From contig JAUVXZ010000005.1 in the NCBI GenBank assembly GCA_030603345.1, forward strand, positions 1 to 39,658: 39,658 nucleotides of DNA, given 5' to 3'. The stretch comes from Pseudomonadota bacterium (GTDB lineage Bacteria; Desulfobacterota; DSM-4660; Desulfatiglandales; B25-G16). The notes beneath the pieces are model-generated. The model was not told where the DNA came from. It did not search any database and saw nothing but the letters and a program-made list of their open reading frames with translations. The translations under genes and the position numbers were made by a program. Positions 1-39,658 of this stretch are shown piece by piece. Position 1 is the first letter of the stretch. Every line of letters starts with the position of its first letter.

Positions 1-1548
1 TTTGATGGCTCTGCCGGGAAACCGGCGTATGTTGCCTATGAGGGCAAGATCTACGATGTTAGTGACAGCCCGAAATGGAAAGACGGCAGGCACTTTGGCA
101 AACATGCCGCCGGCTCAGACCTCACCCAAGCTCTCGCAGGAGCGCCTCATGGTCCAGAGGTCTTAGAAAGGGTTAGGTCTGTGGTTGAAATCTCTGAAAC
201 ACAGGATTCGACACCTAAACCGACCTCTGCCCGCAAGATCTTCATCGTTATGGCATATGCCAACCTGGTCATTATCTTCCTCATACTTGCCTGTATCAGT
301 GTGTGGCGCTGGGGTTTTCCGGTGAGATTAATCCCCGAAAGGAATCCCGCTGTCATTGCAGGCGCCACGTGTATCGAATGTCATAAGGCCGAAACACCGG
401 GTATTTACCATGGCTGGGCTCAGAGCGTTCATGCCAAGGTCGGGGTTCAATGTTATACCTGCCACAAACCTGATCGTAAAAAACCCTTTTTCAGTGGAGC
501 CCACCTGAAATACGATGCTACCGAGATATCACCTGTTGTCACGCCAAAGACCTGCGCTGGCTGCCATCCGAAGGAAGTCGCTCAGTATAACAAGAGCAAA
601 CACGCCCATACCCTGGAGATCATATGGAAGGTGGATAAATGGTTACAAGATAACATGAACAATGCCATAGAGCGTGCGACCGGATGCTACGCGTGCCATG
701 GCACCGTAGTGGAGATTTTAGATGGTCGTCCGGTACCTGGCACCTGGCCCAACGTTGGTGTAGGCAGGAAAAATCCCGATGGAACCCTCGGCAGTTGTAG
801 TAGTTGTCATACCCGGCATAGATTCTCCGTGGTAGAGGCCAGAAAACCTGAGGCCTGCGACCAGTGCCACCTCGGTCCGGATCACCCTCAGATAGAGATC
901 TACAACGAATCCAAGCACGGTACTATCTACCACGCCGAAGCTGATGAGTGGAACTGGTCTCCTGATGATGGCCGCTGGAAGGCAGGACGGGATTTCAGGG
1001 CCCCAACATGCGCTGTCTGTCATATGTCGGCCACTGGCAATGTTCCTGGAACCCATGACGTTACTCAGAGGCTTTCATGGGAAACCCAGGCTCCCTTAAC
1101 AGTCAGGCCCAGTGAGTTCAAACCGTTCCCCGCTGAAACAGACTGGAAGGTAGAACGGGCAAAGATGAAGAAAATTTGCCTCCAGTGCCATTCCCGGGCG
1201 TGGACCGATGATCACTTCTCAAATCTGGATCGTGTAGTCTTCAACTACAATGAGATCTACTTTAAGCCGGTCAAAACGCTGATCGATTCCCTATATGAGC
1301 ACGGGTTGCTTTCAAGGCAGGACTATTTTGATGAAGATCTCGAATGGGAATTCTATGAACTCTGGCACCACGAGGGTCGTCGTGCTCGAATGGGTGCTGC
1401 CATGATGGCCCCTGATTACACCTGGTGGCACGGGTTTTACGAACTAAAACACCGTTTCAATCACATCTTCAAAGCCGCTACTGACTTGAGAGAGAAAGGC
1501 AAAGGACATATCCATAAAAGATTTCCGGGGAAATATGAAAAGGAATAG
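1..1548 (+). CDS. Cytochrome b5-like domain + TM + octaheme HAO-like cytochrome c (5' partial; ORF open from base 1)
   Basis: Frame 1 is open from base 1 (FDGSAGKPAYVAYEGKIYDVSDSPKWKDGRHFGKHAAGSDLTQALAGAPHGPEVLERV..., cyt b5-like), then a TM helix (IFIVMAYANLVIIFLILACISVW), then eight CxxCH motifs (CIECH, CYTCH, CAGCH, CYACH, CSSCH, CDQCH, CAVCH, CLQCH) and an HAO-family-like C-terminus (EGRRARMGAAMMAPDYTWWHGFYELKHRF). The track start at 181 is too short. Confidence 0.9.
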   Translation, partial: FDGSAGKPAYVAYEGKIYDVSDSPKWKDGRHFGKHAAGSDLTQALAGAPHGPEVLERVRSVVEISETQDSTPKPTSARKIFIVMAYANLVIIFLILACISVWRWGFPVRLIPERNPAVIAGATCIECHKAETPGIYHGWAQSVHAKVGVQCYTCHKPDRKKPFFSGAHLKYDATEISPVVTPKTCAGCHPKEVAQYNKSKHAHTLEIIWKVDKWLQDNMNNAIERATGCYACHGTVVEILDGRPVPGTWPNVGVGRKNPDGTLGSCSSCHTRHRFSVVEARKPEACDQCHLGPDHPQIEIYNESKHGTIYHAEADEWNWSPDDGRWKAGRDFRAPTCAVCHMSATGNVPGTHDVTQRLSWETQAPLTVRPSEFKPFPAETDWKVERAKMKKICLQCHSRAWTDDHFSNLDRVVFNYNEIYFKPVKTLIDSLYEHGLLSRQDYFDEDLEWEFYELWHHEGRRARMGAAMMAPDYTWWHGFYELKHRFNHIFKAATDLREKGKGHIHKRFPGKYEKE

Positions 1549-1678
1549 ATCTCTCTTTTTTTCCACCCGTCTCTGAAAACTTCGATCTAACAAAAGTGGA
1601 GCTCATCTCATCAGAAGATGGGAGCTTTTGTCGTGATGCCTATCAACTTACCGGAAAATCTCCTGTGGCAAGACGCTC

Positions 1679-2602
1679 TCAGCATCCAATCGGCTTCCAT
1701 ACACCTTCATGATACCATACCCGGGAAAAGGGTGCTCCGACTGGGAGGACGGACTCTGAAAGTGTGTTGGGGTCGATTTCAAATTCCAGATGACGCATCG
1801 GATCCCATGGCTGGAGGATTACTGATCCCTCGGATAGGGGAATCAGACGAGGGAGGCGCGCCTCACCCCACGAGCGCGATTGGGCTTCCTTTTTCAAATC
1901 CTTTATGTCTGAATAGTGCAAAAGTTCCTGAAGGGTAATAAGGGCCGGTGGACTTAGGGGGATCTCACCTCGAAGGTTGCCGGCAAGCCCGTTTTCAGGG
2001 CTGATCCAAATCCCCTGTGTGGTTTCACGGGTGTCCGAAACGCATTCCTGTCCCTGGGGCATAAAAGTCATAAAGAATCGGGTATCGAAGCGGTACGGCA
2101 TAAGTTCAGGGGTGATCCAGTGTGCCCACCGTGCGAGCATAGTAAACGCTAGGGTCCACCCTTCAGACACCACCAACTCCTGGGCCCAGTCCTTGTGAAG
2201 CCCAGTGGTGCTCATACGCCGCTCACACACCCGGTCCAGATCACCCTTGGTCTGCTTACTCCTGTAGGCCAAAAGGACTCCGGCCTCCTCAAAGATCTCG
2301 CGGATGACTGCAACGCCAAAGGCGAAGACCTCTTCCTCGCTCAGTCCTCCACCAAGTCGTCGGGAAACCTCCTTGGGATCCATGTCCACATGTGCCTCCC
2401 ACAGCTCAGCATTCCCGTCTCCGGGGTCTACGGTGCCTCCAGGAAAGACGTAATTGCCGGGGAAAGAGCCACTTCCACCACTCCGCTTAAGGAGAAAGAC
2501 CTGGAGCTCCCCACCCTCCTCCCGTATCAGGATAACGGTGGAGGCTCTCCTCGGTTCCGTTGGCCTGTTACTGTCTTTTTTCATGGTTACGCAGACTACC
2601 AC
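1679..2602 (-). CDS. Nudix hydrolase family protein (NUDT19-like, insertion in Nudix box)
   Basis: FPGGTVDPGDGN...AVIREIFEEAGVLL; ~30-residue insertion between the GG and REIFEEAGV parts of the Nudix box. Confidence 0.85.
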   Translation of the reverse strand: MVVCVTMKKDSNRPTEPRRASTVILIREEGGELQVFLLKRSGGSGSFPGNYVFPGGTVDPGDGNAELWEAHVDMDPKEVSRRLGGGLSEEEVFAFGVAVIREIFEEAGVLLAYRSKQTKGDLDRVCERRMSTTGLHKDWAQELVVSEGWTLAFTMLARWAHWITPELMPYRFDTRFFMTFMPQGQECVSDTRETTQGIWISPENGLAGNLRGEIPLSPPALITLQELLHYSDIKDLKKEAQSRSWGEARLPRLIPLSEGSVILQPWDPMRHLEFEIDPNTLSESVLPVGAPFSRVWYHEGVWKPIGC

Positions 2603-2715
2603 AGCCGGGTTCCAATCGCAAGCTTGTGCTCTTACAAATACCTCGCCTCACCCCTTGACATTTGCTATGATACCACCTCACACGACCATAACCTGAGACC
2701 ACTGAGGCGCCACCC

Positions 2716-3693
2716 GTGAATGCACCAGCTTTGGACAGAGATCACAGCAGACCGCTACTATCTCTGATTGCTCTCTTCGTTACCATAGCACTCATGATCA
2801 CCCTATACCGTGCCGGAATAACGAGCGCCGCCACGAAGCCTCTGGCCTTTTCCCCAGGTGAAAAGCTCACGTTCCAGGTCCGGTGGAGCTTTATTCCAGC
2901 TGGAGAGGCCGTTCTCCAGGTGCGCCCCATAGAAACCATAGATGGTGTGAGGGCCTATCACTTTGTGATGACGGCACGAACCTATCCCCTCATCGATCTC
3001 TTTTACAAGGTCCGCGACCGAATCGATTCCTATACTGATTCCCAGATGACCCACACCCTGCTCTATAAGAAGCAGAACAGGGGGAGAACCACCAGAGACA
3101 TAGTGGTGACCTTTAACTGGGAAAAACAAGAGGCCCAGTATTCTAACAACGGACAAAAGGCATCACCCATCTCCCTGGTGCCAGGTTCTTTTGACCCCCT
3201 GTCCATTTTTTATGCCTTTCGCCGCTATGACCTCGCCGAAAACTTGGTGATCCAAGCCCCCGTTGCCGATGGAAAAAAGTGTGTCATGGGCAAGGCAACG
3301 GTGATCAAACGAGAAACCATTACCGTGGTCAGTGGAACCTACGATACCTATCTCGTGGAGCCTGACCTCAAGCATATCGGCGGGGTATTCCAGAAAAGCC
3401 CCCATGCGAAACTAAAGATATGGGTCACGGCAGATAGCAGACGCATTCCCGTTAAAGTTAAGAGTAAGGTAGTGGTGGGCAGTTTTGTAGCAGAGCTTAT
3501 TAAACGTAGACAGAGTAAGGAAGAGGGTAGCCGTTCACGGGTTCAAAGGTTCAATGGTTCAAAGTTCACTAAAAGCCCGCCTGCCATCCCTGCTCGCCAT
3601 AAGTCTGGCGGGCTGGCCTACAAGCAAGGTCAACGAAAGAAAGATAACCCTGAATCCCGATTTCATCGGGAAACCGTGAACCCTGAACTGTGA
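2716..3693 (+). CDS. DUF3108 domain-containing protein
   Basis: N-terminal signal/TM; FSPGEKLTFQVRWSFIPAGEAVLQV...YHFVMTARTYPLIDLFYKVRDRIDSYTD...; C-terminal ~60 aa encoded by a repeat-like sequence. Confidence 0.8.
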   Translation: MNAPALDRDHSRPLLSLIALFVTIALMITLYRAGITSAATKPLAFSPGEKLTFQVRWSFIPAGEAVLQVRPIETIDGVRAYHFVMTARTYPLIDLFYKVRDRIDSYTDSQMTHTLLYKKQNRGRTTRDIVVTFNWEKQEAQYSNNGQKASPISLVPGSFDPLSIFYAFRRYDLAENLVIQAPVADGKKCVMGKATVIKRETITVVSGTYDTYLVEPDLKHIGGVFQKSPHAKLKIWVTADSRRIPVKVKSKVVVGSFVAELIKRRQSKEEGSRSRVQRFNGSKFTKSPPAIPARHKSGGLAYKQGQRKKDNPESRFHRETVNPEL

Positions 3694-3697
3694 ACCC
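3533..3697. repeat. Inverted, MITE-like 'gttcac/ggttcaa' repeat element
   Basis: Left: gttcacgggttcaaaggttcaatggttcaaagttcac; right: gtgaaccctgaactgtgaaccc (inverted relation); internal agcccgcc...ggcgggct and tcccgatttcatcggga palindromes. Confidence 0.6.
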
Positions 3698-3781
3698 TTA
3701 CGGAAGAGGTGAGTATCGAGACACAGTAGTAAGGGAACAGGGATAGTGAGGACAAAATAGAGTTGTCTTAGAGGAGTAACC

Positions 3782-5185
3782 ATGCACGTAACCAAGGATA
3801 TTGCTGACTTCGCTGCTAGAACAGATTATGAGGATCTACCTTTATTCGTAGTACAAGAAACCAAGAGGCTCTTTCTCGATACTGTGGGGTGCGCCATCGG
3901 TGGTCTCAGCACACAGAAGGGGAAAACTGCCATACACCTGGCGCATTCACTCGGGGGCCCAGCAGAGGCAACCATCCTGGGAACAGGCGATAAGGTATCA
4001 GGCGCCTCATCTGCTTTTGCTGCAGGCGAACTGATAAATGCCTTGGATTACGAGGCACTCCTTTCCCCGCCCGACCACGCTACCCCTTATGTACTGCCAG
4101 CTCCATTAGCCATTGGAGAAACAAAGAGGGTCTCAGGAAAGGAGTTAATCATCGCTACAGCTGTGGCTCATGAGCTGGCAACACGAATAGGCTCCAGTCT
4201 GATCTTTGGCCGCCGGTTCGCAGTCGAACTGCCAGAAAGAGGGGTGGTAATGTCTCTCCCTACACCTGGATATGGCCTCTGTTCCTTTGCCGGAGCAGCG
4301 GCTGGGGGCAGGCTGCTCGGTTTGTCTGCAGACCAAATTGCTCATGCCATGGGTATAGCAGGCTATGTTGCCCCTGTTCCCATGCTCACGAAATTCGCCA
4401 CGACTGTTCCTGTATCCATGGGAAAATATCTCTCGGCAGGATTCTTGTCACAGGCACAGGTGCTCGCAATCCTCTCTGCGGACATGGGTTACACTGGAGA
4501 TACCCAGGTTCTGGACAGTGACTATGGCTTCTGGAGGGCCTTTGGCTGCGATGGATGGAAGCCTGAGTATATTACAGAAGGATTGGGTCAGGTCTGGCAT
4601 TTCCCTGAGAGGATATTTTATAAGACCTTCCCCTGTTGTGGTGCTATGCAGAACACCCTTGCCCATTTCCACAGCATCATCGCCCAGTATGACCTAAACC
4701 CTGATGATATAACAGAGGTAATAGTGAAACTCAATCTCCTGGCCGAACTCCCTGCATGGCAAACCACTCAGATAGAGACTCACGTCGGCCTTCAGTTCAG
4801 TGTCCCTTACATTTTCTCCATTGCAGCTCACCGCATTGAAATAGGCCCGTCTTGGCAGACGCCGGAGATTTTCACACACCAGGGCATCGCTGAATTTACC
4901 AGCAAAGTTAAAGTCATTACAGATCTCGACGATGAGGCCCGCCAAAGGCCTGATGTTGAGGTAGTAACCGGTACAGGCCCAGCCAAAAAAACCTACTCAA
5001 AGAAGGGGCTTGCACTCGGTCATCAAATGACCGATACAGAGCTTGTAGAAAAATTTGAAAGAAACACCCGTTCAATCCTTGACCAAGACCAAATACAAGA
5101 AGCCATTACGGTCATCCAGACCTTGGAGGATTGTAACGATATCACACAGCTCTTTGCCTGCATTTCACCTGCCAAACCCGGATAA
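3782..5185 (+). CDS. MmgE/PrpD family protein
   Basis: MmgE/PrpD-like N-terminus (VVQETKRLFLDTVGCAIGG), ALDYEALLSPPDHATPYVLPAPLAIGE, YKTFPCCGAMQNTLAHFHSI. Confidence 0.9.
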   Translation: MHVTKDIADFAARTDYEDLPLFVVQETKRLFLDTVGCAIGGLSTQKGKTAIHLAHSLGGPAEATILGTGDKVSGASSAFAAGELINALDYEALLSPPDHATPYVLPAPLAIGETKRVSGKELIIATAVAHELATRIGSSLIFGRRFAVELPERGVVMSLPTPGYGLCSFAGAAAGGRLLGLSADQIAHAMGIAGYVAPVPMLTKFATTVPVSMGKYLSAGFLSQAQVLAILSADMGYTGDTQVLDSDYGFWRAFGCDGWKPEYITEGLGQVWHFPERIFYKTFPCCGAMQNTLAHFHSIIAQYDLNPDDITEVIVKLNLLAELPAWQTTQIETHVGLQFSVPYIFSIAAHRIEIGPSWQTPEIFTHQGIAEFTSKVKVITDLDDEARQRPDVEVVTGTGPAKKTYSKKGLALGHQMTDTELVEKFERNTRSILDQDQIQEAITVIQTLEDCNDITQLFACISPAKPG

Positions 5186-5515
5186 ACCGGAAATCCCTGG
5201 CCTAGACCCCTGGCCCAGGCCGGCTAATAACATGACCGGGTATCCCCAGCGATCCCCGAGGGGGGCAAAGAACAATCCCGATATGCCGGTAATCTGATTC
5301 GCCGCAATCAGCCGAGTGACAGCTGTCAAGGGTACTCCCAGACCCCGACTCAGCGCCGGGGCAAACGGATATGGGAAGCGGCGTGCAGTACTGAGAAACA
5401 GCCAGCTCAAAGTGGCCACCCCGATCTGCCAGATCAGGCATGAATTTACCTTAGCCGCTGCAATATCCCTTGGTTGCTTGGACGTAAGAATTCCCCACTG
5501 CCTTGCGTTTCAGCC
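5165..5515 (-). pseudogene. MFS transporter N-terminal remnant
   Basis: CLIWQIGVATLSWLFLSTARRFPYPFAPALSRGLGVPLTAVTRLIAANQITGISGLFFAPLGDRWGYPVMLLAGLG resembles MFS TM1-TM3; no ATG start upstream in frame and truncated after ~100 residues. Confidence 0.65.
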
Positions 5516-5828
5516 TTTCGAAACGCCCTGCAAAAGAAGATAAATTGATGGTAAAAACTATCTTTTTGAAGGGGGGATAATAAGAAGAACACGGTTGTGT
5601 GTCAAGTACACAGCCCAATCATGATGTTCCAATAAAGCAGACTGCACCAAGCCTTTTACGAGAACGTTTCCGGCATCAATCCGAATTCTATTTTATACCC
5701 GTTCTCAGCAAGGGCTTATCGAGCATATGAGAGGAGATGCATGAGGTTCATAAGCCTCTACCCTGACGCTCGGCAATGACTAACATACCCGTTTTCTAGA
5801 CAGCAGATACGACCAAACAGAAAACCAT

Positions 5829-5853
5829 GGGCCCACCTTTACAAGGAGGGCCC
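5829..5853 (-). terminator. Hairpin downstream of small lipoprotein gene
   Basis: GGGCCCaCCTTtacAAGGaGGGCCC; on the minus strand followed by ATGGTTTTCTGTT. Confidence 0.55.
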
Positions 5854-5878
5854 TTCCATTTAGCGTTATCCAAAAAGA

Positions 5879-6100
5879 CTATTCCGCAGGGATATAAGGG
5901 GTCTCGATTCCCCACCAGCCTTGTTCCTGAGACTTTTTTGCGGTGTCTGCAGTGGGATTTTTGTATCCAAATAAACTGAATTTGAGGTGATCCCAATTTT
6001 TATACATGGAATCGTGCTGCCAGAACCCAGACTCTCTTGCTCCAGCTCCACACCCGTAAAGAAACAAAGCCATCAAAAGCAACAAAAATAACTTTTTCAT
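5879..6100 (-). CDS. Small putative lipoprotein
   Basis: MKKLFLLLLMALFLYGCGAG: signal peptide with lipobox LYGC; 73 aa. Confidence 0.65.
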   Translation of the reverse strand: MKKLFLLLLMALFLYGCGAGARESGFWQHDSMYKNWDHLKFSLFGYKNPTADTAKKSQEQGWWGIETPYIPAE

Positions 6101-6748
6101 CCTCTCATGCCTCCTTTTTGAATTTATTGAAAATTGAACATGATGCCCAAACCATGTTCAGGTTCACTCATGCCACCAATGCCATGAGCGCCACCCTCAG
6201 GAAGAGGACTTTGCCTATGGCCTTAACATCTATGGCATCTGCCTGAGTAATGCAAAAAATGACAAGATGGGAAAGGGGTCGTTCTGTTATTTCAATAGGC
6301 CTAAAGAGTGCTGATTTCAAGAAAAACTAACATTAAGGATCAGTATTGTCAAGTTTTCTGTGCAGAATCTCTGTCCTCCGATTTCTTTAAGAATCGGCAA
6401 ATTCATAGAGCAAGCAGTTGAGCATACGAGTGAGAAGTTTAACCCATAGCAACATTTCAGAAAAAATCGCATATCGCCAAAATGGACTACTTTTTTTTGG
6501 TTGGAATATGGCCCCTGGGAAAAACAAAAATCTCACTAAAGGCTCCGCGACTAGTTGCCGATACTTTAAGTATTCAGGGGTGGTACCCTTAGATTCCAGA
6601 TTCCATGCTGTCATAAGTCAAGAAAAGGTTCTTAGACCTTGGAAAAGCTCCAATGAAAGATGTGCCGAGATGAGTGAATGTCACACATGGGTTTCAACAA
6701 AGCAGGCACGCCTGATGATCATTTCGAAAAAAAAGAAAGAGAGAGAAA

Positions 6749-7411
6749 ATGAGTGACAACAGAAAAAGATTCCTTTCCGCTTTTGCCTGTCTCTGTTTTT
6801 TAATCACCGTATTTGGGTGCGCCTCACCAGCATACCGTACTCACTCAGAATTTGAGGTGAGGGTTACAAATATAGGAATACCGATACTTGTGCTTTCTGA
6901 TATCAAAATCTATGAGCTTTCGCCAGGTGGTGTAGTCGAGCTAAGAGATGACTGGGGTGTAATCGGCAAGCACAATCTCCTGAGTGCAATTTTAGCAAAC
7001 TTGCAGGATAAACACTACAACGTAAAGCCATTAATTACCGATAAGGGGATAGAGAAAGAGGTGGAAGAGATTCAAGCTCTTCACAAGGCTGTGAATAGGT
7101 CTATTCAGTTGCACACGTACGGTCCACAGCTATTTCCAGAGAAACTGAGAAATTTTGATTATTCCTTAGGTTCTATTGAAAGAATCCTAAAAAAATGCGA
7201 AGCAGATTCACTGATATTCGTTGATGCCCTTGGTTACATATCCACGAATAAGCCAGAGGCATCTGTAAGTGTCTGTGTTTCAGATTCATCCGGAACCATT
7301 GTCTGGTATTGTGTGAAGGGTTCTCTGGGTGAGTATGACCTTAGAGATCTTGAAAGCGCGACAGAACTCGTGAAAGATATTCTCTCTTGTTTCCCAGAGG
7401 TGACTGGATGA
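6749..7411 (+). CDS. Putative lipoprotein of unknown function
   Basis: Signal sequence with lipobox (ITVFGCAS); in a cluster with two further lipoprotein genes. Confidence 0.7.
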   Translation: MSDNRKRFLSAFACLCFLITVFGCASPAYRTHSEFEVRVTNIGIPILVLSDIKIYELSPGGVVELRDDWGVIGKHNLLSAILANLQDKHYNVKPLITDKGIEKEVEEIQALHKAVNRSIQLHTYGPQLFPEKLRNFDYSLGSIERILKKCEADSLIFVDALGYISTNKPEASVSVCVSDSSGTIVWYCVKGSLGEYDLRDLESATELVKDILSCFPEVTG

Positions 7412-8583
7412 GATACTTCTTCTTACTATTGATTTTATGCTCCCTGATAGCCGGTTGTTTAACCACCAGCCTTCCTCCGGTAACAGAAGATTTCGGGCTT
7501 GAGGATGATGAAAAAAGGCTGTGGCAACGGTCAAAGGAAGAGCAAAGAGTTTTAAACAACAGTGGGCTAGTATACCGAGATAATGAGATTGAAGATTATC
7601 TGAACAAAATCGCAGGAAACCTCCAGACACCTGAGATCCTGGCACGGATTCCCTTCAGAATAATAGTCATCAAGAATCCCTATTTGAATGCCTTTGCGTT
7701 TCCGAATGGTGTTATTTATATCCATACCGGAATCCTTGCACGAATGGATAATGAGGCTCAGCTTGCAACCCTTTTAGCTCATGAGATGACACATTGTACC
7801 CATAGGCATGCTCTAAGAGCTTTTCGGGATCGCAAAAACAAGGCCATCGATCTTGCCGCTGTTCAGGAAAGCCAAATTGGGTGTGATGGGGCCGTTGATC
7901 TATTAGCTCTTCTCGGTTCAACTGGTTGTATGGCTGCGGTGACTGGTTATTCCCGGGAGTTCGAGACTGAGGCCGATATGGTTGGTATTAGGTTGGTTTT
8001 ACAAGCTGGCTATGACCCGAATGAAGCGCCAAAGATTTTTGAACATCTAACAAAAGAGCTCGCGGAAGAAAAGTTAAGAGAGCCCTTCTTTTTCGGAACT
8101 CATCCAAAGCTTCAGGACCGAATTGAGAACTATAGAAATTTCCTTGATACCCGATATCAAGGAAAAAGGACAGGGACCAAAAACTCGGAAGTTTTCCTTA
8201 CAAAGCTCCATAAGGTAATACTGGACAATGCCTTTTTGGATCTAAAAGCAGGAAGGTTTTCCACTGCACAGAGAGGTGCCAAGAAATATCTGAAGACCAA
8301 ACCGAACGATCCCAGGGCGTATTATCTCTTAGGTGAAATTTCCAGGCAGAGGAAAAAACAAAATGATACAGATAGAGCGAAAGCCTACTATAAAAAGGCC
8401 CTTTCTATCGAACCATCCTATCCAGACCCACTCAGAGCGATAGGATTACTCTATTACAAAGAGGGGAAAAAGACCCTTGCAAAGAGATCTTTTGAGTCAT
8501 ACTTGTCCCTTTCACCACATGCACCAGATAGGGCATATATCAAGCAATATTTAGCACAATGCAACGAAAAAAAAGGATCATGA
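7408..8583 (+). CDS. M48 family metalloprotease lipoprotein with C-terminal TPR-like repeats
   Basis: MRYFFLLLILCSLIAGCLTTS lipobox; HEMTH zinc motif; E-F-E-T-E-A-D-M third ligand region; TPR-like C-terminus. Start ATG 7408 preferred over the track's 7387. Confidence 0.88.
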   Translation: MRYFFLLLILCSLIAGCLTTSLPPVTEDFGLEDDEKRLWQRSKEEQRVLNNSGLVYRDNEIEDYLNKIAGNLQTPEILARIPFRIIVIKNPYLNAFAFPNGVIYIHTGILARMDNEAQLATLLAHEMTHCTHRHALRAFRDRKNKAIDLAAVQESQIGCDGAVDLLALLGSTGCMAAVTGYSREFETEADMVGIRLVLQAGYDPNEAPKIFEHLTKELAEEKLREPFFFGTHPKLQDRIENYRNFLDTRYQGKRTGTKNSEVFLTKLHKVILDNAFLDLKAGRFSTAQRGAKKYLKTKPNDPRAYYLLGEISRQRKKQNDTDRAKAYYKKALSIEPSYPDPLRAIGLLYYKEGKKTLAKRSFESYLSLSPHAPDRAYIKQYLAQCNEKKGS

Positions 8584-9137
8584 AAAGGCTTCTTTTATTA
8601 CTCCTGTTACTATTACTTATCACTGCCTGCGCTCCCTGGATGCAAGGTAGAGGCTTATATGAGTCTCCAAAACATAGCTTTACTCTCGACATCCCACAAA
8701 AATGGATGAGATTGAATACCGATAAACATCTGCTCATAAGCAGGGATGGGCCTTTCTTACAGTATGTCCTCGTTCAAGAGCGTCATTTTGATCAACCCTT
8801 CAGGCACACAAAAAAGAGATTTCAGAGGGGAATGTTGCCTCAAGAGGCGGCAGAGGTCATCCTTGATGAAATCAGCTCTGACCGATCTGTCTTCAATTTT
8901 TCGGTGATCGAAAATACTCCTGCAACAGTAAACCGATATGAAGGGTTTAAGATCGTATTCAAATACAGAAATAAAGATGGCTTAGGGTTCAAAACCATCT
9001 ACTATGGCGTTATTATGGGGGAAAGGTTCTATAGCATACGCTACAACGCTGCTGAACGATATTACTTCGAAAAAGATCTACAAACCTTTGAAGGAGTGCT
9101 CAACACCTTTACCATAACCGGAGCCCACGCAGCGTGA
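8580..9137 (+). CDS. Putative lipoprotein
   Basis: MKRLLLLLLLLLLITACAPW lipobox; overlaps the stop of the M48 gene by 4 nt. Confidence 0.7.
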   Translation: MKRLLLLLLLLLLITACAPWMQGRGLYESPKHSFTLDIPQKWMRLNTDKHLLISRDGPFLQYVLVQERHFDQPFRHTKKRFQRGMLPQEAAEVILDEISSDRSVFNFSVIENTPATVNRYEGFKIVFKYRNKDGLGFKTIYYGVIMGERFYSIRYNAAERYYFEKDLQTFEGVLNTFTITGAHAA

Positions 9138-9217
9138 GAAGCGAAATAAACTCATATTGAAAGTGGTGAACATTAACTACTTCCCCCTTAAAAGCCCCAA
9201 ACAGCCAACTGCGGCAC

Positions 9218-10372
9218 TCACTCACGGCTGCTCCACAACAAAACCGAACATACCAGGGTCACTGCAAGTGCAACTGCACCCGCCGTGGTAAAACTGACGG
9301 AGAAGCCGTACTGGTCAATCAGATAACCCATAATCAGCGTCAGCACGCCACCTCCTTCCATGTTCCCGAAGAAGTAGATACCCAGCACCGTAGAACGGCG
9401 ACGCTGTGAGGTCTGCCCAACAATGTAAGCCTCTGCAACCGGCATGCGGACATATATGGTTATTCCCATAACCAGCAACAACAATACGATGCCCCAGCGG
9501 TACGGCGCCAGATTAAGAAGGTAGATGAGGGGGCCGGTAATAGTACATACCGTCAGTATCACCGGCACCCTGCCCCAGCGATCGGAGAGATAGCCTCCAA
9601 TAGGGCCTACCCATAGGCCCGCTGAGTATATTATAGCTATCAGTGCTGCAGCTGTCGCCTTGGGAATAAGGAAGTGGTCGACCAAAAATAGCGGGACAAA
9701 CGAGATTGTGGAATAAAGAACCGCATGGGTGAAGGTGCTCAGGAATATGATATATGCCAGTCGGCGGAAGCGCCTTGGATCAGGTGTTTCCTCGTCATAG
9801 GTCTTGGTAGTCTGTGACTGGACTTTCTTTGCTACTAACCGCTGACCCAGGAGCACATATAATAAAACTCCGAATGCAGCAGTGGGGACAGCCAGGGTGA
9901 TGAATGCGCCGCGCCAGCCCCAGGTGGCGCCGATGCCAGCGGCCATGAGGGGGGCTAAGAAAAAGCTGACGCCTCCCCCAATCATATGCAATCCCAGTGC
10001 CCTGCCCAGGTTCTCCGGCTTAACCGAAGCAGAGATCAGCGGAGGAACAGCTGGATGGTAGCCTCCGGCAAGCAGGGCCATTACCACGAGGAAGACTATC
10101 ATCGTTAGGTAGGTGTGCGAAAGGCCGACCAAAAGACCGGCCAGGGCCACGCCGAGTATGCCCGTGGTTATGAGTATCCGAGGCCCCACCCGGTCACCGA
10201 GTAAACCGGCGGGCACCTGACCCATGCCATATGCCAGAATGAACGCCGAGATCACGAATCCGGACTGGGTGTAATCGAGGCCAAAATCGCTGCGGATCAT
10301 CGGCAGGAGCGGTACGGGGAGTGCGGTCAGCAGATGGTGGGCGAAATGTGCCAAGACAAAGAGGGGCAGCAA
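9218..10372 (-). CDS. MFS transporter
   Basis: 12-TM-like hydrophobic pattern; GLLGDRVGPRILITTG and GYLSDRWGRVPVILT MFS loops. Confidence 0.88.
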   Translation of the reverse strand: MLPLFVLAHFAHHLLTALPVPLLPMIRSDFGLDYTQSGFVISAFILAYGMGQVPAGLLGDRVGPRILITTGILGVALAGLLVGLSHTYLTMIVFLVVMALLAGGYHPAVPPLISASVKPENLGRALGLHMIGGGVSFFLAPLMAAGIGATWGWRGAFITLAVPTAAFGVLLYVLLGQRLVAKKVQSQTTKTYDEETPDPRRFRRLAYIIFLSTFTHAVLYSTISFVPLFLVDHFLIPKATAAALIAIIYSAGLWVGPIGGYLSDRWGRVPVILTVCTITGPLIYLLNLAPYRWGIVLLLLVMGITIYVRMPVAEAYIVGQTSQRRRSTVLGIYFFGNMEGGGVLTLIMGYLIDQYGFSVSFTTAGAVALAVTLVCSVLLWSSRE

Positions 10373-10505
10373 TCCGGAAAAAAATGAGCGGACATCTTCT
10401 GTTTTAATGGTTTCCCCTTTCCGTATGATCTGCTCGTTCTGAGCACAACGTCCACAATACCCAGGCTGTTGCCCAAATGGAAATCCCTTTCCTCTTTTGC
10501 ATCGT

Positions 10506-10797
10506 TTAACCGCCGGCGATAGGAGGAAATATTGATACCTTATCCCCTTCTTTCAGTTCTGTTTCGACTCCATCAAGGTGCTGGATGTGTCTCCCATTTT
10601 TCAAAATAATGACATAGGGTTTTATTTTGCCATTATCAAAGATCTTTTTCCGGCGCTCTTCGGTGTTGAAAATGAGACCTAGAAGCTCCCCAATACTAGT
10701 TCCGGGTTTTACCGCAACTTCCATCGCGTTTGTCCCGAAGATATCCCTGAATGTTGCAAAGAATTGTACGTTTATCCTCTGTATCACCAGCACCTGC
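10506..10797 (-). CDS. MoaD/ThiS family protein
   Basis: INVQFFATFRDIFGTNAMEVAVKPGTSIGELL...ELKEGDKVSIFPPIAGG: beta-grasp with C-terminal GG. GTG near 10797 preferred to the track's 10874 start. Confidence 0.85.
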
Positions 10798-11680
10798 CTT
10801 TCGAATGACCGTCGTACCAAAGTGCCCAGTAGCTCTCTGGTGGGGCTTCTAGATAATCTTGGATGGGCCTGCACTTTGCCTTAAAGAGAAAGAACACTGG
10901 ACTGGGTAGATCCCTAGGATACATGGACTCAAAATTCGCCATCCCCTTAGCCAACATAAGGTCTGCCTGGTCAACAAGATCAAGAAATTCCTTTGAAACA
11001 TGTTCCCAATCTATCCCCACTCCATCCGTTCCGGTGTCTGCCACCTCAGAAAACCGCCTCTCCAGACTACTTACCTTGAGCTCAGCCCTGGTCACATCGT
11101 TCAGCGAAGGGCCACCCTTCACCACCAAAACCGTTCGCGCGGCCCGGTCTCGAATGTATTCATAGAGTGGCTGATCAAAGTAAATCTCGCCAGCATTGTC
11201 AGTTAGGTAGAGGACCAAGCCCGGACCTTCTGAGAGGAAACTCTCTAGTCGGGCAACATCATCGTGGAAAAAGGAAAGGCCTTTTTGGGTCTGGTCTGGA
11301 ATGTGAGAAAGGGCCTTATCAGGATCCATGAAAAAATCCAAGCTATTACCCAAAACCGCCAGGCTCATGCGTGAACGCAGATCTTCTCCCACATACCTTT
11401 CCAGTTGTGAAAAAACTCTGTTGGCCTGTGCCATTTCCTCGGCCTTGAATTGGGCATAGGGGTCTGACACCCGTGAGCGGCGTTTGATCTCCCTGAGGAT
11501 CCGATTGGCCGCCTCAGGGGAGGTGAGGCCCCTCCGCTCTGCATCGATCAGGATTTCACGAGCCACAGCCTCAGCTTCTACCACGAATTGAGCATCTTCC
11601 CCGGCAACCTGTGTGGCCGCCTGCTGAGCCAGATCCATCAAGCAATCAACGCATTGGGGAAAGGGTTTGAAGGGTTCCAC
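10784..11680 (-). CDS. DUF89/ARMT1-like family protein
   Basis: PQCVDCLMDLA; LTDNAGEIYFDQPLYEYI; LAKGMANFESMY...FFLFKAKCRPI typical of DUF89. Confidence 0.88.
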   Translation of the reverse strand: MEPFKPFPQCVDCLMDLAQQAATQVAGEDAQFVVEAEAVAREILIDAERRGLTSPEAANRILREIKRRSRVSDPYAQFKAEEMAQANRVFSQLERYVGEDLRSRMSLAVLGNSLDFFMDPDKALSHIPDQTQKGLSFFHDDVARLESFLSEGPGLVLYLTDNAGEIYFDQPLYEYIRDRAARTVLVVKGGPSLNDVTRAELKVSSLERRFSEVADTGTDGVGIDWEHVSKEFLDLVDQADLMLAKGMANFESMYPRDLPSPVFFLFKAKCRPIQDYLEAPPESYWALWYDGHSKGRCW

Positions 11681-12140
11681 CGTTTAGCCTCCTTATAAAG
11701 ACTTTTTTTGCCTTTTGATCCTATCAGAGCCAAACCTTAATTCAAGAAAAAAAGACAGGTAAGAAAATGGCTCTCCCCAGGATCCGGTAATCTCCTGTGA
11801 GATGCAACCTCAAGTGGTGGAAGCCTATCCTTTTATTCTACCACTTAATCTTTTGAAATCCTTTCAGTTGAACTGTCACCACGGGAACACTTTTGAACGA
11901 TACCAATCTTTTACCTTTGATTTTTTATTTTGCAATGTTACTACTGAGAGCATCAAATAGCTTGCAATATCGGGAGGGGCATGAGGTTTTTTCTGTTGTG
12001 ACCATCCTAGACCCTTCTCGGTTATGTCCAATGCAAACAATAATATGCTCTGGTTAGTGCATACTCGGAGTAAGGGAGGATTTCAATGAAAGATGAGAAA
12101 ACCGATACAGGATCATTAGTGTCAAATGGGAGGGTTACTC

Positions 12141-13298
12141 ATGGCCAAAGTTTATAAACATCTCGAAACCAGACTTATTCACGCCGGTGAACCTGACCCA
12201 CCTATCGAAGGTGCAGTCAGTATGCCGATTTTTCAGTCTTCTACCTTTGAATACAGCGGGGCCACCAGTTACCATGATCTCAAATACATTCGCCTGAATA
12301 ATACGCCGAACCACGTTGCCTTGCATCAAAAGCTGGCGGCCTTAGAGAACGCCGAGGCAGCGCTGGTGACTGCCAGCGGTATGGCGGTAATTTCAACTAC
12401 CCTTCTAACCCTTCTCTCTTCGGGGGATCACGTGCTGGCACAAGACTGTCTGTATGGCGGGACACATGATTTGATCACCAAAGATCTTCCCACCTTGGGC
12501 ATCTCATATGATTTCATCGATGCTGACAATCCGGATTCCTGGGAGCACCAACTCCACCCCAATACCAAAGCGATCTATGTTGAAACAATGACCAACCCAC
12601 TGCTCCAGGTCGGAGATCTCAAAACGGTTGTTGAATTTGCCAACGCCCGTGGCCTGGTTTCTGTGATCGATAATACCTTTGCCAGCCCTGTCAATTTCCG
12701 ACCACCTGAATGGGGTTTTGACCTCTCGCTCCACAGTTGCACCAAATACCTCAACGGTCATTCGGACATTGTAGCCGGCGCTGTCATCGGATGCACCGAT
12801 CTGATCGAGAAGATCACTCACAAACTCAACCACCTGGGCGGTTCCCTCGATCCCCACGCCTGTTTTCTGCTGCATCGCGGTCTGAAAACACTTGCCGTGC
12901 GGGTAAAATATCAGAATGAGAGCACGATCAAGATTGCTCTGTTCCTAGAAAAGCATCCGGCAGTCAAAAAAGTTAATTATCCGGGCCTTGAAAGCCATCC
13001 CAGGTACCAGCGTGCCTGCGAACTATTTGATGGTTTCAGTGGTATGTTGAGTTTCGAACTGAAAGGCGGTGTCAAGGCAGCGGAGCGCTTTATACAAAAT
13101 ACGACAATACCATTCGTCGCCCCAAGTCTCGGGGGCGTGGAAAGCCTCATCACGCGACCGGTCACCACATCTCACTCAGGCATGTCTCCCGAAGACCGGA
13201 AAAAGCTGGGAATTTCCGAAAGTTTAATCCGGGTATCGGTAGGAATAGAAGCAACTGAAGATATTATTGAGGATTTTGATCAGGCCTTGAAGGCTTAG
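12141..13298 (+). CDS. Cys/Met metabolism PLP-dependent transsulfuration enzyme
   Basis: ETRLIHAGEPDPPIEGAVSMPIFQSSTF; YVETMTNPLLQVGDL; SLHSCTKYLNGHSD (PLP lysine); GVESLITRPVTTSHSGMSPEDRKKLGIS. Confidence 0.93.
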   Translation: MAKVYKHLETRLIHAGEPDPPIEGAVSMPIFQSSTFEYSGATSYHDLKYIRLNNTPNHVALHQKLAALENAEAALVTASGMAVISTTLLTLLSSGDHVLAQDCLYGGTHDLITKDLPTLGISYDFIDADNPDSWEHQLHPNTKAIYVETMTNPLLQVGDLKTVVEFANARGLVSVIDNTFASPVNFRPPEWGFDLSLHSCTKYLNGHSDIVAGAVIGCTDLIEKITHKLNHLGGSLDPHACFLLHRGLKTLAVRVKYQNESTIKIALFLEKHPAVKKVNYPGLESHPRYQRACELFDGFSGMLSFELKGGVKAAERFIQNTTIPFVAPSLGGVESLITRPVTTSHSGMSPEDRKKLGISESLIRVSVGIEATEDIIEDFDQALKA

Positions 13299-13337
13299 CG
13301 TTAACCAGGCCTTCGGTGTACTTTTTGGTTTATTTGG

Positions 13338-13361
13338 GCCGCTTGTTTTTCGTCAAGCGGC
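13338..13361 (+). terminator. Rho-independent-type hairpin between convergent genes
   Basis: GCCGCTTG-tttttcgt-CAAGCGGC followed by TTCCTTTT. Confidence 0.65.
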
Positions 13362-13382
13362 TTCCTTTTGGATCAATTCTTC

Positions 13383-14630
13383 TTAGGCCTTCCTTCCTTT
13401 TAGTGTCAAAGCGAGGAAAACACCTACAATGAGGAGGGCTGCTGCAGTCAGAAAGGAAGACGTATAAGCGCCAGTATGCGCAATCAACATCTGCGATGAC
13501 CTGCCCATGACGAATCCTCCCACTCCCCAAGCGGTAAACACAATTCCGTAGTTGATGCCAAAATTCTTCAGACCCCAGCTGTCCTTTGTCAAAGAGGGGA
13601 AGAGCGAAAGATTGGTTCCATAGTTGAAACCAATGAAGGTTGCCACCAGGACAAGAACAACAGCACTCGACTTTTCAGCCCCTACAATGGGAATAGCCAC
13701 AAGCATGAGAATCGTCTGAACACCCAGCATGATCATAAGTGTCGCACGCCGGCCAATCTTGTCCGATAGGATTCCTGCGATGATCCGACCGCCTGCATTT
13801 CCAATGGCCAAAATGGCCACGACCAAAAAAGCCAATTCCCCCATGCTCTTTTTGGCCATCCCTGCCAGACTTCCTATCACCATGAGCCCTGCCCCAGCCC
13901 CTATGAAGTAGATGAGCCATATAGTATAGAAGGCCCGTGTCTTCAACATCTCCGATGGTTTGGCCTCAATTTCTGCAATGTCCGAAGAAACAGTTTGGCT
14001 GACATTGACACCAGCACCTTCAGGGACATAACCTGCCGGGGGATTCACAAGGAGCATGGCAAGTCCGCACACGACCACCAGGAAGGCTATCCCGAAAAAT
14101 AGCATGGCCTTCTGCAATCCCCAAATACCAAGAAAATATTGTGCCAGGGGCGCAATATACAAAGAGGCAAGGCCAAAACCACAAACCACCAGCCCAGCAA
14201 TCAATCCAGTTTTTGCAGGAGGAAACCATTTCAGCGCTGGCGGGGTTGCTGCAGCATAGCCGAAGCCAATACCTGCGCCTGCCAGCACGCCAAATCCCAG
14301 AACCCAGGCAACATAGTTTGTGGTCTGCGAAATCCAAATGAAGCCCAGTCCCACGAGGACACCACCCATTAAAGCGGTCCTCCTGGGCCCAAATCGATCC
14401 TGACACTTTCCGGCCAGAATCATTATAAAGGCAAAGACAATACAGCAGATAGCGTACGGGTCATTCAACGAGGCAAGATCCCAGTTGAAGGCCCCTTCGC
14501 CTCCTTCCTCGATAGATTGCCTGATTGCCCCCTTGAAGATGCTCCACGTATAGAGAATACCGAGGGCAAGGTTAATTCCTGTTCCACTGAAAGTAACGGT
14601 CCAACCCCTGTTCTTCATCATTTGTGACAT
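13383..14630 (-). CDS. OFA (oxalate/formate antiporter)-like MFS transporter
   Basis: NLALGILYTWSIFKGAI; GAGIGFGYAAATPPALKWFPPAKTGLIAGLVVCGFGLASLYIAPL; GRIIAGILSDKIGRR. Confidence 0.9.
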   Translation of the reverse strand: MSQMMKNRGWTVTFSGTGINLALGILYTWSIFKGAIRQSIEEGGEGAFNWDLASLNDPYAICCIVFAFIMILAGKCQDRFGPRRTALMGGVLVGLGFIWISQTTNYVAWVLGFGVLAGAGIGFGYAAATPPALKWFPPAKTGLIAGLVVCGFGLASLYIAPLAQYFLGIWGLQKAMLFFGIAFLVVVCGLAMLLVNPPAGYVPEGAGVNVSQTVSSDIAEIEAKPSEMLKTRAFYTIWLIYFIGAGAGLMVIGSLAGMAKKSMGELAFLVVAILAIGNAGGRIIAGILSDKIGRRATLMIMLGVQTILMLVAIPIVGAEKSSAVVLVLVATFIGFNYGTNLSLFPSLTKDSWGLKNFGINYGIVFTAWGVGGFVMGRSSQMLIAHTGAYTSSFLTAAALLIVGVFLALTLKGRKA

Positions 14631-15093
14631 AATGTTCTCCTTCAGCTCGTTACACTATTAAGGATGAAACTCAACTCCTCGCGGAAGTCTTCACCAGAAC
14701 TCCAGAGGGTGCTCCAGGGAAAAACCCAAATAAGCAGGCAAATAAGTTGGCAACAAGGACTGGCACTGATTTACCTGTCGCTCACTTGATAGGGAATGTT
14801 GCACCATCCGCACAACAAGGCATCTTTTGATAGGACTGTGTAAAGCGCTGAAGAGCCCTCTTCTCATATGCGCTGTAATGCCTCCGATGCCAATTTTAGT
14901 AAGTTGTGCAAAGGCATTAAGAAGTCCGTCAAGAGATATCTTGCCAAAAAAATCTTCTTAGGTCCTTTTGATTCTTAACTTACGTCGCCTGGTAAAGAAA
15001 GCCCAGAGACTGGTAAACCCGGTGGCATTAAAGCCGAGTTTATTTATTTAGTCAGATAGGATCAATGAGGCAACTTACTCAAAAACAAAAATA

Positions 15094-15118
15094 CCACACC
15101 CATTCATGAATGGGGTGG
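15094..15118. terminator. Palindromic hairpin, possible terminator downstream of RND operon
   Basis: CCAC(a)CCCATTCATGAATGGG(g)TGG; T-rich on the minus-strand 3' side (tatttttgttttt). Confidence 0.45.
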
Positions 15119-15453
15119 CTTTATTTTCTGTCTATTCCCTATCCCTCGTAGGGCAAATTACCTAGTTTCGTGAAATAGGAAACGAAAAAGGGATCTTAAG
15201 ACAGTGGCGTCTCTTGAGACTGAAAGAGGTATTTGTGCTTATACCCTATTAATGGTGAAATGATGACGGATAAGGCCTTGTGCTATCATATTTTTCTCCT
15301 TACTCTTTCGCCATATTTAAAGCACGCCCTACAATAGTATCATAATGGTCCCATCAGTATTTGGCACTCTCCCCCATGTGAGAACCGTTGGAATCAGGGA
15401 TGGTGGCCAAAGAGATATGAATTGAACCCTTTCGATCAAGTCTTTCTGTCTGA

Positions 15454-18400
15454 CTAATCTCTTCCGACCCCCCTAATTGAGCCATATAAGGTAGGAACAA
15501 AGAAGAGGGTGAAAAGGGCGGATACCAACATCCCTCCGATCACTACCCGAGCCATAGGGGCATTCATCTCCGATCCTTCTCCGAACCCGACGGCCATGGG
15601 GGCAAGGGCCAGGGCTGTGGTGCAGGTGGTCATCAGGATTGGACGAAGCCGTCTCCTGCCTCCCAAGAGAATCGCCTCTTCCAAGGATTTCCCTTCTTTC
15701 CTCAATCGGCTGATGCAGTCTATCAAGACAATCCCATTGTTGACCACGATTCCGATAAGAAGGACCCCTCCGATAAAAACAGGGATCGTGACATTCATGT
15801 GGAGGATTAAAATCGCCAGAATAACGCCAATTGAGGCAAACGGTACCGTGAACATGATCACAAAGGGCTCCGAAAGGGACTCAAACTGGGAGGCCATAAC
15901 CATGTATACCAGAACAATTGCGAGAATAATGGCAAACAGGAGACCTCCAAAGGCCTCCTTTTGCTTTTCGTGCTCACTTGCAAAATCGAGGCGAAAGTTT
16001 TGAGGTATCTCCAGATTATGGATCCTCTCTGCAATATCCTGAACCACGTGCCCAAGATCTCGTCCCTGGATCCCTGCTCTCACCGTGATCAACCGCTGCT
16101 GATTTCTGCGCTCGATTTCTGTAGGTCCTTTCCCCTCGATGATACGCGCAAACCCTTTCAAGGAGATCTCCTTCCCACCCGGCCGGGTGATGAATATATC
16201 CAGGATATCATCGAGCCTCCCGCGATCCTCTTCCCGTAAACGCACAACGATATCGAACTCATCACCCCCCTCCCTGTACTGAGAGGCTACTGTTCCCTCC
16301 ACGTTGGTACGGATGGCTTGAAGAATTCTTGAAATCGGAAGACCCATTGTGGCTGCCTTGGACCTGTCTATGCTTATTCTGAGCTCGGGCCGATTGTCCT
16401 CAAGGCTGATCCTTGGATAAATGACCCCCTCCACGCTCCTTATCCTCCTTACGATGTCTTTAGCAAGGGCCTTACCCTTGTTGAGGTCGTAGCCCCGGAC
16501 GTCTATCTCGAGCCTCTCCTCCCTTCCCTGTCCGAGAATTCTCATGTACATGGATCTTCCCTCGGAAATCCGAACCGTTGCATCGGGAATATTGGCCAGT
16601 TCTGGCCTCAGGCCTGCCGCAATCTCCCTCGTGGAGCGCTTTCTATCCTTTTTGTCAACCAGAAAGGCCCGGAAAAAGGCCGTGTGAGATCCTCCTCCTC
16701 GACGCCAGCTGCCCCCTGAGCGGGCAAACATCCCCTCGACCTCCGGAATATTACGATTGATTATTTTCTCCACCTCTCTGGTGACCTGATCCGTGATCTC
16801 GAGACGGGTTCCCACCGGCATCTCAATAGCCCCGTTAATAATTCCCTCGTCGATCTCGGGAAAGAGCTCAGTTCCAACGCCCTTAAGATGGAAAGTTCCA
16901 AAGGCCAGAGCCAGGACGAAAACCGATCCACTCAAGACCGTTTTTCTGTGTTTCAGGCACCATCCCAGGCACTTCAAATATCCTTCATAGAAACGAGCTT
17001 TGGCCTCTGTCGACTCTTTTTTGTGAACTCGCAATACCTGAGATGAAAGCATGGGGATTAAGCTCAGAGCCACCACTAAAGATGCCAGAAGGGCGAAGGT
17101 GACGGTGAGGGCCATTTGCTTAAACATCACGCCTTCTATGCCCCTCAAAAACAGGAGGGGAAGAAATACGCAGATGGTCGTTAAGGTAGAGGCAGTGATG
17201 GCCATCCCCACCTCCTGGCTGCCCTTCAGGGCTCCTTCTATGGCTCCCCTTCCCTCTTCTCGATGCCTAAAGATGTTCTCAAGAACCACAATAGAGCTGT
17301 CTAGAATCATCCCAATTCCAAGCGCTAATCCGCCGAGGGACATCATGTTGAGACTCAGCCCCATCAACTCCAAGAGAAAGAAGGTAGACCACACGGCGAT
17401 CGGTATGGAGCTAGCGATGATCAATGTGCTTCGCGTGTTTCTGAGGAAGGCGAATAGCACTATTACCGCAAGGATACCCCCAATAAAGGCGACCTGTTTG
17501 ACCTGTCGTATCGACTTTCTGATGAAATCCGCTCCATCAATAATAACCGACAAGGTCACCCCCTGAGGAAGGTCCCGTTTGAGCCTAGGAATAATTTCGA
17601 GAACCCTGTCGGAGATCTGAACGGTGTTGCTTCCCGACTGTTTCCTGATAGCCACAACCACACCGAGCTCACCGTTAATCCTGGTGTGGGTGCGACGCTC
17701 CTTAAAGCCATCCTTCACATCTGCAACCTGCTTCAGGTAGATGGGCCTACCCTCCTTGATGCCCACAATGGTATTTTCTATCTGCTCCAAACTCGAGAAT
17801 TCTCCCATGGGACGAATCAGCCATTCCCTTCTACCCGCCTCGAGACGGCCCCCCGGCAGAGAGAGATTTTCTGCCTTCAGGATGTCAACCAAAACATCGA
17901 TGGACAGACCAACTGAGCGGAGCTTCTCTCCCTGTACCTCCACCTGGATCTCCCTCTCCAGGCCTCCCCATATATCAACGGCTGCCACTCCTTCAATCTG
18001 TTCGAGATCATACTTAATCCGGCCGTCTGCCAGATCTCGCAGCTTGGATTTATGCAGTGGACCTCTCAAGGAAATAATGAGGATAGGGCGGTTTGAGGGA
18101 TCGTATTTATAAAGAAAGGGGTCGTCTGCATCTTCGGGCAGAAAACGGCGAATCCGATCCAGTTTCTCCCGAATATCATTGGCTGATTCTGCCAGGTCCG
18201 CCCCCCAGTTGAAATCCACCGTTACTGTGGAGCCATCTTCAGCGGAGGTAGCGCGCACATCCTTGACATTATCAATGGTGCTGACCGTTTTCTCGATCCG
18301 CTCAGTAATAAGCGATTCGATTTCCTGCGGCCCGGCTCCCTCGTATTTGGTGTAGATAGTGATGGACGGGTAGGTTATATCCGGCAAGATATCTATGGGA

Positions 18401-18495
18401 AGACGCAGCAAGGCAATGGACCCAAAGATCAGGAGGGCTAAGAAAAACATCGACGTAGTAATTGGTCTTCGAACGGCCAGATCCGAAAGGTTCAT
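15454..18495 (-). CDS. Efflux RND transporter permease subunit (HAE1/AcrB-like)
   Basis: MNLSDLAVRRPITTSMFFLALLIFGSIALLRLPIDILPDITYPSITI; GLALGIGMILDSSIVVLENIFRH; GIVVNNGIVLIDCI; 1013 aa. Confidence 0.95.
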   Translation of the reverse strand: MNLSDLAVRRPITTSMFFLALLIFGSIALLRLPIDILPDITYPSITIYTKYEGAGPQEIESLITERIEKTVSTIDNVKDVRATSAEDGSTVTVDFNWGADLAESANDIREKLDRIRRFLPEDADDPFLYKYDPSNRPILIISLRGPLHKSKLRDLADGRIKYDLEQIEGVAAVDIWGGLEREIQVEVQGEKLRSVGLSIDVLVDILKAENLSLPGGRLEAGRREWLIRPMGEFSSLEQIENTIVGIKEGRPIYLKQVADVKDGFKERRTHTRINGELGVVVAIRKQSGSNTVQISDRVLEIIPRLKRDLPQGVTLSVIIDGADFIRKSIRQVKQVAFIGGILAVIVLFAFLRNTRSTLIIASSIPIAVWSTFFLLELMGLSLNMMSLGGLALGIGMILDSSIVVLENIFRHREEGRGAIEGALKGSQEVGMAITASTLTTICVFLPLLFLRGIEGVMFKQMALTVTFALLASLVVALSLIPMLSSQVLRVHKKESTEAKARFYEGYLKCLGWCLKHRKTVLSGSVFVLALAFGTFHLKGVGTELFPEIDEGIINGAIEMPVGTRLEITDQVTREVEKIINRNIPEVEGMFARSGGSWRRGGGSHTAFFRAFLVDKKDRKRSTREIAAGLRPELANIPDATVRISEGRSMYMRILGQGREERLEIDVRGYDLNKGKALAKDIVRRIRSVEGVIYPRISLEDNRPELRISIDRSKAATMGLPISRILQAIRTNVEGTVASQYREGGDEFDIVVRLREEDRGRLDDILDIFITRPGGKEISLKGFARIIEGKGPTEIERRNQQRLITVRAGIQGRDLGHVVQDIAERIHNLEIPQNFRLDFASEHEKQKEAFGGLLFAIILAIVLVYMVMASQFESLSEPFVIMFTVPFASIGVILAILILHMNVTIPVFIGGVLLIGIVVNNGIVLIDCISRLRKEGKSLEEAILLGGRRRLRPILMTTCTTALALAPMAVGFGEGSEMNAPMARVVIGGMLVSALFTLFFVPTLYGSIRGVGRD

Positions 18496-19763
18496 GGGTT
18501 TTTGTGTCTCCGGATAACCTTTACGGGCATCCCATCTCTGAGCTCATAGTGTCCTGCTACGATAACCTCGTCCCCTTCTCGCAACCCCCTCAGAACCTCC
18601 ACGAATTGCTCTCCCTCAAGCCCGAGAGTGACCTCCCTGAGTGATGCCCGACCGCTGTCATGGATGAAGACCCTCGCGGGATCACTTTCTCTCAACAGGG
18701 AGTCTTTGGAGAGCAAGAGAACCTGCTCGCGCCTCTGGACAACGAGATTTACCCGGGCAAACATGCCCGGCTTTAGTCTATAATCCCTGTTGTCAACCTG
18801 AATCTCCACGTCGGCCGTTCTGCTATTAGGATCGACAGTGGGGCTAATGCATGTTATTTTCCCCTTAAAGATCTCTTCTCTGTAAGCATCCACAGAAATG
18901 TCGGCAGTAGCCCCACAGTGGAGCTGAGCGAGTTCGCTCTCCACAACCTGAACAACGGCTTTGACACGATCCATGGCCACGATCCTCACGATTGGAGTGG
19001 TCTTGCTAACAAGCGCACCTTTATCCACAAACCTCTTGCTAACAACCCCGCTAATAGGAGCGCGGATAGTAGTGTTCTTTAACTGCATCTCGGCCAGCCT
19101 CACCGAGGCCTCAGCCTGACGAATCTGTGCAAGGAGTGCATCCCGGTCCTCCTGCCTCGCTCCCTTTTTTAACAGGGTTAGTTTCTCACTTGCTGAGCTG
19201 TATTCAGCCTCATTGAGGGTCACTTTTAGCATGGCTTCATCGAGGAGCTGTTGAGAGATATAATCCCTGTCCTTAAGCTTTTTTAACCTCCGGTAGTTGT
19301 CAAGACTGGTCTCCCAGCTGGCCTTAGTCTGGCGGACCAGTTGCTCGGCCTGGGCAATCTCCTCCGGTCTGGCCCCGGTCTCCATCTGCGCCCATCTGGC
19401 GCGCAGTACATCAAGGGCAGCCCCGTCTTCCTGCAGCTCTGCCTCCTTTTCCTCCCTCTCCACCATGGCAATGATCTGGTCTGCCTCTACCCTGTCTCCC
19501 TGATTCACCCTGATTCTCTCCAGAATGCCAGATACCTTTGAGAATACATCCACCGTCGCCTCAGCTACAATACTGCCGGTCAGATACAAATGGCGCTCCA
19601 GTGTGCCCCGAGGCAGCTCTACAGTCTCTACCGGGATTACCCTTTGGCGGTTCCCAACCGCTGGTGCACTCGCCTTTGTCTCCTTTCTCGACTCCGCTCC
19701 GGCCCAGTAAAGAGCAGCCCCCAAAAGAATCAATATTCCTACGAAAATCAGGGCCTTCTTCAC
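18492..19763 (-). CDS. RND efflux periplasmic adaptor subunit (HlyD/MFP)
   Basis: VFSKVSGILERIRVNQGDRVEADQIIAMVE; TIRAPISGVVSKRFVDKGALVS; overlaps RND permease start by 4 nt. Confidence 0.93.
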   Translation of the reverse strand: MKKALIFVGILILLGAALYWAGAESRKETKASAPAVGNRQRVIPVETVELPRGTLERHLYLTGSIVAEATVDVFSKVSGILERIRVNQGDRVEADQIIAMVEREEKEAELQEDGAALDVLRARWAQMETGARPEEIAQAEQLVRQTKASWETSLDNYRRLKKLKDRDYISQQLLDEAMLKVTLNEAEYSSASEKLTLLKKGARQEDRDALLAQIRQAEASVRLAEMQLKNTTIRAPISGVVSKRFVDKGALVSKTTPIVRIVAMDRVKAVVQVVESELAQLHCGATADISVDAYREEIFKGKITCISPTVDPNSRTADVEIQVDNRDYRLKPGMFARVNLVVQRREQVLLLSKDSLLRESDPARVFIHDSGRASLREVTLGLEGEQFVEVLRGLREGDEVIVAGHYELRDGMPVKVIRRHKNP

Positions 19764-20083
19764 CCTTCTTTCTCCTTTATCTTCAGATTCATCAATTTCT
19801 CGCCAGTTATGTGGGAAAATTCCTTGTTTCGGAACGTCACGCCAGCTTCAGCCATAAGATATTCTCGTTACTAATAAACAACGGATTTTACACCATATGG
19901 GATCCTTAAAGCTACTAAAAACGCTCATATACAATAGGTTGCACGTGCTATGACAGCAAAATTAGAGGGGAACATCAATAAAGTCAAAAGAAAAATGCTG
20001 TGATTGATGAGTGACTTCTTGCACTGTTGGCAGAGATAATGGAGCGGAGGGTGGGGAGACACCCTCGCCGCGGTGCACTCCCT

Positions 20084-20689
20084 TTAATGAGGCTTAACCT
20101 GCAGAAAGACATTTCTATCTGCCCAGTTGATTTCCTTCAACCTTTTTAAATCGATTTTTTCACCATCCAGCTTAACCCCCTTGCACCCTGCCCAGAAATC
20201 ATCTGGCTGTCTTTTGAACAAATCTGAGAGGTCCTTTCCCTTGACCCAAATACCGCGTTTAAGGAAAGATGGTCCCAGCTCTTTAAGGAGCAAATTGAAA
20301 AGCTTCAGGAAAATCATGCCCTCATGATGTGGCTCAGGGGCAGCTTCCTCTCTGTGAGAGATCTGGCTGCGCATTGGGGCATAGTAACCTCCCCTTCGCA
20401 ATGTGGCCCCAGCAAGTCCTGGCAAGGCGGCAGAAAGGGCCAAGGTTGATCCCTCCTTGACAGTGGCAGAATCCACATTATCGACAGGCTTGCCATCCAG
20501 AAAAATGGTCTGAATTCTGTTCTCAACATATTCCGGGCTCAAGCCAAGTTGCTGGCAGAGTAATGACTCGATGGTGGAACCTACCTCTGCCTTCACCATG
20601 AAACCCTGCTGCACAAGCAGAAAAAACCTCGGGATGAGGTCATCCTCCAGACACAAACAAAGGTTCGTAGCGGAAAAGAATGGAAACAA
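20084..20689 (-). CDS. Hypothetical protein with putative N-terminal beta-grasp (ThiS/MoaD-like) region, adjacent to AOR
   Basis: RFFLLVQQGFMVKAEVGSTIESLLCQQLGL...IQTIFLDGKPVDNVDSATVKEGSTLALSAALPGLAGA follows the beta-grasp pattern; downstream of and co-directional with AOR. Exact start uncertain. Confidence 0.6.
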   Translation of the reverse strand: MFPFFSATNLCLCLEDDLIPRFFLLVQQGFMVKAEVGSTIESLLCQQLGLSPEYVENRIQTIFLDGKPVDNVDSATVKEGSTLALSAALPGLAGATLRRGGYYAPMRSQISHREEAAPEPHHEGMIFLKLFNLLLKELGPSFLKRGIWVKGKDLSDLFKRQPDDFWAGCKGVKLDGEKIDLKRLKEINWADRNVFLQVKPH

Positions 20690-20710
20690 TTTTTTCCCCA
20701 GATAAGAGAA

Positions 20711-20736
20711 TGGGGAGACCCGGCACAGGTCTCCCC
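20711..20736. repeat. 10-bp perfect inverted repeat between AOR and downstream gene
   Basis: TGGGGAGACC-cggcac(a)-GGTCTCCCCA; no clear T-tract on the minus-strand side. Confidence 0.6.
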
Positions 20737-20762
20737 ATCTATACAGAAGAGAGCCTTATCCC

Positions 20763-22499
20763 CTACCAGTTAAAGAAGGTATCCAGATCCTCATCCTTCA
20801 CCTGGAACGTGAGGTTGTGAGGCGGTAGGGACTCCTTCTTGAAGAATTCAGGCAGCCGGTCGTGTTGGGCAGTAAAACCGGCCCTGGTATTGAAGTCCCT
20901 CTCGTTCTTGAGAATAGATTTGCCCAGCTCGGTCACATCATCGGCATTCAGGTTCAACCCATAAAAGGCATTGATCATATCAATCAGTGCTTGAAATGTG
21001 TCAGGCTGGTCCAGAACTGGAAAGGCAACGAAGAGACACATACCTGTGGCATCAACAGCAGCAGTGGCAATCTGGAGGTTTCTGGAAAGTTCCACCTGGC
21101 CTTCTGGCTTCAGTGGATCAACGCTTCCCCCGACGTTCAGAACATTGGTCGCTACAGCATAACCCGCAGTATGATCTGCCCCCATGGTGCTGGTAGCATA
21201 GGTGACCCCGATGCCATGGATCGCGCGAGGATCATAGGCCGGAAGTGCCTGACCTTTGACAACTGGGACCCTCTCCACACCAAACACCTTGCCGGTTACG
21301 GCTGCTCCATTTCCCAGGATACGTCCTAGGGGGGTCCCTTTACCCACTTCCTTCACAAGATTAATGGCCGCCTCGGCATCTCCAAACTTTGCCAGGCCAG
21401 CCTCCATGGCCACCCCAATGGTGGCGCCCATCTCGATGGTATCCAGGCCGTAATCATCATCCAGGCGGTCCAGCATCGCAATAGAGTCCAGATCATCTAT
21501 CCCACAATTTCCACCGTGCGCCCAGACCGTCTCATATTCCGGCTGTTTGGTCAGGTAATTGCCGTCTTTGTCCACGTAAATGCCGGAGCACTTGATAACG
21601 CAGCCCCTGTGACAGCCATGGGTGGCGGATCCACCCCTAGCTGTCTCCGTTTCAGCCTGGGTTTCCCCGCTAATCTTCTGACACGTATCAAAGCGGCCCA
21701 ACTTGAAGTTTTTTGTCGGGTATCCCCCGGCCTCGTTGATCACATTGGTCAATACGTTGGTCCCATAGGCGGGAAGTCCCTCACCGCTAACAGGATGTTT
21801 TTTGAGACCTTCAACCCACGCCTTATTGGCTTCTTTGAATTTCTCAGGATCCTTCGGGCTTCGCATCTTCATCCCGGTGTCATCAAGCACGATGACCTTT
21901 ACACCCTTGGCGCCCATGACAGCACCTACTCCTCCTCGGCCTGCATGCCGGGTTGGTCTCAGCTCCATGTCTGTGCATGCCACAGAGGCTGCAGACATCT
22001 TCATCTCACCAGCGGGTCCGATGCAGATGCACGCGATTTTATCCCCATATTCACCTTTTATCTTGTCCACAAGGTCGTAGTTGCCCAGCATCTTGAGGCC
22101 ATTATCGGGGGTTATTTTTACCCCATCCTTGTTGATGAACACCTTGTAAAGGGTATCATCTTTGGGTTTCCCTTCCAGGACTATAGCTGCATAGCCTAAC
22201 CTGGCCAGAACCTGAGAAGCCTGCCCCCCTGCGTTTGCCTCTTTGATAGTACCCGTGAGTGGGCTCTTACAGCCTACCGAAATCCTCCCTGACATGGCCC
22301 CAGTTGTTCCGCTCAGCAAGCCAGGGGCAATGACCAGTTTATTATTTTCCCCAAGCGGATGGCATAGCGGATCTACTTCCTTAGAAATCACTGCGGAAGT
22401 CAATGCTCTGCCCCCCAGGCCCGAATAATCCCGCAGGGGTTCCTCAGTGGCTTTAGGACCGCCTTCTGCTCCCATGTTGATTCTTAATATCTTGTCCAT
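20763..22499 (-). CDS. Aldehyde:ferredoxin oxidoreductase family (tungsten/molybdopterin) protein
   Basis: MDKILRINM...YSGLGGRALTSAVI; SGTTGAMSGRISVGCKSPLTGTIKEANAGG; HAGRGGVGAVMGAKGVKVIV; THGCHRGCVIKCSG. ATG at ~22499 preferred over track start 22577. Confidence 0.93.
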   Translation of the reverse strand: MDKILRINMGAEGGPKATEEPLRDYSGLGGRALTSAVISKEVDPLCHPLGENNKLVIAPGLLSGTTGAMSGRISVGCKSPLTGTIKEANAGGQASQVLARLGYAAIVLEGKPKDDTLYKVFINKDGVKITPDNGLKMLGNYDLVDKIKGEYGDKIACICIGPAGEMKMSAASVACTDMELRPTRHAGRGGVGAVMGAKGVKVIVLDDTGMKMRSPKDPEKFKEANKAWVEGLKKHPVSGEGLPAYGTNVLTNVINEAGGYPTKNFKLGRFDTCQKISGETQAETETARGGSATHGCHRGCVIKCSGIYVDKDGNYLTKQPEYETVWAHGGNCGIDDLDSIAMLDRLDDDYGLDTIEMGATIGVAMEAGLAKFGDAEAAINLVKEVGKGTPLGRILGNGAAVTGKVFGVERVPVVKGQALPAYDPRAIHGIGVTYATSTMGADHTAGYAVATNVLNVGGSVDPLKPEGQVELSRNLQIATAAVDATGMCLFVAFPVLDQPDTFQALIDMINAFYGLNLNADDVTELGKSILKNERDFNTRAGFTAQHDRLPEFFKKESLPPHNLTFQVKDEDLDTFFNW

Positions 22500-22671
22500 A
22501 AACGTCCTCCTTCCCCCCCGCTTATAGTAATATGTTTCTGTAAGTGTTCTCACCCCAGCAAGCTGGGCCAAAATCATGCCTGACAGAGTGAAATGTATAT
22601 GCTAATGACCCCAATTAGAGTGACTACCGCCACTCCTCCCAAATGTCAAGAAAAATAGGAATATTAATAAC

Positions 22672-22691
22672 TTATGTCAATTCCGACATAA
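22672..22691. promoter_or_regulatory. 20-bp dyad overlapping a candidate -35 box upstream of AOR
   Basis: TTATGTC-aattcc-GACATAA. On the minus strand this contains TTGACA followed 17 nt later by TATTTT, reading toward AOR. Confidence 0.45.
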
Positions 22692-22768
22692 ATCTTTATG
22701 CATTCCTACCTCTTATATTATACGAGTTAGGTAACAGAGCCTCTCGCCTTCCCTTTCTGTCACTGTTC

Positions 22769-25477
22769 CTATTTCACCATAATCCTCGCATCTACAACCC
22801 AGTAACCCTCTCCCCGCGGCATTACCTTTACCGGGTTAAAGTCGAGCTCTGCAATTTGTGGAGTATCTTCTATCATGGCCGAGAGCCTCAGTAGTAAATC
22901 CTCCACGGCAGAGGTATCGGCGGGCGGCGAACCCCTGAACCCATCAAAGAGCTTTCTCATCTTGATAGAGCCCACCAGTTCCTTGGCATCGGAATCGGTA
23001 AGAGGGTGCAGTCTGACGGCCACGTCCTTCATCAATTCTGCATATATTCCTCCAAGGCCAAACATGATGAGCGGACCGAAGGATGGATCCTCCGTCATTC
23101 CAACGATCGCCTCTGTTCCACCGGTTACCATGCGCTGCACAGTAACGCCCTCCATCTCATCCTCACGGTTAATCTCGGCAAGCTTGGCCTTAATATCATT
23201 AAAGGCTCTCTCCACCTCACTCTCTGATGTGAGGTTCAGCTTCACTCCACCGACATCGGTCTTATGAGTAATGCTAGGGGAGGCCAGCTTAACTGCAACG
23301 GGGAATCCTACCCTTGAGCCTGCCGCAGCTGCCCCGGCTGCCGTCTCGCTCATGATTGTCACGGCAAAACGTACGCCATAACAGCTCAGCAGGTCGGCTA
23401 TCTCCTGTGCAGAGAGCCAGAGCGGCCTCTGAGCGCTCTGGGTCATTGCTTTCTCAATTGTCTTTCGAGCCTTTTCTCGCTTGACACCACGAATCTTTGG
23501 AATGATTCCCTTGGCCCTCCTCAGCCATTCGCTATACTCAACTGCCCTGGCCAAGGCCGAGACTGCATCCTCGGGGAAGGGATAAGAGGGCACAAACTTC
23601 TCCCTGAAATCCAGCTTTGCCTTGAAACCCTTTTGACCCATGAAACAGGCCAACAGAGGCTTTCGCTGCCGCATGAAGAGAGGAGCTACTCGCCGTATGC
23701 TATCTTCCATAGCCTTCGGGGGGACGACTACCGGCGGTACAAATATGATAATAACGGCATCAGTGTCCTTGTCACGGGCTAGGAGCTTTAATACACCTTC
23801 GTACTCCTCCTCTGTGGCGCCGCCGGTCAAATCGAGGGGGTTATGAATCCCGATATCCCGCTTGCTGATTGCGCTTATTTCCTTTCTCATCTCTGGAGAG
23901 AATTCCGGCAGCACGAGGCCGTGGTTCTCGCAGGCATCAGCAGCAAGTATACCTGGACCGCCTCCATTGGTTACTATAACTATCCTTCTGCCCTTGGGCA
24001 GTGGTTGGTTTGAGAGCATAGTAGCCACATCGAAAAGCTCCTCCAAAGTGTTTACCCTTATCATGCCGGCCTGGCGAAACAACGCATCTGTGGCTATCTC
24101 CGAGGTAGCCAGGGCCCCTGTGTGGGACGAGGCAGCGCGGGATCCTGCAGGGCTCGTGCCACTCTTGACTGCGACTATCGGCTTGGTTGCTGAAACCCTC
24201 CGAGCAATACGCGCAAACTTACGCGGGTTGCCGAAGGACTCCAGGTACAGCAAGATAACCTTTGTTGCCGGGTCCTGTTCCCAGTATTGGAGGAGATCAT
24301 TTGCAGATATGTCGGCACGATTGCCCACGCTCAAGAAGGTGGAGATGCCCATATTAAGGTTGTTGGCATAATCTAGGATAGCCAGCCCTAATCCACCGCT
24401 CTGCGAGAGGAAAGCAACATTACCCGGTGGGGGGTAAACCGGTGAAAAGCTGGCGTTCAAATTTATGGCGGTGTCGGTATTGATTATCCCCATGCAGTTT
24501 GGACCTACGAGCCGCATGCCGTGACCCAGGGTAATATCGCGGAGCTCCCTTTCGCGATGGGCCCCCTCGGGCCCTCTCTCCTTGAACCCATCGGATATGA
24601 CCACTATAGCGTGCACTCCTTTGCGCCCGCATTCGTCTGCTACCCTGGTGACAAGCGGGGCAGGCACCACAATAACCGCCAGATCCACATTGCCCGGGAC
24701 CTCGACTATTGAAGGATAGGCCTTCACCGACAGTACCGCTTGGGCATTAGGGTTAACCGGGTAAAGGATTCCGGAAAAGCCGTTTTCCATTATGCACTTG
24801 AAAAGAAGCTGCCCAATGCTGCCTGGCTTTGTTGAAGCACCGATGACCGCCACGGATTTTGGGTATAGGAGGGAACGAAGTGAGGCCACTGTTGAGATAC
24901 GCTCCCTTTCCTCCTCTCTCTTGAGTACCTTTTTGGTTCGGCCAATAGGGAGGGTGACGTGATATACACCCTCCTGAAGTTCGCTGGTAATGTGGAAGCC
25001 GTAATCCCTGAAAACGGTCATCATTTCTTCATTTTCAGCCAGCACATCTGCTTCGAAGGTGGTGATGCCGTTTTCTCGCGCTACATTAGTCAGCCACTCC
25101 ATGAGCTTGGTTCCGATACCCTTTCCTTGATAGGCATCCTCGATGACCAAGGCCACCTCCGCTGAATGTTTAATGGGCAGACGGTAGTAACGCCCGATGG
25201 CCACTATATCCTGACGCTGATCCCCCAGTACTTCGGCTACAAACGCAAAGGTATTGATGTAGTCCACCGTACAGAACCGAATAGCCTCCTCCATGGTCAA
25301 CTTGGGCAAAGAATGGAAGCGCAGGTATTTGGTGCGGCGGCTGAGCCGGGAAACAAACGCAAGCCAGGAATCAGTATCCTCGCTTCTGATCGGCCTCAGC
25401 ATCATTCTTGAGCCATCCTTCAGAAGCACCTCCGTCTCATACTGTGATGGGTATGCCCTATCAACTTGTCCAGCCAT
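22769..25477 (-). CDS. GNAT acetyltransferase (N-terminal) fused to ADP-forming acyl-CoA synthetase / CoA-binding + ATP-grasp domains
   Basis: N-term GNAT (VALVIEDAYQGKGIGTKLMEWL); CoA-binding (SVAVIGASTKPGSIGQLLFKCI; GPNCMGIINT); SSHTGALA; C-term ATP-grasp (PVAVKLASPSITHKTDVGGVKLNL). Confidence 0.93.
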   Translation of the reverse strand: MAGQVDRAYPSQYETEVLLKDGSRMMLRPIRSEDTDSWLAFVSRLSRRTKYLRFHSLPKLTMEEAIRFCTVDYINTFAFVAEVLGDQRQDIVAIGRYYRLPIKHSAEVALVIEDAYQGKGIGTKLMEWLTNVARENGITTFEADVLAENEEMMTVFRDYGFHITSELQEGVYHVTLPIGRTKKVLKREEERERISTVASLRSLLYPKSVAVIGASTKPGSIGQLLFKCIMENGFSGILYPVNPNAQAVLSVKAYPSIVEVPGNVDLAVIVVPAPLVTRVADECGRKGVHAIVVISDGFKERGPEGAHRERELRDITLGHGMRLVGPNCMGIINTDTAINLNASFSPVYPPPGNVAFLSQSGGLGLAILDYANNLNMGISTFLSVGNRADISANDLLQYWEQDPATKVILLYLESFGNPRKFARIARRVSATKPIVAVKSGTSPAGSRAASSHTGALATSEIATDALFRQAGMIRVNTLEELFDVATMLSNQPLPKGRRIVIVTNGGGPGILAADACENHGLVLPEFSPEMRKEISAISKRDIGIHNPLDLTGGATEEEYEGVLKLLARDKDTDAVIIIFVPPVVVPPKAMEDSIRRVAPLFMRQRKPLLACFMGQKGFKAKLDFREKFVPSYPFPEDAVSALARAVEYSEWLRRAKGIIPKIRGVKREKARKTIEKAMTQSAQRPLWLSAQEIADLLSCYGVRFAVTIMSETAAGAAAAGSRVGFPVAVKLASPSITHKTDVGGVKLNLTSESEVERAFNDIKAKLAEINREDEMEGVTVQRMVTGGTEAIVGMTEDPSFGPLIMFGLGGIYAELMKDVAVRLHPLTDSDAKELVGSIKMRKLFDGFRGSPPADTSAVEDLLLRLSAMIEDTPQIAELDFNPVKVMPRGEGYWVVDARIMVK

Positions 25478-25658
25478 ATCTAACTCCTCTTTGTTGCGTT
25501 AATCATTATAATAATTCATATACAAAAGATTAATCAAATCTAAATGATAGAGACCAAGATAATACTAACCAAAAATATTTGAAATTTTCATAGTATTTCT
25601 CAAGCCGGACAACACCAAACCAAGGAATTACAAACCTATAATTTCAAATGTAAAAGCT

Positions 25659-25833
25659 CAAATGCCAAACAAAATCCAAATGCCTAAATCCAAAATGCAC
25701 CTACCCAGAATGTTGCTTTTAAATTAAAGTGAGTTTCTCTAATCAAACACCGGTCTCCTAACACCATATAACCTAATTTTGACATTGTGTATTTGTCATT
25801 CATTGGACATTTGGATTTTGGAATTTGACATTT
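25659..25833. repeat. AT-rich MITE-like inverted repeat element
   Basis: Left arm caaatgccaaacaaaatccaaatg (25659-25682); right arm catttggattttggaatttgacattt (25808-25833), imperfect reverse complement. Confidence 0.55.
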
Positions 25834-26197
25834 TTTCATTATGCTGATGATTTACCGTAATACTTAAAATCTAAGAGATAATCTCTCAGGATGAGCATGT
25901 AAGAATCTATATTTGATAGAAGGTTCCTCAGTGGGTTAACAACCCTCAAGAGAAAAACTGAACGAGTGCAGAACCTCCCCTGGCAACGAAAGTAAAAAAG
26001 GATAAAATAATTTCAAAGGTAAGATTGTTTACAAAGATAAAACGAGGCTACCAAAATCAGCATATGTCAATTTGTTTTTCCTAAACAATCAAAGATAATT
26101 TATCAAAAACAGCACAGATATGATAGAAAAGAAAGAAATTTCGGCAAATACATATTGAATATTTCCTGGAAATCCCAAGAGCAACGGAGAGAAGCTA

Positions 26198-26497
26198 ATT
26201 TCTTTTGAAACTGAAATAGATAAAAAGGAAATAGATCGGCAGAAGCAGCGGGCCAGGAAACTGAGGCAATCTGCATGGTGGCAAAGAAAGGTGTCTAAGG
26301 GGATTTGCTATTACTGCGGCCGACATGTTGATCCGGGGGAGTTGACCATGGATCATATCGTCCCCCTTATTCGGGGCGGAAAAAGCACCAAAGGTAATCT
26401 TGTGCCTGCCTGCAAGGATTGTAACAATAAAAAGAAATATCTTCTACCTATTGAGTGGGATGAATACCTGCAAAGTCTCGCGCAGAGAGAACCGTGA
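26198..26497 (+). CDS. HNH endonuclease (non-canonical ATT start proposed; track start GTG 26291)
   Basis: CYYCGRHVDPGELTMDHIVPLIRGGKSTKGNLVPACKDCNNKKK; coding-like in-frame extension upstream of 26291; GGAGAG 6 nt before ATT 26198. Confidence 0.75.
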   Translation: MSFETEIDKKEIDRQKQRARKLRQSAWWQRKVSKGICYYCGRHVDPGELTMDHIVPLIRGGKSTKGNLVPACKDCNNKKKYLLPIEWDEYLQSLAQREP

Positions 26498-26520
26498 GCT
26501 ATGACCAAGTGTCACCAGTG

Positions 26521-26844
26521 TTACAGCGCCTTTCCGCAGTAAGGGCAGAAGGTAAAATCCGGATTTGTAGGTCTTCCACAAGAGGGGCATCTGTTCTCCC
26601 CCCGCATCTGCTCGAAATCCGTTCTATCCATTCTAGCGCCATGTTCGTCCATGACAGTGTTGCATTTTTCACACATCAAGAATGGGGTCCCCCGCTTGAC
26701 TGGAAACAGGGGGATAAAGAACAGGCTCACATAATGATCAACCCGCCTCTGGTACACACCCACATGACCACAGGCCGGGCAGGATCTCGGTTGCTTATCA
26801 ACTAAAACCGTCTTCGGTTGTATTCCCCCAATAAAGAAAAACAT
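26521..26844 (-). CDS. Zinc-ribbon protein
   Basis: CPACGHVG..., CEKCNTV, CPSCGRPTNPDFTFCPYCGKAL: several CxxC pairs. Confidence 0.75.
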   Translation of the reverse strand: MFFFIGGIQPKTVLVDKQPRSCPACGHVGVYQRRVDHYVSLFFIPLFPVKRGTPFLMCEKCNTVMDEHGARMDRTDFEQMRGENRCPSCGRPTNPDFTFCPYCGKAL

Positions 26845-26871
26845 CGGTAATAGTGTCTATATAGTATAAGT

Positions 26872-26895
26872 TTTTGCTTATACTAAACTACTTTC
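26872..26895. promoter_or_regulatory. 9-bp perfect inverted repeat upstream of zinc-ribbon gene
   Basis: TAGTATAAG-tttttg-CTTATACTA, 28 bp upstream of the 26844 start. Confidence 0.4.
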
Positions 26896-27409
26896 CCCTT
26901 CTTCATCAATTGAAAAGTGTCCTACCCAAGATTTGATCAACCAATCGCCTCATCTGGGCTCTGAACTGGTCTGGCGGGCCGTTGATTCGACCGAGGGTTA
27001 TTTTAAATGAAGGCCAATTAGATTCTGATTATTTCAGCCGCAACTCATCATAATAGCAGACGAATGAGATTCGTTGATATTATCTTGAAATATGTGTTTC
27101 CTATGGATATTTTTTCGCTGCCAAGGTTAAATCCGATCTCTTTTCCACGTGCTTCCTCCTTGTTGTCCTATTTATCCAATTTGCCCGATTCCCTCACTCA
27201 ATGGAGACAAATCTTTCAAGCATGCCGGTTCGGCCTGTCAAGCTAAATGTGTATTCCTGTTTTTACACACCTTTTCCTCCATGCTATTGTCCTGCTCTCG
27301 AAAATTCCGCGTATCCCTTTACAAGATGAAAACGGAGTGATATTAGGAATTAGACAAAAATTTCACCTATCTCTTTAACGATTTCGCCAAGGGTTTCGGA
27401 GGGATCATC

Positions 27410-28348
27410 TTGAATTTCGATTTGTGTGAAAGAATCGTAGAGAACATATCTAAAGTGATTGTGGGTAAAGACCGTTCTATTGAACTGCTGCTCGTGGCCC
27501 TTCTGGCGGATGGTCATGTGCTGATAGAGGATGTTCCGGGGCTAGGGAAAACCTTAATGGCCAAATCCCTGGCGAGAAGTATTGGCGGATCTGTTAAAAG
27601 GGTGCAATTTACCCCAGACCTATTGCCTGCGGATATTACGGGTTTTAATGTCTATAATCAGCAAACCGGCCAGTTTACATTTCAACCCGGGCCGGTTATT
27701 ACCAATATTCTTCTGGCTGATGAGATTAACCGCACTATTCCTCGCACCCAGGCCAGCCTGCTGGAGAGCATGGAGGAGCGCCAAGTAACCGTGGATGGCA
27801 AAACCTTTCCCCTTCCTCATCCTTTTTTTGTCATGGCAACCCAGAATCCCATTGAACTGGAAGGTACATTCCCCTTGCCGGAGGCGCAGCTGGACAGGTT
27901 TCTCCTTAAAATAAAGCTGGGGTATCCCGAGAAAGACGAAGAGATTTCGATACTGGAGCGCTTTCAAGAGGAAAACCCCCTGCTTGAGCTCGAGGCCGTG
28001 GCAAATCCTGAACAGATTACCGAACTGCAACAGGCACGGAAAAAAGTTCGTATCTCCTCTCCGGTACGGCAATACATAACAGACATTGTGCGGGCCACTC
28101 GCGGTCATAAGTCCTTGCGTTTCGGGGCCAGCCCACGAGGATCTCTCGGTTTAATGCGCACCGGTCAAGCACTGGCAGCCCTGCGAGGGCGTGAATATGT
28201 GCTGCCCGATGATATCAAGTATTTGGTGCGGCCCGTTCTCGCTCACCGATTGATTCTCAAAGAGGAAGAGCGGTTGCAGGAAAAAAAACAAGAGTATTTT
28301 CTAGAGGACATCATAAACCAGATACCAGTGCCTGCTCCCAGCGGGTAA
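27410..28348 (+). CDS. MoxR family AAA ATPase (TTG start)
   Basis: IEDVPGLGKTLMAKSLA Walker A; NILLADEINR Walker B; MATQNPIELEGTFPLPEAQLDRF; GGAGG 7 nt upstream of the TTG. Confidence 0.94.
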   Translation: MNFDLCERIVENISKVIVGKDRSIELLLVALLADGHVLIEDVPGLGKTLMAKSLARSIGGSVKRVQFTPDLLPADITGFNVYNQQTGQFTFQPGPVITNILLADEINRTIPRTQASLLESMEERQVTVDGKTFPLPHPFFVMATQNPIELEGTFPLPEAQLDRFLLKIKLGYPEKDEEISILERFQEENPLLELEAVANPEQITELQQARKKVRISSPVRQYITDIVRATRGHKSLRFGASPRGSLGLMRTGQALAALRGREYVLPDDIKYLVRPVLAHRLILKEEERLQEKKQEYFLEDIINQIPVPAPSG

Positions 28349-28349
28349 A

Positions 28350-29555
28350 GTGAGGGTTATGGAGGCACAGGAACACAGATTGCCGACCCTCTTCATTATC
28401 CCACTGATCCAGTTTTTTGTGGGATTGCTGCTTTTTGTAGCCTTACTGCATGGCCAACGGGATCTCACTGTGTTGGCTTTTCTGGTTTTAGGTATGATGA
28501 TCGCCGCAAGACTCTGGAGCAGGTTAAGCCTTTCCGGCATAAAATCCTATTCAACAGTTGACGCGCAGAAGGTCTTTCCAGGAGAAACGCTCACCCTAAA
28601 AATGAGTGCTGAAAACGCGAAGCTTCTTCCGGTCTGGCTCCAGATGAAGGTGCCTGTGGATGGCGCACTGCATCCCTCCTCTAGGGAGACGACATTCGCA
28701 AAGGAAAGTGGCCTGTTGTGGTACCAAAGGGCGCAGTTCCAGTGGGAGTTAACTGCGCAACGGAGAGGAGTGCATGAAATAGGGCCGACCCAGGTGAAGG
28801 TGGCAGATCTCTTTGGGTTTTTCCCAAGGGAGAAAGAGGCCCAAGGGTCTCTCCATATCATTGTCTATCCACGACTCGTGCCGCTGAAACCCATTTCTTT
28901 ACCGAGGAGGGATTTGTTTGGTGTTCCAGGAGCCAAGAGCCCTGTGCGGGATCCCATCTACATACTCGGTACCAGGGATTACCAACATTGGCAGCCTGCC
29001 AGATATATTCACTGGAAGGCGAGTGCACGCCACAACCGGCTACAGGAAAAAATCTTTGAGCCTTCAGAGCAGGAGAAGGTACTGCTCGTCGTTGAGGTTG
29101 ATCAATTCGCACAAAATAGTGCGGGGGAGAGCTTCGAGCGCACCCTTGAAGTAGTGGCATCTTTAGCTGTTCGATTGGACCAGAGGGGTTACGCTTTGGG
29201 CTTGGTGACCAATGGTGTTTTTGTGGGAGGAGGCCCCACAATCCTTCCTATAGCAAGAGGTCCGCAGCAGTTGCCTGGTATTCTGGAGGCTCTCGCAAGG
29301 CTGCACATGGAACCCAATGGGGATCTCGTGGATATATTACGCAGTGGGTTAGGGTTGCCCTGGGGGGTGAGCTGTGTTCACTTCTCGTATGATCAGGATG
29401 GGGCAAGCCTCGCTACAGAGGGGTACTTTTCGCACCGGAAGGTACCCGTGGTGTTTGTGGTGAGCCAGCCCCGTTCTATCTCGGGAGAGGATAAAGCTCG
29501 GGGTAAGGTTTATAGCCTAGATGACATCTGTATCAAAAGGGCAGAGAGGAAATGA
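28350..29555 (+). CDS. DUF58 domain-containing protein
   Basis: REYQHWQPARYIHWKASAR-type DUF58 motif (GTRDYQHWQPARYIHWKASARHNRLQEKIFEP). Confidence 0.9.
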   Translation: MRVMEAQEHRLPTLFIIPLIQFFVGLLLFVALLHGQRDLTVLAFLVLGMMIAARLWSRLSLSGIKSYSTVDAQKVFPGETLTLKMSAENAKLLPVWLQMKVPVDGALHPSSRETTFAKESGLLWYQRAQFQWELTAQRRGVHEIGPTQVKVADLFGFFPREKEAQGSLHIIVYPRLVPLKPISLPRRDLFGVPGAKSPVRDPIYILGTRDYQHWQPARYIHWKASARHNRLQEKIFEPSEQEKVLLVVEVDQFAQNSAGESFERTLEVVASLAVRLDQRGYALGLVTNGVFVGGGPTILPIARGPQQLPGILEALARLHMEPNGDLVDILRSGLGLPWGVSCVHFSYDQDGASLATEGYFSHRKVPVVFVVSQPRSISGEDKARGKVYSLDDICIKRAERK

Positions 29556-30979
29556 AAAGCAAAAGAGCAGGCTTACTGTCTTTGGCCAGCGGGGGCATGG
29601 AACTGAGCTGGCTCTATGCGTGGGCCACCTTTATTATGACCTCCCTACTCCATCGCCCTTTTCCCTTGCCAGAGGCAATTGGCACATTTGCACTGGCGGC
29701 AATGCTTACCTCTGTTGTCCAGGGAAGGGGTTGGCGGGTGATCCTGATTTTAGGGCTCCAGGTGTTCGGTTTTCTAATCACCACCTCAAGGATTGTATAT
29801 GTGTTCAACTACTGGTCCTATCCTTTTGTAAGCAACGGGTGGCTCGTGGAGTTCCTCAGCAGACCGAGAGATCCACTGGAGTGGTTTATCCTCGCTGTTA
29901 TCCTTTTCTTTGCCCTCTTGTTTTGGGTGGGGGGAGTGACTTTAGCCCGGAGGTCAACAGCGTACCTCACCATTTGCACCCGCTTTGATCTGGGAGTGGC
30001 GGCCTTTTTTTGTCTTCTACTGATAAAATTACTTTTGCTGGTAAAAGGGGGTATCAAGGTGCCGGATCCCATGGCCGAGCTATTGCTGTTTCCATTTTTC
30101 GTGTTCAGTCTTTTGGCTATCGGCATGGCCCGGAATCGGAGTACTGCCCAGAGGGATTTTCTCTCAGGCTACCAGGGGATTGGTGTGATCGTGAGTTTTA
30201 CTGTGGTCGTTCTTTTATTTGGGACAGGCCTGGTATTGCTTTTTTTGCCCTACCTACGTTTGGTTGCCGAGATGGGGTATGGAGTGTTGAAGAGTGCGGC
30301 TGGACCATTAGAACCCATCTTGGTAACTATTTTGCGGTTTCTCTTTTTCCATAATCGAAGTCGACCGGAGACAGCATCTCCTTCATCTGGGGGAGATGAA
30401 ACAGAATTGGTGTCTTCGGCTGAGAGCAGCTGGTGGATGGAGCTAATGGAGAAAATATTCGGCTGGGGGTTCTTGGGCCTGGGTGGGTTGATCACACTCA
30501 TTATTTGTGGGTTGGGCGTGTGGTACCTATTTAGGTGGCTCTTCTCAAGGACCTCTATCAGCGAAAAGAAGCAGATCCAATGGGGTCTGATTCTATTGTG
30601 GGCCGCGAGACTGCGGGCAGTTCTTTTTCTCTTCTGGGGGAAAATAGTCAGAAAAGCGAAAGGCTACAGAGACGCAGCTCAGCTCTATAGTGCCCTGCTC
30701 GCATGGGGACACCATAGTGGTCTACCACATTTCTTAATTGACACCCCTACAGAGTATGGACTGCGTCTGAGGCGTCGGTTTCCCCCACTGAATAGAGAGG
30801 TAGAGGTGATAATTGAGGCCTTCAATCAAGAGGTGTACGGCGAAACAATGCTCGATGAGCGGCAATTGACCATGGCCAGGCTCGCATGGCGAAGACTGCG
30901 CAGCCCTCTCTATTGGCCTTCCAGGCTGAAGTCCTGGTTTCTCCGACCAGGTGAGAGAGAAGAGAGGGACGTCTATTGA
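29552..30979 (+). CDS. Multi-TM protein with C-terminal DUF4129-like region, no transglutaminase core visible
   Basis: ATGA overlap with the DUF58 gene; TM-rich; C-term YSALLAWGHHSGLPHFLIDTPTEYGLRLRRRFPPLNREVEVIIEAFNQEVYGE. Confidence 0.8.
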   Translation: MKSKRAGLLSLASGGMELSWLYAWATFIMTSLLHRPFPLPEAIGTFALAAMLTSVVQGRGWRVILILGLQVFGFLITTSRIVYVFNYWSYPFVSNGWLVEFLSRPRDPLEWFILAVILFFALLFWVGGVTLARRSTAYLTICTRFDLGVAAFFCLLLIKLLLLVKGGIKVPDPMAELLLFPFFVFSLLAIGMARNRSTAQRDFLSGYQGIGVIVSFTVVVLLFGTGLVLLFLPYLRLVAEMGYGVLKSAAGPLEPILVTILRFLFFHNRSRPETASPSSGGDETELVSSAESSWWMELMEKIFGWGFLGLGGLITLIICGLGVWYLFRWLFSRTSISEKKQIQWGLILLWAARLRAVLFLFWGKIVRKAKGYRDAAQLYSALLAWGHHSGLPHFLIDTPTEYGLRLRRRFPPLNREVEVIIEAFNQEVYGETMLDERQLTMARLAWRRLRSPLYWPSRLKSWFLRPGEREERDVY

Positions 30980-31065
30980 ATTATAGAAATCTTACCGTGG
31001 TATTACGCCGTGGTATTCATTCCTCGCTCAACCATTTTCTACATTGCATTGCAATTAACCAACCA

Positions 31066-31145
31066 CAAAGTCCAGATACCTTGCCGAGACATTTAATATG
31101 GAAAAAATGAATATCTGATAAGAATATCAAAGCCTCAGGCTATGA
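31066..31145. repeat. Direct repeat copy A flanking AbiE-like operon
   Basis: caaagtccagataccttgccgagacatttaatatggaaaaaatgaatatctgataagaatatcaaagcctcaggctatga; ~85-90% identical to 33651-33728, including an identical 24-bp core tgaatatctgataagaatatcaaa. Confidence 0.85.
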
Positions 31146-31504
31146 TCTGAATCCTTGCGTGTCGTATATCCAACTGAATCATGCGATTCCCACCATTAAC
31201 TAATTTCATTTAATGCCGATTGAAACCTGAAATTGCCAGCACCAAGAAAACCATGCTTATGTTCCCTCGCAAATAGTTCAATCGCAAAGTAGCTTTTGGT
31301 TTTCTTCTTACGGAAGATTGTATTTTGAACTAAACAGTTTTGTCACAAGAAGAAGCAGGCCAAAATCAAGTTGACCAAGCAGAAGTATAGGGCCTGATTA
31401 TTTTGAGCATATGAAAAGGATATCAGAACATCTGGGCGGGGTCTCAAATTCCGGATAATAGCAGATATTTCAGAGCGAGATAGGATTCGATTACAGTGCT
31501 AATT

Positions 31505-31557
31505 TGTTCATTAATCTGTATTGTTCATTCATTGTGAACAATCATTTATTGTGAACA
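31505..31557. promoter_or_regulatory. Operator module 1 (four TGTTCA/TGAACA half-sites)
   Basis: TGTTCA 31505, TGTTCA 31522, TGAACA 31535, TGAACA 31552: spacing 17-13-17, full dyad symmetry around 31531. Confidence 0.7.
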
Positions 31558-31612
31558 AAAATTTGTTTATCCTTAGAAATAAAATTATTAGGATAATATA
31601 ATAAGATAGTTA

Positions 31613-31641
31613 TTGACATTTGTTCAGAAAATAATTATGTT
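31613..31641 (+). promoter_or_regulatory. Candidate sigma70-type promoter of AbiE-like operon
   Basis: TTGACA (31613-31618) - 17 nt - TATGTT (31636-31641), embedded in operator module 2. Confidence 0.55.
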
Positions 31642-31673
31642 CACAAAAAATGAACAGGTGCAAATAGCGAACA
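31621..31673. promoter_or_regulatory. Operator module 2 (four half-sites, same spacing)
   Basis: TGTTCA 31621, TGTTCA 31638, TGAACA 31651, CGAACA 31668: spacing 17-13-17, dyad around 31647. Confidence 0.7.
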
Positions 31674-31690
31674 AAAAGGGTAAGAATGCG

Positions 31691-32722
31691 ATGAGAACCA
31701 GAACCGCGGAAAACAAAATTCTACGTACAGCCTTGGAAAAGCTCGAAAAGACAACTGAATTAACAGCTGAAGCGTATCCTGAGGTTGATCCCGAGGGCCC
31801 AGATGCAGTGATTCGAATCACTTGGCAAGGTATGGAGTGGCATTTTGCAGCTGAGGTTAAATACACACTCACACCAGCAATGATCGGTGCAGCTGTTCAA
31901 CAACTACGGAGGCATATTGCAAAAGGCATTCTTGTTACAAAATATGTAACCCCGCAGGTAGCTGACATCTTAAAAGAAATGGGTACTCCATTCCTCGACG
32001 CAGCTGGCAACGCATACCTAAACGAGCCCCCTCTATTTGTTTTCATCAAAGGCAACAAGCCTCCTGAGAGAGATACCGAGAAGCCTCCAATCCGTGCTTT
32101 CCGTCCGACGGGACTACAGGTTGTATTTGCCCTTATATGCAATCCAGACCTAGAAAGGGCCCAATACCGGGAAATTGCCCAAGCTGCAGACGTCGCCTTA
32201 GGCACTGTAGGGTGGGTCATGCGGGATTTGAGACAATTGGGAAATCTGGTTGAAATGGGGAAACGGGGTCGGCGGCTAATTCAGAAGGAGAAACTGTTGG
32301 CGCGGTGGGCAACGGCGTATCCAGAACAACTAAGGCCTAAGAAGTTACTAGGGACATTCAAAGCCGCCAATACAGATTGGTGGAAGGAGACTGAGCTTCC
32401 CGGCCCAGAAACGTATTGGGGAGGAGAAATCGCAGCAGCCAAGCTCACACAACACTTGAAGCCGCAGACGGCGACGATCTACACCCGCGAACTCAAAGTG
32501 CTTTTTGAATGGCTAATAAAAAATAGAATAAGACAAGACCCGGATGGAAATATCGAGATCGTGAGGAAGTTTTGGAAATTCGAACCTGATTGGGAATACC
32601 CCAACTTGACTCATCCCGTCCTAATATACGCGGATTTGCTCGCTACTGCTGATGCTAGAAACATTGAGACAGCAAGGATAATCTATGACAAAGAAATTGC
32701 TCGACTTCTCAGGGAAGATTGA
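31691..32722 (+). CDS. Type IV TA system AbiEi-like antitoxin (transcriptional regulator)
   Basis: MRTRTAENKILRTALEKLEKT...; AbiEi_2-type layout with wHTH-like segment (REIAQAADVALGTVGWVMRDLRQLGNL) followed directly by an AbiEii-like gene. ATG 31691 preferred over track TTG 31613. Confidence 0.8.
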   Translation: MRTRTAENKILRTALEKLEKTTELTAEAYPEVDPEGPDAVIRITWQGMEWHFAAEVKYTLTPAMIGAAVQQLRRHIAKGILVTKYVTPQVADILKEMGTPFLDAAGNAYLNEPPLFVFIKGNKPPERDTEKPPIRAFRPTGLQVVFALICNPDLERAQYREIAQAADVALGTVGWVMRDLRQLGNLVEMGKRGRRLIQKEKLLARWATAYPEQLRPKKLLGTFKAANTDWWKETELPGPETYWGGEIAAAKLTQHLKPQTATIYTRELKVLFEWLIKNRIRQDPDGNIEIVRKFWKFEPDWEYPNLTHPVLIYADLLATADARNIETARIIYDKEIARLLRED

Positions 32723-33578
32723 CAGATTCACCATTGAGCTTTTTGAGAACATAGCAAACGTAGCTGAATCTATGAGCGCTCCTTTCTTTGTTGTCGGTGC
32801 AACAGCACGAGACACTATTCTCAAATACGGCTACGGCATCGAGACAATCCGAGCCACTAATGACATAGATCTGGGCGTGAAAGTCTCTGATTGGGATCAG
32901 TATATCAAGCTAAGAGAGGCCCTGGTTGCAACGGCAAGATTCGAACCCACAAGGGAGCCCCAAAGGCTGAAATATCAGGGAAGTGTATTGATTGATATCA
33001 TCCCTTTTGGCGCGATTGCAGATCCGGGTGGATCATTCTCCTGGCCTCCGAATCACGAAGTCGAAATGAACACGCTCGGATTCGACGAATCATATAAACA
33101 TTCTTTGACAGTTAGACTGAAGAGAGAGCCGGATCTGTATGTCAAATTCGCAAGCCAAGCTGGCTTAGCTCTCATGAAACTGATTTCATGGGATGATAGG
33201 CATCCTGAAAGGAGTAAGGATGCTAAGGATTTAGGACTTTTAATGCGCAGTCACATTGATGCGGGAAATGAGGAACGCCTCTTTAAAGAAGAAGTAGACA
33301 TAATCGAGATTCTCCGAGAAAGTGGAAGTTATGACTACACGAGGGCCAGCGCGAGATTGCTTGGCCGGGATATTTCGGCGATTGCAAATCCCGAGACAAG
33401 GGAAAGGCTTCTGAAGATATTGGAAAAAGAGACTGGCGAGAGAGACCGCTACAGGCTTGTGGAGGACATGAGAGACATTTACGCGGCAGCCAGCTCAGAT
33501 TTTGGAGAGAACCTGGCCCTGCTCGAAGAACTCAAGGCCGGCATTCTAGAAGGACCTAGAATTGCTCGGAAGGGTTGA
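32685..33578 (+). CDS. AbiEii/AbiGii-like nucleotidyltransferase toxin
   Basis: FFVVGATARDTIL...TNDIDLGV (DxD) and later VLIDIIPFG acidic residue; overlaps the antitoxin 3' end by 38 nt in a different frame. Confidence 0.82.
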   Translation: MTKKLLDFSGKIDRFTIELFENIANVAESMSAPFFVVGATARDTILKYGYGIETIRATNDIDLGVKVSDWDQYIKLREALVATARFEPTREPQRLKYQGSVLIDIIPFGAIADPGGSFSWPPNHEVEMNTLGFDESYKHSLTVRLKREPDLYVKFASQAGLALMKLISWDDRHPERSKDAKDLGLLMRSHIDAGNEERLFKEEVDIIEILRESGSYDYTRASARLLGRDISAIANPETRERLLKILEKETGERDRYRLVEDMRDIYAAASSDFGENLALLEELKAGILEGPRIARKG

Positions 33579-33650
33579 ATGGGGCCAATCAATCGAACCA
33601 AGCTTGTGTTGTGTATTAAAGGGAAAACCATAAGAGCGAGACATCTGAAT

Positions 33651-33728
33651 CAAAGTACAGATTTTGCCAAGACATTCAATATAGAAACAGTGAATATCTG
33701 ATAAGAATATCAAAACCTCAAGCTATGA
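33651..33728. repeat. Direct repeat copy B flanking AbiE-like operon
   Basis: caaagtacagattttgccaagacattcaatatagaaacagtgaatatctgataagaatatcaaaacctcaagctatga; see copy A. Confidence 0.85.
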
Positions 33729-33795
33729 GATGATATGGACCCAGATTCTAACTGAAAAACACAGATCCTCAGGGTCTTTATGCATACCATATTTC

Positions 33796-34102
33796 AACCG
33801 CAGATTAACAGCAGACCCAGGGACATTCTCCCCTGCTTTTGGACCTTCAAGCAATCAATTTTAACCGCGGACACACGCACATATACACGGACGTTTTGTT
33901 TGGCCGACCCTGGCCAAATAAAAGACGCATTCGCTTCACGAAATGTTCATGCTGCAGAGAAGGATACAGAGGCATGGCTTACCTATGCCCACTCCGTCCC
34001 GGCGGGACGAGAGTCCCTTCGGGTGAGGGCATGACGGTCAATATCCGGCCACAGTCGGCCGGACATTTGTCGGCGGTAGTCTGCGTCGATCTGCGGTTTA
34101 TT
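33796..34102. repeat. MITE-like 'aaccgcagatt' intergenic element
   Basis: aaccgcagattaacagcagac (33796-33816) versus reverse complement of gtctgcgtcgatctgcggttt (~34080-34102); internal aaccgcggacacacgcacatatacacggacg. Confidence 0.5.
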
Positions 34103-34139
34103 GATTTGGGAAGGAGATATATGGAACAGCCGGATAAAT

Positions 34140-35303
34140 CTACCCCAGCAATTCAAAGGCAACGCGGCAATATGTCTCAACACCTGTCAATAGCACATCT
34201 TCATTCAAGTCAAATTTCGGGTTATGAAGGGGGGCACATCCCTCACGCCCCACACCGAGGAAGAAAAAGCACCCTTTCGACTTTTCCAGGTAGAATGCCA
34301 TATCCTCACCACCCATGGTCTGCTCAGGTTCAATAACCCGCTCTTCGCCAACCACATCTGCTGCGCATTTGCGAACCACCTCAGCCATGGATTCATCGTT
34401 TAGCAACGGCGGATATCCTTGCGTATATTTCAATTCGTAATCTGCACCCATTGACCCACACACGCCACGGACAATCTTTTCAACGCGCTCGGGCCAGGAA
34501 CTCCAGATGTCTCGATCAAACGTCCTTGTGGTACCGCACATTTCGGCTTCCCCAGGGATAACATTAAAGGTGGTGCCGGCTTGGAAACTGCCCACGGTGA
34601 CGACCGTTGGGCTCAAGGGATTCATCTGCCGGCTTGCAATGCGTTGTAGCGCGTTAACGACCTGGGTACCCACCTCAAGCGCATCGACGCACAGATGAGG
34701 CATGGCGCCATGGCCCCCTTTCCCAATAATTCTAATGTCAAAGCGATCCATGGCCGCCATGAGATACCCAGCCTTCACTCCTATGCTTCCCTCTGGTATG
34801 GCAGGCCACACATGACACCCTACGGAGAAATCCACGTGGGGATTTTCCATAACACCTGCCTCGATCATGGGTTTGGCACCCCCAGGGCCCTCTTCAGCAG
34901 GCTGAAACAAGAACTTGATGTTCCCATTCAGCTTATCCTTAACCTTGTTCAGAATCGTTGCAGCACCCAATACCATAGACATGTGGCCGTCATGGCCACA
35001 TGCATGCATTGCCCCCTCGTGGGTTGAAGCAAAAGGAAGGCCTGTTGCTTCGGTAACAGGAAGGGCGTCCATGTCGGAACGGATCATAAGGGTTTTGCCG
35101 GGACGCGTGAGGCTCATCAAACCCACGACACCAGTTTGTGCAATTCCCGTCTGTACTTCAAACCCCTGTCTCCCTAAGTAGTCCGCTACATAAGCAGAGG
35201 TTTTCTTTTCCGTGTAAGCAGGTTCCGGAATCAGATGTAGGTCTCGACGCAATTTAGTGATAAGGTCCTTATGTTCACGCACGAGTTTTGTAAAATCCAT
35301 CAT
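34140..35303 (-). CDS. M20 family amidohydrolase/peptidase
   Basis: LRRDLHLIPEPAYTEKKTS; MHACGHDGHMSMVLGAA; LFQPAEEGPGGAKPMIEAGVME; GGEDMAFYLEKSKGCFFFLGVG. ATG near 35303 preferred over track start 35438. Confidence 0.93.
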   Translation of the reverse strand: MMDFTKLVREHKDLITKLRRDLHLIPEPAYTEKKTSAYVADYLGRQGFEVQTGIAQTGVVGLMSLTRPGKTLMIRSDMDALPVTEATGLPFASTHEGAMHACGHDGHMSMVLGAATILNKVKDKLNGNIKFLFQPAEEGPGGAKPMIEAGVMENPHVDFSVGCHVWPAIPEGSIGVKAGYLMAAMDRFDIRIIGKGGHGAMPHLCVDALEVGTQVVNALQRIASRQMNPLSPTVVTVGSFQAGTTFNVIPGEAEMCGTTRTFDRDIWSSWPERVEKIVRGVCGSMGADYELKYTQGYPPLLNDESMAEVVRKCAADVVGEERVIEPEQTMGGEDMAFYLEKSKGCFFFLGVGREGCAPLHNPKFDLNEDVLLTGVETYCRVAFELLG

Positions 35304-35450
35304 AGCAATACCCTTAACATTCGAGGTTGTCTCAAAACAGACGTCACCTACTAGCGTACTCCAGGTCCTGTCTAAATTGAAACGGGCTCTTAGGTTGCAG
35401 CATGATAGGTAGCCGGGCGGGATGAAGTCTCCCTTCATCCCGCCGGCAGC

Positions 35451-36908
35451 TTACAAGGTGACAAACTTTTGGACGTGTTCCCTATCCATAGGTTTGGTGA
35501 GCAAGGAGACAACGATCAGAACGATGAAATTTAGGACCAGACCCTGGATTCCTGGATGGATGCCCCAGAACTTCGGGATGAAATGGAGTACGATCGCAAA
35601 ATTGAACAGCACACCTACAAGGATTCCACAGATTGCCCCGGCCTTTGTTGCCCTCGGCCAGAAGAATGTTGCCACAGCCAACGGGAGCAGCTGAACGATA
35701 GATCCGTAAGCCCCCAGCAGCAACGAAACCAGTGTCTGCCCACCAAAGATGGCCACCAGATACGAGGCCGCCCCGAAACCCACCACGGAAACACGGATCC
35801 ACAGGGTTGCCTGTTTGTCCGTGTGTTTTTCCTTTTTCAGGGGTTCCACAAGATCCTGGGCGAAGATCGAGCCCGCCGCGTGGGTGATGGTGTCCTGGCT
35901 GGACATAGCGGCGGCAAGGGCTGCGGCCAGAACCAATCCTACGATGATAGCAGGAAATTTTAGGTGCATAAACATCCACGGTAAGATCCGATCAGGAGCG
36001 CCCAATGCATCGGGAGTCACCTGCATAATTCCGGCAAATCCGATAAAGAGCACCGGTACCATAAAGATGGCGAAGGTGGGATACATAACGATGGTTTGCT
36101 TGAGCACCCTTTCGCTCTGCGCTGTGTACGCCTTCATAAACAAATGCGGCCACATGGAAAATCCCAGCACCGACACCAGCAATGCACTACTGAATGCGGC
36201 AAAGCTCATTTTGGTTCCAGGACCGACAAGCAGATGGGTCGGATTAGCCTCCATGATCTGCCGAAACATCTCCGAAGGCCCACCATAAAGCTTGAACGCA
36301 AAGTAGAGCCCGAGTACCCAGGCAATGACAATCATAAAGGCGCCCTGGAAGACGTTGGTCCAGGCCACACCTCGCACACCGCCATAGAAGACGTAGATGA
36401 CAACCACCACATAGGCGATGAGCGCCCCGGCCCAAAACGGTATGCGTCCTCCTGAAGCGATCTCAAAAATATAGGCACAACCCTTCATCTGCAACGTAAT
36501 ATACTGGATAAAAGCCAGTACAGAGACGATCGCAATGATCACAGACAAGGCATTGGATTGGAACCGATCCGTAAAGAGCTGCGCCTGGGTCACGTACTTA
36601 AATTTCTTGCCCGCCCGCAGCGCCCGGGGGCCCCACAGCCACCAAGGCACCAGGCCCAGAGCGCAGTATCCTAAGATATAGAAGGCTGCCGCCCCCTTGG
36701 AATAGGCCCACCCAGGTCCGCCCAGGTAGGCAAAGGCGCTAAAAATAGCACCTCCCATCAAGAAGTACATCACAAAAAACCCGAGGTTCCTGCTGGCCGC
36801 AATATATTCAACAACAGACCTTTCCCTGCCACGACCTCCCGCGGTTCCCAGAAACAGAATAAAGAGCAAATAGATAAAGATTATTATGGTAACCGTGATC
36901 CATGACAT
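35451..36908 (-). CDS. Sodium:solute symporter family protein
   Basis: AYLGGPGWAYSKGAAAFYILGYCALGLVPWW; ALAAAMSSQDTITHAAGSIFAQDL; 485 aa multi-TM. Confidence 0.92.
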   Translation of the reverse strand: MSWITVTIIIFIYLLFILFLGTAGGRGRERSVVEYIAASRNLGFFVMYFLMGGAIFSAFAYLGGPGWAYSKGAAAFYILGYCALGLVPWWLWGPRALRAGKKFKYVTQAQLFTDRFQSNALSVIIAIVSVLAFIQYITLQMKGCAYIFEIASGGRIPFWAGALIAYVVVVIYVFYGGVRGVAWTNVFQGAFMIVIAWVLGLYFAFKLYGGPSEMFRQIMEANPTHLLVGPGTKMSFAAFSSALLVSVLGFSMWPHLFMKAYTAQSERVLKQTIVMYPTFAIFMVPVLFIGFAGIMQVTPDALGAPDRILPWMFMHLKFPAIIVGLVLAAALAAAMSSQDTITHAAGSIFAQDLVEPLKKEKHTDKQATLWIRVSVVGFGAASYLVAIFGGQTLVSLLLGAYGSIVQLLPLAVATFFWPRATKAGAICGILVGVLFNFAIVLHFIPKFWGIHPGIQGLVLNFIVLIVVSLLTKPMDREHVQKFVTL

Positions 36909-37189
36909 TAGGTACCACCTCCTTCCGAGACATCCTTCGCTTCAGCGAAGTAAAGGATCAGAAGCACTACAAATTCAATTGCAATGAAAAGCACGATAAA
37001 GAACATGCCAAAAGGCATTCCCAGTACGAATGGTTCGACTGAATTAGCAAACAGCCAATAAAACGCCTGAATCAGGATGATCAGGCAAAGAATAATGAAA
37101 AAGATCATTCCCCTCGCTTTCACGCCCGGTGGGGTTCCCGGTCTAAAAACCGTGATTCCATAGCCGTCGTTCCCCTGATCGTTACTCAT
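36908..37189 (-). CDS. Small membrane protein partnered with the symporter (DUF997/DUF3311-like)
   Basis: Two predicted TM helices; overlaps symporter start by 1 nt. Confidence 0.65.
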   Translation of the reverse strand: MSNDQGNDGYGITVFRPGTPPGVKARGMIFFIILCLIILIQAFYWLFANSVEPFVLGMPFGMFFIVLFIAIEFVVLLILYFAEAKDVSEGGGT

Positions 37190-37428
37190 AGAAAGCCTCC
37201 TTTCATTTTTTTGGGTTTAATCACCTTGACAAGGAACAATATTCAAAAAGATTCCTAATGTCAAGGGTTACTCCCGATTTTGTTACCCCCGATTTCCAAT
37301 TACAGATTAATGCTCCCTTGTCTTGGCGGAACAGACCAAAATGAATCTGGGGGCAGGCATTCTGTAGTATCTGACAGTGTTCGGGGAACCCGGGATGCGA
37401 TGGTCAGTTAAGCAATAAATGCCGCATT

Positions 37429-37818
37429 CTAAGCGTCACTTGCGGAGATTTCAAAGATAACCGTTCCTCCGCCGGTAATTTCACACGGGTCAAGGCACTG
37501 GAGATAGGCTCTGTCACCTTTTGCTCCTGAAAGGCCCAGACTCTGTGGAGAAATCCCTCTAGAAAGGGCAACGTAGTATGGCATGAGGGAGGCCAGCGAG
37601 TGCATACACACTGTAGAGCTCTTTTTGGTATCCAGGATATAGCCTTCTCGTATAAGGATTGAGTCTCCAACACGGTAGACCGGGCATGTTCCTTTTATAT
37701 CTTTTACCTTAACAATAAGATCCATAGAGGGGACTCCGATACCAATCCATATATTATCAGCAACAAATATATAGTCCTTTTTAGCCTCTGCCAACCATTT
37801 TCTGAGCCTATTATTCAT
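37429..37818 (-). CDS. TIGR04076 family protein
   Basis: VKVKDIKGTCPVYRVGDSILIREGYILDTKKSSTVCMHSLASLMPYYVALSRGISPQSLGL...AYLQCLDPCEITGGGTVIFEI. Confidence 0.8.
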   Translation of the reverse strand: MNNRLRKWLAEAKKDYIFVADNIWIGIGVPSMDLIVKVKDIKGTCPVYRVGDSILIREGYILDTKKSSTVCMHSLASLMPYYVALSRGISPQSLGLSGAKGDRAYLQCLDPCEITGGGTVIFEISASDA

Positions 37819-37895
37819 ATTTTTCTCAGGAGGCTTTGTTTTGAAGAAATTGGCTATGTGCAGATAATATGATACGGTAAATGAAAAACGTGACG

Positions 37896-38822
37896 ATGAA
37901 CAATATCAAGGCAAAATACCTTGGTGGTATGGTTGGAAGCGCTCTGGGTGATGCCGTTGGTGAGCTTGCGTTCCGCTATCGCAGGAAAGACGAGCTTTGT
38001 GCCCAACTCGACCGATTGAAAGAATTCCGCTACACAGACGATAGCGCCATGGCCATTGGCCTTGCCGAGTCTATTACAAAAAAGGGTTGTCTTGATCAAC
38101 AAGACCTGGGAGAAACATTTAAAAGCAACTTCAGGAAGGAACCTTGGCGGGGTTATGCCTCTGGGCCGCCGACTATTTTCACCATGGTAGAACAATCGGG
38201 TATCACCTATGCTGAAGCTGCGAAAATGCTCTTTGGAGGTACAGGTTCCCTCGGCAATGGCGCTGCCATGCGGATTGTTCCTGTGGGGCTCTTCTTTCAC
38301 AACTCATCTGATCTCTATGAGATGGCACGTATGTCTGCCGCCGTCACTCATGCACATCCTGTTGGCATAGATGGTGCGGCAGTCCAGGCAAAGGCGATCG
38401 CTCTTGCGGTGAAACTCGACCCAAGGGAGACATTCCCACTTGAGGTGTTTATAGATACATTAATTGGTTTTGCCGGCACTCCCGAAATGAAAGAGAAAAT
38501 GCTACTTGTTCAAGAATTAATCAACGCAAATACAACTCCCTCCTTTGCAGCAGAGCAACTTGGTCGTAGCGTTGCCGTACATGAATCTATGCCGTTTGCT
38601 CTTTTTTCCTTTCTGCGGCATCCCAAGTCATTTGAGGACTGTCTCTTTTGTGCCATTTTGCATGGAGGAGACCGGGACACCCTGGGTGCCATGGCATGTG
38701 CCATTTCAGGGGCTTATGTAGGTATTAAGGCTATTCCCGAATCCTGGAGAGAAAAACTTGAGAATCGATCATACATCGAGGATCTAGCCGTAAGGCTTTC
38801 AGAGATCACGCCAGCCTCTTAG
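37896..38822 (+). CDS. ADP-ribosylglycohydrolase family protein
   Basis: KAKYLGGMVGSALGDAVGE; YTDDSAMAIGLAESI; GNGAAMRIVPVGLF; HGGDRDTLGAMACAISGAYVG. Start 37896 (MNNIKAKYLGG) or 37881. Confidence 0.9.
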   Translation: MNNIKAKYLGGMVGSALGDAVGELAFRYRRKDELCAQLDRLKEFRYTDDSAMAIGLAESITKKGCLDQQDLGETFKSNFRKEPWRGYASGPPTIFTMVEQSGITYAEAAKMLFGGTGSLGNGAAMRIVPVGLFFHNSSDLYEMARMSAAVTHAHPVGIDGAAVQAKAIALAVKLDPRETFPLEVFIDTLIGFAGTPEMKEKMLLVQELINANTTPSFAAEQLGRSVAVHESMPFALFSFLRHPKSFEDCLFCAILHGGDRDTLGAMACAISGAYVGIKAIPESWREKLENRSYIEDLAVRLSEITPAS

Positions 38823-38893
38823 CGAGCATTGACAGAATTTTGCCGTAGCATAGGTAACTGCCAAGACGCAAAGGACACTGAGAACTGATTTTC

Positions 38894-39658
38894 TTATCCT
38901 TTAGCGGTCTTTAATTCCTTAATAAGAGCCGGAACAATCTTGTTGACATCCCCAATAATACCGTAGTCGGCAAAGTTGAAGATATCAGCCTTTGGATCGG
39001 TATTGATGGCTACAATGCAGTCACTGTTTATCATACCGGCTGAGTGCTGTATGGCACCTGAAACACCGCAACCTATATAGAGTTTTGGTTTGATTGTCTT
39101 TCCTGTCTGACCAATCTTATAATCCTCAGAAATCCAGTCCTCATCTACCGGTAGGCTCGTTGCCCCCAATTGAGCCCCCAAGAGACCAGCCAATTCCCTC
39201 AGCGTTTCAAATCCCTGTGCATCACCAACACCCATCCCGCCAGCCACAACCTTATCTGCCTCCTCTAAAGACACTCCATCAGGAGTTGAACTAACAGTCT
39301 TAATAACCTTGACCCTGGTATTCCCCTCTTTTACCTTTACATTTACGTAAATGAGCTCCCCTTTCCTTTCTCTATCTTGAGCCTTTAATTCCATGACACC
39401 TGGTCTCATGGTTACCATCTGGGGCCGTCGATAAGGGCAGATAATGTCTGCCATGAGGTTCCTGCCAAAGTAAGGCTTTGAGGCCACTATCAAGCCTGTT
39501 TCGTTGTCAATATCCAGCTCGGTGCAGTCCGCTGTACATCCTGTATTTAACCGTGCAGCAATCCGTGGCGCCAAATCTCTTCCGATACACGTTGCTCCTA
39601 TCAAGAGTATCTCAGGCTTTTCCTTGAACGCCTGTTCAACAATAATATCGGTGTAGAC
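38894..39658 (-). CDS. etfA: Electron transfer flavoprotein alpha subunit (5' partial, runs off window end)
   Basis: VAGGMGVGDAQGFETLRELAGLLGAQLGATSLPVDEDW...GQTGKTIKPKLYIGCGVSGAIQHSAGM...ADYGIIGD; frame stays open to 39658. Confidence 0.92.
   Translation of the reverse strand, partial: VYTDIIVEQAFKEKPEILLIGATCIGRDLAPRIAARLNTGCTADCTELDIDNETGLIVASKPYFGRNLMADIICPYRRPQMVTMRPGVMELKAQDRERKGELIYVNVKVKEGNTRVKVIKTVSSTPDGVSLEEADKVVAGGMGVGDAQGFETLRELAGLLGAQLGATSLPVDEDWISEDYKIGQTGKTIKPKLYIGCGVSGAIQHSAGMINSDCIVAINTDPKADIFNFADYGIIGDVNKIVPALIKELKTAKG

Follow-up and report, generated by a model that had tools for sequence, protein, structure and literature searches.

Four-half-site modules upstream of an AbiEi_2 toxin-antitoxin operon as a very probable antitoxin operator

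The window (the whole stretch of DNA analysed, 39,658 nucleotides) contains, upstream of a type IV AbiE toxin-antitoxin operon, two modules of four half-sites with a 17-13-17 spacing that are very probably the operator of the downstream AbiEi_2 antitoxin, since the half-site variants track the recognition helix of the protein and the site is conserved. The modules, their conservation, their covariation with the protein and their overlap with the promoter are the observed part of a wider explanation, in which each module would take up four antitoxin chains, the promoter module would autorepress the operon and the upstream module would be auxiliary; to this explanation as a whole a probability of about 0.87 is given.

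Modules, operon and promoter in the window

All eight half-sites proposed in an initial annotation were located (Table 1), with the 17-13-17 spacing in each module and 116 bp from first half-site to first half-site, the distance that it had given between the module centres. Each module covers 53 bp and the gap between them is 63 bp, while each arm is a direct repeat of the half-site (6+11+6 = 23 bp) and the two arms are 7 bp apart. When scoring self-similarity without a consensus over the whole 39.7 kb window, values of at least 30/36 appeared at these two places only, and no shuffle reached such a score (0/60 for the window, 0/3,000 for the intergenic stretch). The upstream module is perfect (36/36), scores above the promoter module and has no promoter in register. 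A search of the 3.33 Mb assembly with the 24-base pattern, allowing up to 3 mismatches, revealed no copy besides these two modules; a chance origin is ruled out by the shuffles of window and intergenic stretch, this assembly-wide scan and the viral control patterns given below. Another inverted repeat (TTATCCTTAGAA / TTATTAGGATAA) is situated between the modules at 31567–31596; it is largely kept in the relative L001, although module 1 of L001 is not, and was not seen in the other loci compared.

Table 1. Positions of the modules, the predicted promoter and the two genes in the window
Feature	Position	Strand	Details
Upstream (auxiliary) operator module, module 1, putative	31505–31557	.	TGTTCA 31505–31510, TGTTCA 31522–31527, TGAACA 31535–31540, TGAACA 31552–31557
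Promoter operator module, module 2, putative	31621–31673	.	TGTTCA 31621–31626, TGTTCA 31638–31643, TGAACA 31651–31656, CGAACA 31668–31673
Predicted sigma-70 promoter of the operon	31613–31641	+	-35 TTGACA 31613–31618, 17 nt spacer, -10 TATGTT 31636–31641
AbiEi_2 antitoxin/regulator (PF09952, COG4861)	31691–32722	+	profile match, predicted structure
AbiEii-type nucleotidyltransferase toxin (PF08843)	32685–33578	+	38-nt overlap with the 3' end of the antitoxin gene

The AbiE-like toxin-antitoxin operon of the initial annotation was borne out by profile matches of both products and is of type IV. Residues 195–336 of the antitoxin match positions 1–142 of PF09952 (E = 4.9e-42, 144 bits, cut-off 21), a family given together with COG4861 (PMC7251935), and the toxin matches PF08843 (E = 1e-6, 29.3 bits, cut-off 22.5); neither family has a second match in the assembly. 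The gene order is that of a type IV AbiE operon, with the AbiEii (PF08843) gene immediately after the one of the AbiEi family, and the PF09952 match over the C-terminal domain places the antitoxin in the COG4861 branch. Its domains are, in order, an N-terminal PD-(D/E)XK-like domain, a winged helix-turn-helix (wHTH, about residues 139–196) and the C-terminal AbiEi_2 domain. An AF2 monomer model (pLDDT 90) has one wHTH per chain, with residue 170 beginning the recognition helix (residues 170–182). No solved structural homologue was found by sequence, and Foldseek with the model gave nothing below E = 0.001, the weak matches being mostly short DNA-binding regulators.

Residues 1–120 of the antitoxin (31691–32050) resemble a PD-(D/E)XK nuclease fold, with the order H-E-E-E-H-E in the model, and D38 is present in 43, E55 in 36 and K57 in 49 of 62 alignment rows (motif E55-x-K57); the antitoxin may therefore contain a degenerate nuclease domain. 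A pair of 70-nt direct repeats (31081–31150 and 33664–33733, 87% identical) brackets the operon. Four more copies are found elsewhere in the assembly, and the element may be a dispersed repeat that contributed to mobilising the operon.

Half-site 1 of module 2 lies in the spacer of the predicted promoter, half-site 2 overlaps the -10 box and half-sites 3 and 4 are situated over the predicted start site and leader, so that conserved sites overlap the operon promoter (TTGACA-17-TATGTT in module 2), as in an AbiEi autorepressor. Among the homologues the same register, a -35 box starting 8 nt before half-site 1 with a 17-nt spacer, is the commonest (21/53). One subclade (L074–L077, L080, L086, L089, L094, L095) carries between half-sites 1 and 2 the hexamer TTTACA, which could be a candidate -35 box; here the promoter may have shifted with the operator geometry unchanged, which is the expectation if the protein sets the geometry.

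Conservation of the geometry and the upstream module

Homologues were collected by whole-genome searches (in the phylum, two other classes and the class of the window), from one MAG and from plasmids, and the geometry was scored as the mutual likeness of four hexamers at a given spacing, out of 36 and with a threshold of 27/36. In 66 homologue upstream regions 17-13-17 came first of 380 geometries (mean 30.4/36, z = 9.6), reaching the threshold in 54/66 regions compared to 1/198 shuffles and 0/66 in-gene controls. Loss of half-sites and spacing in homologous promoters had been named at the outset as refuting the operator; this comparison was run and both held in those 54 regions. The module spans Bacteroidota, Cyanobacteria, beta- and gammaproteobacteria, including plasmid homologues, and is missing in nearly all distant homologues (bits under 115). 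Four of the 12 homologues below threshold for exact 17-13-17 fit 18-13-17, and two loci with perfect sites, L099 (TGTACG) and L103 (TGTCTA), are both 18-13-18; across homologues the outer spacing is more variable than the inner spacing of 13.

Four AbiEi_2-like relatives of 24–29% identity (L023, L028, L029, L038) have upstream half-sites of the TTTTCA/TGAAAA type, which suggests, from the sequences compared, another operator geometry in another subfamily. In L103, on a Hymenobacter volaticus plasmid, the AbiEi_2 gene is disrupted and annotated in two pieces in different frames, and the outer spacers of its operator are nearly palindromic as well.

An upstream module was found in 18 further loci, making 19 two-module loci with the window, while the majority of relatives have one module and no upstream one. 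In 9 of the 19 (window included) the modules are 116–118 bp apart, and the remaining distances are 70, 74, 77, 94, 99, 100, 100, 107, 132 and 191 bp. The spacers of the 116–118 bp loci are mostly about 40–50% identical, and in the protein tree these loci are polyphyletic and mixed with loci of other distances and with single-module loci. Helical phasing of the distances gave p = 0.008 uncorrected, but a general phasing of the two modules is unsupported once related loci are collapsed (Rayleigh p = 0.38). The two-module loci showed no consistent divergent start, and module 1 as the operator of a divergent gene was rejected.

It is possible, though less likely than not, that module 2 alone does the work of the operator, with module 1 left as a relic or a neutral duplicate and with no significance in the 116-bp phase. 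The single module of most relatives, the wide range of the other distances with their Rayleigh value on collapsed data, and L001 (86% identical), in which module 2 is kept and module 1 reduced to remnants, would all agree with this, but in the window it is module 1 that is perfect and outscores module 2, and a distance of 116–118 bp recurs in loci with diverged spacers that do not form one clade. Seen across these loci, module 1 is more probably an auxiliary operator, at a distance that is frequently but not invariably preserved. Looping between the modules, an idea of the initial annotation, is possible: the recurrence of 116–118 bp in 9/19 loci favours it, but the other loci (70–191 bp) are unphased, and looping is unproven because these distances lack helical phasing.

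Covariation with the recognition helix and copies in phages

When comparing half-sites with the recognition helix, a leucine, isoleucine or valine at residue 170 was found mostly with TGTTCA, Q170 with TGTACA (4 loci), Y170 with TGATCA (L011) and H/N170 with TGTCCA (L055, L056, L061); as exceptions, leucine 170 is also found with TGTACA, ATTTCA and CGTTCA half-sites. The best five of 296 columns for half-site variation (171, 160, 163, 169 and 170) are all in the wHTH, by a statistic that ignores relatedness and, for some columns, is weak (24/300 permutations at R160), and several of the half-site/wHTH changes occur in separate lineages. This covariation is the strongest evidence, short of experiment, for AbiEi_2 reading the half-sites.

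A scan of viral contigs with the exact 24-base operator gave at least 120 matches, of which 80 loci (L111–L190) were retrieved and 64 distinct sites, in about 45 gene contexts, examined. Of the control scans, the one with 16-13-16 modules gave 3 matches and the one with a scrambled half-site none, and other operator variants were matched 3 (TGTACA), 3 (TGTCCA) and 6 (18-13-18) times. When loci with strongly similar ORFs are put together, the 80 loci form about 45 groups, the count of independent phage lineages being approximate as some of the loci are short. An AbiEi_2 gene lies beside the site in 1/80 loci only (L136), and the phage sites were rejected as promoters of phage AbiEi_2 genes for this reason; the 18-13-18 viral loci L241 and L243 also carry an AbiEi_2 gene. 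In 40 viral records of 24–340 kb a whole-record search with up to 3 mismatches found exactly one site each, and an AbiEi_2 profile search of 40 whole viral records detected the protein in 1 and in 39 did not. No shared neighbour gene encoding a binder was found in the phages, the widest ORF family being present in 8/80 loci.

The phage sites are situated within ORFs of at least 100 aa in 10/80 cases, compared to 244/365 random positions, and many of them sit between the tRNA genes of tRNA arrays. In L113 the site (2450–2502) fills the gap between tRNA-Cys (2374–2445) and tRNA-Arg (2505–2577); exact single sites without an AbiEi_2 gene are also seen in, for example, L118 (102–154) and L174 (6203–6255). 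No site was found in 20 kb of a related huge phage, LR745206.1. The spacers had been left free by the 24-base pattern search, and their G+C profile matches that of the bacterial operators (r = 0.82, 0/2000 permutations), with an A/T-only stretch 2–5 nt after each half-site common to both.

With exact copies of the site in phages far from AbiEi_2 genes, a protein of the same specificity is conceivable, and the modules could then belong to a different regulator, of chromosomal or phage origin, controlling the operon in place of AbiEi_2. This is improbable: the site accompanies AbiEi_2 operons in several phyla as well as on plasmids, the half-sites change along with the AbiEi_2 recognition helix, and the assembly has no further copy of the site. 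Least probable is that the repeats act through hairpin formation in RNA or DNA (as an attenuator or a cruciform) in place of protein binding, as the dyad symmetry of the modules and a few near-perfect palindromes among the viral copies (loci L121 and L170) might suggest, but half-sites 1 and 2 are upstream of the predicted start site, the spacers in the operators need not pair, the scrambled half-site with the same symmetry had no viral match, and Rfam, by which an RNA element was rejected, matched nothing in the window stretch and only tRNA in 18 viral loci.

If the sites are read as AbiEi_2 operators, the phage copies, which stand alone between genes in many unrelated phages, would be bound by the AbiEi_2 of the host and could, at somewhat less than even odds, be decoy or co-opted operators that titrate or use the host AbiE antitoxin/repressor, which hints at viruses exploiting or counteracting the regulator. 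Should host AbiEi_2 bind them, phages would repeatedly have gained a DNA element directed against a toxin-antitoxin system of phage defence; a targeted literature search found no report of such counter-defence or host sensing.

Proposed mechanism and known AbiE operators

For binding, stoichiometry, repression and the role of the second module we infer the following. Each TGTTCA half-site would be read by a single winged-helix domain through its recognition helix, with the wing probably over the A/T-only stretch 2–5 nt past the half-site. With one wHTH per chain, the four half-sites would call for four chains (or a pair of dimers), which would fill one 53-bp module in the fixed 17-13-17 geometry, and such multimer binding on each module is plausible from the model. 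The promoter module, when filled, would cover the spacer, the -10 box, the predicted start site and the 5' leader, and because of this coverage RNA polymerase would be excluded and the operon autorepressed. The upstream module would most likely raise the local antitoxin concentration or the cooperativity, perhaps because the two modules, some 11 turns apart, touch or form a loop.

That AbiEi antitoxins autorepress had been brought forward in the initial annotation, but the autorepressors described, those of Streptococcus agalactiae and Rv2827c, are of COG5340 and the window antitoxin is of COG4861. COG5340 and COG4861 antitoxins are said to have no sequence identity in common, and by Pfam the operon is an AbiEi_2 / COG4861-COG4849 gene pair (pairs: Dy 2014; PMC7251935). 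AbiEi of S. agalactiae autorepresses through inverted 23-bp elements over -35, -10 and +1 (Dy 2014, PMC3985639; Hampton 2018). Its operator resembles the window module in belonging to a type IV AbiE operon, in having TGTT at the outer edges, in its 23 bp arms and in its similar total length (49 bp against 53 bp), but its arrangement is 23-3-23 and the outer motif, TGTTGC, occurs once in each arm, whereas each arm in the window is a half-site direct repeat. The COG5340 arrangement, two 23-bp inverted repeats 3 bp apart with one outer motif per arm, is thus not that of the window, with its 17-13-17 four-half-site modules and arms 7 bp apart.

The promoter of Rv2827c in M. tuberculosis is similar in having two inverted-repeat sets upstream of an AbiE-type operon, one of them over the promoter. 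There, four repeats of 23 bp each, separated by 13 bp within a pair and by 4 bp from one pair to the next, are adjacent within 131 bp and show negative cooperativity (Beck 2020, PMC7319586), whereas the window has two separated 53-bp modules, 63 bp apart, in another family and with another half-site. No description of an operator or of DNA binding was found for the COG4861/PF09952 branch in the literature searched. On the sequence comparisons made, the geometry-strict, covarying operator proposed for COG4861 antitoxins is a new form of AbiE autoregulation.

The COG4861 half of the AbiE systems would by this gain a defined operator with a strict geometry, along with a candidate specificity code that relates residue 170 to the middle bases of the half-site. 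With such an operator and candidate code, binding, stoichiometry and cooperativity are now directly testable.
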